A stretch of DNA of 64,000 nt, from positions 2,666,001 through 2,730,000 of the forward strand of contig NZ_JAPEMC010000001.1 of the NCBI RefSeq assembly GCF_026343115.1. The letters run 5' to 3'. The notes beneath the pieces were generated by a model. It worked only from the letters and a program-made list of their open reading frames with translations, was not told the origin of the DNA and did no database searches. Made by a program: the position numbers and the translations under genes. Origin of the DNA: Streptomyces sp. NBC_00102. GTDB taxonomy: Bacteria; Actinomycetota; Actinomycetes; Streptomycetales; Streptomycetaceae. This document shows positions 1 through 64,000 of this stretch, in pieces (positions within the stretch are counted from its first letter, which is position 1; every line of letters begins with the position of its first letter).

Positions 1-9
1 CCTGATGGC

Positions 10-1389
10 CTATGCGGTTGTCAGTAGAGCACGCAGGCGCTCGGCTGGGGTTCTCCAGCCGAGCGTCTTGCGTGGCCGGCCGTTGAGTTGCTGGGCGACG
101 TGTTCGAGGTCTTCGGGGCTGTGGACGGACAGGTCGGTGCCCTTGGGAAAGTACTGCCGCAGCAGACCGTTGGTGTTCTCATTCGACCCGCGCTGCCAGG
201 GAGAGTGGGGGTCGCAGAAGTAGACGGGGACTCCGGTGGCCACGGTGAACTGCTTGTGGGCGGCCATCTCGCACCCCTGGTCCCAGGTCAGTGAGCCACG
301 CAGGTGTGCGGGCAGGGTCCGGATCAGCGGGACCAGTACGTCGCGCACCTCCTCGGCGGTGTGTCCGCCGGGCAGATGTCCGAGCATGACGTAGCGGGTG
401 GAGCGCTCGACCAGAGTCACGATCGCGCTCGCGCTCCGGGGACCGACGATCAGATCGCCTTCCCAATGGCCGGGGACCGCCCGGTCCTCGACCTCGGCGG
501 GCCGCTCAGAGATCATCACCATCTCGTCGACGAACCGGCGCTGGCGTTGGTCCGGGCTTCGGTGCGGCTTGCGGCGGGTGCGCCCGGTGCGCAGCGCCAG
601 CGCGACTTCACGGCGCAGTCCGCCGCGGGCCTGGACGTAAACCGCCTGATAGATCGTCTCCGGACTCACCCGCATGCCCTCGTCGTCGGGGAACTCGATG
701 GGGAGAGCGTTGCAGATCTGCTCGGGCGACCAGCGTTCCTGGAGCCGGTCCGCGACGAAGTCGCGCAGTGGACCTTTCTGGGCGAGCTTGGACTCCTTGG
801 GGCGGGACCGGCTCCTGGCCCATGCGCGCTGGGCTTGGTGCGGGCGGTAGGTGCCGCCTGCCGAGTGGGTGTCGATCTCGCGCTTGACGGTCGAGGCCGG
901 CCGACCCAGGGCCCGGCCCATCGCGCGCAGCGAGTGGCCCTCGCGCCGCATGTCGGCGATCAGCTCCCGCTCGGCCACGGTGAGGAACCGGGGGTGGAGA
1001 TCGGCCTCGACGGCGGTCAGGGACGGGCCCCCCGACACAACGGTGGTGGTCACACCAGTCGTATAGTCGATCAAGCGGCCGTCCGCATGCAGACGTGAGT
1101 GGCCGATCTGCCGAATGCCTCGGTCCCAGTCCTGGGCTGTGCGCGGGTGGACACCGGCCTGGACCGCAGCCTCACGGCGTCGGACCCCGGCCGCCCGAAG
1201 GCGCTCGTACTCCGCCCGTCGGGGATGCCCGCCCCTGCTGGGCTTGCCACGACCACGAATGCCGGCCTTGCGAGCCCACCCGGCCGCCGTATGCCGGCTC
1301 ACCCCTACCGCCCGAGCCGCCCCGGTGACGCTGCCGTCCGCCTCGTCCAACGCCTCGAAGAACCTCGACTTCAGCGCCTCAAAATCCAT
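10..1389 (-). CDS. IS30 family transposase
   Basis: 459-residue DDE transposase that cuts and rejoins the IS ends. Helix-turn-helix segments lie at about residues 12-40 and 60-90, and the IS30-type HTH_38 at about 135-172. The RNase H-like core carries the three acidic residues in HWEGDLIVG (Asp312), TWDQG (Asp370) and GSNENTNG (Glu404), the last in the IS30 context PHSPWQRGSNEN. The frame is complete from ATG to TAG with no break, so the element may be active. Its start codon and ribosome-binding GCGGGG lie inside a 13-bp hairpin stem (1389-1431). The element sits just downstream of the FKBP gene and does not interrupt it. Confidence 0.95.
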   Translation of the reverse strand: MDFEALKSRFFEALDEADGSVTGAARAVGVSRHTAAGWARKAGIRGRGKPSRGGHPRRAEYERLRAAGVRRREAAVQAGVHPRTAQDWDRGIRQIGHSRLHADGRLIDYTTGVTTTVVSGGPSLTAVEADLHPRFLTVAERELIADMRREGHSLRAMGRALGRPASTVKREIDTHSAGGTYRPHQAQRAWARSRSRPKESKLAQKGPLRDFVADRLQERWSPEQICNALPIEFPDDEGMRVSPETIYQAVYVQARGGLRREVALALRTGRTRRKPHRSPDQRQRRFVDEMVMISERPAEVEDRAVPGHWEGDLIVGPRSASAIVTLVERSTRYVMLGHLPGGHTAEEVRDVLVPLIRTLPAHLRGSLTWDQGCEMAAHKQFTVATGVPVYFCDPHSPWQRGSNENTNGLLRQYFPKGTDLSVHSPEDLEHVAQQLNGRPRKTLGWRTPAERLRALLTTA

Positions 1390-1431
1390 GATCCCCGCAA
1401 CCCCTGGAACTCCAGGGTGTTGCGGGGATCA
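1389..1431. repeat. hairpin at IS right end over the transposase start
   Basis: Perfect 13-bp inverted repeat (TGATCCCCGCAAC at 1389-1401, GTTGCGGGGATCA at 1419-1431), with a shorter CCCTGGA/TCCAGGG stem inside the loop. The left arm reaches the transposase start codon on the minus strand. Transcripts entering from outside would fold over the start site, a known way for IS elements to limit translation from flanking promoters (inference here). Confidence 0.7.
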
Positions 1432-1467
1432 GTGGAACCCGCCAGAGGGGCACCTGTGCGTCGCGCG

Positions 1468-1836
1468 TCACGACGCCTCGATCAGGTCCACAACGAAGAC
1501 GAGCGTCGAGCCCGGCGGGATCAGCGAGGAGGGCGACTGCTTTCCGTAGGCGAGGCGCGGAGGGATGACGAGTTCGCGTCGGCCGCCGACCTTCATCCCC
1601 ACGATGCCCCGGTCCCAGCCCTTGATGGCCCGGCCGCCACCGATGGCGAACTTGAACGGCTCGTCCCGCTCCCAGGAGGAGTCGAACTCCTTGCCCGTCG
1701 CGAAGGTGACTCCGACGTAGTGGACCCGGACCACCTGGCCGCGCTTCGCCTCCGTGCCGTCGCCGACGACGATGTCCCTGATCCGCAGTTCGGTGGGCGG
1801 GTCTCCTGCGGGGGGCTCGATCCGGGGCTTCTCCAT
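1468..1836 (-). CDS. FKBP-type peptidyl-prolyl cis-trans isomerase
   Basis: 122-residue cytoplasmic FKBP domain with no signal peptide or membrane segment. Residues from about 25 on match the canonical fold: VRVHYVGVTFATGKEFDSS, the active-site GGGRAIKGWDRGI segment, and the C-terminal IPPGSTLVFVVDLIE. The length equals a single FKBP domain. Such proteins speed proline isomerisation during protein folding. It is divergent from htpX, with 145 bp between the starts; its 3' end lies about 40 bp from the insertion sequence. Confidence 0.95.
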   Translation of the reverse strand: MEKPRIEPPAGDPPTELRIRDIVVGDGTEAKRGQVVRVHYVGVTFATGKEFDSSWERDEPFKFAIGGGRAIKGWDRGIVGMKVGGRRELVIPPRLAYGKQSPSSLIPPGSTLVFVVDLIEAS

Positions 1837-1981
1837 CGCGGCCTCTCTCCTGTCCGTTCTCAGGTCGCCGGAAGTCTCCGTACGCCGCTGATCACGCTAT
1901 CCGGCGGACCAGCGTGCGGGACTCGTCCCCTTTCCACCGGACAGGAGCACCATGGAGGCATACGAGGCATTGGAGGCACCC

Positions 1982-2893
1982 ATGGCCAGGACCCGATCCC
2001 GTTACGCCCCCGACCGGGGTCTGACCACGCGCATGGTGTCGACCATGTTCTTCATCGGCCTGTTGTACGTGGTCCTGGTCGGGGTACTGCTGGCCGTGCT
2101 GCCCGGCTCGTGGGCGGTGATCCTGATCATCACCGGCGGGCTGTTCGTCGTGCAGTTCTGGTTCAGCGACCGGATCGCCGCGTACGGGATGGGCGCCCGC
2201 GAGGTCACCCCCGAGGAGGCGCCCGAGCTGCACGGGGCGATCGACCGGATCTGCGCCCTGGCGGACATGAAGAAACCCCGGGTGGCCATCGCGCAGAGTG
2301 ACGTACCGAACGCGTTCGCCACCGGCCGGAACGAGAAATCCGCCCTGGTCTGCGCCACCACCGGACTGCTGCGAAGACTGGAGCCCGAGGAACTGGAGGG
2401 CGTCCTCGCCCACGAGATGTCGCACGTCGCCCACCGGGACGTGGCGGTGATGACCATCGCGTCGTTCCTGGGCGTGCTGGCGGGGATCATCACCCGGGTG
2501 GCCCTGTGGGGAGGCTTCGCCCGCAACAGCCGGGGGAACGACCCGGCGGGCATCATCGTCATGCTGATCCCGCTGATCAGCGCGGTCGTCTACGCGCTCA
2601 GCTTCCTGCTCACCCGGCTTCTCTCCCGCTACCGCGAGCTCTCCGCCGACCGCACCGCCGCCCTGCTCACCGGCCGCCCCTCGGCGCTCGCCTCCGCGCT
2701 GACGAAGGTCAGCGGGCAGATGGCGCGCATACCCACGGAGGACTTGCGGAAGGCTGAGCCGTACAACGCCTTCTACTTCGTCCCCGCGTTCTCCTCGAAG
2801 GAGAGCTTCAGCCGGCTGATCTCCTCGCACCCGACCCTGGAACAGCGACTCGACCAGCTGGCCCGCATCTCCGCCGACCTGTCCCGCCCCTGA
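1982..2893 (+). CDS. htpX: zinc metalloprotease HtpX
   Basis: M48-family membrane protease of about 303 residues that degrades misfolded membrane proteins. Two membrane helices at about 19-62 precede the catalytic zinc site HEMSH (His144, Glu145, His148); Glu219 in RELSADRTAA is the likely third ligand. Two further hydrophobic segments lie at about 155-175 and 190-212. I chose ATG 1982, which has GGAGG five bases upstream and begins with the family's usual N-terminus; an in-frame ATG at 1952, with AGGAG, is a possible alternative adding ten residues. PspAB follows 40 bp downstream, so the pair likely belongs to the envelope-stress response. Confidence 0.93.
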   Translation: MARTRSRYAPDRGLTTRMVSTMFFIGLLYVVLVGVLLAVLPGSWAVILIITGGLFVVQFWFSDRIAAYGMGAREVTPEEAPELHGAIDRICALADMKKPRVAIAQSDVPNAFATGRNEKSALVCATTGLLRRLEPEELEGVLAHEMSHVAHRDVAVMTIASFLGVLAGIITRVALWGGFARNSRGNDPAGIIVMLIPLISAVVYALSFLLTRLLSRYRELSADRTAALLTGRPSALASALTKVSGQMARIPTEDLRKAEPYNAFYFVPAFSSKESFSRLISSHPTLEQRLDQLARISADLSRP

Positions 2894-2933
2894 ACGACCG
2901 CCCCGCCCCGCACGTCCCGGAGGAGCCCTCACC

Positions 2934-3518
2934 GTGGGTCTGTTCGACGCGATTCTCGGCCGGAGCAAGCCGGTCCGTCCCGATCTGGACCAGCTCTTCG
3001 CCGTACCGTCCGCCGCCCTGACCCTCCAGGCCGCCACCGGCTTCACCCCGTCCGGGCTGGGCTCGGTCTGCTTCGCGGGGGTGGAGGGCGCGAACTTCGC
3101 GCGCCTCCAGGACGACGTACGGGAGCTGCTGGATGCCGATACGGACCGGGGCGGGGTGCCGGTGGAGTTCAGCCAGGACGCGTACGGCTACACCTGGCTG
3201 CTCGCCCAGCAGCCGCCGGACGATCCGGCGGCCCTGGTCAACGACCTGCACGCGGTGAACACGCTGCTCCAGGACGGCGGCTTCGGCCCGCACCTGCTCT
3301 GCTCGCTGATCGGCTTCCGCGACCCGGAGGGCCGCTCGCTGGCGCTGGTGTACCTGTACAAGCGCGGCACCTTCTACCCGTTCGCCCCGGCTCCCGGTGG
3401 CGCGGAGAAGCGGGACAACGGCCTGGAGCTCCAGGTCCGCGCCGCACTCGGGGACGACCTGCGGGTGGAGAAGGAGCTGGCCCGGTGGTTCCCGGTGTGG
3501 GGCGCGCCGGGCCTGTGA
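2934..3518 (+). CDS. pspAB: PspA-associated protein PspAB
   Basis: 194-residue soluble protein beginning MGLFDAILGRSKPVRPDLDQLFA, the signature start of the actinobacterial PspAB family. It starts with GTG behind GGAGGAG. Members accompany phage-shock protein A systems, and in Streptomyces the gene commonly follows htpX, as here. No catalytic motif is visible; the biochemical role is unknown. It probably forms an operon with htpX. Confidence 0.85.
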   Translation: MGLFDAILGRSKPVRPDLDQLFAVPSAALTLQAATGFTPSGLGSVCFAGVEGANFARLQDDVRELLDADTDRGGVPVEFSQDAYGYTWLLAQQPPDDPAALVNDLHAVNTLLQDGGFGPHLLCSLIGFRDPEGRSLALVYLYKRGTFYPFAPAPGGAEKRDNGLELQVRAALGDDLRVEKELARWFPVWGAPGL

Positions 3519-3555
3519 ACCGTACGCACCCGCGTACGGGAGCGTGCGGTACGGA

Positions 3556-3804
3556 TCAGGCGCCGACGGTCCCCGCGAGGAACGCGGTCCAGGCGTCGGG
3601 GGCCACGGCGAAGGTCGGGCCGTCGGTCACCTTGGAGTCGCGGACGTGGACGGCCTGGGGACAGGCGGCCACCTCGACGCACTCGCCGCCTTCATTGCCG
3701 CTGTAGCTGGACTTGCGCCAGGTGTAGGCGACCTCGACGCAGGCACCGCCCTCGTTGTTGCTGTAGCTGGACTTGAACCACGCCAGTCCGGAACCGGTAC
3801 TCAC
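3556..3804 (-). CDS. DUF397 domain protein with duplicated motif
   Basis: 82-residue DUF397 protein. The domain motif W-x-KSSYS-x-x-EGG-x-CVEVA occurs twice, at residues 9-26 and 29-46, followed by one copy of the usual VRDSKVTDGP...W--FL ending. DUF397 proteins are small partners of Scr1-type XRE regulators in Streptomyces; the pair behaves like a toxin-antitoxin-type switch in development in some cases. Its start overlaps the stop of the upstream regulator by 4 bp (ATGA), indicating translational coupling. Confidence 0.9.
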   Translation of the reverse strand: MSTGSGLAWFKSSYSNNEGGACVEVAYTWRKSSYSGNEGGECVEVAACPQAVHVRDSKVTDGPTFAVAPDAWTAFLAGTVGA

Positions 3805-4637
3805 AACTGCCCCGCCTTCTTCTCGATGAGTTCGGCGGACTCCCAGGGGTTGAGCGCCTGCGCCCGCAGAATGCCGAAGAGGTCGGACAGATCGCTGACC
3901 TGCTCGGGCTTGGAGATCAACCTATCGCCGCCTTGCCCCTCGACGAACACAAGACTGCGACCCTCCGCCGTGTTCATCAACTGCATGGGCCCGTTGAGTC
4001 CGGCGTGGGTGTGCTGTTGGGAGGGCACGACCTGCACGGTCAGGTGGTTCAGGCGCTCGATCTGCTCCAGCAGATGGAGCAGTTGCTCCTTCAACACCGC
4101 AGGTCCACCGAGGGACTTCTCCAGGATCGACTCCTCCATCACGAAGCCGACGTGCGGCGGGTCGGCCCTGGTCAGCACCGGCTGCCGTTCGAGTCGCGCC
4201 CCCACGTGGCGCACGATCTCGTCCTCCGTGTAGGCGGGCTTGCGGGACCGGTAGAGCGCGTACGCGTACGCCTCCGTCTGCAACAACCCCGGGATCAGCA
4301 TCGTCTCGTACGCGCTGATGACCCTGGCGTTCCGCTCCAGCCGCGCCCAGTCCAGGAACTTCGCCGGGTACTTCTCCTCGTCCACCAGCTCGATGCACGC
4401 CTTCAGCGCCCCCCGGGCGTCGAACACCCGGTCGGAGTCGTGCAGGAACTCCAACGACGGGATGCGTTCGGCGCGTTCGTACGCTCCCATCAGCGATTCG
4501 GAGATCAGCAGGCGGTCCGCCGACTCCTTCTGCGTGAGTCCCGCGCGTGTCCGGTGGATCCGGATCAGGTCCCCCACGAGCCGTCGCACTCCCGAGGGCT
4601 CACCACTCGTTCCCACAGCCACCACCTTCGTCCCCAC
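3801..4637 (-). CDS. Scr1-family XRE transcriptional regulator
   Basis: 278 residues. The N-terminal HTH_XRE (about 15-70; GDLIRIHRTRAGLTQKE...SLMGAYERAERIPS) is followed by the DUF5753/Scr1 ligand-like domain (about 100-270; IPGLLQTEAYA, RLERQPVL, VVPSQQHTHAGLNGPMQLM). It starts at GTG 4637 and overlaps the DUF397 gene by 4 bp. The start codon lies in an inverted repeat that may be its own operator. The family controls development and antibiotic genes in several Streptomyces; the target here is not known. Confidence 0.92.
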   Translation of the reverse strand: MGTKVVAVGTSGEPSGVRRLVGDLIRIHRTRAGLTQKESADRLLISESLMGAYERAERIPSLEFLHDSDRVFDARGALKACIELVDEEKYPAKFLDWARLERNARVISAYETMLIPGLLQTEAYAYALYRSRKPAYTEDEIVRHVGARLERQPVLTRADPPHVGFVMEESILEKSLGGPAVLKEQLLHLLEQIERLNHLTVQVVPSQQHTHAGLNGPMQLMNTAEGRSLVFVEGQGGDRLISKPEQVSDLSDLFGILRAQALNPWESAELIEKKAGQL

Positions 4638-4652
4638 ATCGCCCTGATGTGG
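4634..4652. promoter_or_regulatory. inverted repeat between divergent genes, possible operator
   Basis: CCACATC-GCCCT-GATGTGG, a 7-bp inverted repeat with a 5-bp spacer, at the start of the Scr1-type regulator. A TAGGCA hexamer at about 4674, 18 bp from TGGACC, could be the promoter of the divergent gene at 4701. A role as regulator binding site is inference from position. Confidence 0.35.
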
Positions 4653-4700
4653 ACCGTGTCGTACTGGTCACGCTAGGCAACCGGCGGGATTCTCGTAGCC

Positions 4701-5123
4701 ATGACGAACAAGAAACTCCCCGAATGGGTCCCGGTGGCCGGACATCAACTCCACCTGACCGGAATTCACTTCGACGCGATTCGGTTGAAGGGCGTACGAG
4801 GCGAGGCCGTCGTCCACCACCTGATCTCGCTCACTGCGGGTGAGCCCGGTCCGGTGGTGCGCGAGGTCGCCGGGGCGCGGTGGACTTACTTCCTGATCCC
4901 TCCCGGATCGAGCAAGGAGTTCGACTGGCCGCCGGGTGCCACCTGTTTCGGCCCGGCCGCCCGGGACCACTGGGTCGGCATTCCGGCCGCCGAGGGCAAC
5001 ACGTACCCCCTGAGCTGGCGGTGCGGGTCGCCGGAGGAGGGCGAGTACGTGGACCCGGAGTTGCTGTACGGGCTGGTGTGGGCGCAGTTGGCCTGGGAGG
5101 CGGACGAGGCGGATGAGGAGTAG
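4701..5123 (+). CDS. conserved hypothetical protein
   Basis: 140 residues, soluble, acidic C-terminus (EADEADEE); not a family I can name. It has the codon bias of a real gene and no signal peptide or membrane segment. It is divergent from the Scr1/DUF397 pair with a 63-bp gap, so co-regulation by that pair is plausible. In other Streptomyces such loci often hold an RsbW-like ATPase at this position, but no ATPase motif is visible here. The ATG lacks a clear ribosome-binding site. Confidence 0.75.
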   Translation: MTNKKLPEWVPVAGHQLHLTGIHFDAIRLKGVRGEAVVHHLISLTAGEPGPVVREVAGARWTYFLIPPGSSKEFDWPPGATCFGPAARDHWVGIPAAEGNTYPLSWRCGSPEEGEYVDPELLYGLVWAQLAWEADEADEE

Positions 5124-5336
5124 GGCGGAGTGACGGCAGGAGCGGGCGCGGCCGTGGGCAATGCCCCAGGGTGGTCCACGAGCCGGTGCGGCAGCGTACG
5201 GACGATCAGTGACCGGTTCGACATGGCCGGCAGAGAAACCGGCTTCGTGGAGCGATCGCCGCGACGACCGCGTGGCCCGGGCGCGCGGTAGGCACACATC
5301 CGGGCCACGCGCTCCGAACCTCGGGCCTCCCGCCGG

Positions 5337-6470
5337 TCAGCTCCAGGAGAGTTGCTGACCGTCCTCACTCAGGTGCAACGTCATACGTTCAGCCGCCGGC
5401 CGTCCGTCCTTGACCCAACGCAGCACCTGTTGGGAGATCGCGTCCCACACCCGCTGTCGGCCACCCTGCCGTACGAGCCAGCGCCCGCCCTCTTCGTACA
5501 GCAGGGCCCAGGACTCTCCCTTCACGTCCACGAACAAGGACTCGGCATGCCCATCGCGGTCCAGTCCGATCCGCTGGACGCCGGGGACCGCGAACTGGGC
5601 TACGAAGCGCGGGGTCCACTCCTCCAGCGCATCCGCGCCGAGGCGGGCCTCTTCGGTCTCTCCAGCTCCTGTCGCGGGCAGCAACCCCAGTGGGGGAGCC
5701 TGATGCGGCCGGGCGAGCATGAACGACACCTCTCCGCCGAGGACCGGCCCACTCGCGGTGCCGTCGTGCGCAACGGTCAGACGAACCAGCTCGGAGGCTC
5801 CCATCCAGCCACCCACCGTGGCCAGAATCTCTCCGCCGGACTTGGTCTGCGAGATCCAGGCACGAGGGACGTGGTGCACACCGCAGGTGGCGATGATCCG
5901 GTCGTAGGGGCCCGCACCGGCGAAGCCTTCGAGTCCGTCTCCGACGACCAGCTCGGGGTGGAAGCCGAGACCGGCGAGTGCCACCCCCGCCCTGGCCGAG
6001 ACGTCGGGGTCGACCTCGATCGAGGTCACGTTCTCCGGGCCGAACGCGCGGGCCATCAGCGCCGTGGAATACCCCGTGCCCGTGCCGATTTCGAGAACCC
6101 TGCCGCCTCGGGGCAGCCCGATCTCCTCCAACATCCGGACGACCAGACTGGGCAGTGTGGAGGAGGACGTCGGACGCTGCGTGATGCGGCCGTCGACTTC
6201 ACGCGGAACGATCGCACCGGCCAGTTGCGTAACCAGCGTGTCGTCCTCGTAGACGCGGCGCAGGCTGTCCTCGCCGTCCTGAAATCGAGGCCGATACCAG
6301 CCGTCGCCCTCGTGCTCGAACCAGCCGTGCACCAGAAACGCCTCTCTCGGCACGGACATGAGGGCGGCTTCCCAGACGGGGCTGTGCAGCACCCCGGCCC
6401 TGGTCAGGTCCTGTGCGAGGCCGGCACGGAGGCCCTCGGAGAGAAGGTTGTCGTCAGGCTCCACGGTCAT
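5337..6470 (-). CDS. PCMT-like methyltransferase of an ATP-grasp RiPP system
   Basis: 377 residues. SAM-binding motif I is VLEIGTGTG (about 125-133), preceded by [16 protein letters not shown] as in protein-L-isoaspartate methyltransferases. Sequence and length match the methyltransferases paired with ATP-grasp peptide maturases (TgmC type), which methylate modified peptide side chains. I chose ATG 6470, whose first bases overlap the ATP-grasp remnant by 17 bp; the open frame continues to 6662 without family similarity. The ligase next door is truncated and I found no precursor gene, so this enzyme is probably an orphan. Confidence 0.85.
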
Positions 6471-6657
6471 GGCCTTCCTGCAGCAGATCAGCGATGGCGC
6501 GGGTGATGGGGAGCCCGGTTTCGTGCTCCAGCCAGGCCCACTGGCCGTTGGGGTTGCACTCCAGGAACCACCATCCGCCATCTGTTGACACGGCAAAGTC
6601 GAAAGCCCCGAAATCGAGGCCGAATGCCCCGAGGAAGCGCAGGAGGCCACGCCGCAT
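6454..6657 (-). pseudogene. C-terminal remnant of ATP-grasp RiPP ligase
   Basis: About 67 residues containing [27 protein letters not shown] and the end ETGLP---AIADLL. This is the metal/ATP-binding C-terminus of TgmB-like ATP-grasp ligases, normally about 320 residues. The rest is missing: upstream on the same strand the frame becomes unrelated, and another open frame (about 6670-6904) shows no ATP-grasp features I recognise. The deletion leaves the 3' end still overlapping the methyltransferase start. Confidence 0.75.
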
Positions 6658-6893
6658 CGCACACCCGGGCGAACAAGCCGCGGAGTATGGACGAACCATC
6701 ACTCTTCCACGCTTCCAACTCCCCCTCCGCCCAATTGGACAACGAGGTGGGCCCACCCTGGGACTCATGCAGAACCAAATGGCGAGGCGGCCCCTGATGG
6801 GTGCTCAACCGCCCGCGTCCCGTGATCAATTCGCAATGGATTCCCGTCTCTGCCGAGACCCATTCGGGTAACGCGCGATTAGGCTCGACGCTC

Positions 6894-8099
6894 ATGTCCG
6901 ACACCGCGCCCGCTCACGGCAGTTCCGCTCGTCCCGCCGCGATTCCGGCCTCCATCGACCGTACGGAGGACCGTCCCGTCTACGTGATCGGGGGCGGGCC
7001 CGGGGGGCTCGCGGCGGCCGCCGCGCTGCGGGCGCAGGGGGTACGGGTCGTGGTGCTGGAGAAGGCGGCGGAGGTCGGCGCCTCCTGGCGCGGCCACTAC
7101 GACCGGCTCCACCTGCACACCACCCGGCGCTGGTCGGCGCTGCCGGGGCTGAAGATGCCCCGGAAGTTCGGGCGTTGGGTGTCGCGGGACGACGTGGTGC
7201 GGTACCTGGAGAAGTACGTCGAGTTCCACGAGCTGGAAGTGATCACCGGCGTCGAGGTGACCCGTGTCGACCGGGCGCCGGACGGGGCCGGCTGGGTGCT
7301 CTCGGCGACCGGCGGGCGGGTGCTGACGGGACGCGCGGTCGTCGTCGCGACGGGCTTCAACCACACGCCCCACATACCCGATTGGCCCGGCCGAGAGGCG
7401 TGGGACGGGGAGCTGGTGCACGCGGCGCGGTACCGCGACCCGAAGCCGTACGCGGGCCGGAGCGTGCTCGTCGCGGGGATCGGGAACACCGGGGCGGAGA
7501 TCGCGGTGGACCTGGTGGAGGGCGGGGCCTCGGAGGTGCGGATCGCGGTGCGTACGGTCCCGCACATCGTGCGGCGGTCGACGGCCGGGTGGCCCGCGCA
7601 GGCGACGGGCATCCTGGTGCGGCGGCTGCCGGTGTGGCTGGTCGACCGGGCGGGCGCCCTGATGGCGCGGGCCGCGGTGCCGGACCTCGCGGCGCAGGGG
7701 CTGCCGCGCCCGGACACCGGGCTGTACTCGCGGGTGAAGGACGGGGCGATCCCGGTGCAGGACGTGGGGCTGATCGACGCGGTGAAGGCGGGGCGGGTGC
7801 GGCCGGTGGCGGCCATCGCCTCGTTCGAGGGCGCGGAGGTGGTGCTGACCGACGGGACGCGGCTGACGCCGGACGCGGTGGTCGCGGCGACGGGTTACCG
7901 CCGGGCGCTGGAGGGGCTCGTCGGGCACCTCGGGGTGCTGGACGGGCGGGGGCGGCCGGTGGTGCACGGGGCGAGGTCCCCGCGCGAGGCGCCGGGGCTG
8001 TACTTCACCGGGTTCTCCAACCCGATCAGCGGAATGTTCCGCGAGATGGCGCTGGACGCGCGACGAATCGCACAGCGGATCGCCCGTTCGCCACGCTGA
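6894..8099 (+). CDS. FAD-dependent flavin-type monooxygenase/oxidoreductase
   Basis: 401 residues. FAD-binding Rossmann motif GGGPGGLAAA is at about 33-42, a second nucleotide-binding motif (GIGNTGAEIA) lies mid-protein, and ATG motifs (VVATGFNHTP, VAATGYRRAL) follow, as in flavin-containing and Baeyer-Villiger-like monooxygenases. It likely oxygenates a small substrate with NADPH; the substrate is not readable. ATG 6894 gives the usual N-terminus. The last 74 bp overlap the end of the convergent NB-ARC gene. Confidence 0.88.
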   Translation: MSDTAPAHGSSARPAAIPASIDRTEDRPVYVIGGGPGGLAAAAALRAQGVRVVVLEKAAEVGASWRGHYDRLHLHTTRRWSALPGLKMPRKFGRWVSRDDVVRYLEKYVEFHELEVITGVEVTRVDRAPDGAGWVLSATGGRVLTGRAVVVATGFNHTPHIPDWPGREAWDGELVHAARYRDPKPYAGRSVLVAGIGNTGAEIAVDLVEGGASEVRIAVRTVPHIVRRSTAGWPAQATGILVRRLPVWLVDRAGALMARAAVPDLAAQGLPRPDTGLYSRVKDGAIPVQDVGLIDAVKAGRVRPVAAIASFEGAEVVLTDGTRLTPDAVVAATGYRRALEGLVGHLGVLDGRGRPVVHGARSPREAPGLYFTGFSNPISGMFREMALDARRIAQRIARSPR

Positions 8100-10731
8100 T
8101 GGCGTGGACCGTCGCGACGACGGCGCTCGTCCCGGCGAGCTCCTCCCACGCCTTCACGGTCCGGGAGTCAGCGGTGCCGAGGTCGCGCGCGCAGTCGGTG
8201 AACACCCGCTCCAGCAGAGCGATCCCCCGGGCCGGCGATCCTGTCACGAAGTGCGAGGCCGCGACTTGGGTCCGGGCCAGCAGGGTGTGCGGGTCGTACG
8301 GGCCGAGGACCCGGGCACAGTCGGCGGCGAGCCGGCGGTACTGACCGAGCGCCGTTCGCGCCTCCCCCGCGAGCAGCAGACTCTGGGCGAAGTGGCGTCT
8401 GCTCATGAGGGTCTCAAGGTGGTCCTTCCCCAAGACCCGCTCCAGGCGGGCGAGATTGTCCACGTGGAGCGTGCGCGCCCGCTCCCCCTGCCCGGCCTCG
8501 GCGCAGGCCGCCGCCAGGAACTGGCGGGAACGCAAGGCCTCGATGTGGTCCTCGCCGTAGAGCCGGCAACGCTCGGCCAGGTCCTTCTCGAAGAGAGGCA
8601 AGGCCCTGCGCGGGTCACCCGCCTCCCTGTACGTGATGGCGAGTTTGTATCGCGCGAGCAGCGCCTGCGGATGGTCCGGCCCGAGATGGTGCGCCGCGTC
8701 GAGGTTCTGCCGGAACAGGACGGCGGCGCGCTCCTGATCACCGGCGAGCAGGTGGACTTCCGCGAGGTGGCAGCGGGCCACCAGGGTCGCGGGGTGCCGC
8801 TCTCCGTGAACGCGCAGGTGCTCGTCCAGGTTGAGGCGGAGTGTCTCGATCGCTCGGGCCGACTGTCCGGCCGACTCGAGGGCGTGGCCGAGGGCGTCGC
8901 GGGCGGCCAGGGTCTCGGGATGGTCCTCCCCCCGCACGCGGAGCAGGTCGTCGAGCACCCGGCCGTGCATCACGAGCGCCCTGTCGATGTCCCCCCGCCC
9001 CTCGTGGACGTGCGCGAGTCCGGATCGGATGGCCAGGGCGAGCTGGTCCTCTTCACCCTCGGCCCGGATCACGTCGGCGAGTACCCGTTCGTAGAGCGTC
9101 TCCGCCCGGTCCAAGTCCCCGGCCTTGTACGCCGACGTCGCCAGGTTGGCCCGGAGGATGCGGGTGTTCGTGTCATCGCCGCCCACGACACGACGGGTGC
9201 CGGCCAGGAGCGCCTCGATGAGCTCCTCCGCCTGCTCCGTTTCTCCCAGCCCCACGAGGACTTCGACCAGTTCGCTCCGGCAGATCAGTACCGCCTGGGC
9301 GTCGTCCCCCAAGGCGGCGACCAGTCCGTCCAGCGCCCGGCGGTAGTGGTCGGCGGCCGGCTCCAGGACGATCTGCTCCTTCAGCAATCGCGCCGCCCAG
9401 CTCAGCAGGCGGGCCGTCGCTTCGGAGTCGTCCTCGGGCGCGGTGTGCCGGGCCAGCGCCTCGACGTGCACGAGGAGCGACCGCCCCAGTGGCCAGAGGT
9501 CCGGCCGGTCCGCGTCGGGAACGGTTCTGAGCAGGCCCTCGGTCGCCCGCTCCCGCGCCGCCGCCACCGCGTCCGCCGCGCGGTGCGGGTCGTCCGGGTC
9601 GGAGGTCCGCGCGAGGGCCTGCACCAGGCGGTGGACGGAGAGGGTGCCGTCCGCTCCGGCAGTGATCATGCTGTGGGCGACCAGGCGGCCGATCGCCTTG
9701 GCGAGGACGGGAGGCGGTGCGAGGTCGTCCAGCAGGTCGCGGGTGATGCGGTCGGGGGCGTACCAGGCGAGGGTGCGCAGGACGTCTCCGGGGAGCGGGG
9801 TGTCGGCGAGGCGGTCCAGGGTGATGCGCCAGACGCGGGCCACCGTGCGGTCCGCGTCGGTGGTCTCCGCGCCGGTCGCGTACGTCTCGGCGGGCCAGGA
9901 GCGCAGCATGGCGAGGTAGGCGCGCGGGGTGGTGCCGTTCTCGTGGCAGTACGCGGCGGCCTGCTCGACCGCGAGCGCCAGGTGGCCGAGCTCCTCGCAC
10001 ACCTCGGCGGCCCCGTCGGTGTCGCGGGGCCCGGTCTGCGTGAGGACCCGGCAGAACAGCTCGACGGACTCGGCGGGGGCGAAGACGCCGAGCCGGACGG
10101 TGGTGGCGGTCAGGTGGTGCCAGCCGGTGGCGAGGCGGGTGGTGACCAGGACCCGGCCGCCGCCGCCGAGCCGGTCGAGCAACGGGCGTACGTCGTCGGG
10201 GAGGTTGACGTTGTCGAGTACGAGCAGCCAGTCGTCGTGGGCGGCGAGCCAGGCGAGGGCGCGTTCGCGCTGGAGCTCCTGCGGGAGTCCGGTCAGTCCC
10301 GGCTGGAGGGCGCGGGCGAGTCCGGCGAGGCCCGCCTCGACCCCGGCGGGGCTGTCGGCGCCGATCCACCAGCGGAGCCGGGCCGTGCAGCGCCTGGCCG
10401 CCCAGTGTGCGGCGAGGGCGGACTTGCCGACCCCGCCGAGGCCGCTCACCGCCCGCAGCACCACGCCGCCGGGCGCTTCGAAAGCGGTGTCCAGCGCGTC
10501 GAGTTCGGCGGAGCGGCCGACGAAGAGGGCGCCGCGCGGCAGGTTCGAGAGCCCGCCGGCCGCCGCGTCCGAGGGGATGGGGCCGTACGCCTCGGCCGGT
10601 GGCAGGGTGGCGTTCTCCACGTGCAGGGCGACGGAGTTGAGGATGTCCCGCCCGGCCGCGTTGGATCCCGCGCGGGCGGTGACGGGCGGCGCCTGCGGGG
10701 TGTCCGGGCCGGTCGGCGGCTTGCGTTTCAC
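8026..10731 (-). CDS. NB-ARC/TPR NLR-like STAND ATPase with N-terminal SNAAGRDI motif
   Basis: 901 residues. Residues 21-30 are AGSNAAGRDI, a short glycine-rich motif followed by hydrophobic residues. The NB-ARC module has VGRSAELD (71-78), Walker A GLGGVGKSA (97-105), Walker B LLVLDN (169-174), VTTR (196-199) and GHLAL (249-253). From about 430 to 870 come TPR-type repeats (for example GDLDRAETLYERVL, GDQERAAVLFRQNL), expected to sense a ligand. GTG 10731 overlaps the stop of the membrane-protein gene (GTGA), so the two are co-translated. Proteins of this build oligomerise on activation and trigger an effector; the partner carries the same SNAA motif. Target and trigger are unknown. Confidence 0.9.
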   Translation of the reverse strand: MKRKPPTGPDTPQAPPVTARAGSNAAGRDILNSVALHVENATLPPAEAYGPIPSDAAAGGLSNLPRGALFVGRSAELDALDTAFEAPGGVVLRAVSGLGGVGKSALAAHWAARRCTARLRWWIGADSPAGVEAGLAGLARALQPGLTGLPQELQRERALAWLAAHDDWLLVLDNVNLPDDVRPLLDRLGGGGRVLVTTRLATGWHHLTATTVRLGVFAPAESVELFCRVLTQTGPRDTDGAAEVCEELGHLALAVEQAAAYCHENGTTPRAYLAMLRSWPAETYATGAETTDADRTVARVWRITLDRLADTPLPGDVLRTLAWYAPDRITRDLLDDLAPPPVLAKAIGRLVAHSMITAGADGTLSVHRLVQALARTSDPDDPHRAADAVAAARERATEGLLRTVPDADRPDLWPLGRSLLVHVEALARHTAPEDDSEATARLLSWAARLLKEQIVLEPAADHYRRALDGLVAALGDDAQAVLICRSELVEVLVGLGETEQAEELIEALLAGTRRVVGGDDTNTRILRANLATSAYKAGDLDRAETLYERVLADVIRAEGEEDQLALAIRSGLAHVHEGRGDIDRALVMHGRVLDDLLRVRGEDHPETLAARDALGHALESAGQSARAIETLRLNLDEHLRVHGERHPATLVARCHLAEVHLLAGDQERAAVLFRQNLDAAHHLGPDHPQALLARYKLAITYREAGDPRRALPLFEKDLAERCRLYGEDHIEALRSRQFLAAACAEAGQGERARTLHVDNLARLERVLGKDHLETLMSRRHFAQSLLLAGEARTALGQYRRLAADCARVLGPYDPHTLLARTQVAASHFVTGSPARGIALLERVFTDCARDLGTADSRTVKAWEELAGTSAVVATVHAISVANGRSAVRFVARPAPSRGTFR

Positions 10732-11135
10732 GAGCCGTGGCGGGCGGTCGAGCCGTCGATGTCGCCGCCGGCCGCGTTCGAACCGCCGGTCGCGGTGATG
10801 CCCGGGGCCTCCGCCCCCTCTGCGGGAGTGGGGCCGCCCGTCGCTGTGTCGTGTGCCGAGGCGGAACGGATGCTGCCGCGTGCCGCGTTGGAGCCCTCGG
10901 CGGCCCGTACGGGCTCGGGGGCGGGTACGGGCGCGGTGGGCGTGCCCGCGCGGAGCTGCCGGAAGGCCACCGCCAGCGCGACGGCGCCCACCACCGAACC
11001 GACCACCCCCGCGATCTGGCTCGACCGCTCCAGGTCCGCCGCCGTCACCCAGACCAGCAGCCCCGCCGCCACCACCGCACCGGCCCCGGCCAGCACCCAC
11101 CAGGTCGTCCTGCCCACTCCGCGCGTCCCCGTCAT
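10728..11135 (-). CDS. two-helix membrane protein with paired SNAA-G-I motifs
   Basis: 135 residues. Two membrane helices (about 12-30 and 40-58) are followed by a cytoplasmic-type tail with two copies of a motif, GSNAARGSI (81-89) and GSNAAGGDI (118-126). The same motif begins the coupled NB-ARC protein (GSNAAGRDI). Shared short motifs between an NLR-like ATPase and a neighbouring effector are the hallmark of bacterial amyloid signalling pairs; a membrane effector would fit. The motif assignment is my inference by resemblance. It is upstream in the operon and overlaps by 4 bp. Confidence 0.8.
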   Translation of the reverse strand: MTGTRGVGRTTWWVLAGAGAVVAAGLLVWVTAADLERSSQIAGVVGSVVGAVALAVAFRQLRAGTPTAPVPAPEPVRAAEGSNAARGSIRSASAHDTATGGPTPAEGAEAPGITATGGSNAAGGDIDGSTARHGS

Positions 11136-11198
11136 GGAGGCATTCTCGCGTCGATCGCCGTGCGCCGCACGGAAGTTGTCGCGCGCGGGCCGTACCGC

Positions 11199-12566
11199 TC
11201 AGGCCGCCGCCACGGCCTTCCCGCCCCCGGGCAGGGGCGTGCGGCGCACGACGAGGGACATCAGGGCGGCCACCGCGCACAGCGCCCCGGCGGCGTACCA
11301 GACGACGTCGTAGGAGCCGAAGGCGTCCCGGGCCACTCCGCCGAGGAAGGCGACCACGGCCGCGCCGATCTGGTGCGAGGCCAGCACCCAGCCGAAGACG
11401 ATCGCGCTGTCCTCGCCGTACTGCTCCCGGCAGAGGGCGATGGTGGGCGGGACGGTGGCGACCCAGTCCAGGCCGTAGAAGACGATGAAGAGGACCATCG
11501 GCGGGTGCACCGAGGGCGCCATCAGCATGGGCAGGAAGAGCAGCGAGATCCCGCGCAGCGCGTAGTAGACGGCGAGCAGCCGGCGGGAGTCGAAGCGGTC
11601 GGTGAGCCAGCCGGAGAAGACCGTGCCGACGATGTCGAAAACCCCGATGACGGCGAGCAGCGAGGCGGCGGCGGTGACCGGCATGTGGTGGTCATGGGCG
11701 GAGGGCACGAAGTGGGTGCGGATCAGGCCGTTGGTGGAGGCGCCGCAGATCGCGAACGCCCCGGCCAGCAGCCAGAACGGCCCGGTGCGGGCCGCGTCGA
11801 AGAGCACTCGCAGCGCCCTGCCCGCGCCGCCCCGCGCGGGGGCGGGCCGCTCCGTGTACGTGCCGCCGTAGGGGGCGAGGCCCACGTCGGCGGGGTGGTC
11901 GCGCAGCAGGAACCAGACGAGCGGGACGACGACGAGCGCGGCGAGCGCGACGGTCACGGAGGCGGGTCGCCAGCCGTGCTCCCTGACGATCCAGGCGCAG
12001 AGCGGCAGGAAGACCAGCTGGCCGGAGGCTCCGGCGGCGGTGAGGATGCCGGTGACCAGGCCGTGCCGGGCGACGAACCAGCGGTTGGTGACGGTCGCGG
12101 AGAAGGACATCGCCATGGAGCCCGTGCCGAGACCCACCAACAGACCCCAGTAGACCATCAGCTGCCAGGAGGCCGTCATCCAAACGCTGCCCAGCGCCCC
12201 CGCGGCCACCACGGTCAGCGCGAGGGCCACCACCCGCCGGATGCCGAACCGGTCCATCAGCGCGGCGGCGAAGGGGGCGGTGATTCCGTAGAGCGCGAGG
12301 TCGATGGAGACGGCGAGGCCGATCTCGCCGCGCGACCAGCCGAACTCCGTGTGCAGCGGGTCGATGAGGAGACCGGGCAGGGCGTTGAAGGCGGCGCCGC
12401 CGATGATCGTCACGAAGGCGACGGCGGCGACGATCCAGGCACGGTGGATCCGGGGGAAGGTCGGAACACGGTACGGGCGGGGGGACTTGCCGGCCGGGGA
12501 CGGGGGCAGGCGCTCGCCCTCACCCGGGGCGGCGCTCTGGGATGTCTGGGTCACGTCCACGAGCAT
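11199..12566 (-). CDS. MFS transporter, OFA (oxalate/formate antiporter-like) type
   Basis: 455 residues with 12 predicted membrane helices. Typical features are FGWSRGEIGLAVSI after helix 1, the cytoplasmic MDRFGIRRV loop 2-3 motif, NRWFVARHGLVTGI (loop 4-5), and GWLTDRFDSRRLL (loop 8-9 repeat). The pattern fits OFA/monocarboxylate-like porters; the substrate is uncertain. ATG 12566 gives a ~40-residue cytosolic N-terminus; the open frame extends upstream to 12665 without support. Confidence 0.88.
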   Translation of the reverse strand: MLVDVTQTSQSAAPGEGERLPPSPAGKSPRPYRVPTFPRIHRAWIVAAVAFVTIIGGAAFNALPGLLIDPLHTEFGWSRGEIGLAVSIDLALYGITAPFAAALMDRFGIRRVVALALTVVAAGALGSVWMTASWQLMVYWGLLVGLGTGSMAMSFSATVTNRWFVARHGLVTGILTAAGASGQLVFLPLCAWIVREHGWRPASVTVALAALVVVPLVWFLLRDHPADVGLAPYGGTYTERPAPARGGAGRALRVLFDAARTGPFWLLAGAFAICGASTNGLIRTHFVPSAHDHHMPVTAAASLLAVIGVFDIVGTVFSGWLTDRFDSRRLLAVYYALRGISLLFLPMLMAPSVHPPMVLFIVFYGLDWVATVPPTIALCREQYGEDSAIVFGWVLASHQIGAAVVAFLGGVARDAFGSYDVVWYAAGALCAVAALMSLVVRRTPLPGGGKAVAAA

Positions 12567-12735
12567 CCGGCCGGGGACGGAGTAGAGGCGAGTGGCCTGG
12601 AAGCCACCTGTCGCAGGGATCGGGCCACCGGCCTTCGGACAGATGTACGGGATGCGTACGATCAACTGCCGGAAGCAGAGGCAACCTTGCGGCCCACGAC
12701 ACCGTCAGCCGCCCCGACAACGAGGACAGATCACC

Positions 12736-13122
12736 ATGTACTGGGAAACCCGCCAGGAGTTCGACCGCCGCGCCTCCACGCGATCCGCCTGGGGCATGGG
12801 CCTCGTGGCGGTCGCGGCCGTCCTGCTGGTGTGGCTGGGCTGGCTGCTCCTGGTGCCCTTCAGCGTCCCCTCCACCGTCGGCGACCACGAGGTCGACTGC
12901 GGCGCCCCCGTGTCGGAGGTGTACTCCCCGGACAGCAAGAGCGTCTGCGCGGACGAACGCCAGTGGCCGGAGCTGGTCGGCGTCCTCGGCCTCTCGGTGC
13001 CCTTCGCGGTGACCGGCGCCGCGCTCTGGGTCTCCGGCAACAGCCGCAGGCGTACCGCCGAACACGTGCTGCGGCTGCTGGAGCTTCAGGAGTCCGAGGC
13101 GGGGTCCCGGCCCAGGCTCTGA
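12736..13122 (+). CDS. small two-helix membrane protein
   Basis: 128 residues starting at ATG 12736, preceded by GAGGACAG. One membrane helix lies at about 19-41 and a second at about 80-101. The ~38-residue loop between them holds two cysteines (HEVDCGAP, KSVCADE) that could form an extracytoplasmic disulfide. No named family. The last 37 bp overlap the convergent DUF2809 gene. Confidence 0.75.
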   Translation: MYWETRQEFDRRASTRSAWGMGLVAVAAVLLVWLGWLLLVPFSVPSTVGDHEVDCGAPVSEVYSPDSKSVCADERQWPELVGVLGLSVPFAVTGAALWVSGNSRRRTAEHVLRLLELQESEAGSRPRL

Positions 13123-13535
13123 ACGAACCGGCCCGCCGCCCGCCGCGCCGCCCAGCCGTGCACGGCCCACGAGAGCGCCGCGCCCACCCCGTACCAGAGC
13201 AGGTCCGGGGCGTTGAAGGTCGAGCCGAGCACCAGCCGGAAGATCCCGGAGCGGTCCGACAACGCTGCCGGTACGCCGGTCAGCTGGGCGAACTCCACGG
13301 CGCAGCTGAACACCAGCGCCACCCCGGCGGCGAGCGGTGCGCGCACCCGCGGGGCGGTCAGCACGACGAGCGCGTGGATCAGCACGGTGTAGAGCGCGTC
13401 GCCCGCGTACTTCCCGAACTCGCCGTCCGGGACCGCGCGGACGGCGAGGGCGGCGGCGACGGTCAGAACGGCGGAGGCCGCCGCGGCCCCTCGGGTGCGG
13501 ATGGCCGGATGCGGTCGGCGCACCGTCCCGCTCAT
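13086..13535 (-). CDS. DUF2809 family membrane protein
   Basis: 149 residues with four or five hydrophobic segments and the family's conserved features: GKYAGDALYTVL near residue 42, FSCAVEFAQLTG mid-protein and LLWYGVGA near the end. Function unknown; VanZ-like in general build. Its ATG overlaps the stop of the upstream MFS gene by 4 bp, so the two are translated together. Confidence 0.85.
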   Translation of the reverse strand: MSGTVRRPHPAIRTRGAAAASAVLTVAAALAVRAVPDGEFGKYAGDALYTVLIHALVVLTAPRVRAPLAAGVALVFSCAVEFAQLTGVPAALSDRSGIFRLVLGSTFNAPDLLWYGVGAALSWAVHGWAARRAAGRFVQSLGRDPASDS

Positions 13536-14860
13536 CCCGCCCGCTCCAGCCGGCTGATGGGGCGCGAGAGGAGCAGCGCGGCGACCACGAGCATGTTGAT
13601 CACCGCTCCGGCCAGCAGCAGCGGGGTCGTGCCGACCGCCTCGGCGACCGGGCCGGCCAGCGCGCGGCCCGCCGCGACCATGAGGAGCGATCCGGCCACG
13701 TCGTAGGCGTGCAGCCGGTTCAGGGCCTCGGGCGGCACATGCGTCTGGACCGTCGTGGACCACATCACCAGCCAGAACGCGGAGGCCGCGCCCGCCACCA
13801 ACTGGCCCGCGCCGAGGACCGCGACCGGCAGGTCCAGGCCCAGCACCACCAGGTTGAGGGCGACCGCCGGGAGCGCCAACGCCCCTGCGGCCAGCGGCCG
13901 CCGGGGGCGCAGCCGGAGTGCGAGCAGCCCGCCGACCACGCTGCCCGCGCCGCTGATCGCCATCATCACGCCGTACGTCCCGGAGCCGTGGCCCTCGGTG
14001 ATGCGGACGGCGGTGAGCGGGAGGACCGGGCCGAGGACGGCGAAGCCGTACACCGTCCAGATCGCGATCACTCCCCAGAGCCAGGATCTGGCACGAAACT
14101 CCCGCCAGCCGTCGATCAGTTCGGCGCCGAATCCACCGCGCCGCACCTCGTCGTGCGGGGCGGGGGCGAGGCGCAGCAGGAAGAGGCAGACGCCGGAGAC
14201 GGCGAAGGTGGCCGCGTTGGCGACGTACACCGCTCCGGCGCTCGCCACGCCGACCAGCAGGCCCGCGAAGGCCGGTCCGGCCATCGTCATCAGCGCCTCG
14301 GAGACCCGGAGGACCGCGTTGGCGCGCTGGACGTCGGTGGAGATGCGGGGCACGGTCGAGGCGACGCCGGGCTGGAACAGCGCGGCGCCGACGCCCGCGA
14401 CCGAACTGAGCGCGCAGACGGCCCAGAGCGGCGGGTTGCCGGTGGTGAAGAGGACCGCCAGCGTCGAGGCGCCGGCCAGCCGCAGCGCGTCGGCGGCGAC
14501 CATCATCCGGCGGGGGGTGAACCGGTCGGCGAGCACCCCGCCGAAGAGGACGAAGACCGCGAGCGGGGCCATCCAGGAGGCGAGCGCGTATCCCACGGAG
14601 GAGCTCGGGCGGCCCGCGCCCAGCAGCCCGGCGGTGAGCGCCACGGGGATCATGCCGTCTCCGAAGAGGGCGACGGTGCGGGCGACGAAGAAGTACCGGA
14701 AGTTGCGGTTCCACAGCGGGACTTCGCGGCTCGCCCCGCCTGGGAAGTCCGCCGGGGACACGGTCGGGTCCGGTCCGGGGGCCGGCCGCCGCGGGGCGTG
14801 TACCGTCCCCTGTTCACTCAGTCCGGGAATGCCCGCGCCGTCCCGTTGCTTGTCCGTCAC
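13532..14860 (-). CDS. MFS transporter (enterobactin-exporter/tetracycline-type)
   Basis: About 442 residues with 12 membrane segments. FALFGDGM-like FVARTVALFGDGMIPVAL opens helix 1, and loop 2-3 has GGVLADRFTPRRMM, both common in actinobacterial drug and siderophore exporters. The start is uncertain: GTG 14860 is my choice; an in-frame ATG at 14902 is possible, and the frame is open to 14977, where it would run into the divergent regulator. It is divergent from the GlxA-type regulator, which is a likely controller. Confidence 0.85.
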   Translation of the reverse strand: MTDKQRDGAGIPGLSEQGTVHAPRRPAPGPDPTVSPADFPGGASREVPLWNRNFRYFFVARTVALFGDGMIPVALTAGLLGAGRPSSSVGYALASWMAPLAVFVLFGGVLADRFTPRRMMVAADALRLAGASTLAVLFTTGNPPLWAVCALSSVAGVGAALFQPGVASTVPRISTDVQRANAVLRVSEALMTMAGPAFAGLLVGVASAGAVYVANAATFAVSGVCLFLLRLAPAPHDEVRRGGFGAELIDGWREFRARSWLWGVIAIWTVYGFAVLGPVLPLTAVRITEGHGSGTYGVMMAISGAGSVVGGLLALRLRPRRPLAAGALALPAVALNLVVLGLDLPVAVLGAGQLVAGAASAFWLVMWSTTVQTHVPPEALNRLHAYDVAGSLLMVAAGRALAGPVAEAVGTTPLLLAGAVINMLVVAALLLSRPISRLERAG

Positions 14861-14918
14861 ATCGCAGAGGTGTATCAGGTGAAGGTCTATACCACTAGGC
14901 ATTATTGAGGGGGCTGTC

Positions 14919-15911
14919 GTGCCGCACCGTGTGGTCGTGCTCGCGCTGGACGGGCTGCTTCCCTTCGAACTGGGCATCCCCCAGAGGATTTTCGGGATCG
15001 CCCGGAGCCTCGGGCCCGGCGACGAGGGCGAGCCGCTCTACCAAGTCGTGACCTGTTCCGTCCGCCCGCCGGGCCCGGTCCAGACGGACGCCGACTTCTC
15101 CGTCATGGTCCGCAACGGCCCCGAGGCCCTCGCCACCGCCGACACGATCGTGGTCCCCGCCTCGTACGAGCTGGGCCGGGTGCACGACGAGGGCCGGTTG
15201 ACCGGCGAACTCGCCGCCGCGTTCGCCCTCGTACGGCCGGGGACCCGGATGGTCGCCATCTGCACGGGCGGGTACGTCCTCGCCGCCGCCGGTTATCTGG
15301 ACGGCCGCCCCGCCACCACCCACTGGGCGTCCGCCGACCACTTCCAGCGGCTCTTCCCCAAGATCCGGGTCGATCCCGACGTGCTCTTCGTGGACGACGG
15401 GGACGTGCTCACCTCCGCCGGAGTGGCCGCCGGTATCGACCTCTGCCTGCACCTCGTGCGCCGCGACCACGGCACCGCCGTCGCCAACGACGTGGCCCGC
15501 CGCACGGTCGTACCGCCGCACCGGGACGGCGGGCAGCGCCAGTTCATCCAACGCCCGGTCCCCGAACCCCGGTTCGCCACCACGACCGCGGCCAGGGCCT
15601 GGGCGCTCGGCCGTCTGGACCGGCCGATCCAGCTGCGGGACATGGCGGAGCGCGAGTCGATGAGCGTACGGACCTTCACCCGCCGGTTCCGCGAGGAGGT
15701 CGGCATCAGCCCCGGCCAGTGGATCACCCAGCAGCGGGTGGAACACGCGCGCAGGCTCCTGGAGTCCTCCGGCCTCAGCGTCGACCAGATCGCCCGCCAG
15801 TCCGGCTTCGGCACCGCGACCTCGCTCCGGCAGCACTTCCAGGCCGCCCTGGGCGTCCCCCCGACCGTCTACCGCAGGACTTTCCGCGCGACCGCCGACG
15901 CACGGGGGTGA
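14919..15911 (+). CDS. GlxA-family AraC transcriptional regulator
   Basis: 330 residues. The N-terminal DJ-1/PfpI-like domain (about 5-170) includes VAICTGGYVLAAAGYLDGRPATTHW with the nucleophile-elbow Cys. The C-terminal double AraC HTH (about 225-325) includes MSVRTFTRRFREEVGISPGQW and IARQSGFGTATSLRQHF. It starts at GTG 14919 behind GAGGGGG. It is divergent from the MFS gene with only about 58 bp between, so it probably regulates it and itself. Confidence 0.92.
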   Translation: MPHRVVVLALDGLLPFELGIPQRIFGIARSLGPGDEGEPLYQVVTCSVRPPGPVQTDADFSVMVRNGPEALATADTIVVPASYELGRVHDEGRLTGELAAAFALVRPGTRMVAICTGGYVLAAAGYLDGRPATTHWASADHFQRLFPKIRVDPDVLFVDDGDVLTSAGVAAGIDLCLHLVRRDHGTAVANDVARRTVVPPHRDGGQRQFIQRPVPEPRFATTTAARAWALGRLDRPIQLRDMAERESMSVRTFTRRFREEVGISPGQWITQQRVEHARRLLESSGLSVDQIARQSGFGTATSLRQHFQAALGVPPTVYRRTFRATADARG

Positions 15912-15971
15912 CCGCCCGCCCACCGCGGGTCCGGCTCGGGACGATCCCGGCCGGGATGGGCCGTGCCGGGC

Positions 15972-16061
15972 TCGGGTCGGGTCGGGTCGGGTCGGGTCGG
16001 GTCGGGTCGGGTCGGGTCAGGTCAGGTCAGGTCAGGTCAGGTCAGGTCAGGTCAGGTCAGG
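15972..16061. repeat. pentanucleotide tandem repeat, 9 x TCGGG then 9 x TCAGG
   Basis: Counting directly: nine perfect TCGGG units at 15972-16016 are followed without a break by nine perfect TCAGG units at 16017-16061, 90 bp in all. The TCAGG block supplies the minus-strand TGA stop (16047-16049) and last codons of the RsbW-like ATPase gene. A slip of one unit (5 bp) within 16050-16061 would change that C-terminus, so this is a candidate variable-length locus. Confidence 0.98.
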
Positions 16062-16550
16062 GTAGAGGTCGCTGAAGGCGAGCAACGGGTCGTAGGCGTC
16101 GAGCGCGGCCGGATCCTCCGCGCGGGCCTCCGTCGCCGCGCGGCCGTGCCGGTCGACCTCGCACCAGATCTGTTTCCCGGTGCCCTCGGGCATCCAGCCC
16201 CACCGGTCGGCGAGCCCGTCCACCAGCTCCAGGCCGCGCCCGTTGGTGTCGTCGCCCTCCGCGTGACGCTGCTTCGGCGGGCGGGCGCTGGCGTCCGCCA
16301 CCTCCACGCGTACGGTGCCCCCCGCCCCGGGCGTACCGGTCGGGCCGAAGAGCATCCGCAGGACGGCCGGACAGCCCGTGTGCACCACCGCGTTGGTGAC
16401 CAGTTCCGAGATCAGGAGGATGAGCGTCTCGGCGAGCGGCTCGTCATCCCTTATCCCCGACCCTTCCAGGCGCGAGCGCGCCCATCTGCGGGCTCGTCCC
16501 ACCTCTGCGGGATCCGCCCCGACCTCCAGTTGAACCTGAAGCACCTGCAC
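16047..16550 (-). CDS. RsbW-like ATP-binding anti-sigma/regulatory kinase
   Basis: 167 residues with a GHKL/HATPase_c fold: N-box ELVTNAVVHT (about 49-58) and G1-type box DDTNGRGLELVDGLADRWG (about 100-118). These small ATPases act as anti-sigma kinases or partners of STAS antagonists; a STAS gene lies 1.4 kb away. The C-terminus ends inside the pentamer repeat. Signal and target are unknown. Confidence 0.9.
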   Translation of the reverse strand: MQVLQVQLEVGADPAEVGRARRWARSRLEGSGIRDDEPLAETLILLISELVTNAVVHTGCPAVLRMLFGPTGTPGAGGTVRVEVADASARPPKQRHAEGDDTNGRGLELVDGLADRWGWMPEGTGKQIWCEVDRHGRAATEARAEDPAALDAYDPLLAFSDLYPDLT

Positions 16551-16692
16551 CGCTCACACCATCCGAACCGGCGGACACATCGCCTCGCGCCTCCTCAGGA
16601 TCACGGAACGTGATTCCTGTGCGCGACAGCATGGTTGACGTACAGTCACCGCAACAAGCGCTTCGGGCATATTCACGCGCGAAGGAGTACGC

Positions 16693-16914
16693 GTGGTGCA
16701 TACTGTGCGACGCACTCGGCGGGAGGCCGCCGAGACGGACCTCCGCGCCCCCGGCATCGCCGCCCGGCCCGGCCCGGTGCAGCTCCCTGCGGGTCGAGCA
16801 AGGCACCACACCCGGCCCTCGGCCGCCGCACAGGCCGCCTCCGGAGCGTCCGGTTCCACTAGCTCTCGCATCCCACGGAGCGTACCCGAGCAGGCTGACG
16901 ACTCCTGCCGGTGA
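16693..16914 (+). CDS. possible small protein with strong ribosome-binding site
   Basis: 73-residue frame starting at GTG 16693 behind AAGGAG at 16682-16687 (5-base spacing). The first ~27 codons have strong GC at third positions; the later part is less biased. The protein is basic and Ala/Arg-rich, with no domain I recognise. It is divergent from the RsbW-like ATPase. It may be a short gene or a decayed 5' end. Confidence 0.4.
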   Translation: MVHTVRRTRREAAETDLRAPGIAARPGPVQLPAGRARHHTRPSAAAQAASGASGSTSSRIPRSVPEQADDSCR

Positions 16915-17292
16915 CGAAACGGCGACGGGGCGTTGCCGATGTGGCGCGAGAGCCGACCTTCCAGCGTCACCGCACGTCACCGCATGCGGCGACCGGGCTC
17001 ACCCCTGGCGGAACGGTTCGCTCCGGCAGCGGCGGACGGCCGGGCCGGACATCTGCGCGAAGAGGGAGGCAGGACGCCTGAGCGAATGCACGCCCACCCG
17101 CACGCCCGGCGCACTACGGAGCGCGCGGCCGGAGCGTGGGGGGCTCACCGGTCCGGACCGGTCGCGCGCTCCGCCGCGGCCGCGCGAACCCGCCGCGACC
17201 GCACGGCCGCATCGCGGCGGCGCACCGGCACCGCGCTCGCGCGACCGCGCCACAGCCGCCGTCCGACGGGAAGCACCGGACACGCGCCGGGT
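16915..17292. other. intergenic, no gene seen
   Basis: About 380 bp between the possible small frame and the end of the EF-hand gene. All six frames are open in places but none shows a ribosome-binding site or a recognisable protein. I see no RNA structure of note. Confidence 0.5.
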
Positions 17293-17838
17293 TCAGGCGT
17301 CCGGCTCGACCACGGTGACGTACGCGGCGAGGGCCGCCACGGCGTCGTCCTCCGCGATGCGCCCGTCCTGGTCGGTGTCCAGGCTCCGGGCGGCGACGCG
17401 TGCGATGTCCACGTCGGCACCGAGCACCCGCAGGGCCCGCTCCACCGCGTCGACCGGAGCCGTACCGTCGGCCGACGGCTCCCGGAGATCCGTACCGTCG
17501 GCGGCGGCGACGTCGATGGCCGCGCGCAGGAAGGGGCGGGCGATCTCCGCGAACCGCTCGGGGCTGTCCCGCAGCCGCTTCACCGCCCCGCCCACGAACT
17601 CCTCGCGGCTGACCCGCTGATCCCCGTCCACATCGGCGATCCCGGCCATGCCCTGCCAGAAGGCCTCCGCCCCGCTGTAGAGAGCCTGCCCCCGGTCGCA
17701 CCGGGCGGTCGTGCCGAACTCGGCGAGCAGCCGGGCGGCGGCGGCGTTGAAGTCGGTCCGGTCGATGTAGCCGCTGCCGTCCTGGTCGAAGGCGGCGAAG
17801 CGGTGCGCGATCTTGCGCTCGTATTCTGCGCTGTCCAT
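17293..17838 (-). CDS. EF-hand calcium-binding protein (calerythrin-like)
   Basis: 181 residues in the four-EF-hand arrangement of bacterial calerythrin-type sarcoplasmic proteins. Complete 12-residue loops begin at Asp18 (DQDGSGYIDRTD), Asp69 (DVDGDQRVSREE) and Asp154 (DTDQDGRIAEDD). The third site, near residues 108-122, is degenerate and probably does not bind. It is cytosolic and may buffer or sense Ca2+. Single gene, ATG start. Confidence 0.93.
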   Translation of the reverse strand: MDSAEYERKIAHRFAAFDQDGSGYIDRTDFNAAAARLLAEFGTTARCDRGQALYSGAEAFWQGMAGIADVDGDQRVSREEFVGGAVKRLRDSPERFAEIARPFLRAAIDVAAADGTDLREPSADGTAPVDAVERALRVLGADVDIARVAARSLDTDQDGRIAEDDAVAALAAYVTVVEPDA

Positions 17839-17942
17839 GCCGGGAGCGTACGACGCCCGAGGTCACCACGTGTCACCGCGGCAAGACAGCCATGTGACAG
17901 CGCGGTATGACAACCTCACCGCGCCGGCGGTCCGTCGGGGGC

Positions 17943-18317
17943 TCAGGCCGGCAGCGGGAGAGCCGCCTCGTCGACGGCGGCGTCCGCGTCGGGGTAGACC
18001 TCGAAGAGCCGGCGCACCCCCAGAGCGGCGAGCACCCGGTTGACGTGGGAGCCGTCCTCGGCCCCCCGGGCAGGCAGAATGAGCCGCAGCCGGCCGCCGC
18101 AGGACTTCATCAGCCGGCGCGAGGCGATCAGCACCCCGACGCCGCTGGAGTCGCAGAAGAGAACCTCCGTCAGGTCGAGGACGACCTGATGCCGCCCGGC
18201 CGCGACGGCCCCGTGCACGGAACTACGGACGACGGGTGACGTCACCAGGTCCAGTTCGCCGTTTATCCGGAGCACGGTCCAATCGCCCTGCTCGGCCTCG
18301 TCCACCTTCAGCACCAC
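17943..18317 (-). CDS. STAS-domain anti-sigma factor antagonist
   Basis: 124 residues forming one STAS domain: GDWTVLRINGELDLVTSP and the phosphoacceptor region VLFCDSSGVGVLI, with Ser as the site phosphorylated by RsbW-like kinases. It starts at GTG 18317, behind GAGAGG; the frame runs further upstream but without family similarity. Antagonists of this type release sigma factors by binding the anti-sigma kinase. The RsbW-like ATPase at 16047 is a candidate partner, by inference. Confidence 0.9.
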   Translation of the reverse strand: MVLKVDEAEQGDWTVLRINGELDLVTSPVVRSSVHGAVAAGRHQVVLDLTEVLFCDSSGVGVLIASRRLMKSCGGRLRLILPARGAEDGSHVNRVLAALGVRRLFEVYPDADAAVDEAALPLPA

Positions 18318-18713
18318 GCGACTGGACCTCTCGTTCCGGGGGCTCCCGTCGAAACCGGTGCCGTACCGGTGTCGATGCGGAGGATTCCGTTCCTCCTCGC
18401 GGCTGCCCACTCGCCCCTCCATGAAACACCGGGCCACTCTTCCGTGTGCACGCGGGTTTGCGGGAGCGCCGAAGGGCAAGAAGCCCCCTGCCGCCGCGCT
18501 CCCCCGCCACCCCGACATCTCCGGCATCCCGGGCGGCCCATCCGCCGCTCGCCCTCCCGTCACCGGGCCCCTCATATCATTCGGCGGGCCCTCGGAGAGG
18601 TAGTTGGCGCAAAGGTTCGTGTTCGGACCGGGTCGCGCACTACATTCGGGATGCACGAGGGGACATGGGGGCACGTTCCGGGACCGACCGCACGGCGCAG
18701 GGCTGGGGGTTAC
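18318..18713. other. divergent intergenic region
   Basis: 396 bp between the STAS gene and the ECF sigma gene, which point away from each other. It must hold both promoters. I see no clear -35/-10 pair, and no small gene stands out. Confidence 0.45.
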
Positions 18714-19310
18714 ATGGCGTACGGCGCACCTCCCCGCTGGGACCGCAGGATGCAGCAACGGCTGGCCCGCGGCGAGGCGGCGGCCCTCGGCGAGCTCTAC
18801 GACCGGTTCGCCGCGCTCGTCCACAGCCAGGCCAACCGGATGCTGGACGACGACGCCGCCGCGGACATCGTGACCCGCGAGGTCTTCACCCACGTCTGGG
18901 AGAACCCCGACGCCTTCGATCCCAAGCTGGGTTCCATGCGGTCCTGGGTGGCGCGGCTGGCCCACCGGCGTGCGGTGGAGCGGCTGCGCGCGGCGGAACG
19001 CGACGCGTACGAGGAGTACGCCGAGGCGGGCGAGGACCCGCCGGACACCTCCGAACTGGACGAACGGCTGCGCAGGGCGACCGCGGCGGCCCGCGCCGAC
19101 TACATCGCGGCCACCATGCCCGAGGCGCTGCGGGCCGCGCTGGAACTCGCGTACATCCAGCGCCGCGACTACCGGCAGGCCGCCGCCGACCTCGGGGTGA
19201 CCGAGATCGAGGCCCGCCGCCGGCTGCGGCTCGGACTCCAGCTGCTCGCGACGGCCAACCTCGCCCCGGTGGACGGTTTCTCGCCGCCCGGCTACGGACG
19301 TGCCCTGTGA
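18714..19310 (+). CDS. ECF-type RNA polymerase sigma factor
   Basis: 198 residues. Sigma region 2 (about 22-90: LYDRFAALVHSQANRML, FTHVWENPDAFDPKLGSMRSWVARLAHRRAVE) and region 4 (about 135-182: ALRAALELAYIQRRDYRQAAADLGVTEIEARRRL) are clear; there is no region 3. ATG 18714 lies behind GGGGG. The gene overlaps the next by 4 bp (GTGA); that protein has a zinc-binding anti-sigma motif, making a sigma/anti-sigma operon. Confidence 0.92.
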   Translation: MAYGAPPRWDRRMQQRLARGEAAALGELYDRFAALVHSQANRMLDDDAAADIVTREVFTHVWENPDAFDPKLGSMRSWVARLAHRRAVERLRAAERDAYEEYAEAGEDPPDTSELDERLRRATAAARADYIAATMPEALRAALELAYIQRRDYRQAAADLGVTEIEARRRLRLGLQLLATANLAPVDGFSPPGYGRAL

Positions 19311-20794
19311 GCAGCCACGGCGGCGGCGACGGCAAGGGCGGCGACGACGTGCGCCGTGCCCGGCGGATACCGGGCCCGCGCAGCGCCCCGGACGACCTGG
19401 CCCTCGACGCGGTACCGCGCCCGGTGCTCCCCTCGGACCTGACGGATCTCGCGGACCTCACGGACGTGGAGGACCTGCCCGGCGCGGAGGGGGCCGCGGA
19501 GACGAACTCCCCGACGGCGGAAGCGGCCGAAGCCGCTGCGGCCGGACCCGCACCGGACCCCGGCCAGGAACCAGCAGCAGAACCGGAACAGGAACAAGAA
19601 CAGCACCAGGAGTCGGTGCCGCGGCCCCGGCGCCGTTCGGAGCCGCCGCCGTTCGTGCTGCCGACCGTCCCCGTGCCGGTGGTCCCGGTGCCCGAGACCT
19701 CGCACTCCGCGCTGCGGTCCATGCTCGGCGCCTGGGCGCTGGCCGCGTGTTCGGCGGAGGAGAGCCGGGCCGTCGAGGAGCACCTCGCCCGCTGTCTGCC
19801 CTGCCGCGAGGAGGGCACCCGGCTGCGGGACGCGGTGGGGCTGCTGCACACCGACCGTTCGCTGGACCTCGACCCGAAGCTCCGCAGCCGGGTCATCGAG
19901 AGCTGCCTGGAGCGCCGTCCGGCCGGAATCCCGCTGCCGGAGTGGGCGGCGCCCTACGACGCGGAGACGGCCAGGCTCGACGCGCTGCTCCGGGACATCG
20001 GCGACGCCGAGTGGCACGCCCCGGTGCGGCTGCGGTGGTTCGAGGACGAGAAGCCCACCACCCGGAAGACGACGGTGGCCGGGGTGATCGCCCATCTGCT
20101 GGCCGTCGACGGCATCGTGGCCGAAGCGCTCGGGCTGCACAGCCCGTCGGGCGACCGGGACTTGCCGTGTACGCCGACCGCGCGCACGGAGGCGATCTGG
20201 TCGAAGTCGGCCCGCCCGGCGACCCGTTCCGTACGCACGCCGTGGCGCGAGCTGAACCACACCCTGCTGCGTACGGTCTCGTTCGCCGAGCACGCGGTGG
20301 CGGACGACTCCGTCTCGTACGGGAGCTTCTCGCTGTCGATGCGGGACTCGCTGCTGGAGCGGGCCTTCGAGTGCTGGGTGCACGGCTGGGACATCGCGCG
20401 GGCGGTGCACTACCCGTACGACCCGCCGGCCGCGGGGCACCTGAACCGGATGGTCGACCTGGCCGCCCGGCTGCTGCCCGGCGCGCTGGCGGTCCGGCGC
20501 CGGGCGGGGCTGGCCGCGCCCGCGAAGGAGCTGGTGGCGGCGGGTTCGCCGGGGCGCTCGCTCCACCTCGAAGTGGAGGGCCGGGGCGGCGGGGACTGGT
20601 ACATCCCGCTCGACTCACCGGCAGCCGTCGGGTCGGCCGACCACGCGGTGGCGCAGATCGCCCTGGACGGCGTGGAGTTCTGCGAGCTGGTGGCGGGCCA
20701 CGTGCCGCCGGTGGAGGCAGCGGTGGGGCAGGTCGGCGACCGCCAGGCCATCCAGGACGTGCTGTTCGCCGCGGCCTCGCTCAGCAGGCTGTGA
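19307..20794 (+). CDS. zinc-finger anti-sigma factor fused to maleylpyruvate isomerase-like domain
   Basis: 495 residues. A long acidic, Glu/Gln-rich disordered N-terminus (1-130) is followed by a zf-HC2 anti-sigma motif, His159-x3-Cys163-x2-Cys166 (HLARCLPC). Next comes a DinB/maleylpyruvate isomerase N-terminal-type domain (about 215-400; AGVIAHLLAVDGIVAEALGL, CWVHGWDIARAV) and a C-terminal SCP2-like part. The redox-sensitive zinc finger probably holds the sigma factor; the isomerase-like domain in this family may sense or use a low-molecular-weight thiol (inference). GTG start. Confidence 0.87.
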   Translation: MSSHGGGDGKGGDDVRRARRIPGPRSAPDDLALDAVPRPVLPSDLTDLADLTDVEDLPGAEGAAETNSPTAEAAEAAAAGPAPDPGQEPAAEPEQEQEQHQESVPRPRRRSEPPPFVLPTVPVPVVPVPETSHSALRSMLGAWALAACSAEESRAVEEHLARCLPCREEGTRLRDAVGLLHTDRSLDLDPKLRSRVIESCLERRPAGIPLPEWAAPYDAETARLDALLRDIGDAEWHAPVRLRWFEDEKPTTRKTTVAGVIAHLLAVDGIVAEALGLHSPSGDRDLPCTPTARTEAIWSKSARPATRSVRTPWRELNHTLLRTVSFAEHAVADDSVSYGSFSLSMRDSLLERAFECWVHGWDIARAVHYPYDPPAAGHLNRMVDLAARLLPGALAVRRRAGLAAPAKELVAAGSPGRSLHLEVEGRGGGDWYIPLDSPAAVGSADHAVAQIALDGVEFCELVAGHVPPVEAAVGQVGDRQAIQDVLFAAASLSRL

Positions 20795-20820
20795 CACGTG
20801 TGCGCACGTTCAACGGGCTG

Positions 20821-20854
20821 TTCAGGGCCCCGGGTCCTTCAGGGCCCCGGGTCC
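20821..20854. repeat. 17-bp perfect tandem duplication
   Basis: TTCAGGGCCCCGGGTCC occurs twice back to back, at 20821-20837 and 20838-20854, in the gap between the convergent anti-sigma and purU genes. Each copy contains GGGCCC/CCCGGG and could form part of a transcription terminator. Confidence 0.9.
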
Positions 20855-20942
20855 GCCGGAAGCCCTGACGCGGGCGGGCAGTGACGCGGGCGGGGCATCC
20901 GCCCGCGTCCGGCTGACCGGCCGGCTGACCGCCTGACCGGCC

Positions 20943-20974
20943 GGCTGCCCGGCTGCCCGGCTGCCCGGCTGCCC
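20943..20974. repeat. 8-bp tandem repeat, 4 x GGCTGCCC
   Basis: Four perfect GGCTGCCC units end one base before the purU stop codon. They are preceded by imperfect CCGGCTGACC units (about 20918-20942). A likely slippage product. Confidence 0.9.
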
Positions 20975-20975
20975 G

Positions 20976-21875
20976 TCAGGCGAAGACGACCGTGCGGCGG
21001 CCGTCGAGCAGGATGCGCCGCTCCGCGTGCCACTTCACCGCGCGGGCGAGTGCCTGGCACTCCACGTCCCGGCCGATCGCGACCAGTTGGTCCGGGGTGA
21101 CGCCGTGGCCGACGCGCTCGACCTCCTGCTCGATGATCGGGCCCTCGTCGAGGTCGGCCGTCACGTAGTGGGCGGTCGCGCCGATCAGCTTCACGCCCCG
21201 GGCGTGCGCCTGGTGGTAGGGGCGTGCGCCCTTGAAGCTCGGCAGGAACGAGTGGTGGATGTTGATGATCCGGCCGCTGAGTTCCTTGCAGAGGTCGTCG
21301 GAGAGGACCTGCATGTAGCGGGCGAGGACGATGAGTTCGACGTCCTCCGAGCGGACCAGCTCCAGCAGCTCCGCCTCGGCCTCGGCCTTGGTGTCCCGGG
21401 TGACGGGGATGTACCGGAAGGGCACGCCGTACGAGCCGACCAGTTCGGCGAAGTCCTCGTGGTTGGAGACGACGGCCGCGATCTCCACCGGCAGCGCGCC
21501 GATCCTGGACCGGAACAGCAGGTCGTTCAGGCAGTGACCGAACTTGCTGACCATCAGCACCACCCGCATCCGCTCCGACGCGAGGTGGATCTGCCACTCC
21601 ATGTGGAAGGAGTCGCCGATCGCGGCGAAGCTCGCCCGCAGCTTCTCCACCGACACCGGCGAGGACGCCGAGAAGTGGACCCGCATGAAGAACAGGCCCG
21701 TGTCATGGTCACCGAACTGCTGGCTGTCCTCGATGTTGCAGCCGGTCATGAAGAGGTAGCTCGACACGGCGTGCACGATGCCCTGTTTGTCGGGGCAGGA
21801 CAGGATGAGGACATAGCTCTCGGACTCGGCGTCCGGGGCGTCCGGGGCGGGGGAAGCGGGCTGCGGCGCGGTCAT
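20976..21875 (-). CDS. purU: formyltetrahydrofolate deformylase PurU
   Basis: 299 residues. PurU hydrolyses 10-formyl-tetrahydrofolate to formate and tetrahydrofolate, balancing one-carbon pools for purine synthesis. An N-terminal ACT domain (about 20-100; VLILSCPDKQGIVHAVSSYL) precedes the formyltransferase domain, with the catalytic NIHHSFLPSF segment and GATAHYVTADLDEGPII. ATG 21875 is preferred; the frame begins six codons earlier. The next gene upstream is 28 bp away, with both on the minus strand. Confidence 0.96.
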   Translation of the reverse strand: MTAPQPASPAPDAPDAESESYVLILSCPDKQGIVHAVSSYLFMTGCNIEDSQQFGDHDTGLFFMRVHFSASSPVSVEKLRASFAAIGDSFHMEWQIHLASERMRVVLMVSKFGHCLNDLLFRSRIGALPVEIAAVVSNHEDFAELVGSYGVPFRYIPVTRDTKAEAEAELLELVRSEDVELIVLARYMQVLSDDLCKELSGRIINIHHSFLPSFKGARPYHQAHARGVKLIGATAHYVTADLDEGPIIEQEVERVGHGVTPDQLVAIGRDVECQALARAVKWHAERRILLDGRRTVVFA

Positions 21876-21903
21876 CCCCGTAGATTGCCACACCCGCGAG
21901 CCC

Positions 21904-22350
21904 TCACGCCGATCTGGTCATGATGCGGAGAACGTCCAGCGAACGCGGCGGCACGTCCGGGTCGTCGCCGTCGTTGGCGGCGAGCAGCACATGGGCCTCG
22001 CGGGTGGTCTGGACGGCCTCCGGCCATCCCGCGTGCTCCAGGTAGGCGGAGACGGGGGCGTCCGCGCCGACCTGGTGCATGATGCGCAGCACCCGCAGCA
22101 CGGCGGCGTCGACGGCGGCGGCTTCGGCCTGGTCGCGGAAGATCGTGCCGATGTACTTCTCGGCGGACCAGTTGTCCAGCCAGGTGTCCTCGACCAGGCG
22201 GTACACGGCGTCGGTGACGTCGCCGTACCCTTCCCGGCCGGCCAGCCAGCACTCGTGGTGGAAGACGGGGTCGGAGAGCATGTGCAGCGCCGAGCGCACG
22301 TTGCTGCGCCAGCGCCACCACGGCATGTCATTGAGCGGCATGCCGTCCAT
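21904..22350 (-). CDS. conserved hypothetical protein (SCO4402-like)
   Basis: About 148 residues from ATG 22350; ATG 22341 (MPLNDMPWWRWR) is an alternative, and the frame opens at 22401. It is soluble and acidic with conserved Trp/Tyr-rich segments (DMPWWRWRSNV, FHHECWLAGREGYGDV, DTWLDNW). I recall a Streptomyces family of this kind beside purU; no function is known. It probably shares an operon with purU. Confidence 0.75.
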   Translation of the reverse strand: MDGMPLNDMPWWRWRSNVRSALHMLSDPVFHHECWLAGREGYGDVTDAVYRLVEDTWLDNWSAEKYIGTIFRDQAEAAAVDAAVLRVLRIMHQVGADAPVSAYLEHAGWPEAVQTTREAHVLLAANDGDDPDVPPRSLDVLRIMTRSA

Positions 22351-22524
22351 GGTGGTGGAGCGGCGGCCTCGACGGGAAGTGTTCTCCGAACCTTGGTGCA
22401 CGGTTGTCGATCGTACGTTCCCTGCCGCCGCACTCGTGCGGGCCCCCGGAATTCACCTCACGGTCGCTCCGCGTTGCCTTTCGCACACAGCGCCGTTACC
22501 CGTGGCCCGGCAGGCTCCGTGTCC

Positions 22525-23838
22525 ATGACCGGACGGCTGCACGCCCCCCTTTTCGGCTCCTTCGGCTCCTTCGGCTCCGCCGCCTCCCCGGGCACGCGGC
22601 GGCTCCTCGTCGGGGCCGTGGCGGCGGGGTCGCTGCTGCTGTCCGGCTGCGGGGTGCTTCCCGGGGCGTCCGGCGGCTCCGACGGCACGGTCACGGTGAT
22701 GACCTGGGCTCCGGGAGCGTCCGACGACGCCGACTCCGTGACCATGGCCGGGGTGACGGCCATCGCCACCACCTACGCGAAGTGGATCAACGGGCAGGGC
22801 GGTATCGGCGGGCACGAACTGAAGGTGCTCACCTGCGACGAGGAGGACTCGCTCGCGGGGGCCGAGAAGTGCGCGCGGGAGGCGGTCGACCGGGACGTCG
22901 CGGCGGTGGTCGGCTCCTACAGCCGGCACGGCCAGACCTTCATGGCACCGCTGGAGGCCGCGGGCATCCCGTACATCGGCGGATACGGCGCTTCCGACGA
23001 GGAGTACCAGAGCTTCGTGTCGTACCCGGTCAACGGCGGCCAGCCGGCGCTGGTGGCGGGCAACGGCAGGCAGCTGGCGGGCTCCTGCGGGAAGGTGTCC
23101 CTGGTCCGCCCGGACTCCATCGTCGGGGACAGCATGGCGTCGTTGCTCGACGCGGGCCTGGCGCTGGGCCACCGGCACGCCGCCACCGACGTGGTCGCCC
23201 CCGAGTCGGCGACCTCGTACGACTCCGAGGCCGAGAGGGCCCTCGACGCGGCGGAGGACGGCTGTGTCACGGCGGTCCTCGGCGACCGCACCGGCACCTT
23301 CTTCGACTCCTTCCGCCGACTCCCCTCGAACGACGGCGGGGTCAGGATCTCCTCGGTGCTCGGCAGCGTCAGCCAGCCCCTCATCGACAGCACCGGCGGC
23401 CGGAACAGCCCCTTCGAGGGGGCGTACGTCACCGGCTGGTACCCCGTGTCCACGGACGCCCGCTGGACCACGATGCGCGAGGCGATCCGGAAGTACGCCT
23501 TCGAGGACGACACCATCGACCCCGCGGACTCGGCCGTCCAGACCACCTGGATCGCGTACACCGTGCTGAAGGCGGCCGTCGAGGCGCTGGGCGACGGCGG
23601 GGTGAGCGCGTCGGCGGTCACCTCGGTGCTGAACCACGGGCTGAAGGTGGACACCGGCGGCCTCACCCCGGAGCTGCGCTGGCGCTACCAGGACATGCTG
23701 GGCTCGGCCGCATACCCCCGCATCGTCAACGGAAGGGTCACCTTCCAGGTGGTCCGCGGGGGCCGGCTGGTGTCGCAGAAGAAGGGGTTCATGGACGTCA
23801 CGGAAACCCTGTCCGACGCCAAGGCCCTCCACGGCTGA
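22525..23838 (+). CDS. ABC transporter substrate-binding lipoprotein
   Basis: 437 residues. A lipoprotein signal (hydrophobic stretch after TRR, lipobox LLSGC at about residue 43) is followed by a type I periplasmic-binding fold as in branched-chain amino acid receptors (AAVVGSYSRHGQTFMAPLEAAGIPYIG; ADSAVQTTWIAYTVLKAAVEALG). No permease or ATPase lies beside it, so it may serve a transporter elsewhere or act as a sensor. ATG 22525 gives the proper signal peptide. Confidence 0.85.
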   Translation: MTGRLHAPLFGSFGSFGSAASPGTRRLLVGAVAAGSLLLSGCGVLPGASGGSDGTVTVMTWAPGASDDADSVTMAGVTAIATTYAKWINGQGGIGGHELKVLTCDEEDSLAGAEKCAREAVDRDVAAVVGSYSRHGQTFMAPLEAAGIPYIGGYGASDEEYQSFVSYPVNGGQPALVAGNGRQLAGSCGKVSLVRPDSIVGDSMASLLDAGLALGHRHAATDVVAPESATSYDSEAERALDAAEDGCVTAVLGDRTGTFFDSFRRLPSNDGGVRISSVLGSVSQPLIDSTGGRNSPFEGAYVTGWYPVSTDARWTTMREAIRKYAFEDDTIDPADSAVQTTWIAYTVLKAAVEALGDGGVSASAVTSVLNHGLKVDTGGLTPELRWRYQDMLGSAAYPRIVNGRVTFQVVRGGRLVSQKKGFMDVTETLSDAKALHG

Positions 23839-23870
23839 GGGCCGGGCCCGTTCCGGCCGCACACGGCGGG

Positions 23871-23918
23871 ACGGCCGGGAGCCGCGTCCCCACGGGGGGT
23901 GAGGCGGCTCCCGGCCGT
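23871..23918. terminator. bidirectional hairpin terminator
   Basis: Perfect 15-bp inverted repeat, ACGGCCGGGAGCCGC / GCGGCTCCCGGCCGT, with an 18-base loop, between two convergent genes. No U-tract, as is common in Streptomyces. Confidence 0.8.
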
Positions 23919-23937
23919 CCGGCCATGCCCGCGGGGC

Positions 23938-25419
23938 TCAGAGCTCCGTGTAGGTGCGGGTGGTGAGCCCGTACTTCTGGGCGATGGCGTTCCACAGGCG
24001 GGACGCCTTCTTCTTGGCGGTGGTCGCCTCGCCGCTCTTCTCGCCGGCCCTGCTGGTCTCGTTGGTGCCGGCGGCGGGCTTGTTGCCCTTGCAGACCTTC
24101 TTGCCCTTCGCCTGCTTCGCCCAGGCCGCGTAGTGCTCGTCGGCCGAGGCCGAGGCCTCCCAGCCCTGGGTCAGCGCGGCGGTGAGTGCCGCGTTGTCCG
24201 GCAGCTTGTCGACCTGCACGTCCTTCAGCCGGTCGACCAGTCCGCGGCGCTGCTGGGCGGCGCCCGTGAGGTCGGCGGCGGCCTGGTCGAGGTCCTTGCA
24301 CGCCTTGATCTTCTCGACCGCGTTGATCACCGCGGTGCGGCTGCTGTTGCTGTCGGCGAGCAGCTTGTCCAGCTCCTCGGCCTGCGGCTTGGCGAGGTCC
24401 TCGGACGCCTGCCCGGAGGAGTCGGCCGCAGGTGAACTCGCGGAGGCCACCGGCTGCTTGTCGTCCTTCGGGTCGTCGCCGCCGCTCAGCAGCGCACCGG
24501 CGCCGAGCCCGATGACGGCGCAGCCGACCACCACGGCCGCGATGAGCGGGATGTGCGCGGACCTGCGGCGCGGCTCCGGCCCGGGCTCGTACGCGGCCTG
24601 AGCGCTCTCGTACGGCGCCTGCGGGCTCTGGTAGCCGGGGTTGTACCCCTGCTGCGGGGCCTGGGGCGGGAGTTGGCCGCCGCCGGGGTACCCCTGCTGC
24701 TGCCCCTGCGGCTGCGCCTGGGGGTAGCCGTACTGCTGCTGCGCGCCCGGCTGCTGGTGCGCGGGGTCGACCCGGGGCATCTGCGTGGTGGCGCCGGCCG
24801 GTTCGTCGCTGCGGAAGAGGTTGTCGAACTCCGCGGGGGGCCGCCGGTCCTCCGGTGCCCCCGGACGTATGTCGTACGGGGCGCCGGGGGTCGGCGGGAT
24901 GTACTGGGTCGCGTCGTTGTCCTGCCCGGCCGGGACCGGTGCGATGAACTGCGTGGCGTCGGAGTCCCCGCCCGGAGCCCTGCCCGGTACGGCCTCCGGC
25001 GGCAGCGGCTGCGCGTACGGCTGCGGCTGGGACGGGGGCATCGGCTGCCCCTGCGGCGGCTGCTGATAGCCGTTCGGCTGTCCGTCCTGGTACCCGCCGG
25101 ACGCCGGCAGGTACTGCGTCTGCTGGGCCTGCTGGTACGGGTCGTGCACGCCGTAGCCGCCGGACTGCGGGTAGCCGCCCTGCTGCTGGTACGGGGACGG
25201 CTGCCCCTGCGCCTGGTTGCCCGGGTGCTGCTGTGGCGCCTGGGACCCCCATGCCTGGCCGTCCCACGGGGGGCCGCCCGCCGGGGCGGACCCCTGCGAC
25301 CGGCCGTCCGCCGCTGCGGGGTTCCAGGGGGCACCACCGTCCGCGGGCAGCACGACACCTTCGTGGGCGGGCCGTACAGCAGGAAGCTGCTGATCGTCAC
25401 CCTGTCCGCTCTGCGTCAC
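23938..25419 (-). CDS. Pro/Gln/Tyr-rich single-pass membrane protein
   Basis: 493 residues. A disordered cytoplasmic part (1-285), rich in Pro, Gln, Gly and Tyr, precedes one membrane helix (about 290-311) and an extracytoplasmic helical domain with two Cys (KACKDL, KVCKGN). Four Thr-Gln sites recur in the disordered part: TQYLP (101), DATQFIAP (154), DATQYIPP (169) and ATTQMP (210), resembling Ser/Thr-kinase sites read by FHA domains (inference). No enzymatic motif is visible. It may link envelope state to kinase signalling. Confidence 0.8.
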   Translation of the reverse strand: MTQSGQGDDQQLPAVRPAHEGVVLPADGGAPWNPAAADGRSQGSAPAGGPPWDGQAWGSQAPQQHPGNQAQGQPSPYQQQGGYPQSGGYGVHDPYQQAQQTQYLPASGGYQDGQPNGYQQPPQGQPMPPSQPQPYAQPLPPEAVPGRAPGGDSDATQFIAPVPAGQDNDATQYIPPTPGAPYDIRPGAPEDRRPPAEFDNLFRSDEPAGATTQMPRVDPAHQQPGAQQQYGYPQAQPQGQQQGYPGGGQLPPQAPQQGYNPGYQSPQAPYESAQAAYEPGPEPRRRSAHIPLIAAVVVGCAVIGLGAGALLSGGDDPKDDKQPVASASSPAADSSGQASEDLAKPQAEELDKLLADSNSSRTAVINAVEKIKACKDLDQAAADLTGAAQQRRGLVDRLKDVQVDKLPDNAALTAALTQGWEASASADEHYAAWAKQAKGKKVCKGNKPAAGTNETSRAGEKSGEATTAKKKASRLWNAIAQKYGLTTRTYTEL

Positions 25420-25814
25420 CGGGACTCCTACGTGTCAGCCAACGGAATCGTCGGCTCACGCTATCGGGTGGTTGCCCGGCTTCGCCAAGCGCGTCCGCGC
25501 CCCGCACCGTCCCTTCACCACCCGTACGACTCCGCGACGCCCCGGGAGGCCGCCGGCGGACGCCGGATACCGGGCCACCGTACGCGGCAAGAACTCGCAG
25601 CTCAGAGGTGCGAGGGCGCGATGACCGCCGCGGCCCGGGGCGGACGGTGGACGCCCGGGCGCAGACCCGCACCGAGACTTCCGCCACGTCGCCGGAGCAC
25701 GCGCGCGTACCGGAGTGCGGTCGGCGCACACCTTCCCGTACGGCGCGTGCGGCGACGGCTCCCGCGCGCTGTTCCCGCCCCCGACAGACCCTCAGGGCCT
25801 GTCCCGGCCGGCTC
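25420..25814. other. intergenic region
   Basis: 395 bp between two minus-strand genes. It should hold the promoter of the Pro/Gln-rich protein. No additional gene or clear structure was seen. Confidence 0.45.
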
Positions 25815-27197
25815 TCAGGCGGCCTGGAGCTCCAGGCGCGCGCTGAACTCGCGTACCGCCGACTCCTCCCCGTACGGCACCAGCCGCTGCTGGAGGTCGT
25901 CGAGGTACTCCGCGCCCCGGCTGGAACGCACCGTCTCCAGCAGCTCCACCGCCCGCAGGCCCGTGTAGCAGGCCTGTTCGACCTCGCGCTGCTGGACCTG
26001 GGCGGAGGCGAGCAGCACCAGGGCGATGCCGCGACGCCGGGCCCGGGTCTCCGGAAGCGCGGCGAGCGCCTCCTTGGCCCGGCGGGCGGCGGCGGTGCCC
26101 TGGCCCAGGTCCCGGTGGCAGTGGGCGAGTTCGTCCGCGAGGTACCCCTCGTCGAAGTGCGCGATCCACGACGGGTCGTCACCGGTGTCCGCGTCGGCCC
26201 GCTCCAGCGCCTCCACGGCCCGGCCGGCCACCTCCTCGCAGGTGGCGGCGTCGCCCAGCAGTGCGTGTCCGCGCGCCTCGGCGGCGAGGAACATCGACTC
26301 CGCGCGCGGCGTCACCTGACCGCGGGCGCCCTCCTGGGCGGCGCGGGCGAGCTGGGCGATCTCCCGGGGGTTGCCGAGCTGGGCGGCGAGGTGGCTCATC
26401 GAGGCGGCCAGCACATAGCCGCCGTACGCCCGGTCGCCCGCCGCCTGCGCCAGCCGCAGCGCCTGGATGTAGTAGCGCTGGGCCAGGCCCGGTTGGCCGG
26501 TGTCGATGGCCATGTAGCCGCCGAGTTCGGTCAGTCGCGCCACCGCGCCGAACAACTCCCGTCCGACGGACTCGCGGTACGCCCCCGAGAGCAGCCCGGA
26601 GACGACGCTGTTGAGGTAGTGCACCAGCACCGGGCGTACGTGCCCGCTGCCGAACCGGTGGTCGAGGTCGACCAGCGCCGCGGTCATCGCACGGACCGCC
26701 TCCACGTCCGAACGCCCCACCCGCGCACCGGCGTTGCGGGCGACCTGGGGGTCGGTCCCGGTGATCAGCCAGTCCCGGCTCGGCTCGACCAGAGCGGAGG
26801 ACGCGACGGTGGAGCCGGAGAGCAGGTCGCGGCGGCCCACGTCACTGCGCCACAGCTCGCAGACCTGCTCGATGGCCCCGAGCACGGTCGGGGCGAACTG
26901 GAGGCCGACGCCGGAGGCGAGGTTCTTGCCGTTGGCCATGCCGATCTCGTCGATGGTGACCGTGCGGCCGAGCTTGCGGCCGATGGCCTCGGCGATGATC
27001 CCGGGCGCCCGGCCCCGGGGCTGCTGCCCGCGCAGCCAGCGGGCCACCGAGGTCTTGTCGTACCGGAGATCCAGTCCCCGCTCCGCGCCGACCATGTTGA
27101 CCCTGCGGGCCAGGCCCGCGTTGGAACACGCCGCCTCCTGGATGAGTGTCTGCAGCCGTTCGTTCGGCTGTCGGGCTACGAGTGGTCTGGCTGCCAT
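25815..27197 (-). CDS. TPR-containing transcriptional regulator (NsdA-like build)
   Basis: 460 residues starting at ATG 27197 behind AGGGGGAG. The N-terminal ~90 residues contain a DNA-binding-type segment (NAGLARRVNMVGAERG, KTSVARWLRGQQPRG). The remainder is helical TPR-like repeats (GQPGLAQRYYIQALRLAQAAGD, LGNPREIAQLARAAQEG, CYTGLRAVELLETV). This is the build of Streptomyces regulators such as NsdA, which repress antibiotic and morphology genes; which member this is cannot be decided here. Divergent from a primase-like gene. Confidence 0.82.
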   Translation of the reverse strand: MAARPLVARQPNERLQTLIQEAACSNAGLARRVNMVGAERGLDLRYDKTSVARWLRGQQPRGRAPGIIAEAIGRKLGRTVTIDEIGMANGKNLASGVGLQFAPTVLGAIEQVCELWRSDVGRRDLLSGSTVASSALVEPSRDWLITGTDPQVARNAGARVGRSDVEAVRAMTAALVDLDHRFGSGHVRPVLVHYLNSVVSGLLSGAYRESVGRELFGAVARLTELGGYMAIDTGQPGLAQRYYIQALRLAQAAGDRAYGGYVLAASMSHLAAQLGNPREIAQLARAAQEGARGQVTPRAESMFLAAEARGHALLGDAATCEEVAGRAVEALERADADTGDDPSWIAHFDEGYLADELAHCHRDLGQGTAAARRAKEALAALPETRARRRGIALVLLASAQVQQREVEQACYTGLRAVELLETVRSSRGAEYLDDLQQRLVPYGEESAVREFSARLELQAA

Positions 27198-27510
27198 GTA
27201 CTCCCCCTGGGAAACGCGGTGATAGGTGGTGGCATCACTGCCCGTCGCAGGCGCAGGCAATGCGCCCATTCCTCTGTATTCGGTACGACCAGCACGAGAG
27301 TTGCTGTTTTCGGCCACTTCACGCAAAAGACCCGTGCGCCCCGCTCCCGTCCCCCCGGAACCGCCCGGAGGCCGGGCCGACGCACGGCCCTGGCGTTCCC
27401 TACCCGCACATCGGCGCCCGGTCCCGTACGCGCCCCCGCCCGTGCACCCGTGCGCCCCATATGCGGTGCCGGTGCACCGGTACGGCGGCGGGGTGCGGCC
27501 GTAACCCCCG
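27198..27510. other. divergent intergenic region
   Basis: About 313 bp between the TPR regulator and the primase-like gene. It is locally less GC-rich (27230-27330) than its surroundings, as expected of promoters. I cannot assign hexamers with confidence. Confidence 0.4.
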
Positions 27511-28212
27511 GTGGTGCCGGGAGTTGTGCTGAACGTGGAAAAGCCGATCACAGTCACGGGAAACGCCCCGCTCCCCCCGCAGCGCGGCGAGCAACTGCTC
27601 GACGCCGCCGTCCGGTACACGGAGGAACGCCACTGGGACGTGTTCCCGGGCACCTGGCTGGAGGCGGTGGACGGACACGAGCGGTGCAGCTGCGGGGACG
27701 CGCACTGCGCCCTGCCCGGCGCGCACGCCCCGCGCCCGGACTGGGCGGGCCAGGCCACCGGCAGCGGTGCGGCGGCCCGCCGGATGTGGTCCAAGCACCC
27801 GGCCGCCTCGATCCTGTTGCCGACCGGCCGCAACTTCGACGTGATCGACGTCCCCGAGTCGGCGGGCTTCCTGGCGCTCGCGCGGATGGAGCGGATGGAG
27901 CTGACGCTCGGCCCGGCCACCTGCACCCCCGACCGCCGCATGCTCTTCTTCGTCTCGCCCGGCGCCGCGGCCAAGGTCCCCGATCTCGTCATGCACCTCG
28001 GCTGGAACGCCGCCTCGATCGACCTCGTCGCCCGGGGCGAGGGCCACTACGTCGCCGCCCCGCCGACCCGCATCGGCGGCCGGGGCGCGGTCCAGTGGGC
28101 CCGCCGCCCCACCGCCGCCAACCGCTGGCTGCCCGAAGCCGAGGAGCTCGTCAGCCCGTTGTCGTACGCCTGTGCCCGCGAAGCGGCGGACGCGCGGACG
28201 CGCCTTTCGTAG
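27511..28212 (+). CDS. bifunctional DNA primase/polymerase-domain protein
   Basis: 233 residues resembling the small Streptomyces proteins annotated as prim-pol domain. Features are ALRYTEERHWDVFPGTWLE-like opening (AVRYTEERHWDVFPGT), a Cys/His cluster CSCGDAHCALPGAHAPRPDW, then NFDVIDVP and a C-terminal VARGEGHYVAAPP segment. Without the catalytic DxE pair clearly visible, polymerase activity is unproven. The start is uncertain: GTG 27511, 27526 or 27535. Confidence 0.75.
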   Translation: MVPGVVLNVEKPITVTGNAPLPPQRGEQLLDAAVRYTEERHWDVFPGTWLEAVDGHERCSCGDAHCALPGAHAPRPDWAGQATGSGAAARRMWSKHPAASILLPTGRNFDVIDVPESAGFLALARMERMELTLGPATCTPDRRMLFFVSPGAAAKVPDLVMHLGWNAASIDLVARGEGHYVAAPPTRIGGRGAVQWARRPTAANRWLPEAEELVSPLSYACAREAADARTRLS

Positions 28213-28251
28213 GGTGGTCCCCACCTGTGGGGATTGACGAGAGGCCGTGCG

Positions 28252-29088
28252 ATGCCTGACCGGACCGACCGGACCGAGACCGAGAACGCCCCGGACGACG
28301 GGGCGGCCGACATCCCGTCGGGGCCGCCCGCCGTGCGGGTGCGGGGGCTGTGGAAGCGGTTCGGGGAGCAGGTGGCCGTCTCCGGAATCGATCTGGACCT
28401 TCCGGCGGGCCGGTTCATCGGGCTGGTCGGCCCGAACGGCGCGGGCAAGACGACCACCCTCTCCATGGTGACGGGGCTGCTCCGGCCCGACATGGGGAAG
28501 GTCGAGATCGGCGGCCACGACGTGTGGACCGATCCGGTGTCGGTGAAGTCGCGGATCGGGGTACTGCCCGAGGGGCTGCGGCTCTTCGAGCGGCTCTCCG
28601 GGCAGGAACTCCTCGCCTACAACGGCCGGTTGCGCGGGATTCCCGGCGCCGAGACCGACAAGCGGGCCTCCCAGCTGCTGGACGTGCTCGATCTGGGCGG
28701 CGCACGGCACAAGCTCGTGGTCGACTACTCGACCGGCATGCGGAAGAAGATCGGGCTGGCCGCCGCCCTGCTGCACAACCCCGAAGTGCTCTTCCTGGAC
28801 GAGCCGTTCGAGGGGGTCGACCCGGTCTCCGCGCAGGTCATCCGGGGAGTCCTGGAGCGCTACACCCGGTCCGGGGCGACCGTCGTCTTCTCCAGCCACG
28901 TGATGGAGCTGGTCGAGTCGCTCTGCGACTGGGTGGCGGTGATGGCGGGCGGCCGGATCAAGGCACAGGGGCCGCTCGCCGAGGTGCGGGGCGCGGAGCC
29001 CTCGCTCCAGCGGGCGTTCCTGGACCTGGTCGGAGCGCGTGCGGTGGACGGCGCGGACGGCCTCGACTGGCTGGGCGGCGGGCGATGA
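28252..29088 (+). CDS. ABC transporter ATP-binding protein
   Basis: 278 residues. Walker A is GPNGAGKTT, the signature is the variant YSTGMRKK, Walker B is VLFLDEPFEG, and the H-loop is SSHVMEL. ATG 28252 lies behind GAGAGG. The ATGA overlap with the next gene makes a two-component exporter. The substrate is unknown; the arrangement with an ~550-residue permease is common in actinobacteria. Confidence 0.93.
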   Translation: MPDRTDRTETENAPDDGAADIPSGPPAVRVRGLWKRFGEQVAVSGIDLDLPAGRFIGLVGPNGAGKTTTLSMVTGLLRPDMGKVEIGGHDVWTDPVSVKSRIGVLPEGLRLFERLSGQELLAYNGRLRGIPGAETDKRASQLLDVLDLGGARHKLVVDYSTGMRKKIGLAAALLHNPEVLFLDEPFEGVDPVSAQVIRGVLERYTRSGATVVFSSHVMELVESLCDWVAVMAGGRIKAQGPLAEVRGAEPSLQRAFLDLVGARAVDGADGLDWLGGGR

Positions 29089-30737
29089 GCGTCCTGGAAG
29101 GCCGTCCCGCGCCCGTGACGAGCGTGCCGGACTCCGGAACCGAGGGGCTGGTTCCCCTCTTCGTGCGGCTGAAGCTGGCGCTGCTGCGCAACGGGCTGCG
29201 GCAGTCGGCCGGGCGGCGGGCCGCGTTCGTGGTGACCCTCGTCGTGGTGGTCCTGATCGCGGCGGGACAGCTGCTGGGACTCGTGCTGCTGCGCGGCGAG
29301 GGCCGGGACGCGGCCACCGTGACGGTGCTGGCCACCGGAGTGCTCGCCCTGGGATGGGCGGTGCTGCCGCTGTTCTTCCCGAGCGGTGACGAGACGCTGG
29401 ACCCGAGCCGGCTGGTGATGCTGCCGCTCCGCCCGCGTCCGCTGGTGCGGGCGCTGCTGGCGGCCTCACTCGTCGGCGTGGGGCCGCTGTTCGCGCTCTG
29501 CCTGCTGGTGGGCTCGGTGGTCGCGCTCGCGCACGGGGCGCTCGCGGTGGTCTTCGGGGTGGTCGCCGTACCGCTGGCGCTGTTGATCTGCGTGGCGCTG
29601 GCGCGGTCGGTCGCCACGGCCAACATCCGGCTGCTGACCTCGCGCAGGGGCCGTGATCTCGCGGTGCTGAGCGGGCTGGTGATCGCGGTGGGCATCCAGT
29701 TCGTGAACTTCGGCGCCCAGCGCATCGGCGAGGCCGGCGGGCTCTCCTCCCTGGAGCCGGCCGCCGGTGTGGTGCGGTGGCTGCCGGCCGCCTCGGCGAT
29801 CGGCGCGGTGGACTCGGCGTCGACCGGGGCGTACGGCGAGGCGGTGGCGCAGCTCCTGGTCTCGGTGGTGGCGTTGGCCGCTCTGCTGTGGTGGTGGCAG
29901 CGCGGTCTGGTGACGCTGATGACCGCCCCGGACGGCTCGACGATCGCCGCGGCCGGACCGTCGCGCGAGAAGGCCCGCGACGGCCGGAGCCCCCGGCTGG
30001 GCCGGCTGCTGCCCGAGGGCAGGACCCGCACGGTGATGGGCCGGAGCCTGCGGTACGTCCTGCGCGACCCGAAGACGAAGGGCGCCTGGATCACCTCGCT
30101 GGCGGTCGGGCTGATCGTGCCGGTGTTCAACGCCCTCCAGGGCACCGGCTCGGTCTACTTCGCCTGCTTCGCGCCGGGGCTGCTCGGGATGCAGATGTAC
30201 AACCAGTTCGGCCAGGACACCTCGGCCTTCTGGATGGTGGCGCAGACCATCTCGACGCCGCGCGACGCGTACGAGGAGCTGCGGGCGCGCGCCTTGGCGC
30301 TGGCCGTCGTCACCGTGCCGTACACCCTGGCCGTGGGCGCGGTGACGGCCGGGCTGCTCGGCTCCTGGGGCTCGTTGACCGGGGTCGTCGGGGTGTCGTG
30401 CGCCCTGCTCGGCGCGATGTCCGGCCTGGGTGCGCTGGGGTCGGCGCTCTTCCCGTACTCGATCCCGCAGGACGGCGGGTTCAAGAACGTGGCGCCGGGG
30501 CAGGGCGGGCTGGCCTGGCTGTCCGTGGTGACCGGCATGCTGGGATCGGCGGTGGTGGCCGCGCCGGTGATCGTCCTGACGGTGGCGCTGACGGTGACGG
30601 ACCACGGGTCGCTCTGGCTGGTGGTGCCGGTGGGCGCGGTGTACGGCGTGGCCGTCGCCTGGGCGGGGCTGCGGCTCGCGGGGAAGCGCACCGCGGACCG
30701 GCTGCCGGAGATCCTCGCGGCGGTCAGCAAGGGGTGA
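29085..30737 (+). CDS. ABC transporter permease
   Basis: 550-residue membrane protein with about 12 hydrophobic segments in two halves and a hydrophilic loop near 290-320 (SREKARDGRSPRLGRLLPEG). It overlaps the ATPase by 4 bp (ATGA). No soluble domains or signal peptide. It probably homodimerises, or works alone with two ATPases, as an exporter. Confidence 0.88.
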   Translation: MSVLEGRPAPVTSVPDSGTEGLVPLFVRLKLALLRNGLRQSAGRRAAFVVTLVVVVLIAAGQLLGLVLLRGEGRDAATVTVLATGVLALGWAVLPLFFPSGDETLDPSRLVMLPLRPRPLVRALLAASLVGVGPLFALCLLVGSVVALAHGALAVVFGVVAVPLALLICVALARSVATANIRLLTSRRGRDLAVLSGLVIAVGIQFVNFGAQRIGEAGGLSSLEPAAGVVRWLPAASAIGAVDSASTGAYGEAVAQLLVSVVALAALLWWWQRGLVTLMTAPDGSTIAAAGPSREKARDGRSPRLGRLLPEGRTRTVMGRSLRYVLRDPKTKGAWITSLAVGLIVPVFNALQGTGSVYFACFAPGLLGMQMYNQFGQDTSAFWMVAQTISTPRDAYEELRARALALAVVTVPYTLAVGAVTAGLLGSWGSLTGVVGVSCALLGAMSGLGALGSALFPYSIPQDGGFKNVAPGQGGLAWLSVVTGMLGSAVVAAPVIVLTVALTVTDHGSLWLVVPVGAVYGVAVAWAGLRLAGKRTADRLPEILAAVSKG

Positions 30738-30755
30738 GCCCGCGGGCTGGACCTC

Positions 30756-30795
30756 CGCTTCCGCGGGCGCCCCGGTCCGGGCGCCCGCGGAAGCG
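30756..30795. terminator. bidirectional hairpin terminator
   Basis: Perfect 17-bp stem, CGCTTCCGCGGGCGCCC / GGGCGCCCGCGGAAGCG, with a 6-base loop, directly between the permease end and the hydrolase stop codon. Confidence 0.9.
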
Positions 30796-31713
30796 TCAGG
30801 AGACCACCCGCTCCGGGGCGGCGTCCGCGAGCTGTTCCAGGAAGGGTTCGACGGCGGCGCGCCAGGCGTCCGGCCGGTCGTAGTGGACGAGGTGGCCGGC
30901 GTCGGGCACCTCGGCGTACTGCCCGAGCGGCAGCACCCGGACCATCTCCTGGGCCTCGGCCCGGCCCAGCTGGCCGTCTATCCCGCGCAGCACCAGCGTC
31001 GGGCAGCCGACCTGCGCCAGCTCCTCCCAGTGCGCGTCCAGGACCCAGGTCGCCCGGGACTCCAGCATCTGGCGGCGGGAGAAGACCGGCCGCCAGCCGT
31101 CGTCCTCCTCCACCATCACCTCGGCGAAGAACTCGCCGCGGGCGGGGTTGGGGCGCTCCACCCACGGATCGTCCTCGCCGAACCACTTGCGCACCGCGGC
31201 GAGGGTGGCGAAGGGCAGCGGCCAGGAGTCGAGCCAGTCGCTCCACTCGCGCTGGGTGGCGGCGCCGGGGGCGGAGGCCCGCATGTCGCAGACGACCAGG
31301 GCGCGGACCAGGTCGGGGCGCTTGGCGGCGAACTGCCAGGCGGTGAGGGCTCCCATGGCGTGCCCGACGAGGGTCACCGGTCCCAGGCCGAGCTGTTCGA
31401 CCGCGCTCTCGACGTCGTCCACGTACGCGTCACGGGTGTACGGGCCGTCCGCGGGCTTCTCGCTGCGGCCGTGGCCGCGCTGGTCGAGCCCGACGACGCG
31501 GTACCGCTCCGAGAGCCACTCGGCCTGGGCGGCCCAGTGGGTGGCCCGGCCCATCAGTCCGTGCAGCAGTAAGACCCCCGGCGCACCCGACTCGTCCGCG
31601 CGCCCCTTGGGCGGATCGGTGAACTCCCAGGCCGCGAGCCGGACGCCGTCCGAGCCCGTCACGTCGATGCGCCGCACCATATGTCCTGGCATCCCCTTCT
31701 GGTTCTCGATCAC
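30796..31713 (-). CDS. alpha/beta hydrolase-fold protein without catalytic Ser
   Basis: 305 residues. The fold is clear: oxyanion region LLLHGLMG (48-55), GLDQRGHGRSEKP, and the acid/base elements LRGIDGQL and DAGHLVHYDRPD. However, the nucleophile elbow reads GHAMG (117-121) rather than GHSMG: residue 119 is Ala (GCC, 31359-31357). It is therefore either a pseudoenzyme or uses a Ser-independent mechanism. The start may be GTG 31713, or ATG 31692 or 31680. Confidence 0.9.
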   Translation of the reverse strand: MIENQKGMPGHMVRRIDVTGSDGVRLAAWEFTDPPKGRADESGAPGVLLLHGLMGRATHWAAQAEWLSERYRVVGLDQRGHGRSEKPADGPYTRDAYVDDVESAVEQLGLGPVTLVGHAMGALTAWQFAAKRPDLVRALVVCDMRASAPGAATQREWSDWLDSWPLPFATLAAVRKWFGEDDPWVERPNPARGEFFAEVMVEEDDGWRPVFSRRQMLESRATWVLDAHWEELAQVGCPTLVLRGIDGQLGRAEAQEMVRVLPLGQYAEVPDAGHLVHYDRPDAWRAAVEPFLEQLADAAPERVVS

Positions 31714-31917
31714 GGGTGGCCTCGCCGCTCACACTATCGAACCTTTATTCGAAAACGCTGGGACTGGCGTTCAACACCGCTCTTTCGGGTGACAACGTTC
31801 CATGGTTGACCGCCGCCGACCTGGGGAGATGTTCAGCGGGGAGCGGGCCGCTCGGGGATGACGGTCCGCAGGAACGACCCTGGGAGCTCGGGGCTCCGGG
31901 TCGGTACCGGGGAAGCG

Positions 31918-31945
31918 GACCCCGGCGCCCATGGGCGCCGGGGTC
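31918..31945. repeat. 13-bp perfect hairpin in long intergenic region
   Basis: GACCCCGGCGCCC / GGGCGCCGGGGTC with AT between, in the 814-bp gap from 31714 to 32527. It resembles a terminator, but no gene ends next to it; an unrecognised short transcript could. Confidence 0.6.
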
Positions 31946-32228
31946 TTCGGTCTTCCTCGCGCCGCCGCCACCGCGGCGCGGGCGGGGGCGCACTCCTCGG
32001 CACACGCCCCCCGGGGCGGGGCCGGGGCGCGGGCCGTGGTCCCCGGGATGGCGTCCGCCGGAGGCGTGCGGAGGCGCACAGGGGGCGCGTACCGCTGCAC
32101 ATGCAGGTACGACGGGCGCATTCCCTGCTCCCTCCCCTGCCGCGCGGCCCACCCGGCCGGCGACCTCAGGTCATATGCCTGGCTTCAGCCTGGCACGCGA
32201 GGCGCCCGGCCGCTGCGATTCCGTACGG

Positions 32229-32274
32229 AAAAAGAGAAAGCGGGCGTCACGGTTCGATCGCCGTGCCGCCCGCC
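32229..32274 (-). terminator. Rho-independent terminator downstream of the DmdR1-like gene
   Basis: A 13-bp stem with one mismatch (GCGGGCGTCACGG / CCGTGCCGCCCGC, 32240-32273) is followed on the minus strand by a T-rich run (TTTCTCTTTTT, 32229-32239). A U-tract terminator is uncommon in Streptomyces. It lies about 250 bp beyond the regulator's stop. Confidence 0.7.
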
Positions 32275-32284
32275 TCTTCGGTCC

Positions 32285-32315
32285 CGTACGAGTCCCGTAC
32301 GACGGGACTCGTACG
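32285..32315. repeat. 14-bp perfect inverted repeat
   Basis: CGTACGAGTCCCGT / ACGGGACTCGTACG with a 3-base loop, just upstream (in minus-strand sense) of the U-tract terminator. It may be a second stop signal or a protein site. Confidence 0.85.
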
Positions 32316-32527
32316 TGACTCGGGACGTGCTGGGTGTTCCGCTCCTGGTCAGCGCCCGCCCGGTGCCCGACCGGTGCCCGTGCGGCGTCCGCGCCGGCTC
32401 GGCGGTGCCGTACCGGCGCGTGCCCGGTCCCGGAGGTGCGGGGCCGTCGCGCGTGCTCCCGTGTGCCCCCGCCGTGCGCGGGGACCCTCCGGTGAGCGCC
32501 CCCGTGCCGACGCGCGGGCCCGGTCGC

Positions 32528-33220
32528 TCAGCGCTTGGCGACGAAGACGTGCGAGGCGACCTCGCTGTCCAGCTCCGCCGCCTCACCGCCCGAGCCGACC
32601 AGCACGCCGCCCGCCGCCGCCGTCACGCTGACGACGGCTCCCGGCTGGACCCCGGCGCGGCGGAGCGTGTACATCAGCTGGGCGTCGGTCTGGATGGGCT
32701 CGCCGATCCGGCGCACCACGACCGTCTTGCCCTCGCTGCCCGGATCCAGCTCGGCCAGGCTGACCATGCCCTGCTCCAGGAACGGATCGGCCTCGGCGTG
32801 CTCGCCCAGCTCCTCCAGACCCGGGATCGGGTTGCCGTACGGGGACTCCGTGGGGTGGCGCAGCAGCTCCAGCACCCGCCGCTCCACGGCCTCGCTCATC
32901 ACGTGCTCCCAGCGGCAGGCCTCGGCGTGCACCTGCTCCCACTCCAGGCCGATCACGTCGACGAGCAGGCATTCGGCGAGACGGTGCTTGCGCATGACCC
33001 GGGTGGCCAGACGGCGGCCCTCCTCGGTCAGCTCAAGGTGGCGGTCCCCGGCGACCTGGACCAGCCCGTCGCGCTCCATCCGGGCCACCGTCTGACTGAC
33101 CGTCGGACCGGACTGGTCCAGCCGCTCAGCGATACGGGCGCGCATCGGGACCACGCCTTCCTCTTCGAGTTCGAGGATGGTGCGGAGATACATCTCCGTG
33201 GTGTCGATCAGTCCGGACAT
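32528..33220 (-). CDS. dmdR1: DtxR-family iron-dependent repressor, DmdR1-like
   Basis: 230 residues with the full DtxR architecture: winged HTH (about 5-60; MYLRTILELEEEGVVPMRARIAERLDQSGPTVSQTV), a metal-binding dimerisation domain with the ligand-rich CRWEHVMSEAVE segment, and a C-terminal SH3-like domain (about 150-228). DmdR1 represses siderophore genes when bound to Fe2+ in S. coelicolor (established). The gene is divergent from the SIS gene across about 207 bp with a DasR-like palindrome. A long antisense frame overlaps it. Confidence 0.92.
   Translation of the reverse strand: MSGLIDTTEMYLRTILELEEEGVVPMRARIAERLDQSGPTVSQTVARMERDGLVQVAGDRHLELTEEGRRLATRVMRKHRLAECLLVDVIGLEWEQVHAEACRWEHVMSEAVERRVLELLRHPTESPYGNPIPGLEELGEHAEADPFLEQGMVSLAELDPGSEGKTVVVRRIGEPIQTDAQLMYTLRRAGVQPGAVVSVTAAAGGVLVGSGGEAAELDSEVASHVFVAKR
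32535..33095 (+). other. antisense open frame over dmdR1, possible adm homologue
   Basis: A 186-codon frame, Ser/Arg/Thr-rich, lies entirely antisense to the DmdR1-like gene. In S. coelicolor an antiparallel gene named adm overlaps dmdR1 and was reported to affect siderophore and antibiotic production (recalled literature). Composition alone would class this as a shadow frame, and no ribosome-binding site stands out, so I keep it only as a candidate. Confidence 0.25.
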
Positions 33221-33362
33221 TCGTGCCCCTCATAACTGTGACGGTGAAACGTCATGCCGCCGTGCTGTGGCCCTGGCCCAATTCTGACGCATTGCGCCGA
33301 CAACCGTGCCGGGTCGTCCCCCGGGCCGCCCGGGGCGGGGCGGCGCACGGCCGGGGACGCTA

Positions 33363-33391
33363 TTGACAGTGCGGCGGTCCGGACCGCAACG
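33363..33391 (+). promoter_or_regulatory. TTGACA box and DasR-like palindrome before the SIS gene
   Basis: TTGACA at 33363-33368 is followed by the perfect palindrome GCGGTCCGGACCGC (33374-33387), inside the expected promoter spacer. The core GGTC--GACC matches the core of DasR (dre) sites, consensus near TGGTCTAGACCA. It lies between dmdR1 and a sugar-phosphate SIS gene. From memory, DasR control of dmdR1 has been described in S. coelicolor, so an N-acetylglucosamine/iron link is plausible. Confidence 0.5.
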
Positions 33392-33427
33392 TGATCGCGG
33401 CATCCCCCGACGGAAGGGCTCCCCCCG

Positions 33428-34183
33428 ATGAGCGAGAGCAAGCTGGCCGCCCAGTTCTTCGACGCGGCCATCGGGCTGCTGGCCAGGGTCCGCGACGAGG
33501 AGGCCGCCTCCGTCGCGGCGGCCGGAGCGGCCGTCGCCGACACCATCGCCGCGGGCGGCCGGCTCTTCGCCTTCGGCGCCGGCCACTCCTCGCTCGCCGC
33601 CCAGGACGTGGTGTACCGGGCGGGCGGGCCCGCCCTGATGAACCTGCTCGCCGTGCCGGGCACGGTCGGGGTCGACGTGATGCCCGCGACCCTCGGCTCC
33701 GCGCTGGAACGGGTGGAGGGGCTCGCCACCACCGTGCTGGAGGCCGGCCCGGCCACCGCGGGCGACCTGCTGGTGATCATCTCGCTCTCCGGCCGCAACA
33801 CCCTGCCCGTCGAGATGGCCCGCGAGGCCCGGGCGCGCGGCCTCACCGTGATCGGGGTGACCTCGGTGGCGTACGCCGCCGCCACCTCGTCGCGGGCCGC
33901 GTCGGGCGGCTTCCTGCTCGACCACTGCGACATCGTCCTCGACAGCAAGATCGCGGTGGGCGACGCCGTGCTGACCGCCCCCGGGGTCGGCGCCCCGTTC
34001 GCGCCCGCCTCCACCGTCGTGACCAGCGCCCTGATGCAGGCAACGATGGCCGCCGCCGCCGAGGAGCTCGCCGCACGCGGCATCGAGCCGCCGCTGCTGC
34101 GCTCCGGCAACGTGGACGGCGGCCACGAGTGGAACCGGCGGGTGTTCGAGGAGAACCGGGACCGGATCTTCTACCAGCACTGA
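33428..34183 (+). CDS. SIS-domain phosphosugar-binding protein
   Basis: 251 residues. SIS fold: GGRLFAFGAGHSSLAAQDVVYR binds the sugar phosphate, and DLLVIISLSGRNTLPVEMAREARARGLTVIGVTSV is the conserved Ser-rich loop. The N-terminus is helical. Proteins of this kind isomerise or sense phosphosugars. It pairs divergently with dmdR1. ATG 33428 is close to a GAAGGG ribosome-binding site. Confidence 0.9.
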   Translation: MSESKLAAQFFDAAIGLLARVRDEEAASVAAAGAAVADTIAAGGRLFAFGAGHSSLAAQDVVYRAGGPALMNLLAVPGTVGVDVMPATLGSALERVEGLATTVLEAGPATAGDLLVIISLSGRNTLPVEMAREARARGLTVIGVTSVAYAAATSSRAASGGFLLDHCDIVLDSKIAVGDAVLTAPGVGAPFAPASTVVTSALMQATMAAAAEELAARGIEPPLLRSGNVDGGHEWNRRVFEENRDRIFYQH

Positions 34184-34208
34184 CGCGGGCCCCCGCGCCG
34201 GGGCGGGG

Positions 34209-35636
34209 TCAGCCGTCCGTACGCCCGTCGAGCAGCAGGGCCAGGTCGACCGCGGAGGCCACCCGGACCGCCGCGCTCTCCGCGTGGGCCGCGTCCTCGC
34301 GCTCGAAGGCGGGGCGGTCGGCGGTACGCAGGAAGGTCACGACCCCGAGGGTGCGCCCCCGGCTGCGGAGCGTCACGCACAGGGCGTGCGCCGCCTGCCG
34401 GGGCCACTGGCGCTCGGCCGCCCAGGAACCCGCGGTGGCGCCCGCGCTGACCCGGACCGGGGCGATCCGGTCCAGTGCCTGGAGGGCCGGGTGGCCGGCG
34501 GCGTACCGCGCCGGGAGGGAGCCGCCGGCCACCCGCAGGCAGGGGCCGGGGGCGTCCGTGGGGGTGGCCGCGGTGGGGATCAGCCGCTCCCCCGCGACCA
34601 GGTCGAGCAGCGCGTGGTCGGCGAAACCCGCCAGCGAGAAGTCGAGGGTGGTGGTCGCCGCCTCCCACGGGTCCTCGCACTCGGCGGCGGCCCTGGCGGC
34701 GCGGTGCAGCTGGGCGGAGCGGAAGCGCAGTCTGGCCGCGGCCTGCTCGGCGGCGCGCGCCTCGGTCACGTCCTGGAACAGCCAGGCGACCCCGAGCGGC
34801 ACCGCCTCCTCGGTGAGGGGCGAGCAGAGCCGCAGGAAGCCGCTGCGCCAGCAGCGCCGCCGCTCGCCCTCGCGGCCGCGCAGGGTCACCCAGAGTTCGG
34901 CGGGGGCGGGCGGTGCCCCGGCGGCGAGCACGTGGTGGAAGGCGCCTTCGAGGTCCTCGACGCCCTGGAGGACGACCTCTCCGAGGGGGCGGCCGAGCAG
35001 GGAGGTCCGGCCGCCGCCGAGCGCGCGGGCGGCGTGCGCGTTGACGACGGTGGGCCGCAGATCGGCGTCGACCAGGACCACGCCCCAGGGCCCGTCCTGG
35101 AAGAGAGCCTCGCTGAGCGCGATGGAGCGTTCCAGGTCGATCTGGGCGTGCGCCTCGCTGAACGCGCAGTACACCCCGGCCGGACCGCCGTCCTCGCCGC
35201 GCATCCCGGCGGCCTGCATGCGCACGAGGACCCGGCCGCCGTCCTTGCGGACCAGGGCGAACTCGTGGACCTGGCGGCCCTGGGAGTCCTGGATCTCCAT
35301 GAGCCGCCGGCGTACCTCGTCGGCGTCGGGGCCGCGTACCGCCCATCCCGCGAAGCCGTCCCGGCCGACCGCCTCGGCGGCGCTCCAGCCGAGGACGCGT
35401 TCGGCCTGGCGGTTCCAGTGGGTGACGGTGCCCGTGGCGTCGAGGGCGAAGAGGGCGGTGTCCATGCCGTCGAGGAGCGCGGCGAGGAGTTCGGCGCCGG
35501 GCCCGCCGCCCGGACCGGTGCCGGTCGCCGTGGCGCCCGGGTCGCCCGTGGCTTCTGCGGCACCTGTGGCGCCCGTGGCGCCCGTGGCGTCCGACGCGGA
35601 CGCGTCCGCCGTACCGCTGCCCATGGAAGGACTCAT
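34209..35636 (-). CDS. PAS/PAS/GAF-type sensor protein
   Basis: 475 residues from ATG 35636 (GGGGGG at 7 bases). An N-terminal low-complexity part is rich in GAT repeats. PAS domain 1 (about 50-165; LDGMDTALFALDATGTVTHW, AERVLGWSAAEAVGRD) and PAS domain 2 (about 175-300; FQDGPWGVVLVDADLRPTVV, LGRPLGEVVLQGVEDL) are followed by a GAF-like C-terminus (about 320-470). No kinase, phosphatase or cyclase output is seen, so it must signal through another protein. Confidence 0.85.
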   Translation of the reverse strand: MSPSMGSGTADASASDATGATGATGAAEATGDPGATATGTGPGGGPGAELLAALLDGMDTALFALDATGTVTHWNRQAERVLGWSAAEAVGRDGFAGWAVRGPDADEVRRRLMEIQDSQGRQVHEFALVRKDGGRVLVRMQAAGMRGEDGGPAGVYCAFSEAHAQIDLERSIALSEALFQDGPWGVVLVDADLRPTVVNAHAARALGGGRTSLLGRPLGEVVLQGVEDLEGAFHHVLAAGAPPAPAELWVTLRGREGERRRCWRSGFLRLCSPLTEEAVPLGVAWLFQDVTEARAAEQAAARLRFRSAQLHRAARAAAECEDPWEAATTTLDFSLAGFADHALLDLVAGERLIPTAATPTDAPGPCLRVAGGSLPARYAAGHPALQALDRIAPVRVSAGATAGSWAAERQWPRQAAHALCVTLRSRGRTLGVVTFLRTADRPAFEREDAAHAESAAVRVASAVDLALLLDGRTDG

Positions 35637-35776
35637 TCCGTACCCCCCGCAGAACGTGCCGTCCCCACCGCGCGCACCGCAGCCCTGGCGGTGCGCGTTC
35701 CCGCGCGCGTTTCCGCACGTCAAGAACTCATTGAACTCGACTGTGACCGGGCGCACACCCGCTTCCGATAAATCGG

Positions 35777-35805
35777 TTGTGCGGCCGGTACGAGGTTCCT
35801 AGGCT
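35777..35805 (+). promoter_or_regulatory. promoter for small RNA
   Basis: TTGTGC (35777-35782), 17-bp spacer, TAGGCT (35800-35805): a good match to the Streptomyces vegetative consensus (TTGACN, TAGGNT). Start of transcription is expected near 35812. Confidence 0.6.
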
Positions 35806-35838
35806 TGCCGCACACGCTGAAAGGAGGTGATCCGAAAA

Positions 35839-35877
35839 GTGCAGTCTTATCGGATTCGTGAGGTGGCTGCGGGCTGA
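35839..35877 (+). CDS. possible 12-residue peptide in the small RNA
   Basis: GTG start, 12 residues (MQSYRIREVAAG), TGA stop. The GGAGG at 35823-35827 is 11 bases upstream, longer than the ideal spacing, although the anti-16S pairing is much stronger than usual. The stop codon lies inside a hairpin. This could be a leader peptide, or the ribosome site may serve to capture ribosomes. Low certainty. Confidence 0.35.
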   Translation: MQSYRIREVAAG

Positions 35878-35939
35878 CAGCCCGTCGTCGCACATCGTGC
35901 ACCTCGGCAGGCTGTCTGCCGAAACCCAAGCAGTCACCG

Positions 35940-36010
35940 ACCCGCAGGCTCGCCGGTAGATCCGGCCGGCTCCTCCGCACGGAGGGACCCGAGCCTGCGG
36001 GTTCTGCTTT
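35940..36010 (+). terminator. terminator of the small RNA
   Basis: Perfect 13-bp stem ACCCGCAGGCTCG (35940-35952) / CGAGCCTGCGGGT (35990-36002), with smaller stems in the loop, followed by TCTGCTTTTC. Confidence 0.75.
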
Positions 36011-36047
36011 TCCCGTTCTCTCCCGTGATTTTCCCGGATGTTCGCCT

Positions 36048-36773
36048 TCAGGGGCAGAGACGCTCCACGCGCCAGGCGGGGCCGGACTCCGGCGCGGGGA
36101 GCCGTACGTACCGCAGCCGGTCGTGCAGCCGGTTCTCGTGGCCCTGCCAGAACTCCACCGTCTCCGGCGTCACCCGGAAGCCGCCCCAGTGCGGCGGTAC
36201 GGGCACCTTCGTGCCCTCCGGGTAGCGGGCGGCGAGCTCCTCGTAGCGCTCGGTGAGCTCCCGGCGGGAGCCGATGACGGTGGACTGCGCGCTCGCCCAC
36301 GCGCCGAGCTGGGAGCCGTGCGGGCGGGTACGGAAGTACGCCACCGTCTCCTCGCGGCTCACCTGTTCCGCGACGCCGGTGACCTGGACCTGGCGGGCGA
36401 GCGGGTGCCAGGGGAAGAGCAGCGAGACGTGCGGGTTGGCGGCCAGCTCCCGGCCCTTGCGGGACTCGTAGTTGGTGTAGAAGACGAAGCCGCGCTCGTC
36501 GAATCCCTTGAGCAGCACCGTGCGGGAGGTCGGGCGGCCGTCCGGCGAGGCGGTGGAGACCACCATGGCGTTCGGCTCGTGCAGCGCGCCGTGGGCGGCG
36601 ACCTGGCGGAACCAGCGGGCGAACTGCTCCATGGGCGCGGGGGCGAGATCCTGCTCGTCGAAGGCCTCGGAGCGGTACTGCTCGCGCATCGCCGCCGGAT
36701 CGATGGTGCAATCGGAAGCGGGGGACACGGCCGGACGAGGTGCGGACGGAGGTGTCGGGTCAGCTGTGGGCAC
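36048..36773 (-). CDS. pdxH: pyridoxamine 5'-phosphate oxidase
   Basis: 241 residues. PdxH oxidises pyridoxine/pyridoxamine phosphate to pyridoxal phosphate using FMN. Visible features: [31 protein letters not shown] (FMN and phosphate binding), [16 protein letters not shown], and the C-terminal [11 protein letters not shown] with substrate-binding Arg. I chose GTG 36773 (AGGA 7 bases upstream); the frame is open to 36854. It points toward the small-RNA locus and is divergent from citrate synthase. Confidence 0.95.
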
Positions 36774-37002
36774 GGGCCCATCCTGCCGCAGGGAGTTCGC
36801 CCGGCAGCGAGGCGGGCGGGAAGACCTGGTCCGGACGCCTCCGCCCCACGACACGCAAGGGTGTTGTGCCGGACATCACCCTTCCTTGCCCCGGGGGAAG
36901 CCGCCACTATCAGGGGTCAGGTCCCATCGGAGGCCGTCCCGTGCCTGCGCGCCCGGGGGCCTTCGCCGACACAGCTCGCAGCCGCACAGAGGGAGCCGCC
37001 TG

Positions 37003-38112
37003 ATGTCCGCATTCGTACCCGGACTTGAGGGAGTCGTCGCGTTCGAGACGGAGATCGCCGAACCGGACAGGGAAGGCGGGGCGCTCCGTTATCGCGGCAT
37101 CGACATCGAAGACCTCGTCGGCAAGGTGTCCTTCGGCAACGTCTGGGGTCTGCTGGTGGACGGGGCGTTCAACCCCGGTCTGCCGGCCGCCGAGCCGTTC
37201 CCCATCCCTGTCCACTCCGGCGACATCCGGGTCGACGTGCAGTCGGCGCTGGCGATGCTCGCCCCGGTGTGGGGCCTGAAACCGCTGCTCGACATCGACG
37301 AGGCGACGGCCCGCGACGACCTCGCGCGGGCGGCCGTGATGGCCCTGTCCTACGTGGCCCAGTCGGCGCGCGGGCAGGGGCACCCGATGGTGCCGCAGAG
37401 CGAGATCGACAAGGCCGAGTCCGTGGTCGAGCGGTTCATGATCCGCTGGCGCGGCGAGCCGGACCCCAAGCACGTCAAGGCCGTCGACGCGTACTGGACG
37501 TCCGCCGCCGAACACGGCATGAACGCCTCGACGTTCACCGCCCGGGTCATCGCGTCGACCGGCGCGGACGTGGCGGCGGCCCTGTCGGGCGCGGTCGGCG
37601 CGATGTCGGGCCCGCTGCACGGCGGCGCCCCGTCCCGGGTGCTCGGCATGATCGAGGAGATCGAGCGGACCGGGGACGCCACCGCGTACGTGAAGCGGGC
37701 GCTGGACAAGGGCGAGCGGCTGATGGGCTTCGGCCACCGCGTCTACCGCGCCGAGGACCCCCGTGCCCGGGTGCTGCGGCGTACCGCGCGCGAACTCGCC
37801 GCGCCCCGCTTCGAGGTGGCGGAGGCTCTGGAGAAGGCGGCGCTGGAGGAGCTGCACGCGCGGCGCCCGGACCGGGTGCTGGCGACGAACGTGGAGTTCT
37901 GGGCGGCGATCGTGCTGGACTTCGCAGAGGTCCCGGCGCACATGTTCACCTCGATGTTCACCTGCGCCCGCACGGCCGGCTGGTCGGCGCACATCCTGGA
38001 GCAGAAGCGCACGGGCCGGCTGGTGCGGCCCTCGGCCGAGTACGTGGGCCCGGCTGCACGGGACCCGCGCGAGATCGAGGGATTCGACTCGATCAGCCCG
38101 GTCACGGGCTGA
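37003..38112 (+). CDS. citrate synthase 2
   Basis: 369 residues. Citrate synthase condenses acetyl-CoA and oxaloacetate. Catalytic elements: GPLHGGAPSRVL (first active His), MGFGHRVYRAEDPRA (second His, with Arg for substrate) and the Asp-bearing IVLDFAEVPAHMFTSMF. ATG 37003 lies behind AGAGGGAG. The length fits the short type I/methylcitrate synthase-like class; whether it prefers propionyl-CoA cannot be read from motifs. Confidence 0.95.
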   Translation: MSAFVPGLEGVVAFETEIAEPDREGGALRYRGIDIEDLVGKVSFGNVWGLLVDGAFNPGLPAAEPFPIPVHSGDIRVDVQSALAMLAPVWGLKPLLDIDEATARDDLARAAVMALSYVAQSARGQGHPMVPQSEIDKAESVVERFMIRWRGEPDPKHVKAVDAYWTSAAEHGMNASTFTARVIASTGADVAAALSGAVGAMSGPLHGGAPSRVLGMIEEIERTGDATAYVKRALDKGERLMGFGHRVYRAEDPRARVLRRTARELAAPRFEVAEALEKAALEELHARRPDRVLATNVEFWAAIVLDFAEVPAHMFTSMFTCARTAGWSAHILEQKRTGRLVRPSAEYVGPAARDPREIEGFDSISPVTG

Positions 38113-38118
38113 GGTCGG

Positions 38119-38154
38119 GTGCTGGAAGACCGGTCCCCGCCGGTCTTCCAGCAC
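38119..38154. terminator. bidirectional hairpin terminator
   Basis: Perfect 15-bp stem GTGCTGGAAGACCGG / CCGGTCTTCCAGCAC with a 6-base loop between convergent genes. Confidence 0.9.
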
Positions 38155-38170
38155 GTGAGGGCTGTCCCGC

Positions 38171-38914
38171 TCAGGCCCTGGCACCGCTGTCGCGCAGCAG
38201 CGCCGTGTAGGCGCCTTCCGCCGCACGGCCCGCGACGGTGCCGGGCGGTGTGAGGGCGAGGAAAGAGCCGGTGTCACCGTGGTGGATGATCCTGCCGTCG
38301 TAGACCACGGTGACGTGGTCGGCCTCCTCGGCGAGGTCGGCGACGTCGTGCGTGGACAGCAGCACCCGGATGTCGCCGGTGAGTCCCGCGAGCATGTCCC
38401 GGAACACCCTTCGCTGATAGGGGTCGAGGCCGGCCGTGGGCTCGTCGAGCAGCAGCACACGGGCCCCGTGCACCAACGCCCCGGCCACCCCGACACGCCG
38501 CAACTGACCCCCGGAGAGGCGGTCACTGCGCTCGTTCATCCGGTCGGCGAGGTCGACCTGCACGAGGGCCTGCCGGGCCCTTTTCCAGGCATCCGGGCGG
38601 CTCATGCCCTTGAGCCAGCCGATGTACGCAACGTACTCGCGAGCGGATAGGCCGGGCATCGGGGTGATGTCCTGCGGCATCCACGCCACGTCCTGGCGGT
38701 ACTGCCGGGTTCCCGCGGCGATCCCGTCGAGGTGGACGCTGCCGCGCTGCGGACGCGTCACCGAGGCCGCGAGCTTCAACAGGGTCGACTTTCCTGCACC
38801 ATTGGGACCCAGCAGGATGGACAGGCCGTCGGGAAGCGCGTAGTCGAAGTCCTTCAGTACGGGCTGACGGCCACGCCGGTACCGGTAGGTGCAGCGGGTG
38901 AGTTCGAGGGTCAC
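38171..38914 (-). CDS. ABC transporter ATP-binding protein
   Basis: 247 residues. Walker A GPNGAGKST, Q-loop MPQDITPMPG, signature LSGGQLRRV, Walker B LLLDEPTAG, H-loop STHDVADL. GTG 38914 overlaps the previous stop (GTGA). It is the last gene of an operon of four: small peptide, membrane protein, permease, ATPase. The layout suggests export of, or immunity to, the peptide. Confidence 0.93.
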   Translation of the reverse strand: MTLELTRCTYRYRRGRQPVLKDFDYALPDGLSILLGPNGAGKSTLLKLAASVTRPQRGSVHLDGIAAGTRQYRQDVAWMPQDITPMPGLSAREYVAYIGWLKGMSRPDAWKRARQALVQVDLADRMNERSDRLSGGQLRRVGVAGALVHGARVLLLDEPTAGLDPYQRRVFRDMLAGLTGDIRVLLSTHDVADLAEEADHVTVVYDGRIIHHGDTGSFLALTPPGTVAGRAAEGAYTALLRDSGARA

Positions 38915-39489
38915 GGGGCCTTCCTCGGGGCGAAGATCAGAGCGGTCAGGCCGGCGGTGAACACCAGCAGGGAGGCGACTGCCGCCGGGGCGTCGTGGGC
39001 GGTCTCCGGCACCACGGTCCACACCCGCGGCACATTGCCGCGGAAGCCGATGCCGACGACGATGACGAGCCAAGCCACCGGGACCAGGACCGCCGAGGCG
39101 CCGAACACGGCACGCCCCAGCAGCATCAGGCCGGCCAGGAACAGCACGTTGCGGCCCGCCGCGGCGGCCTCCTGCGTCCCGCCCGCCGCAGCGACCAGCA
39201 GGGCACAGCAGAGTGCCGCCGCGGCGACGGCGGCGACGAGCGCGGCGTCGTACCGCCCCACCGGCCTGACCCCCGAGTCCTCCGGGGCGGGCACGCGTGA
39301 CTCCAGGACGTGCATGAGGCAGGCGACGAGCGGTACGGGCACGAAGAGGGTCAGCGCGACCCGGGGCGAGCCGATCAGGGAGGGCAGGACGACCTGGGTG
39401 TTCTGCACCGCGAGCAGGGGGAGGAGGAAGGCGGCCAAGGCGAGCGGAACCATGATTCCGGCCCGGCGCGTTCCGATCCACCACCTCAT
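38911..39489 (-). CDS. membrane protein, probable ABC permease subunit
   Basis: 192 residues with about six hydrophobic segments. No family motif that I can name. It overlaps its neighbours on both sides by 4 bp (ATGA upstream, GTGA downstream), so it is expected to form a complex with the ATPase. Confidence 0.8.
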   Translation of the reverse strand: MRWWIGTRRAGIMVPLALAAFLLPLLAVQNTQVVLPSLIGSPRVALTLFVPVPLVACLMHVLESRVPAPEDSGVRPVGRYDAALVAAVAAAALCCALLVAAAGGTQEAAAAGRNVLFLAGLMLLGRAVFGASAVLVPVAWLVIVVGIGFRGNVPRVWTVVPETAHDAPAAVASLLVFTAGLTALIFAPRKAP

Positions 39490-40763
39490 GTCGTGCTCCC
39501 CGTGCAGGAGTCGAGGTTCTCGCGTATCCACGTCCTCTGCGCGGACGGCGAAGTGGCGAGCACGGTGCGGACCTCTTCGGAGACCTTGCTCTCGATCTGC
39601 AGGCTCTCGGGAGTGACACCGTCGCGCTTGCGGTTCTCCTGGTACATGTCCACCTGGCCGGTGCGGTTGGCCGCCCACAGCCACACGGAATGGGCTTGGA
39701 CGGCGGGCACGGTCGCGCAGCGGAACTTCAGCGCCCGGACCATGACCTGGTAGCCCGCCTCGTGCGGCCGGTCGGCCGTCATGAGGCTCAGCCGCCACAC
39801 CCGGTTCCCGGCACCGGCCGTGGCCGGCCCGTCGAGCACGTCCTCGATCCGCTCGGGGGCGGCGCCCGGCACACCGGCGGCGCGCAGGGTGCTCAGCGTC
39901 TCGGCGGCCTCGCGCTGGGTGCGGGCGAGGTTCCCGGTGGCCACGCGCGGCACGCACACCCGGGGTCGCACGCCCGTGCAGTCCACGGGAGCCTGGCCGG
40001 TCGCCGTGGGCGGGGTGTGCGACCAGTCCCGGGCGAGGTGTTGCGCACCCAGGACACCGGCCGCGGCGACGCACAGCGCCAGGGCTCCGCGGAGCACCCG
40101 GGGGCCGCACGGCAGCCACAGCAGCATCAGGCCCACGGCGACGCCGCCGGCCAGCAGGACGGGGGCCGCGAGGGACACAAAGCGGGGCACCTCACCGAAG
40201 CCGATGTCCGAGAACTGTCCGGAGACATGACGGAGCCAGTAGGGCTGAGTGGCCCGGGTGAAGGCGATCGCGACCCAGTCCACGACCGCGACCACGGGAG
40301 TGGCGATCAGGCGCGGCAGGAAGGACCCGATGGCGAAGCCGACGACGGCGTGGGCGACGACGATCACCATGCCCATGAGAGGCAGCCGCAAGGAGTCGAG
40401 GCTGGGGGCGGTGCCGCTGCGCGCCAGGGACACGGCGGGGGGCAGCAGCAGAACGAGCCAGGAGAGGAGAACAACCGGAAACAACACGTTGACCGCGACC
40501 CGATAACGGCTCCGGGAGGGCAGCGATTCCCAGACGTGTGCCTTGCGCAGCCGTCCGCTTTCCCATACGCCCAGAGCAGCGGAAGCGGCGTAGGCGAGTG
40601 CGTAGAGAACCATGAGCGGAGCCGAGACTATTGCCGGAGCCCAATGGTGATAAGAACTGGGCGGAGCGGTTTCCCCCGTCAGGTAATAAAGGGCGGCCAT
40701 GAGCAGGACGGCAGGGCCGGCCCAGCGCACACTGCTGCTTCTCAATGCAGTGGTGAATTTCAT
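39486..40763 (-). CDS. membrane protein with large extracytoplasmic domain
   Basis: 425 residues. About six membrane helices in the first ~250 residues, then a ~170-residue extracytoplasmic domain with Cys residues (VDCTGVRPRVCVP, LKFRCATVP, LDSCTGSTT) that could form disulfides. First membrane gene after the small peptide. No named family. Its base composition at the start is less GC-rich than the rest of the window. Confidence 0.8.
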   Translation of the reverse strand: MKFTTALRSSSVRWAGPAVLLMAALYYLTGETAPPSSYHHWAPAIVSAPLMVLYALAYAASAALGVWESGRLRKAHVWESLPSRSRYRVAVNVLFPVVLLSWLVLLLPPAVSLARSGTAPSLDSLRLPLMGMVIVVAHAVVGFAIGSFLPRLIATPVVAVVDWVAIAFTRATQPYWLRHVSGQFSDIGFGEVPRFVSLAAPVLLAGGVAVGLMLLWLPCGPRVLRGALALCVAAAGVLGAQHLARDWSHTPPTATGQAPVDCTGVRPRVCVPRVATGNLARTQREAAETLSTLRAAGVPGAAPERIEDVLDGPATAGAGNRVWRLSLMTADRPHEAGYQVMVRALKFRCATVPAVQAHSVWLWAANRTGQVDMYQENRKRDGVTPESLQIESKVSEEVRTVLATSPSAQRTWIRENLDSCTGSTT

Positions 40764-40830
40764 CGTGACTCACAGAGGGTAAGGACACGCCCCGGGTCCG
40801 CTTGACTGCCGACCCGGGGCGGAAATCCGA

Positions 40831-41148
40831 TCAGCCGTCGGCCTTGGCCGTGTCAACGCTGGCGCTGTTCACGGTGAGCCGCGGGCCGAAGGTCGAGCCA
40901 CCGATCTTCATGATCTGGAAGTACACGCCCTTCATACCTGAACCCAGTTCGGCCCACTCGCCGTTGCTCGTGCTGCCGTTGAAGCAGGCCGTGAACGTCT
41001 TGGTGTCGTACGAGCCGTGGGGCTGCATGATGTCGGCGCCACATCTGCACGTCCGCGCTCTTCGTGACGTTGACATCGGTGCCTTTTGCGCATTCGCCAC
41101 CCCCGTGCATGCGGGGACGCCTCCCTCACAATGAACGGACAGTAACAC
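40831..41148 (-). CDS. small Cys-containing protein, apparently frameshifted
   Basis: The C-terminal ~65 residues (from GADIMQPHGSYDTK to VDTAKADG) are open in one frame to GTG 41148. A better N-terminus (MHGGGECAKGTDVNVTKS) starts at ATG 41110, with GGGAGG upstream, in another frame, which runs into the first near 41040. A one-base difference there would join them into a ~90-residue protein with Cys near each end. It precedes an ABC-transporter operon, so it may be an exported peptide or bacteriocin-like precursor. I cannot assign a family. Confidence 0.5.
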   Translation of the reverse strand: MLLSVHCEGGVPACTGVANAQKAPMSTSRRARTCRCGADIMQPHGSYDTKTFTACFNGSTSNGEWAELGSGMKGVYFQIMKIGGSTFGPRLTVNSASVDTAKADG

Positions 41149-41454
41149 CTGATGAAATCTCAGGACAACGATTTTGCGGCGGCAAAACGGAAAGGATTGC
41201 TCCGTTTACGACTACTGACCGGCGGATATCTGCACAGTGCCCGAATGTATGGCATTTGAGAGAACCTCGGATAGCAGCAGATGTCGCACATTCCGGTTGA
41301 CGGATTCTTCACGTACGGCACGTGAGGCGCGGCCCTGCCAGAGCCCGCGATGTCCGGCCGGTCTCAGGCGGGGCACGGTCAGGGGCGACCCCCGGGCGGC
41401 CCGGGCGTCGCGCGCGCGAACGTCCGGAAACCGCCGTCGCGTGCTCGCCGACGC
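41149..41454. other. AT-richer intergenic region upstream of peptide operon
   Basis: About 306 bp, with markedly lower GC at 41140-41290 than the rest of the window. It probably holds the promoter of the peptide/ABC operon and the end of the preceding acyl-CoA operon. No gene seen. Confidence 0.5.
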
Positions 41455-42072
41455 TCAGTCCAGCGCGCTCTCCACCAGCGCCGCCCACTGGGCCACGACC
41501 CTCCGGCGGCGGGCGGTGTCGTCGGTGAGGACGTTGGCGAGGCCGAGGCCGCGGGCCATGTCCAGGAGTCCCTGGACCGTCTCGCGCACCCCGGGCCGGG
41601 TCTCGTCGGCCCCGAGCAGGGCGACGGCGATCCGGTGGGTCTCCCGGCCGACGCGCGCTTCGAGTTCCGTCACCCGCGGGCGCAGTTGCGGCTCGTTGGA
41701 GGCGGCCACCCAGAGCTGGAGCGCGGCGCGGAAGAGCGGCCCGGTGTACAGGTCCACGAGCGCGGCGACGACCTCCGCGCGGCCCTGGACGGGTAGCGCC
41801 CGCAGGGCGGCGGACCGTTCCTCCGCGACGTACTCGACCGCCCCGGTGAACAGGTCCTCGCGGGTGGGGAAGTGGTGCTGCGCCGCCCCTCGGGAGACCC
41901 CGGCGCGTTCGGCCACGACCTGGACCGTGGAGCCCGCCCAGCCGTGGACGGCGAGGCAGGCGACGGCGGCTTCCAGGAGCCGCTGCCGGGTGGCCCGGCT
42001 GCGGTCCTGCTTGGGCGACTTGGCGGCGCCCGCGGCCGTTCCGGCGTGGGGCGTGTCGTTCGGGGGCGTCAC
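41455..42072 (-). CDS. TetR family transcriptional regulator
   Basis: 205 residues. N-terminal TetR HTH (about 25-70; RLLEAAVACLAVHGWAGSTVQVVAERAGVSRGAAQHHFPTRE, in parts). The ligand domain ends the protein. GTG 42072 overlaps the preceding stop (GTGA); ATG 42081 is possible. Last gene of the acyl-CoA operon. It is the likely reader of the 14-bp palindrome at 52233 at the operon's head, derepressed by an acyl-CoA. Confidence 0.9.
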   Translation of the reverse strand: MTPPNDTPHAGTAAGAAKSPKQDRSRATRQRLLEAAVACLAVHGWAGSTVQVVAERAGVSRGAAQHHFPTREDLFTGAVEYVAEERSAALRALPVQGRAEVVAALVDLYTGPLFRAALQLWVAASNEPQLRPRVTELEARVGRETHRIAVALLGADETRPGVRETVQGLLDMARGLGLANVLTDDTARRRRVVAQWAALVESALD

Positions 42073-42845
42073 CACACCCATGCGGGGTCCCGTCGTTCGA
42101 GGAAGGCCGTCATCCCCTCCCGTGCGTCGTCGGAGGCGAAGAGCGCGGTGGACAGGGCGACGAGGTCTTCGGCGTGTTGGTCGAAGCTCTCCAGCACGGT
42201 AGCCGTGACCAGCTGCTTCGACGCCATCAGCCCCTGCGGGGACGCCTTGCGCAGTCCGTCCAGTACGGGTTCGAGCGCCTTGTCCACCTCGTCGGCGCCC
42301 TCTCCGGGGGCGGCGGGCCCGGCCTGGTCTCCCGCGGCGAGGGTGACCAGGGAGATGCGGGCGGCCTCGGCCGCGTCGAACCGCTCCCCGGTGAGGAAGT
42401 AGCGGGCCGCCGCCGAGCGTTCGAGCCGGGGCAGCAGGGTCAGCGAGATCACCGCCGGGGCGAGCCCGAGGCGCGACTCGGTGAGTGCGAAGCTCGCGCC
42501 CGGTCCGGCCACCGCGATGTCGCAGGCCCCGAGCAGTCCGAGCCCCCCGGCCCGGACATGGCCGGTGATCCGGCCCACCACGGGCTTGGGCAGGGCGACG
42601 ATCTTCCGCAGCAGGGCGACGAACTCCCGTGGGTCGGCGGGCGACTTCAGGTCGGCCCCGGCACAGAAGGTGGTGCCGGTGTGGGTGAGGACGACCGCGC
42701 GTACGGCCGGGTCGGCGGCGCAGACGTCGAGCGCCTCGGCCAGCTCGCCGACCAGTTCGGCGGAGAGGGCGTTGCGGCGGGCGGGGGCGTCCAGGGCGAG
42801 GGTGGTGATGCCCCGGTCGTGGACGGGTGCGGCGAGGCTGCTCAT
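42069..42845 (-). CDS. enoyl-CoA hydratase/isomerase family protein
   Basis: 258 residues with the crotonase fold: DAPARRNALSAELVGEL, the oxyanion-hole region FCAGADLKSP, and RAGGLGLLGACDIAVAG. The position of the usual second catalytic Glu, in LTESRLGLAP, is occupied by Glu. It should hydrate an enoyl-CoA made by the acyl-CoA dehydrogenase of the operon. ATGA/GTGA overlaps both sides. Confidence 0.92.
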   Translation of the reverse strand: MSSLAAPVHDRGITTLALDAPARRNALSAELVGELAEALDVCAADPAVRAVVLTHTGTTFCAGADLKSPADPREFVALLRKIVALPKPVVGRITGHVRAGGLGLLGACDIAVAGPGASFALTESRLGLAPAVISLTLLPRLERSAAARYFLTGERFDAAEAARISLVTLAAGDQAGPAAPGEGADEVDKALEPVLDGLRKASPQGLMASKQLVTATVLESFDQHAEDLVALSTALFASDDAREGMTAFLERRDPAWVW

Positions 42846-44470
42846 GCGGGGTTCCCTTCGGTGGCGGCCCCGGTTCCGTCCCCGGTCCCGGTGGCGCTTT
42901 CGCGGTCGCGGAGTTCGCGGCGGAGGATCTTGCCGGAGGTGGCACGGGGCACCGCGTCGATGAACTCCACCCGCCGCACCTTCTTGTACGGGGCGACGCG
43001 CTCGGCGACGTACGCGATCACGTCCTCCGCGGTGAGCTTCTGCGCCTCGGGGGCGGGCGAGCGGACCAGGAACGCCTTGGGGACCTCGTTGCCGGCGTCG
43101 TCGTACACGCCGATGACGGCGGCGTCGGCGAGGTGTTCGTGGCCGAGCAGGAGGGCCTCCAGTTCGGCGGGGGCGACCTGGTAGCCCTTGTACTTGATCA
43201 GTTCCTTGACTCGGTCGACGACGTAGAGCCAGCCGTCCTCGTCGACCCGGCCGACGTCCCCGGTGTGCACCCAGCCGTCCGCGTCGATCATGGCGGCGGT
43301 GGCGTCGGGGCGGCCGAGGTAGCCCTTCATCACCTGGGGGCCCCGGATCAGGATCTCGCCCTCGGCGCCGGGTTCCGCGTCGGTGCCGGGGTCGGTGAGC
43401 CGGACGATCCGCATTTCGGTGCCGGGGATCAGTTTGCCGACCGTGCCGTCCGGCGGGTTCTCCTCGGAGAGCGGCACCACGTGGGTGCCCGGGGAGAGCT
43501 CGGTCATGCCGTACGCCTGGCGTACCGGGGGCAGCCCGAGCCGCTCGGAGCAGGCGCGGGCGAGCTCGGCGTCGAGCGGGGCGGCGGCGGAGACGATGTA
43601 GCGGAGCGAGGAGAGGTCGTAACGGGCGACGGCCGGGTGCTTGGCGAGGGCCAGCACGATGGGCGGGGCGACGTACAGCCCGGCGATCCGGTGCTTCTCG
43701 ATGGTGGCGAGGAACTGGTCGAGGTCGAAGCGGGGCAGCACGACCACGGTGGCGCCGTGCCGGAGCGGCCCGTTCATCAGGGCGGTGAGCCCGTAGATGT
43801 GGAAGAAGGGGAGCACCGCGAGGATCGGCTCGCCCCGGAGCAGCGGCACGAAGGGCTGGAGCTGCTCCAGGTTGGTGGCGATCGACCGGTGGGTGAGCAT
43901 CACGCCCTTGGGGGCGCCGGTGGTGCCGGAGGAGTACGGCAGCACCGCGACGTCCTCGTCGGGGTCGATCTCCACCTGCGGTTCGGGGGCGGTGGAGCCG
44001 AGCATGTCGAGCACCGAGGTGTACCCGTCGGCGGTGTCGCAGACGAATATCTGCCGTACGCCGCCCGCGAGTTCGGCGGCTCGGCGGGCGGTCTCCAGGA
44101 GCGGGGAGACCGTGACGATCCAGCTCGCGGAGGCGTCGGTGAGCTGTTTGGCGAACTCTTCGGCGGTGGCCAGCGGGTGGACGGTGGTGACGGAGGCACC
44201 CGCCCTGGTCGCCCCGTAGAAGACGGGCGGGTAGGCGATGGTGTTGGGGCTGTGCAGGGCGAGGACGTCCCCCTTGCGGAGCCCCGCCTCGGCGAGCGCG
44301 GCGGCGATCCGCCGGTGGAAGTGGTCGAGTTGGCCATAGCTGAGGGCCATCCCGTTGGTTCCGTCGATCAGGGCGACGGTCTCCCCGAACTCGGCGGCCC
44401 GGCCGAGGACCGCTTCGTGGATGGGGGTGCTGAGGATGGAGACGTCTGCGTACTCACTGCGGAACACCAT
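42842..44470 (-). CDS. 4-coumarate/cinnamate-CoA ligase-type enzyme
   Basis: 542 residues, ANL superfamily. P-loop YSSGTTGAPKG (179-189), FFHIYGLTALMN, AYGMTELSPGTH, the hinge DEDGWLYVVDRVKELIKYKG and the catalytic Lys region PRATSGKILRR. It is very similar, by memory of the sequence, to the S. coelicolor cinnamate:CoA ligase SCO4383. In its operon it most likely activates an acid for carboxylation and beta-oxidation-like breakdown. ATG lies behind AGGGGA. Confidence 0.93.
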   Translation of the reverse strand: MVFRSEYADVSILSTPIHEAVLGRAAEFGETVALIDGTNGMALSYGQLDHFHRRIAAALAEAGLRKGDVLALHSPNTIAYPPVFYGATRAGASVTTVHPLATAEEFAKQLTDASASWIVTVSPLLETARRAAELAGGVRQIFVCDTADGYTSVLDMLGSTAPEPQVEIDPDEDVAVLPYSSGTTGAPKGVMLTHRSIATNLEQLQPFVPLLRGEPILAVLPFFHIYGLTALMNGPLRHGATVVVLPRFDLDQFLATIEKHRIAGLYVAPPIVLALAKHPAVARYDLSSLRYIVSAAAPLDAELARACSERLGLPPVRQAYGMTELSPGTHVVPLSEENPPDGTVGKLIPGTEMRIVRLTDPGTDAEPGAEGEILIRGPQVMKGYLGRPDATAAMIDADGWVHTGDVGRVDEDGWLYVVDRVKELIKYKGYQVAPAELEALLLGHEHLADAAVIGVYDDAGNEVPKAFLVRSPAPEAQKLTAEDVIAYVAERVAPYKKVRRVEFIDAVPRATSGKILRRELRDRESATGTGDGTGAATEGNPA

Positions 44471-44595
44471 GGCGGTCCCCTGTCGACGCGTGGGCGGCGG
44501 GTGCGGAGGCTGTGCGGCGGCGGCGCACCGCGCCGGGTGGACGGGTGCGCCGCGTGGTGCGTACGGGTGCGGAGTGCCGAGGAACGAGCAGTGAC

Positions 44596-45756
44596 TCAGT
44601 ACGACTTGGGCAGGCCGAGCGACTGGTGGGAGACGTAGTTGAGGATCATCTCGCGGCTGACGGGGGCGATCCGGGCGACGCGGGCGGCGGTGATGAGCGA
44701 GGCGAGGCCGTACTCACGGGTGAGGCCGTTGCCGCCGAGGGTGTGTACCGCCTGGTCCACGGCCTTCACGCAGGCCTCCCCCGCCGCGTACTTGGCCATG
44801 TTGGCGGCCTCGCCCGCGCCGATGTCGTCACCCGCGTCGTAGAGGGCGGCGGCCTTCTGCATCATCAGCCGTGCGAGTTCGAGTTCGACGTGGGCGACGG
44901 CCAGTGGGTGGGCGATGGCCTGGTGGGCGCCGATCGGGGTCTTCCAGACCTGCCGGGTCTTGGCGTACTCGACGGCCTGCCCGAGGGCGTAGCGGCCCAT
45001 GCCGATGCCGAAGGCGGCCGTCATGATGCGTTCGGGGTTGAGCCCGGCGAAGAGCTGGAGCAGCCCGGCGTCCTCGTCACCGACGAGCGCCTCGGCGGGC
45101 AGCCGTACGTCGTCGAGCACGAGCTCGAACTGCTTCTCGGGAGCGTGGAGTTCCATGTCGATCTGCGAGCGGCCGAAGCCGGGGGCGTCGCGCGGGACGA
45201 TGAAAAGGCAGGGCTTGAGCGTGCCGGTGCGGGCGTCCTCGGTCCGGCCGACGATGAGGGTGGCGTCGGCGATGTCGACGCCGGAGACGAAGACCTTGCG
45301 GCCGGTGAGCAGCCAGTCGTCGCCGTCGCGGCGGGCGGTGGTCGTGATCCGGTGCGAGTTGGAGCCGGCGTCCGGCTCGGTGATCCCGAAGGCCATGGTC
45401 AGGCTGCCGTCGGCGAGCCCGGGGAGCCACTGCCGCTTCTGCGCCTCGGTGCCGAAGCGGGAGATCACCGTGCCGCAGATCGCCGGGGAGACCACCATCA
45501 TCAGCAGCGGCGCACCGGCCGCACCCAACTCCTCCAGCACGATGGAGAGTTCCGCCATCCCGGCGCCTCCGCCGCCGTACTCCTCGGGGAGGTTCACGCC
45601 GAGGTAGCCGGACTTGGCCGCCTCCGACCAGAGTTCGTCGGTGTGCCGGCCCTCCGCGATGACGGAGGACATGTAGGCGCGCCCGTAGCGCTTGCCGAGG
45701 GCGGCGACGGCGGCGCGGAGCGCCTGGTGCTCGGTGGATTCGAGGACGGTGCTCAT
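44596..45756 (-). CDS. acyl-CoA dehydrogenase
   Basis: 386 residues, FAD-dependent. Family signatures: LPEEYGGGGAGMAELSIVLEELG, FGITEPDAGSNSHRITTTA, and GGNGLTREYGLASLITAARVARIAPVS, in parts. It makes the alpha-beta double bond used by the carboxylase and hydratase in the same operon. The ATG overlaps the biotin subunit's stop (ATGA). Confidence 0.93.
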   Translation of the reverse strand: MSTVLESTEHQALRAAVAALGKRYGRAYMSSVIAEGRHTDELWSEAAKSGYLGVNLPEEYGGGGAGMAELSIVLEELGAAGAPLLMMVVSPAICGTVISRFGTEAQKRQWLPGLADGSLTMAFGITEPDAGSNSHRITTTARRDGDDWLLTGRKVFVSGVDIADATLIVGRTEDARTGTLKPCLFIVPRDAPGFGRSQIDMELHAPEKQFELVLDDVRLPAEALVGDEDAGLLQLFAGLNPERIMTAAFGIGMGRYALGQAVEYAKTRQVWKTPIGAHQAIAHPLAVAHVELELARLMMQKAAALYDAGDDIGAGEAANMAKYAAGEACVKAVDQAVHTLGGNGLTREYGLASLITAARVARIAPVSREMILNYVSHQSLGLPKSY

Positions 45757-47759
45757 GGCTGCGGTTCCTCCTGGGCGTGGGATTCCTCTTCGGGCGTGTC
45801 CTGTACGTGGGGCGTGTCCTGTACGACGGCGAGCAGGGCGCCGACCTCCACCTGGAGGCCGGGCGCGGCGTGCAGCGCGGTGAGGGTGCCGGTGGCGGGG
45901 GCGAGGATGCGGTGTTCCATCTTCATCGCCTCCAGCCAGATCAGCGGCTGCCCGGCCTCGACGGCGGCCCCGGGCGCCAGGCCCTCCGCGACGCGGACGA
46001 CCGTGCCGGGCATGGGGGCGAGCAGGGAGCCGGGTTCGCTGCGGGCGGCGGGGTCGGTGAAGCGGGGCAGGGCGGTGAAGGTGTGCGAGCCGTCCGCCGT
46101 GTCCACGTACACCTGGTCGCCGTGCACGGTGACGGCGAACCGGCGGGTGACGCCGTCGAGTTCGAGGGTGACCCGGTCGGGCCGGGCCTCGGTCACGCGG
46201 ATGCCGGGTGCCTCGTGCGGTACGGGTCCGGTGCGGGTGGCCCGGTAGGCGATCTCGTACTCCCCGGCGTCGGGCTCGGCGCGGTAGCGCTTGGTCTGCG
46301 GCTGGGAGGGGAGGTTGCGCCAGGCGCCGAAGCGGGCGGGCACGGCGGCGGGCCCCCCGACTCCGCCCGCCGTGCGGGTCGCCGCGTCGGCGAGGGCGGC
46401 GGCCAGGGCGGCGCGGCGGACGGCGTCCTCGTCGGGGGCGGGGGTGAGGGTGTGCAGGTGGCGGTCGTAGAACCCGGTGTCGAGGCGGGCGGCGAGGAAG
46501 TCGGGGTGGCGCAGGGAGCGGACCAGCAGGTCCCGGTTGGTGACCGGACCGTGGACGCGGGCGCGTTCCAGGACGCGGGCGAGGAGGCGTACCGCCTCGG
46601 TGCGGGTGGCGGCGTGGGCGACGACCTTGGCGAGCATCGGGTCGTAGTGCACGCCGATGGTGTCCCCGCCGGTGTACCCGGTGTCCAGGCGCACCCCGGG
46701 TTCCTCGGGCAGGTCGAGCGCGTGCAGGAGTCCGGTCTGCGGGCGCCAGTCGTGGGCGGGGTCCTCGGCGTAGAGGCGGGCCTCCACGGCGTGCCCCTCG
46801 GGGGCGGGCGGGGTGGGCGCGGGCAGCGGTTCGCCCTCGGCGGTCCGGATCTGGAGGGCGACCAGGTCGAGCCCGAACACGGCCTCGGTGACGGGGTGCT
46901 CGACCTGGAGGCGGGTGTTCATCTCCAGGAAGTACGGCCGCCCTTCGGCGGAGACCAGGAACTCCACGGTCCCGGCGCCCCGGTAGCCGACGGCCCGGGC
47001 TGCGGCCACCGCCGCGTCGTGCAGCCGGGTCCGCAACTCCTCCCCGAGGCCGGGCGCGGGGGCCTCCTCGACGACCTTCTGGTGGCGGCGCTGGAGGGAG
47101 CAGTCGCGGGTGCCGAGCGCCCACACGGTGCCGTGGTCGTCGGCCATCACCTGGACCTCGACGTGCCGGCCGCGCTCCACGTACGGCTCGGCGAACACCT
47201 CGCCGTCCCCGAACGCGGACTCGGCCTCGGCCCTCGCGGCTGTCAACTCGCCGCTCAGTGTGTCCAGTTCCCGGACGATCCGCATGCCGCGCCCGCCGCC
47301 GCCCGCCGCAGCCTTGAGGAGCAGCGGCAGATCGGCCTCGGTGGCGGTGGCCGGGTCGACGGGGGCGAGCAGCGGCACCTCGGCGGCGGCCATCAGCTCC
47401 TTGGCGCGGGTCTTCGACGCCATCTGCTCGATCGCCTTGACCGGCGGGCCGACCCAGAGGAGTCCGGCGTCCTGCACGGCGGCGGCGAAGGGGGCGTTCT
47501 CGGAGAGGAAGCCGTATCCGGGGTGCACGGCACCGGCCCCCGCCGCGAGCGCCGCGGCGACGATCAGGTCGCCGCGGAGGTAGGTGTCGGCGGGCGTCGC
47601 CCCCGGCAGGCGTACGGCGAGGTCGGCCTCGCGGACGTGCAGGGCGCCGGCGTCCGCGTCGGAGTACACGGCGACGGTGGTGATGCCGAGCGCACGGCAG
47701 GTGCGGAAGATCCGGCAGGCGATCTCGCCGCGGTTGGCGACGAGCAGCGAAGTGATCAC
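45753..47759 (-). CDS. acyl-CoA carboxylase alpha subunit (biotin carboxylase/BCCP)
   Basis: 668 residues. Biotin carboxylase (1-450; VANRGEIACRIFRTCRALGI, KAAAGGGGRGMRIV, FLEMNTRLQVEHPVTE), a linker domain and a C-terminal biotinyl domain with EAMKMEH (biotin Lys about 613). The last 22 residues repeat QDTP twice and are Glu-rich. GTG 47759 begins VITSLLVANRGEIA. It is separated from the beta subunit by a 12-bp repeat. Substrate: likely an unsaturated acyl-CoA. Confidence 0.93.
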   Translation of the reverse strand: MITSLLVANRGEIACRIFRTCRALGITTVAVYSDADAGALHVREADLAVRLPGATPADTYLRGDLIVAAALAAGAGAVHPGYGFLSENAPFAAAVQDAGLLWVGPPVKAIEQMASKTRAKELMAAAEVPLLAPVDPATATEADLPLLLKAAAGGGGRGMRIVRELDTLSGELTAARAEAESAFGDGEVFAEPYVERGRHVEVQVMADDHGTVWALGTRDCSLQRRHQKVVEEAPAPGLGEELRTRLHDAAVAAARAVGYRGAGTVEFLVSAEGRPYFLEMNTRLQVEHPVTEAVFGLDLVALQIRTAEGEPLPAPTPPAPEGHAVEARLYAEDPAHDWRPQTGLLHALDLPEEPGVRLDTGYTGGDTIGVHYDPMLAKVVAHAATRTEAVRLLARVLERARVHGPVTNRDLLVRSLRHPDFLAARLDTGFYDRHLHTLTPAPDEDAVRRAALAAALADAATRTAGGVGGPAAVPARFGAWRNLPSQPQTKRYRAEPDAGEYEIAYRATRTGPVPHEAPGIRVTEARPDRVTLELDGVTRRFAVTVHGDQVYVDTADGSHTFTALPRFTDPAARSEPGSLLAPMPGTVVRVAEGLAPGAAVEAGQPLIWLEAMKMEHRILAPATGTLTALHAAPGLQVEVGALLAVVQDTPHVQDTPEEESHAQEEPQP

Positions 47760-47764
47760 GTCAT

Positions 47765-47819
47765 TCCTCACGTCGGTCCTCACGTCGGTCCTCACGTCGG
47801 TCCTCACGTCGGTCCTCAC
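47765..47819. repeat. 12-bp tandem repeat, 4 complete units
   Basis: TCCTCACGTCGG repeated four times without change (47765-47812), plus a partial fifth unit. It fills the space between the carboxylase beta stop and alpha start, so unit number changes their spacing. Confidence 0.95.
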
Positions 47820-49414
47820 ATCCGGAAGATGCCGAAGCCGCCGCGGGCGCCTTCGACGGGTGCCGTGTGGATCGCGGACAGGCACATCCCGAGGACGGTC
47901 CTGGTGTCGCGGGGGTCGATGACCCCGTCGTCGTAGAGCCGCCCGGAGAGGAACGCGGGCAGTGACTCGGCCTCGATCTGCTGCTCCACCAGGGCGCGCA
48001 GCCCGGCGTCGGCCTCGTCGTCGTAGGGGCGGCCCTTCGCGGCGGCGGAGGCGCGGGCCACCAGGGAAAGCACGCCCGCGAGCTGCTGCGGGCCCATCAC
48101 GGCGGACTTGGCCGAGGGCCAGGCGAAGAGGAAGCGGGGGTCGTAGGCGCGGCCGCACATGCCGTAGTGGCCGGCCCCGTAGGAGGCGCCCATCAGCACG
48201 GAGAGGTGCGGGACCTTGGAGTTGGAGACCGCGTTGATCATCATCGCGCCGTGTTTGATGATGCCGCCCTGTTCGTACTCCTTGCCGACCATGTAGCCGG
48301 TGGTGTTGTGCAGGAAGACCAGCGGGATGTCGCGCTGGTTGGCGAGCTGGATGAACTGCGCGGCCTTCTGCGACTCCTCGCTGAAGAGCACGCCCTGCGC
48401 GTTGGCGAGGATGCCGACCGGGTAGCCGTGCAGCCGCGCCCAGCCGGTGACCAGGCTGGTGCCGTAGAGCGGCTTGAAGGCGTCGAAGTCGGAGCCGTCG
48501 ACCAGCCGGGCGATGACCTCGCGCGGGTCGAACGGCACCTTGAGGTCGCCCGGCACAATGCCGAGCAGCTCCTCCTCGTCGTACTTCGGCGGTTCGGCGG
48601 GGCCCGGATCAGCGTGCGCCTTGCGCCAGTTGAGGCGGGCGACGATCCGGCGGGCCTGCCGCAGCGCGTCGTGCTCGTCCACCGCGAAGTGGTCGGCGAG
48701 CCCGGAGGTGCGGGCGTGCATCCCGGCGCCGCCGAGGGACTCGTCGTCGCTCTCCTCGCCGGTCGCCATCTTCACCAGCGGCGGCCCGCCGAGGAAGACC
48801 TTGGACCGGTCCTTGATCATGACGGTGTGGTCGGACATCCCGGGGACGTACGCGCCTCCGGCGGTGGAGTTGCCGAACACCACGGCCACGGTGGGGATTC
48901 CGGCGGCGGAGAGCCGGGTGAGGTCGCGGAAGAGCGCCCCGCCGGGGATGAAGATCTCTTTCTGCGAGGGCAGGTCGGCACCCCCGGACTCCACCAGGCT
49001 GATGCAGGGCAGCCGGTTGGCGAAGGCGATCTCGTTGGCCCGCAGCGCCTTCTTCAGCGTCCAGGGGTTGGAGGCGCCGCCGCGTACGGTCGGGTCGTTG
49101 GCGGTGATCAGGCACTCGACGCCCTCCACCACCCCGATCCCGGTGACCAGCGAGGCGCCCACGGCGTACTCGCTGCCCCACCCGGCCAGCGGGGACAGCT
49201 CCAGGAACGGGGTGTCCGGGTCGATGAGCAGCTCGATCCGCTCCCGCGCGGGCAGCTTCCCGCGCGAACGGTGCCGGGCCACGTACTTCTCGCCACCCCC
49301 GGCCAGCGCCTTCGCGTGCTCGGCGCCGAGATCGTCGAGCTTGGCGAGGAGCGCCGCGCGGTTGGCGGCGTATTCGGGTCCGGCGGTGTCGAGCCCGGTG
49401 GGCAGGACGGTCAT
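47816..49414 (-). CDS. acyl-CoA carboxylase beta subunit (carboxyltransferase)
   Basis: 532 residues, two crotonase-like halves: N-terminal (FANRLPCISLVESGGADLPSQ, VFGNSTAGGAYVPGMSDH) and C-terminal (VFLHNTTGYMVGKEYEQGGIIKHGA). The segment resembles methylcrotonyl/geranyl-CoA carboxylase beta subunits rather than propionyl-CoA types. ATG 49414 has GGAGG upstream. It partners with the adjacent biotin subunit. Confidence 0.93.
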   Translation of the reverse strand: MTVLPTGLDTAGPEYAANRAALLAKLDDLGAEHAKALAGGGEKYVARHRSRGKLPARERIELLIDPDTPFLELSPLAGWGSEYAVGASLVTGIGVVEGVECLITANDPTVRGGASNPWTLKKALRANEIAFANRLPCISLVESGGADLPSQKEIFIPGGALFRDLTRLSAAGIPTVAVVFGNSTAGGAYVPGMSDHTVMIKDRSKVFLGGPPLVKMATGEESDDESLGGAGMHARTSGLADHFAVDEHDALRQARRIVARLNWRKAHADPGPAEPPKYDEEELLGIVPGDLKVPFDPREVIARLVDGSDFDAFKPLYGTSLVTGWARLHGYPVGILANAQGVLFSEESQKAAQFIQLANQRDIPLVFLHNTTGYMVGKEYEQGGIIKHGAMMINAVSNSKVPHLSVLMGASYGAGHYGMCGRAYDPRFLFAWPSAKSAVMGPQQLAGVLSLVARASAAAKGRPYDDEADAGLRALVEQQIEAESLPAFLSGRLYDDGVIDPRDTRTVLGMCLSAIHTAPVEGARGGFGIFRM

Positions 49415-49449
49415 GCGGCGCCTCCGGTACGGAAGTGGGCTGATGGGCC

Positions 49450-51315
49450 TCAGACGTGGTGGGCCGGGTCGAGCAGGGAGACCGGTACGGCGAGGTGGCG
49501 CGAGCGGAGCCACTCCCCCAGCGCCTTGGCCTGCGGGTCGAACCGCGCCTGCGCGGCGACTCCCTCGCCCAGCAGTCCACGGACGACGAAGTTCACCGCC
49601 CGCAGCTGCGGCAGCACATGGCGTTCGACTTCCAAGCCACCTGTCTCCGGCAGGAGTTCGCGGAGCCGCTCGACCGTGAGCTCGTGCGCGAGCCACTGCC
49701 AGGCTCGGTCCTCGCGCACCCACACGCCGACGTTCGCGTCGCCGCCCTTGTCGCCGCTGCGCGCTCCGGCGAGCAGCCCGAGCGGCACGCTCCGGGTCGC
49801 CTCAGGCTCCAACGCGGGCGGCAGCGTGACCTCGGGCGGTACGAGGTCGAGCACCCGGGTCACCGCAGGCGCGGGCACCTCCTGCCGGGTGCCGTCGGGC
49901 AGCACGGCGGTGTGCGCGACCTCGGACGCCGGTACGTACGCGGCCTCGAAGACCCCGTACGGCGCACCCTTTCCGGGCGGGGCGGTGACGTGGAACCCTG
50001 GGTAGCTGCCGAGGGCGAGTTCCACGGCGGCCCCGGAGACCGCCCGGCCGACCGCCTCCGCGTCCTGGTCGCGCACCACGAGCCGGAGCAGCGCGCTCGC
50101 GGTCTCCTCGGTGGGGGCGTCCGGGTGGTCGGTGCGGGCCAGTTCCCAGCGGACCTCGGCGGGCGCCTTCCCGGACCGGTCGAGCGCGTCGGCGAACTGC
50201 TCCTGCACCAGCAGCGACTTGGCCTCGATGTCGAGCCCGGTGAGCACGAAGACGACCTCGTTGCGCCAGCCGCCGAGCCGGTTGAGCCCGACCTTCAGCG
50301 TGGGCGGCGGCGCCTCGCCCCGTACCCCGCTGATACCGACCCGGTCCTGACCCTCCTGGACGAGCCGTACGGTGTCGAGCCGGGCGGTCACGTCGGGCCC
50401 GGCGTACCGGGCGCCCCCGGTCTCGTACAGCAACTGGGCGGTGACGGTGGAGAGATCGACCACCCCGCCGGTTCCGGGGTGCTTGGTGATGACGCAGGAG
50501 CCGTCGGCGTGGATCTCCGCGATCGGGAAGCCGGGGCGGCGCACGTCGTGGTCGCCGAAGAAGGCGTAGTTGCCGCCGGTGGCCTGCGTACCGCACTCCA
50601 GGACGTGCCCGGCGACGACGGCCCCGGCGAGGGCGTCCAGGTCGTCGGGGCCCCAGCCGAAGTGGGCGGCGGCGGGGCCGGTGACCAGGGCGGCGTCGGT
50701 GACCCGCCCGGTGACGACGATGTCCGCGCCCGCCCGCAGGCAGGCGGTGATCCCGGCGCCGCCGAGGTACGCGTTGGCGGTGAGGAACCCCTCGGGTACG
50801 GGCCGGCTGTCGCCCTCCACATGGGCGACCCGCACCGGTATCCCGAGCTTCTCCGCCAACTCCCGTACGGCGTCGGCGAGTCCGGCCGGGTTGAGGCCGC
50901 CCGCGTTGGCGACGATCTTCACTCCGCGCTCCTGCGCCAGCCCGAGTCCCTCTTCGAGCTGCCGCAGGAAGGTGGAGGCGTAACCGCGCGAGGGGTCCTT
51001 CAGCCGGCTGCGGCCGAGGATGAGCATGGTGAGCTCGGCGAGGTAGTCGCCGGTCAGGACGTCGAGCGGGCCGCCGGTCAGCATCTCGCGCATCGCGTCG
51101 AACCGGTCGCCGTAGAAACCGGAGGCGTTGCCGATGCGGAGCGGGGTGGGCGCGGGCGGGTCGAGCGGGTGCGTGGGGGAGGGGGCCTCGGCGGGCCCGG
51201 TCGGCCCGGTGACGGTGACGGGGACGGAGATCGGGACGGGGGCGGTGAGTGGTGTCCCCAGCCCCAGGGGGTCGGGCGACGCGGTGGGGTTCTCCGTGGG
51301 CGGGACGGTGGTCAT
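49450..51315 (-). CDS. AtuA-like acyclic terpene utilization protein (DUF1446)
   Basis: 621 residues. A ~60-residue Pro/Thr-rich N-terminus, then DUF1446: RIGNASGFYGDRFDAM, ILTGDYLAELTMLIL-like LTGDYLAELTMLILGR, RVTDAALVTGPAAAHFGW. The C-terminal part (about 510-615) includes GARSGDKGGDANVGV. AtuA belongs to acyclic terpene degradation in Pseudomonas; its reaction is unknown. Here it sits with a carboxylase pair, as in that pathway. ATGA overlap with the TIGR03084 gene. Confidence 0.9.
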   Translation of the reverse strand: MTTVPPTENPTASPDPLGLGTPLTAPVPISVPVTVTGPTGPAEAPSPTHPLDPPAPTPLRIGNASGFYGDRFDAMREMLTGGPLDVLTGDYLAELTMLILGRSRLKDPSRGYASTFLRQLEEGLGLAQERGVKIVANAGGLNPAGLADAVRELAEKLGIPVRVAHVEGDSRPVPEGFLTANAYLGGAGITACLRAGADIVVTGRVTDAALVTGPAAAHFGWGPDDLDALAGAVVAGHVLECGTQATGGNYAFFGDHDVRRPGFPIAEIHADGSCVITKHPGTGGVVDLSTVTAQLLYETGGARYAGPDVTARLDTVRLVQEGQDRVGISGVRGEAPPPTLKVGLNRLGGWRNEVVFVLTGLDIEAKSLLVQEQFADALDRSGKAPAEVRWELARTDHPDAPTEETASALLRLVVRDQDAEAVGRAVSGAAVELALGSYPGFHVTAPPGKGAPYGVFEAAYVPASEVAHTAVLPDGTRQEVPAPAVTRVLDLVPPEVTLPPALEPEATRSVPLGLLAGARSGDKGGDANVGVWVREDRAWQWLAHELTVERLRELLPETGGLEVERHVLPQLRAVNFVVRGLLGEGVAAQARFDPQAKALGEWLRSRHLAVPVSLLDPAHHV

Positions 51316-52172
51316 ATGGTTTCACTCCCAAGGGTGTTCGAAGAGCCGGACTCGCCCTCTCTCCTGCCCCCGCCCGCGCCCTTGCCCCCGCGCGGCGCGC
51401 GCCCCGCACCCGGCAGCCCCGCGAAGGCCTGCGCGATGTCCAGCCAGGCGTCCGCCTCGGCGCCGACCGCCCGCAGCGCGAGGTCGTCGCGGTGGGCGCG
51501 CTGGGTCACCAGCAGGCAGAAGTCCAGCAGCGGCCCGGTCACCCGCTGGGCCGCGCCCTCGGGCCCGAATGCGATCGACTCCCCGTCCAGCCCGGCGAGT
51601 TCGACCCGGAACTCCTCCGCCGGCGGAGTGTGGCCCCGCACGAAGTACGCGTAGTCCCTGGCCCGTACGCCGATCCGGGCGACATGACGCAGGCGGTCGG
51701 TCGGGGCGCGTACGACCCCGAGCGCGTCGGCCACGTCCTGCCCGTGCGCCCAGGTCTCCATGAGCCGCGCGGTCGCCATCGAGGCGAGGCTCATCGGCGG
51801 CCCGTACCAGGGGATGCGAGTCCCGGGGGCGGCCTCCCGCAGCACTTCCTGGAGCCGCTCCCGCCCCGCCCGCCACCGCCGCAGCAGCTCCGCCGGGGAG
51901 GCGAAGGCGACCGAGGCGGCGGCGGCCTCGTCCACGAAGGTCTCCGGCGCGGCGAGCGCGGCGGCCACCTCCGCCTCGAACGCCCCGGGGTCGGTCGCGG
52001 CGGTCACCGCGACCCCGTCGGTCCAGGTCAGGTGCGCGATCTGGTGGGCGATGGTCCAGCCGGGGGCGGGGGTCGGCGCGGCCCATCCCTCGTCACTCAA
52101 CTCCGCTACCAGAGCGTCGAGTTCTTCGCTCTCGTCCCGCAGATCGTCGATCACGGCGATGGCATCGGACAC
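51312..52172 (-). CDS. TIGR03084 family DinB-like metal-binding protein
   Basis: 286 residues of the DinB/maleylpyruvate isomerase-like four-helix fold. GWTIAHQIAHLTWTDG near residue 40 supplies His ligands, and ETWAHGQDVADALG the others. The C-terminus is Gly/Arg-rich. GTG 52172 gives VSDAIAVIDDLRDES. First gene of the operon, close to the palindromic operator. The family accompanies AtuA-like genes; its role is not established. Confidence 0.88.
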   Translation of the reverse strand: MSDAIAVIDDLRDESEELDALVAELSDEGWAAPTPAPGWTIAHQIAHLTWTDGVAVTAATDPGAFEAEVAAALAAPETFVDEAAAASVAFASPAELLRRWRAGRERLQEVLREAAPGTRIPWYGPPMSLASMATARLMETWAHGQDVADALGVVRAPTDRLRHVARIGVRARDYAYFVRGHTPPAEEFRVELAGLDGESIAFGPEGAAQRVTGPLLDFCLLVTQRAHRDDLALRAVGAEADAWLDIAQAFAGLPGAGRAPRGGKGAGGGRREGESGSSNTLGSETI

Positions 52173-52228
52173 GTGCGCTCCCCTCGGGGCATGGCGTGGT
52201 GTCCCGGAGCATTCCAGCGGCCGGAGAA

Positions 52229-52249
52229 ACAAGCAAGCATGCTTGCATG
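52229..52249. promoter_or_regulatory. 14-bp palindrome, probable TetR operator
   Basis: GCAAGCATGCTTGC (52233-52246), a perfect palindrome within AACAAGCAAGCATGCTTGCA, about 60 bp before the first gene of the acyl-CoA operon. This is a form typical of TetR/FadR-type acyl-CoA-responsive regulators. The operon's own TetR is the obvious candidate. Confidence 0.75.
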
Positions 52250-52344
52250 ATTTTCTGCGTCCGGGTTCTCCCCGACCTCCCGCCCACCCTCGCAGGATCA
52301 GTGAGGGTGGGCAGCGAGCGAGGGCAGCGAGCGGGAGCAGGCGC

Positions 52345-53175
52345 CTACGGCCGTGCACCGTCCATGCGATCGAGCAGCGTTCGGGCCTCGACCGTGCGGC
52401 GATGGTCCGGGCCGAAGGAGGCCAGGCAGGCATCGTGAGCGGCTACAGCCAGGCTGCGGGCCTCGCGGACTCGGTCCAAGCCCGACAGAGCGTTTGCGAG
52501 GACGAGTTCGACTGCGCCCCGCTCCGGGAGCCGCTGACGCTCGGGCAGAGCCCGGTACTGACTGTCTGCGCGCCGCGCCTCGGCGAGGGCTGCTTCGTAG
52601 CGGGCTTGGCCGTTGAGACTGCGAGCCAGACCGAGTCGCAGGACGAGTGACGTCGGTTCACGTGCAGGGCAGGCGGCCAGGGCCGCGCGGGCGATCGCCT
52701 CGGCCTCCTGATGGCGCCCCTGCGCGTTGAGGGCGAAGGCCAGCCCGTTGCGGGCAACCGCTGCCAGGCGAGTCATTTCCGGACCGGTTCCGCGGGCCGC
52801 GAATGCGGTGACGGCCGCACACTCCGCCTCGCACTCGGCGTACTCTCCGAGCGAGGTCACATGCTGGGCGCGGTCCGAGCGCAGCTTCCACGTCAGGTAG
52901 TGATCGGCGCCGAATATCCTGCGGAAGCGGGCCAGCGCTTCGTCGTAGGTGGCGAGCGCCTCGGCGTTGCGACCTTGAGCGCCCGTCGCGAGGGCGGCGA
53001 TGTTCAACGCCGCTGCCGCGTATGCCTGGTTTTCTGTCTTCGATCGCGCCACAGCACGTGCTTCGGCTTCCGCCTCGGCGTAACGCCCCGCCTCGTACAG
53101 CGCTTTGGCCTCGGCTACGGGTGTTCCCGTCATCTTCTGGGCGTCGCTTCGACCGCGTGGCCGGAAGAATTTCAT
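52345..53175 (-). CDS. TPR repeat protein
   Basis: 276 residues. About six TPR-like repeats from residue 18 on (AEAKALYEAGRYAEAEAEARA, QGRNAEALATYDEALARF, GRHQEAEAIARAALAACPA), with a basic start MKFFRPRGR. The ATG overlaps the EF-Tu-like gene's stop (ATGA). It may be a scaffold partner of that protein. ATG 53175 is preferred; an upstream in-frame ATG lies at 53187. Confidence 0.85.
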   Translation of the reverse strand: MKFFRPRGRSDAQKMTGTPVAEAKALYEAGRYAEAEAEARAVARSKTENQAYAAAALNIAALATGAQGRNAEALATYDEALARFRRIFGADHYLTWKLRSDRAQHVTSLGEYAECEAECAAVTAFAARGTGPEMTRLAAVARNGLAFALNAQGRHQEAEAIARAALAACPAREPTSLVLRLGLARSLNGQARYEAALAEARRADSQYRALPERQRLPERGAVELVLANALSGLDRVREARSLAVAAHDACLASFGPDHRRTVEARTLLDRMDGARP

Positions 53176-53933
53176 GACCGGGAGCATACGGATGCCGCGC
53201 GGGTCGCCCGGCGAGGCGGCAGAGAGAGGGGCGACCGCTCGCGCCCTGAAGGCGCGTCCCAGCAGGAGTTCTCCTGCGCAGGTGACTTGTTGTTGCCCCC
53301 ATGCGTCACGGAGCAACGCGTGGTGCCGCCTTGGATGAGCGCGGTCACCGTCCCCGCTCCGGCCGCGTGCCCCCGGAAGCGGAAGGCGAACGGCCACCCC
53401 TTCTCCAGGGCCACCGCCCCGCGCAGGGTGACCGTCACGCGAGCCGTGTGCAGCGGGTGGAGTACGTCGGTCCCGGGCGGCAGCGTCACGGTGCCCCGCA
53501 CCCCGTCGGAACCGAAGTGAAAGGTGCACCGGTCGCCGGTGCGGATCTGAGCGCCGCCGCGCTCCTCCGCTTCCGCCTCCACCGAAAGGGCGATGTCCGC
53601 ATGGAATGTGCCGTACGCGCCGATCGACCTCGGCCGCGCGAGGACCTGTCCCCTCTCGACCAGGCCCTCCACGGAACCCGGCAGAAGAAGACCGACGTTC
53701 GTACCCGCGTCCGCCTGTCCGGCGCGGGCGGTCCGTGACGTCCCGCCGCCCGGCCCTTCGATCCCGGCGACACGGACAGGCACACCGCCGCCCCTGCCGC
53801 CGACGACCTCCACGTCGTCGCCGACGCGGACCCGGCCCCGCTCGATCCGGCCGGTGACGAGGAGCGCGCGGCCCTGGCTGTGAGTGAACACGTCCTCGAC
53901 CCACATCAGAAACGGCTCCGGCCGATCCTCCAC
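53172..53933 (-). CDS. EF-Tu-like protein lacking the GTPase domain
   Basis: 253 residues aligning with EF-Tu domains II and III: VEDVFTHSQGRALLVTGRIERGRVRVGDDVEVVGG, NVGLLLPGSVEGLVERGQVLARPRSI, then FHFGSDGVRGTVTLPPGTDVLHP and FAFRFRGHAAGAGTVTALIQ, in parts. There is no P-loop or switch region. After residue ~198 comes a ~55-residue tail unlike EF-Tu, rich in Ser/Arg. It is not an ordinary tuf copy; it may bind tRNA or a translation factor (inference). Confidence 0.82.
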   Translation of the reverse strand: MEDRPEPFLMWVEDVFTHSQGRALLVTGRIERGRVRVGDDVEVVGGRGGGVPVRVAGIEGPGGGTSRTARAGQADAGTNVGLLLPGSVEGLVERGQVLARPRSIGAYGTFHADIALSVEAEAEERGGAQIRTGDRCTFHFGSDGVRGTVTLPPGTDVLHPLHTARVTVTLRGAVALEKGWPFAFRFRGHAAGAGTVTALIQGGTTRCSVTHGGNNKSPAQENSCWDAPSGRERSPLSLPPRRATRAASVCSRS

Positions 53934-54078
53934 CTGTTCCCACTGCTCCTTCGTCGAACGGGCACGAAACCGTCGGTGCGGGTCCCGAAGGACGCGTCGG
54001 CTGCGTGGAGCACGAGGATCTCAAGGCGGCGCCGAGAGCCGATCACTCCCCCTTGGGGGCGCGGCCGCGAGAAGGGTG

Positions 54079-54582
54079 TCAGGGCGTCCGGAGCACACCC
54101 TCGGGGTCCTCGGAAGCCATGGCGGCGAACTCCTGAAAGTCCACGTTGGCGAGGGCCAGATTCACCTGGACGGCGTGGACCTCGCCCGGCACGGTACGGA
54201 ACGCGCGGACGGGCGGGTTGTCGATCAGTTCCTGGTAGTACGCCGGATCGAGGTCCTCGCCCTCGTCGGCGAACAGATCCAGCGCGAGGAGTGGCCGGGA
54301 AGGAGACCGCATGGTGACGGCGTCGGCGAGGAACAGCACGACGAGGTTCTCCACCACGCCTGCCGCGCGCACGACCTCCTCGACGCCGGCGCCGTCCCAG
54401 CACGGGTCGTCGATCAAGTGGAACCGCGCCTCGGCCTCGCCGTCCTCGCCCCACGGGCTGCGCAGCCCGGCCACCGTGGCCCGCCATGCCTCGTCGTCCG
54501 CGTAGTCGGTCCGGACGACGACGGGGTCGAAACCGTCGTCCTCATACTCTTCGGCCAGTTCGAACGCGGGCAGGGCTCGCAC
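54079..54582 (-). CDS. DUF6924 family protein
   Basis: 167 residues from GTG 54582 behind GAGGGAG. It has the pattern of the family: VVVRTDYADDEAWRATVAGL, HLIDDPCWDGA, PLLALDLFADEG, FRTVPGEVHAVQVNLALANVDFQEFA. Soluble, very acidic, with no catalytic motif. Function unknown. Confidence 0.82.
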   Translation of the reverse strand: MRALPAFELAEEYEDDGFDPVVVRTDYADDEAWRATVAGLRSPWGEDGEAEARFHLIDDPCWDGAGVEEVVRAAGVVENLVVLFLADAVTMRSPSRPLLALDLFADEGEDLDPAYYQELIDNPPVRAFRTVPGEVHAVQVNLALANVDFQEFAAMASEDPEGVLRTP

Positions 54583-54713
54583 ACCGTCTCCCTCATCCGG
54601 AACAGGGGGTCGCCGGGCATCCTCACACGCCCCACCGACAGAGGACCGGGCGCCCACCGGGGATGCCACCGCACCCCGGGACGCCCGGCCCGTTCCGCTC
54701 CTCGCCGAGGGGC

Positions 54714-55724
54714 CTACGCCTCCCGCCGCTTCCTCTTCCGCGCCGAGCCGCCCCGCCCCTGCCCCCGTACCGCCCCGACGCTCGCGCCGATGACCAGCGC
54801 GATGGCGAGGGCGTCCGTGGTGGAGAGGGCCTGGTCCAGGATGAGGAAGCCCGCCAGCGAGGCGATGGCCGGTTCGAGGCTCATCATGACGGCGAAGGTG
54901 GAGGCGGGCAGGCGGCGGAGCGCCATCATCTCCAGGGTGTACGGGAGGACGGAGCTGAGCAGGGCGACCGCGGCGCCGAGCAGGACGGTGGTCGGGACGG
55001 CCAGCTTCGTGCCGGACTCCGCGATGCCGAGGGGGAGCGAGAGGACAGCGGCTACGGCCATGGCGAGGGCGAGGCCGTCCGCCTTCGGGAAGCGGCGTCC
55101 GGTGCGGGAGCTGAACACGATGTACAGCGCCCACATCACGCCGGCCGCGACCGCGAGTCCGGCGCCCAGCAGGTCGAGCCGGCCGAACCCGCCCGCGCCG
55201 CCGAGCAGCCCCACTCCGACGAGGGCGAGCCCCGCCCACAGGAAGTTGATCAGGCGGCGGGAGGCGATGACGGAGAGGGCGAGCGGGCCGAGGACTTCCA
55301 GGGTGACCGCGATACCGAGCGGGATGCGGTCGAGCGCCTGGTAGAAGAGGTTGTTCATCGCGCCCATCGCCACGCCGAACGCGACGACGGTGCCCCAGTC
55401 GGCGCGGGTGTAGCCGCGCACCTTCGGGCGGCAGACGGCGAGCAGCACCACGGCGGCGACCAGCAGCCGCAACGTCACCACGCCGAACGCGCCGGCCCTC
55501 GGCATCAGCAGCGCGGCGACGGCCGAACCGAACTGGACCGAGACCACACCGCCGACCACCAGGGCGACCGGTACGAGCGCGGCACCGCGTCCCGTCGGCA
55601 GCCCGGAGCCGGGACCGTGCGCACCGCCGGTGGGAGCCTCGGGGGCTCCGTCGACGGCGGTCACCGCCTCGGGGACGGCGACGGCTGCGGCGGCCGGCTC
55701 TACGGCGCTGCGCTGGTCGTTCAC
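54714..55724 (-). CDS. EamA/RhtA-type exporter
   Basis: 336 residues with ten membrane helices in two EamA halves. A ~50-residue Ala-rich N-terminus and a basic C-terminus (SARKRKRREA) are cytosolic. RhtA-type members export threonine/homoserine and other metabolites. GTG 55724 lies behind AAAGG. Divergent from a LysR-type gene, which probably controls it. Confidence 0.9.
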   Translation of the reverse strand: MNDQRSAVEPAAAAVAVPEAVTAVDGAPEAPTGGAHGPGSGLPTGRGAALVPVALVVGGVVSVQFGSAVAALLMPRAGAFGVVTLRLLVAAVVLLAVCRPKVRGYTRADWGTVVAFGVAMGAMNNLFYQALDRIPLGIAVTLEVLGPLALSVIASRRLINFLWAGLALVGVGLLGGAGGFGRLDLLGAGLAVAAGVMWALYIVFSSRTGRRFPKADGLALAMAVAAVLSLPLGIAESGTKLAVPTTVLLGAAVALLSSVLPYTLEMMALRRLPASTFAVMMSLEPAIASLAGFLILDQALSTTDALAIALVIGASVGAVRGQGRGGSARKRKRREA

Positions 55725-55928
55725 TGGGGGCCTTTCAAGGTCAGCAACTAAAAAGAGGGACGCGGGAGGAGTGGGCCGGTCCTCGCCGGGCCACCCTCCC
55801 CTCCAGTACAACATATTGAACCGCAAGGAACATCAAACCGGACTTCGCGTGGAAGCCCTCCAGGCCACCGTAGGCAGCCGCGTGCCGCGCGTGAAATACC
55901 TTTCGTGCTCCGGTTATGCTCCGCACGC

Positions 55929-56867
55929 ATGAGCACAGGTGAGTACGGAGACGGCACGCGACGGTCCGGCGGCGGACGCCAGATCGAGCTGCGGCATCTG
56001 CGCGCCTTCCTCGCCGTCGCGGACGAAGGGAACGTCACCCGCGCGGCCGCCCGCCTCGGCCTCACCCAGCCCGCCGTCTCCCGGACCCTCGCCGCGCTGG
56101 AGGCCCACCTCGGCACCCGGCTCGTCGACCGTTCCACCCACCACCTCGCCCTCACCCCGGAGGGCGTCGCCTTCCGGGACCGGGCGGCACTCGCGGTCAG
56201 CGCCTTCGACGACGCGACGGACCCCGGGCGCCCGCAGCGGCGCCCCCTGCGGCTCGGGCACGCCTGGTCGGCGTTCGGCCCGTACACGACTCCGCTGCTG
56301 CGTACCTGGCAGGCGCGGTATCCGCAGACCCCGCTGGAGCTGCTGCGCATCGACGACCGCACGGCCGGGCTCGCCCGGGGCGAGGTGGACGCGGCGCTGC
56401 TGCGCGGACCGGTGGAAGCGCCGGGGCTGGTCACCGAGGTGCTGTTCACCGAGCCCAGGGTCGCGGCGGTCACGGCGGACGGGCCCCACGCCGGCCGTGC
56501 CGCGCTGACGCTCGCCGATCTGGCGGACGGGCCGGTGGTCCTGAACCCGGTCTCCGGCTCCACCACGCTGGGCCTCTGGCCCCCGGACGCACGCCCCACC
56601 GCCGCCCTCACCGTCGCCAACACCGACGACTGGCTCACCGCCATCGCCGCCGGCCGCGGCTCGGGCGTCTCGGCCGCCTCCACCGCCGGCATGCACCCGC
56701 ACTCCGGAGTCGCCTTCGTCCGGCTCACGGACGCCCCGCCGCTGCCCGTCCTGCTCGCCCGCCGCGACGGCCCCGGCCACCCGGCGCTCCCCCATCTCGC
56801 GGCACTGGCACGGGAGATCGTCGCGGGCGAGGGCGCCGCCGACAGGTACCGGGAATCCGGCGGCTGA
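55929..56867 (+). CDS. LysR family transcriptional regulator
   Basis: 312 residues. N-terminal winged HTH (about 18-78: IELRHLRAFLAVADEGNVTRAAARLGLTQPAVSRTLAALEAHLGTRLVDR, in parts) and a C-terminal substrate-binding domain. The 204-bp gap to the divergent EamA gene (55725-55928) is AT-richer around 55800-55850 and should contain both promoters. Typical LysR/EamA pair. Confidence 0.92.
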   Translation: MSTGEYGDGTRRSGGGRQIELRHLRAFLAVADEGNVTRAAARLGLTQPAVSRTLAALEAHLGTRLVDRSTHHLALTPEGVAFRDRAALAVSAFDDATDPGRPQRRPLRLGHAWSAFGPYTTPLLRTWQARYPQTPLELLRIDDRTAGLARGEVDAALLRGPVEAPGLVTEVLFTEPRVAAVTADGPHAGRAALTLADLADGPVVLNPVSGSTTLGLWPPDARPTAALTVANTDDWLTAIAAGRGSGVSAASTAGMHPHSGVAFVRLTDAPPLPVLLARRDGPGHPALPHLAALAREIVAGEGAADRYRESGG

Positions 56868-56965
56868 GGGAAACAGCCGCCCTCGTGCGCCAGTTGGGAG
56901 ATCCTGAACGCCGCCGCCACGCATCACCGGAAGGGCGGCGGCCCGTCGGCCCCTGGGGGAACCGC

Positions 56966-58108
56966 ATGACGCAGGAGATCACCGCGCACGGATCCGTCGC
57001 ACCGGGCTTCGAGGGGGTGCGGGACGCCTTCGTGGCCGTGCTCGCCGAGGACATCACCGAGCCCGGCTCCCAGCTCGCGGTGCGGCTGCACGGCCGGAGG
57101 GTGGTGGACCTGTGGGCGGGCGAGGGCATCGGGGCGACCTCGCTGCTCCCGGTCTTCTCGTCCACCAAGGGCGCCGCGCACCTGGTCGTGGCGCTGCTGG
57201 TGCAGGACGGCACCCTGGACCTGGACCGCGCGGTGGCCTCGTACTGGCCGGAGTTCGCCGCCGCCGGTACGGACACGCTGACGCTCCGGGAGCTGCTCGC
57301 GCACCGCAGCGGCCTGGTCGGCGCGAGCCCCCGGTTCACCGACGAGGAGCTGGCCGACGACCGGCTGGTCGCCGAACGGCTGGTGCGGCAGAAGCCGTTC
57401 TGGGAGCCCGGTACGGCGTACGGCTACCACGCCGTGGTGATCGGCGCGTTGACCGGCGAGGTGGTGCGGCGGGCCACCGGCCGCTCGATCCAGGAGTGGC
57501 GCGAGGAGCGGGTACGGGCCCCGTACGGCCTGGAGCTGTACCTCGGCCTGCCCGAGGCGCTGGAACCCCGCTTCGTACCGATACGCCCCATGGCGCCGAC
57601 CCCGGAGCAGGCCGAGACCCTGACCGCCTTCCCGCCGGACCCGGAGGGCGTGTTCGCCGCCGCGTTCAACCTGCCGACGGACCTGGCCGTGTGGGCCAAC
57701 ATCCCGGTGGTGCGCGCGCTCGGCTCGGCCTCGGCCGGAGGGGTGGGGTCCGCGCGCGGGCTCGCCGGGATGTACGCGGCGGCGATCTCCGAGGTGGACG
57801 GCACGCCCCCGCTGCTGACCCCGGCCACCGCCGCCGAGTTCGCCCGCCTCTCCTGGCCCGGGACCGACCTGGTGACCGGCGCGGAGGACGCCTTCGGGCT
57901 GGGCTTCCGGCGGTCGTCGGGGCAGTATCCCGCCCTGAGCGACGGGGCGTTCGGCCACTCCGGCGCGGCGGGCTCGCAGGCGTTCGCCGACCCGGAGCAA
58001 GGCATCGCGTACGGCTACACCCGCCGCCGGTACGCCTACCCGGGCGGCGAGGCACCGGAGAACGCGCGCCTGGTGGACGCGGTGGTGCGGGCGGTACGGG
58101 ACGTCTGA
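56966..58108 (+). CDS. serine hydrolase (beta-lactamase/esterase class C-like)
   Basis: 380 residues without a signal peptide. Active-site SSTK (Ser65-x-x-Lys68, in PVFSSTKGA); the second motif is YGYH (in PGTAYGYHAVV), replacing Tyr-x-Asn; the third is HSGAAG. This matches EstB-type esterases rather than true beta-lactamases. ATG 56966; the frame begins upstream at 56885. Confidence 0.9.
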   Translation: MTQEITAHGSVAPGFEGVRDAFVAVLAEDITEPGSQLAVRLHGRRVVDLWAGEGIGATSLLPVFSSTKGAAHLVVALLVQDGTLDLDRAVASYWPEFAAAGTDTLTLRELLAHRSGLVGASPRFTDEELADDRLVAERLVRQKPFWEPGTAYGYHAVVIGALTGEVVRRATGRSIQEWREERVRAPYGLELYLGLPEALEPRFVPIRPMAPTPEQAETLTAFPPDPEGVFAAAFNLPTDLAVWANIPVVRALGSASAGGVGSARGLAGMYAAAISEVDGTPPLLTPATAAEFARLSWPGTDLVTGAEDAFGLGFRRSSGQYPALSDGAFGHSGAAGSQAFADPEQGIAYGYTRRRYAYPGGEAPENARLVDAVVRAVRDV

Positions 58109-58109
58109 G

Positions 58110-58145
58110 CGGGGCGGCCCCGGGGAGGGCACCCGGGCCGCCCCG
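58110..58145. terminator. bidirectional hairpin terminator
   Basis: CGGGGCGGCC / GGCCGCCCCG with a 16-base loop (partly paired), between the convergent esterase and CdsA-like genes. Confidence 0.7.
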
Positions 58146-58152
58146 TTCGGGC

Positions 58153-58956
58153 TCAGCTCAGGACGAGCAGGACGGCCAAGGCGAAGAGCAGCGAGTCGAT
58201 CCGGTCCAGCAGCCCCCCGGACCCGGCGAGCCACCGCCCGGAGTCCTTGACCCGGGCCCCTCGCTTGACCATCGATTCGAGCAGATCGCCCGCCGGGCCG
58301 CCGACCGCCACCGCTATCGCCATCGGCCCGCTCAGCGCGGAGAGCACGGCGAGTACGGCAAGGCCGGCGGCGGCGCCCGCCAGGGTTCCGCTCCACCGCT
58401 TCGCCGGTGACAGCGGCGACAGCCCGGGCCCGCCCAGCGCCCGTCCCGCGAAGTACGCCACGATGTCGGCGATCGACACCGCCATGAACAGCGCGAGCGC
58501 ACGCGCGCCGAGCGGTACCAGCCCGGCCAGGACACCGATCCAGGCCAGACCGAGCAGGCCCGCTCCGAGCCGACGCGGACCGTGGTCCGCGTCGCCCGCC
58601 AGGAGCGGCAGCGACGCCAGCGCGAGCGCCCCGACCGCCAACGCGCGCGGTTCCTGCCCCGGGGCCAGCAGAGCGGTCAGCACCACGCCCGTCACCGACG
58701 CCGCGAGGACCGCCCGGTCCACCCGGGGCATCCGCGTCAGCCCGCCGTACTCCACCACCGCGATCACGCCGACCAGGACGGCGAGCGTCGCGATGCCCGG
58801 ACGGCCCCACCAGAACGCACCGGTGACCAGGGGCACTCCGACCGCCCAGGCGCACCACTTGGTCATCAGCTCACGCCGCCGGGAGGCCGCCGCCGCGACA
58901 CCACCGGCCACGAGCGCCCCACCGAGGCAGGGCGCCAGCGAAGCAACCGTGATCAT
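58153..58956 (-). CDS. CdsA-like phosphatidate cytidylyltransferase
   Basis: 267 residues, about eight membrane helices. The C-terminal CTP transferase signature is present: SIADIVAYFAGRALGG, SPLSPAKRWSGTLAGA, and the variant VGGPAGDLLESMVKRGARVKDSG (Asp/Lys catalytic pair), in parts. It makes CDP-diacylglycerol-type products. The ATG overlaps the fusion gene's stop (ATGA), so it works with the aminotransferase rather than as the housekeeping cdsA. Confidence 0.9.
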   Translation of the reverse strand: MITVASLAPCLGGALVAGGVAAAASRRRELMTKWCAWAVGVPLVTGAFWWGRPGIATLAVLVGVIAVVEYGGLTRMPRVDRAVLAASVTGVVLTALLAPGQEPRALAVGALALASLPLLAGDADHGPRRLGAGLLGLAWIGVLAGLVPLGARALALFMAVSIADIVAYFAGRALGGPGLSPLSPAKRWSGTLAGAAAGLAVLAVLSALSGPMAIAVAVGGPAGDLLESMVKRGARVKDSGRWLAGSGGLLDRIDSLLFALAVLLVLS

Positions 58957-60728
58957 CGGGCGGGTACCGGAACGGGGTTGCTCCCGGCCACCGGGGAGGA
59001 CGGGGCCGGGCCCGGGCGCAGCGCGTCCAGAGCGTCCCGGACGGCCGCGACGATGCGCGCGTTCTCGGCCGTGTCCTTGACCGCGACGCGCACCGTGCGC
59101 CCCCGGTACTCGGGCGACATGGGTGAGAGGTCGCGCAGGTAGACGTCGCTGCGGCGGCACTCCCGCACCAGAAGCGCGGCGCTCGGCCCGTCGGAGGGCA
59201 GCGTCAGGGTGAGCCAGTTGGCCACGGACTCCTCCACCTCCACGGCCGCGTCGAGCGCGGCGAGGTCGGCGGCCAAGCGCCGCCGCAGCTCGTGGGTGCG
59301 GAGCCAGCGGGAGGCGTAGTACGCCGGGTCCCGGAGCGCCGCCACCGCGGCGAGCTGGGCGGGAAGGCTCACCGACCACGGCGGTGTGCGGCGGCGCAGC
59401 TCCGCCGCGGTGGTGGCCTCGGCCACCAGGTACGCGGCGCGCATGCCGGACAGGGCGTACATCTTGGAGAGGGAGCTGCAGACCACCACGCGCGGGTCGG
59501 CCGCGGCGAGGCCGGCGAGCGACTCGGTCATGCCGACGTAGCCCAGGTACGCCTCGTCGATCCACCAGCGGGTACCGGCCGGCGCGGCGGCGATCAGGGA
59601 GCGCAGTGCGTCCGCGGGCGCGTGGCGGCCGGTCGGGTTGTTCGGGTTGACCACTACGACGAGGTCGTAACGCCCGTGCTCGACGGCGGCGGCCAACTCG
59701 GCCGTGTCCACGCGCCAGCCGTCCTCGCGGCGCAGCCGGAAGCGGTCCACCCGGCAGCCGATCACCCGCTCGGTGACGTGGGCGTATTCGCCGTAGCCGG
59801 GGTCCAGGAGGAGCACCCTGCTCTGCGGGGTCAGCCAGTGGGTGAAGGCCCTGAAGATCAGGTCGGACGAGCCGGCGCCGGGTACGAGTGTCTCGACGGG
59901 CAGCGCCCGTGCCCCGGCGATCTCCGCCAGCATGCCTTCCGCGCCGGTGGGCGGTGAGGTCCGGGCGGCCCACCCCGGGTCGTCCGCGAGTGCGGCCCGT
60001 ACGCCGGGGGCGGGAGCGAACCAGGCGTCCAGCACGTCCGCCGCGACCACTTGGTGGCGGCGCTCCAGACTGGCGAAGTCCGTACCGATGGCGGTGAAGG
60101 AGACACCGCCGTGCTCGCAGCCGTCCGGCCGGGGAGCGAACGGGACATCCAGCCGCCAGTCCACCTGGCTCCGCAGCCGCTCCACCGCCGCGCGGCGGTC
60201 CATCGTGACCCTGGTCAGCTCGGCCACGCCGCCGGTCAGCACCTCGAAGGTCACCGCCCCGCAGCGGACGGTGTGCCCGACGGGCCGCAGACCGGCGGCC
60301 CGGTACATGGGCAGCAGTTCGGTGCGCCCCATCGCCACGATCCGCCGGCCGCCTCGGGAGGCGATCCAGCGCAGCGCCGCGTACATCAGGAGCGGCGCCG
60401 CCGCGGAGGACCGCCAGCGCGGCTCGACGGTCAGGACGCGCACCTCGAACAGGTCCTCCTCCGCCAGGAGCGGCAGTTCCTCGCGGGACAGGTACGCGTC
60501 CAGGCCGTACCGCCCCGACCAGGGCGGGGTCAGGCTGACGAACCCCGCACGGTCCTCTCCCCGCGCCGCGACCAGGTAGACGTTGGCGCCGTCGAGACGG
60601 TCGGGGAGCCGCCCCGCGGCGTTCGGCGCGTGCTGACCGAGCTCCTGCGCGTACACCCGGTGGCGCAGCTCGTGGATCCAGTCGAGGTCCTCGGGTGTGG
60701 CGGCGCGGAGTTGCAGGTCGGGGCTCAT
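58953..60728 (-). CDS. GNAT-domain/PLP aminotransferase fusion
   Basis: 591 residues. The N-terminal ~200 are a GNAT acyltransferase-like domain (YAQELGQHAPN, LFEVRVLTVEPRWRSSAAAPLLMYAAL). Residues ~235-580 are a fold type I aminotransferase of the HisC/CobD kind: VPGAGSSDLIFRAF, VVVNPNNPTGRHAP, WIDEAYLGYVG, and SSLSKMYALSGMR with the PLP Lys. ATG 60728 behind AGAGGA. Coupled to a cytidylyltransferase; the product is unknown, possibly an amino-headgroup lipid or acylated amino acid. Confidence 0.88.
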   Translation of the reverse strand: MSPDLQLRAATPEDLDWIHELRHRVYAQELGQHAPNAAGRLPDRLDGANVYLVAARGEDRAGFVSLTPPWSGRYGLDAYLSREELPLLAEEDLFEVRVLTVEPRWRSSAAAPLLMYAALRWIASRGGRRIVAMGRTELLPMYRAAGLRPVGHTVRCGAVTFEVLTGGVAELTRVTMDRRAAVERLRSQVDWRLDVPFAPRPDGCEHGGVSFTAIGTDFASLERRHQVVAADVLDAWFAPAPGVRAALADDPGWAARTSPPTGAEGMLAEIAGARALPVETLVPGAGSSDLIFRAFTHWLTPQSRVLLLDPGYGEYAHVTERVIGCRVDRFRLRREDGWRVDTAELAAAVEHGRYDLVVVVNPNNPTGRHAPADALRSLIAAAPAGTRWWIDEAYLGYVGMTESLAGLAAADPRVVVCSSLSKMYALSGMRAAYLVAEATTAAELRRRTPPWSVSLPAQLAAVAALRDPAYYASRWLRTHELRRRLAADLAALDAAVEVEESVANWLTLTLPSDGPSAALLVRECRRSDVYLRDLSPMSPEYRGRTVRVAVKDTAENARIVAAVRDALDALRPGPAPSSPVAGSNPVPVPAR

Positions 60729-60820
60729 CAATTCCTCTTTCGACGCGGGAGATTGCATCGTGCGCACTCCGCGTCCGCCGCGTCAGGGGCGACCGGCCGG
60801 TGTGGCCTGGGTACGCGTAC

Positions 60821-63697
60821 TCAGGCGGACCTGCCCCGAGTGTGATCATCCTTGCCACCGCCCTCTGCCGCCTCCAGCCCCTCCGCCAGCACCTCCGCCA
60901 GATGCCTGGCCCGTACCCCCGCGAGCTGCTCCAGTTGGGTACGGCAGGAGTAGCCGTCCGCCAGGATCTCCGTACCCGGGGCCGCCGACCGTACGGCGGG
61001 CAGCAGTTGCTCCTCCGCGCAGGCGGCCGAGACGTCCCAGTGACCCTTCTCGAAACCGAAGTTGCCCGCCAGGCCGCAGCACCCTCCGGACAACTCGCCG
61101 TCCAGTCCGGCCCGTTCTCGCAGCCGCCGGTCGGCGGCGTCACCGAGGACGGCATGCTGGTGACAGTGGGTCTGGCCGGCCACCTCCCGGCCCAGCCGGG
61201 GCGACTCCCAGTCGGGGGCGTACTCCTCCAGGTACTCGGCCAAGGTGCTTACGGATGCCGCGAGTTGGGCGGCTCGCGGATCGTCCGGGAGGAGCTCGGG
61301 GAGGTCGGTGCGGAGCGCTGCGGCGCAGCTGGGTTCGAGGACGACGAGTGGGCGGCCGGGCGGCTCGCCGAGGGAGGCGCCCAGCCGGTCCAGGGTGCGC
61401 CGCATGACCGTACGGGCCCGGTCGAGGCGGCCCGTGGAGACGTAGGTCAGTCCGCAGCAGAGCCCCGGCCCCGGGTGGCGCACGGTCCGTCCGGTGGACT
61501 CCAGCACGCGGACGGCGGCATGCCCCACCTGAGGGGAGAGGTAGGTGGTGAAGGTGTCCGGCCACAGCAGAACCTCCCCACCGGACCCGGCCCCGGCGCC
61601 GGCCTCCTCGCCCCGCCGCTTCCACCACCGGGTGAGCGGCTGCCGCGCCAGCGCCGGGATCGGCCGCTCCGGGGCGATGCCCGCCAGGCGCTTGGCGAGC
61701 GCGGCGAGTGGGCGCACCCGGGCCAGGGCGTTGAGCAGCGGGGCGAAGGGGGCGGCGAGGCGGAGCCAGCGGGGCAGTGAGCCCAGGGCGTAGTGCGCGG
61801 CGGGGCGGAGCCGGCCCCGGTAGTGGTGGTGGAGGAACTCCGCTTTGTAGGTGGCCATGTCGACGCCGACGGGGCAGTCGCTGCGGCAGCCCTTGCAGGA
61901 GAGGCAGAGGTCGAGCGCGTCGCGGACCTCCGTGGAGCGCCAGCCGTCGGTGACGATCTCGCCCGCGAGCATCTCGTGCAGCAGCCGGGCCCGGCCGCGC
62001 GTGGAGTGCTTTTCCTCGCCGGTGGCGCGGAAGGAGGGGCACATGACGCCCGCACCGGGCGTCGTCGTACGGCACTTGGCGACGCCCACGCAGCGGCTGA
62101 CCGCCGACGTGAAGTCGCCGCCGTCCTCGGGGTAGCCGAAGGCGACGTCGACCGGGCGGCGAGGCAGGACGTCGAAGCGGAGGTTGGTGTCGAGCGGGTC
62201 GGGGCGGACCAGCATGCCGGGGTTCATCCCGCCGTACGGGTCCCACAGGTCCTTGAACTCCGCGAAGAGCTGGACGAGTTCGGCGCCGTACATGAGCGGG
62301 AGGAGTTCGGCGCGGGCCTGTCCGTCGCCGTGTTCGCCGCTGAGCGATCCGCCGTGGGCGGCGACGAGGCGGGCCTGGTCCTCGGAGAAGCGGCGGAAGC
62401 GGGCGATGCCGTCGGGGGTACGGAGGTCGAAGTCGATGCGGACGTGGATGCAGCCGTCGCCGAAGTGGCCGTACGGGGCTCCGTGCAGGCCGTGTTCGGC
62501 GAGCAGGGCGCGGAACTCGCGGAGGTACGGGCCGAGTCGGGCGGGCGGCACCGCGCAGTCCTCCCAGCCGGGCCAGGCTTCGGTGCCGTCGGGCATCCGG
62601 GTGGCGGTTCCGGCGGCGTCCTCGCGGATGCGCCACAGGGCGCGTTGTCCGGCGGGGTCGGTGACCACGGCGGCGTCGAGGGCGTCGGCGGCGCGCACGA
62701 TCCGCCTCGCACCGTCCCGGGCTTCGACGGGGGTGGCGCCGCCGGTCTCGACGAAGAGCCAGGCGCCGCCCCGGGGCAGTCCGACCGATTCGCGTACCAG
62801 GTCGGCGGCCATGCCCTCGACGGTGAGCGGGCCGTACGGGAGGAGTCCGGCGGCGGCTTCGGCGGCGGCCGGCTCGTCCGGGTAGCCGAGGACGGCGAGG
62901 GCGCGGGCGGGCGGGGATTCGACCAGCCGGACGGTGGCCTCGGTGACGACACCGAGGGTGCCCTCGCTGCCGCAGAAGGCGCGGGCGACGTCGGGGCCGC
63001 CGGGACGTTCGGGGAGCAGGGCGTCGAGCGCGTAGCCGGAGATGCGGCGCGGGAGGTCGGGGAAGCCGGTACGGAGCGGGGCGAGGTGGCGGTCGACGAA
63101 CTCCCGCAGCCCCGGCGGGGCTCCGGGGGTGTCGGCGCTCCCCCAGCCGCGGCCGAGGCGCAGGGTGTCGCCGCCGTAGCGGGCGACGGTGAGGGCGTGG
63201 ACGTTGTCGGCGGTGGTGCCCCAGGCGACGGAGTGGGCGCCGCAGGAGTTGTTGCCGATCATGCCGCCGAGGGTGCAGCGGCCGTGGGTGGACGGGTCGG
63301 GGCCGAAGGTCAGTCCGTGCGGGGCGGCGGCGGCCCGCAGGTGGTCGAGGACGACGCCGGGCTGGACGACGGCCGTCCGGGACGCGGGGTCCAGCTCCAG
63401 GACGGCGTCCAGGTGCCGGGTGAGGTCGAGGACGACGCCGGTGCCGGTCGCCTGGCCCGCGATGGAGGTGCCGCCGCCGCGCGGGACGACGGGCACCCCG
63501 TGGGCGCGGCAGACGGCGAGGGCGGTGGTGACGTCGTCGGCGTCGCGCGGGGCCACGACCCCGAGGGGGACCCGGCGGTAGTTGGAGGCGTCCATGGTGG
63601 TGAGCGCGCGGGAGGCCACGTCGAAGAAGGTCTCCCCCCGGACCTCGGAGCGGAGGTCCCGGGCCAGGGCGTCACTGGGGGCGTGCGGTTCGGCCAT
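60821..63697 (-). CDS. FAD-binding/Fe-S oxidoreductase (GlcD-GlcF fusion type)
   Basis: 958 residues. FAD_binding_4 (about 35-200; VPVVPRGGGTSIAGQATGTG), FAD-oxidase C (about 220-470), then ferredoxin-type [4Fe-4S] motifs (CVGVAKCR...MCPSF and CLSCKGCRSDCPVG) and two CCG domains (GLCCGLTYVSTG; GGCCGLAGNFGFEKG). Such fused proteins oxidise D-lactate, glycolate or other 2-hydroxy acids to the respiratory chain. ATG 63697 is chosen. Confidence 0.93.
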   Translation of the reverse strand: MAEPHAPSDALARDLRSEVRGETFFDVASRALTTMDASNYRRVPLGVVAPRDADDVTTALAVCRAHGVPVVPRGGGTSIAGQATGTGVVLDLTRHLDAVLELDPASRTAVVQPGVVLDHLRAAAAPHGLTFGPDPSTHGRCTLGGMIGNNSCGAHSVAWGTTADNVHALTVARYGGDTLRLGRGWGSADTPGAPPGLREFVDRHLAPLRTGFPDLPRRISGYALDALLPERPGGPDVARAFCGSEGTLGVVTEATVRLVESPPARALAVLGYPDEPAAAEAAAGLLPYGPLTVEGMAADLVRESVGLPRGGAWLFVETGGATPVEARDGARRIVRAADALDAAVVTDPAGQRALWRIREDAAGTATRMPDGTEAWPGWEDCAVPPARLGPYLREFRALLAEHGLHGAPYGHFGDGCIHVRIDFDLRTPDGIARFRRFSEDQARLVAAHGGSLSGEHGDGQARAELLPLMYGAELVQLFAEFKDLWDPYGGMNPGMLVRPDPLDTNLRFDVLPRRPVDVAFGYPEDGGDFTSAVSRCVGVAKCRTTTPGAGVMCPSFRATGEEKHSTRGRARLLHEMLAGEIVTDGWRSTEVRDALDLCLSCKGCRSDCPVGVDMATYKAEFLHHHYRGRLRPAAHYALGSLPRWLRLAAPFAPLLNALARVRPLAALAKRLAGIAPERPIPALARQPLTRWWKRRGEEAGAGAGSGGEVLLWPDTFTTYLSPQVGHAAVRVLESTGRTVRHPGPGLCCGLTYVSTGRLDRARTVMRRTLDRLGASLGEPPGRPLVVLEPSCAAALRTDLPELLPDDPRAAQLAASVSTLAEYLEEYAPDWESPRLGREVAGQTHCHQHAVLGDAADRRLRERAGLDGELSGGCCGLAGNFGFEKGHWDVSAACAEEQLLPAVRSAAPGTEILADGYSCRTQLEQLAGVRARHLAEVLAEGLEAAEGGGKDDHTRGRSA

Positions 63698-63719
63698 GGT
63701 CACCAGCATGCCGCGCGGG

Positions 63720-63845
63720 CGCGGGCACTCGCCGGACCACACCGCGCAGGGGCGGGCACTCCTTGGGCAACACCGCGCGGGCGCTCACCGGAGAACACCG
63801 CGCGGGTGTGAGCGCTCTTGGGGCACTCTTCGGACAACCCGCCCG
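63720..63845. repeat. ~30-bp degenerate direct repeats
   Basis: At least three units with core CACTC..(C)CGGA..CAACACCGCGCGGG (for example ACACCGCGCAGGGG near 63740, AACACCGCGCGGGCG near 63771, AACACCGCGCGGGTG near 63795), and a fourth weaker copy after it. They occupy the region upstream of the dehydrogenase start, so they may bind a regulator. Confidence 0.6.
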
Positions 63846-64000
63846 CACAGCCACATACGCAACACAGAACGAACAGAGAACGCCACCATCGCTTCCCAAA
63901 AGGACCCTCAATTCTCCTATAGTGAGCACGACTTGCGCTGGAACAATCAGCTCCAGTTGTTACGGCCCACTCACTCTCCGCGACGAAGGCCGTAGTCCCG
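63846..64000. other. window end, possible promoter of next gene
   Basis: AT-richer. TATAGT at 63918-63923 looks like a -10 box, but no good -35 lies 17-18 bp upstream. A GTG at 63922 opens a frame to the window end with no ribosome-binding site; I do not call it a gene. AACAA--TTGTT half-sites at about 63942-63961 could be an operator. Confidence 0.3.

Follow-up and report, generated by a model that had tools for sequence, protein, structure and literature searches.

A motif shared by an NLR-like ATPase and a two-helix membrane protein of Streptomyces suggests a candidate amyloid-type signalling pair

Why do two overlapping genes of a Streptomyces genome, one for a small membrane protein and one for an NLR-like ATPase, carry the same short motif? 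The genes lie in the stretch of DNA analysed here (the window; 64,000 nucleotides from the 8.6-Mb genome of Streptomyces sp. NBC_00102). On the minus strand, a 135-aa membrane protein ORF (10728-11135) is followed by a 901-aa NB-ARC/TPR ORF (8026-10731), and the TGA of the membrane gene (10728-10730) shares bases with the GTG of the NLR gene (10729-10731). Upstream, also on the minus strand, lies an MFS transporter gene, and 63 bases separate its end from the membrane protein gene. An earlier sequence-only reading had described the GTGA overlap and a GSNAA-type motif present twice in one product and once in the other, and we find both ORFs, the overlap and all three copies: GSNAARGSI and GSNAAGGDI in the membrane protein tail, and GSNAAGRDI at the NLR N-terminus. 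That reading had also likened the arrangement to amyloid NLR systems, and the geometry it named, a matching motif at the NLR N-terminus and the effector C-terminus, is what sequence comparison and pair statistics find. The features of the locus are as follows.

10728..11135, minus strand: membrane effector gene (putative), 135 aa, with a two-helix hairpin, proline-rich linkers and two tail motif repeats
11040..11114, minus strand: membrane helix 1, residues 8-32 (AlphaFold helix; Kyte-Doolittle peak 2.13 in a 19-residue window from residue 14)
10950..11024, minus strand: membrane helix 2, residues 38-62, with glycine-zipper-like G46 and G50 (AlphaFold helix; family alignment)
10842..10910, minus strand: tail motif repeat 1, residues 76-98, core GSNAARGSI at 81-89 (3.35 bits/column; predicted strands 76-78, 83-85 and 93-96)
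10731..10802, minus strand: tail motif repeat 2, residues 112-135, core GSNAAGGDI at 118-126 (3.60 bits/column; predicted strands 113-115, 120-122 and 130-133)
8026..10731, minus strand: NLR-like STAND ATPase gene, 901 aa, its GTG start overlapping the effector stop
10642..10668, minus strand: NLR N-terminal motif GSNAAGRDI, residues 22-30, in a predicted disordered stretch (1-39, pLDDT <50)
9607..10524, minus strand: NB-ARC-type nucleotide-binding region, residues 70-375, P-loop GLGGVGKS at 97-104 (Pfam below cut-off; profile and Foldseek matches)
8086..9576, minus strand: TPR superhelix, residues 386-882, the presumed sensor (TPR_12 5e-37, TPR_10 7e-27; alternating helices in the model)

Is the shared motif real? 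BLASTP of the membrane protein against the NLR aligned the motif stretch at E 1e-5 (17/32 identical), and the Smith-Waterman score was 78, whereas shuffling the NLR N-terminus 5,000 times gave 35.3 +/- 6.8 (shuffle maximum 72). What favors a chance word in Ala/Gly-rich linkers is the genome-wide count of GSNAA: a DNA pattern for it, with serine limited to TCN codons, matches the genome 10 times and its reversed control 13 times. GSNAA alone is therefore not rare, but its clustering is, with three of the 10 matches falling within 241 bp at the pair. Across the 199 genomes sampled from the genus, a 24-base GSNAAGRD pattern matches 5 times (reversed control, 2); three of the five encode GSNAAGRD, all in the pair's NLR, and the other two GRNAAGRD and GTNAAGRD. 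These observations, together with the tail conservation and the pairing permutations described below, already contradict a chance origin, to which we give a negligible probability. The sequence-only reading was to fall if the motif proved random in unrelated linkers and the genes were not co-conserved; we find co-conserved genes and a motif that is not random. A copied DNA repeat was also rejected as the source of the motif because the G-S codons differ among the three copies (GGC TCC, GGT TCG and GGA TCC), and these synonymous differences mean that more than fresh DNA copying is involved.

What is the membrane protein? The suggestion that it is a membrane protein held: it has two hydrophobic helices by AlphaFold and Kyte-Doolittle. 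We found 38 homologs at E 0.01 or better, and in their alignment the tail repeats are the most conserved of the regions compared, above the membrane helices (3.35 and 3.60 bits/column for the repeats, 3.07 for the hairpin and 2.05-2.06 for the linkers). The family is present in 41/199 genomes of the genus (E 1e-3) and 17/200 genomes of the taxonomic family (E 1e-12), and a diverse profile built from 27 members (A2) has matches in 9/396 genomes of the phylum (E 1e-4). The A2 hairpin consensus reads DLDxADQxASVxGAVxGLAGL. Glycine occupies the position of window residue 46 in 25 of the 27 members and of residue 50 in 19, a pattern that we take to be glycine-zipper-like.

The effector lacks a convincing Pfam, NCBIfam or PADLOC match, as judged from sequence searches. 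The best Pfam/NCBIfam E-values among the 27 members are 5e-4 (YadA_head, two members) and 1e-4 (PspM, one member), and single members weakly match three other models; we take YadA_head and the weak matches as probable resemblances of composition or of a beta-roll-like kind. Identity with PspM (Rv2743c) was rejected, as the protein scores 22.1 of the 80 bits needed in NCBIfam and 16.9 of 27.7 in Pfam, with 1/27 members matching. SLATT was likewise rejected: Pfam, which presumably includes SLATT models, gave no SLATT match at E 0.01 among the 27 members. PADLOC assigned neither of the window's two proteins to a family, no precomputed Pfam domain lies on any of the 64 A2-profile proteins among the matches listed, and a solved-structure profile search with the effector family returned only a photosystem peptide (E 0.39). 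The effector is also absent from the best-ranked entries of open-licence literature searches. In the AlphaFold model both tail repeats have the same strand order with strands at equivalent places, which suggests that the tail may form a two-rung beta-solenoid.

The larger protein is a P-loop STAND ATPase with C-terminal repeats by profile, model and Foldseek. Its Pfam AAA_16 and NB-ARC matches are both below cut-off (NB-ARC 13.5 of 23.5 bits), while profile comparison of the NB-ARC-type region matches AfsR and Roq1 and Foldseek matches the model to STAND 6mfv and Apaf-1. The earlier NB-ARC/TPR assignment thus stands by fold and by TPR_12 and TPR_10, with the Pfam NB-ARC model itself below cut-off. 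A different role is raised by NF040586 (FxSxx_TPR), on which the ATPase scores 360.1 bits against a cut-off of 300: the large protein might serve FxSxx-COOH peptide modification, with the small one as an accessory membrane protein. However, no FxSxx maturation model matches in the eight neighbor ORFs scanned within about 5 kb. Moreover, the NF040586 name is borne by many homologs with differing N-termini, and such a role leaves the hairpin-ATPase fusions and the motif matching described below unexplained. We consider it improbable.

Does the partnership hold in other genomes? We sorted by eye the 47 places at which the hairpin occurs in 199 genomes of the genus. At 27 of these its neighbor is a P-loop ATPase gene with a tail-like N-terminus; the ATPase gene lies downstream as in the window, upstream (L093 and L096-L098) or divergent (L036). 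One further place (L042) has a neighboring P-loop ATPase with its N-terminus outside the comparison, six have the hairpin fused to an ATPase domain in a single reading frame, three (L062, L068 and L101) have a neighbor gene without a P-loop whose N-terminus resembles the tail, and ten are without a resolved partner (L022, L031, L054, L055, L065, L066, L094, L095, L099 and L100). The partners of L030, L043 and L059 contain no domain that Pfam names, and in those of L043 and L059 the P-loop takes only a looser form (APAWAGK). The named genome collection holds eight effector loci: an adjacent P-loop ATPase carries GSNAAGRD or GANAAGRD in L009-L012 and L014 and GSNAAGRDQ in L016, the neighbor ORF of L013 has GANAAGRDI and no P-loop, and L015 is broken. 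The effector also has matches in four plasmid records. Both of the two inspected are mobilisable and linear and carry the effector (GSNAAGGSA, GSNAAGGDI) and the ATPase (GANAAGRDL), and the annotation of one gives the two genes a 4-base overlap. A tblastn search of plasmids with one diverged effector gave no matches. The pair behaves as a cassette.

Some loci hold other partners. At L068 (2014-2340 and 2325-3407, plus strand) the same hairpin, with the tail INLQSGNDLTIGDDNKF, stands beside a 361-aa ORF without a P-loop that reads MQAGRDITIG near its start; this may be a look-alike pair with a non-NLR partner of RHIM-like appearance. At L101 (173-1571, plus strand) the neighbor of the hairpin effector has no P-loop, one hydrophobic stretch and the N-terminal motif GERSVAVGASAHAIITGDN. 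At L054 (1038-2165, minus strand) a hairpin protein with ANTG-type tail repeats lies beside a P-loop ATPase that, by eye, looks MoxR-like.

Do tail and N-terminus vary together? The sequence-only reading had called for a profile search in Streptomyces NB-ARC genes and their neighbors. Applied to 5,543 ORFs from the loci, a motif profile made from effector tails alone scored at least 9 bits in 15 ATPase partners, and the best other ORF scored 8.7 bits (excluding the shifted-frame repeat of the effector in L015 and L062). The fixed signature SNAA-G-(D/S)I that had been proposed did not survive: what the window shows is a single subtype from a wider family of motifs that is diverging. Partners tend to agree in their motif subtypes.

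GSNAA with GSNAA
L020: GSVAAGGDV with GAIAARGDI
L106, L110 and L118: GAIVA with GAIVA
L045: GERSVAAGGDIGSASTGD with GERSVAAGRDIGWVHTGD
L053: GGDANGAALG with GGDAAGAALG
L113 and L120: M.GNA.G with M.GNA.G
L087, from another taxonomic family: GGRANTG with GGVAVTG

We compared each tail with its own and with mismatched N-termini. In a hand-assembled set of 36 pairs with anchor strings picked by eye (set A), the mean alignment score was 67.3 for own partners and 43.7 for mismatched ones (z 10.6, 0/20,000 permutations). Reducing the set to a single member of each hairpin cluster (22 clusters at 60% identity) gave a median z of 9.0; at 45% identity and below the clusters shrink to 3 and 1, too few for the pairing test. 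An automatic rule, which found a P-loop ORF in 14 of 19 new loci (and none in L109, L111, L112, L115 and L119), gave a second set of 14 pairs (set B; 68.0 vs 47.0, z 5.3, 0/20,000). The combined 49 pairs from related actinobacteria, with L103 excluded as a probable duplicate of L016 and the L036 tail shortened to 62 residues, gave z 13.0 (0/20,000 permutations). Permuting only inside ATPase clusters (single-linkage, 45% identity; 42 pairs) left z 7.2 (0/20,000). Moreover, tail similarity and N-terminus similarity correlate at 0.82 over 46 pairs (L013, L043 and L059 excluded), and the partial Mantel r after removal of hairpin and ATPase identity is 0.66 (0/5,000 permutations). The tail and the N-terminus show pair-specific co-diversification.

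The matching is one of subtypes, and because related pairs share these, only 9/49 rows have the own partner as their top score. Weak pairs occur in the 36-pair set, where the own partner ranks 23rd of 36 in its row for L088, 13th for L034 and 11th for L020. A crude TG feature agrees in 32/49 pairs, and an IVA feature agrees in L106, L110 and L118 and disagrees in L023 and L108. The class of the third motif residue (polar or hydrophobic) is concordant in 26 of 26 related pairs, and a single label was therefore used for both partners (L013 lies outside the 26; L117, with N in the effector and K in the NLR, was scored polar in both). Supported independent changes of this residue number two on the ATPase tree and three on the hairpin tree, which is below significance; such contrasts are too few, and the pairing tests therefore carry the case. 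Among NB-ARC/TPR homologs, P0095 and P0131 have SGNATATHGG or SGNATASHGG at the N-terminus, like ANTG-tail effectors, which suggests that whole motif subtypes may have been exchanged between related ATPases.

What happens to the motif when the two proteins are joined? Seven genomes encode the hairpin and the ATPase domain within a single frame, with the hairpin on the N-terminal side (L069, L056, L061, L064, L067, L063 and L092; the frame of L063 is short, 239 residues). None of the seven fused frames has a motif-profile match, as would be expected if the motif does the work of a covalent link. The existence of fused hairpin-ATPase proteins would also suit a shared motif that is the functionless relic of fission of a once-fused protein. 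Yet the motif is undetected in all seven fused forms, is conserved better than the membrane helices and diversifies in step in both genes. The fission-relic explanation is already contradicted, and we hold it to be very improbable. At L061 (1903-5175, plus strand) the fused hairpin continues to WD40 repeats, with a NACHT match just below cut-off; this hairpin-NACHT-WD40 architecture is like that of fungal NACHT-WD40 receptors and differs by having its own membrane hairpin.

How might the two proteins work together? We think it more probable than not that they form a two-gene signalosome running from NLR to membrane effector. The TPR superhelix of the STAND ATPase would sense a signal, and the ATPase, by analogy with related proteins, would oligomerise on nucleotide exchange and so gather many normally disordered N-terminal motifs. 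Once clustered, these may fold as stacked, amyloid-like beta-solenoid rungs that serve as a template for the effector's two homologous tail repeats. Templating would gather the effector hairpins, whose glycine-zipper-like helices could then associate within the membrane and make it permeable, so that the compartment is arrested or dies. The purpose would most plausibly be defense against phage or other invaders, which we infer from the kind of proteins involved.

Non-amyloid docking is the main rival to this signalosome and accounts for most of the same data. The motif would then be a specific docking element, acting through beta-strand addition or as a small folded solenoid, that brings the effector to the NLR with no self-propagating amyloid, and signaling would be stoichiometric recruitment at the membrane. 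The co-diversification and conservation data fit it equally, the solenoid predicted for the tail could be closed, and the motif of this clade is weakly hydrophobic. Against it stands the stoichiometry of HET-s/NWD2, in which the effector has two tail repeats and the NLR one copy. The pair resembles HET-s/NWD2 and HELLF both in this and in similar predicted strands per repeat, and two of the three Foldseek matches of the effector model, all non-significant, are the HET-s and HELLF prions; it differs in having another effector domain, and the profile search of solved structures found no sequence similarity to them. Moreover, the BASS3 motif, from systems of the same layout, forms fibrils or aggregates (PMC7885112, PMC8086366). 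On balance we regard docking without amyloid as unlikely, if well worth weighing.

Which known systems come closest to an amyloid signalosome of this kind? Dyrka et al. reportedly described bacterial amyloid NLR signalosomes in 2020, with BASS motifs and Bell-domain effectors. Ten BASS motif families occur both at NLR N-termini and in Bell-domain effectors, chiefly those of actinobacteria and cyanobacteria, and less often the effector is CHAT or TIR (PMC7889193). The pair shares with BASS/Bell systems adjacent or overlapping genes, an N-terminal NLR motif with a single or repeated C-terminal effector motif, a membrane-directed effector and an origin in filamentous actinobacteria. In contrast, the effector domain here is a two-helix hairpin, some 55 residues long, whose second helix is glycine-zipper-like. 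By hhalign, the hairpin family profile matched a Bell-like protein of the same genome with a probability of 0.1%, a comparison with one sequence that is called Bell from a review's description. One published BASS3 effector construct covers residues 70-124, and the BASS3 effector domain may therefore also be short. Our best reading is that the pair is a signalosome of the bacterial amyloid (BASS) kind with a different, glycine-zipper-like hairpin effector. The sequence-only reading knew of no description of this motif and effector combination. An NLR with a small membrane-active effector and a shared terminal amyloid motif is already described, the wider class being that of BASS/Bell (PMC7889193), and the combination is therefore new as a variant at most. 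Part of the effector or motif may already be catalogued among BASS/Bell sets.

SLATT proteins offer another comparison. According to PMC7159879, these are small two-TM proteins, predicted to form pores, that occur with NTPases in conflict systems and respond to nucleotide signals. The effector here is also a small two-TM protein partnered with an NTPase, but what sets it apart is the tail motif shared with its partner.

Why should one hairpin go with so many partners and motif subtypes? We suggest tentatively, at somewhat less than even confidence, that the glycine-zipper-like hairpin may be a common executioner for many sensors that are unrelated to one another (NB-ARC/TPR and NACHT proteins, further P-loop ATPases and certain partners lacking a P-loop). 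Private, fast-diverging solenoid codes would let several circuits coexist in a mycelium with no cross-firing, and fusion and code would be interchangeable forms of wiring. If the pair is an amyloid signalosome, prion-like bacterial immune signaling would gain a second family of membrane effectors, of very small size and with no convincing match in the libraries scanned. The many matched pairs, near mismatches and fusions that occur in nature would also make the specificity of amyloid templating testable through motif swapping.

A conserved neighborhood of the pair gained no support, as none of five window neighbor genes recurs at the loci of relatives (tblastn 1e-20; about 1.5 kb of flank at most loci). 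At 5337-6768 on the minus strand, the window holds an ATP-grasp peptide maturase system methyltransferase (TIGR04188, above cut-off), and an ORF beside it matches just the last quarter of the ATP-grasp maturase (TIGR04187 positions 244-312 of 312); this is apparently a decayed graspetide-type cluster. Finally, about 74 kb away in the same genome, L082 encodes a helical protein that we take to be Bell-like (3345-3785, plus strand), with the tail HARINQAGRDQHITER, and a neighbor ORF ending at L082:5965 (plus strand) for an NB-ARC/TPR protein with GRVYQATGDQHITEHHHY near its start. This would be a second matched pair in the genome, of BASS/Bell-like appearance.
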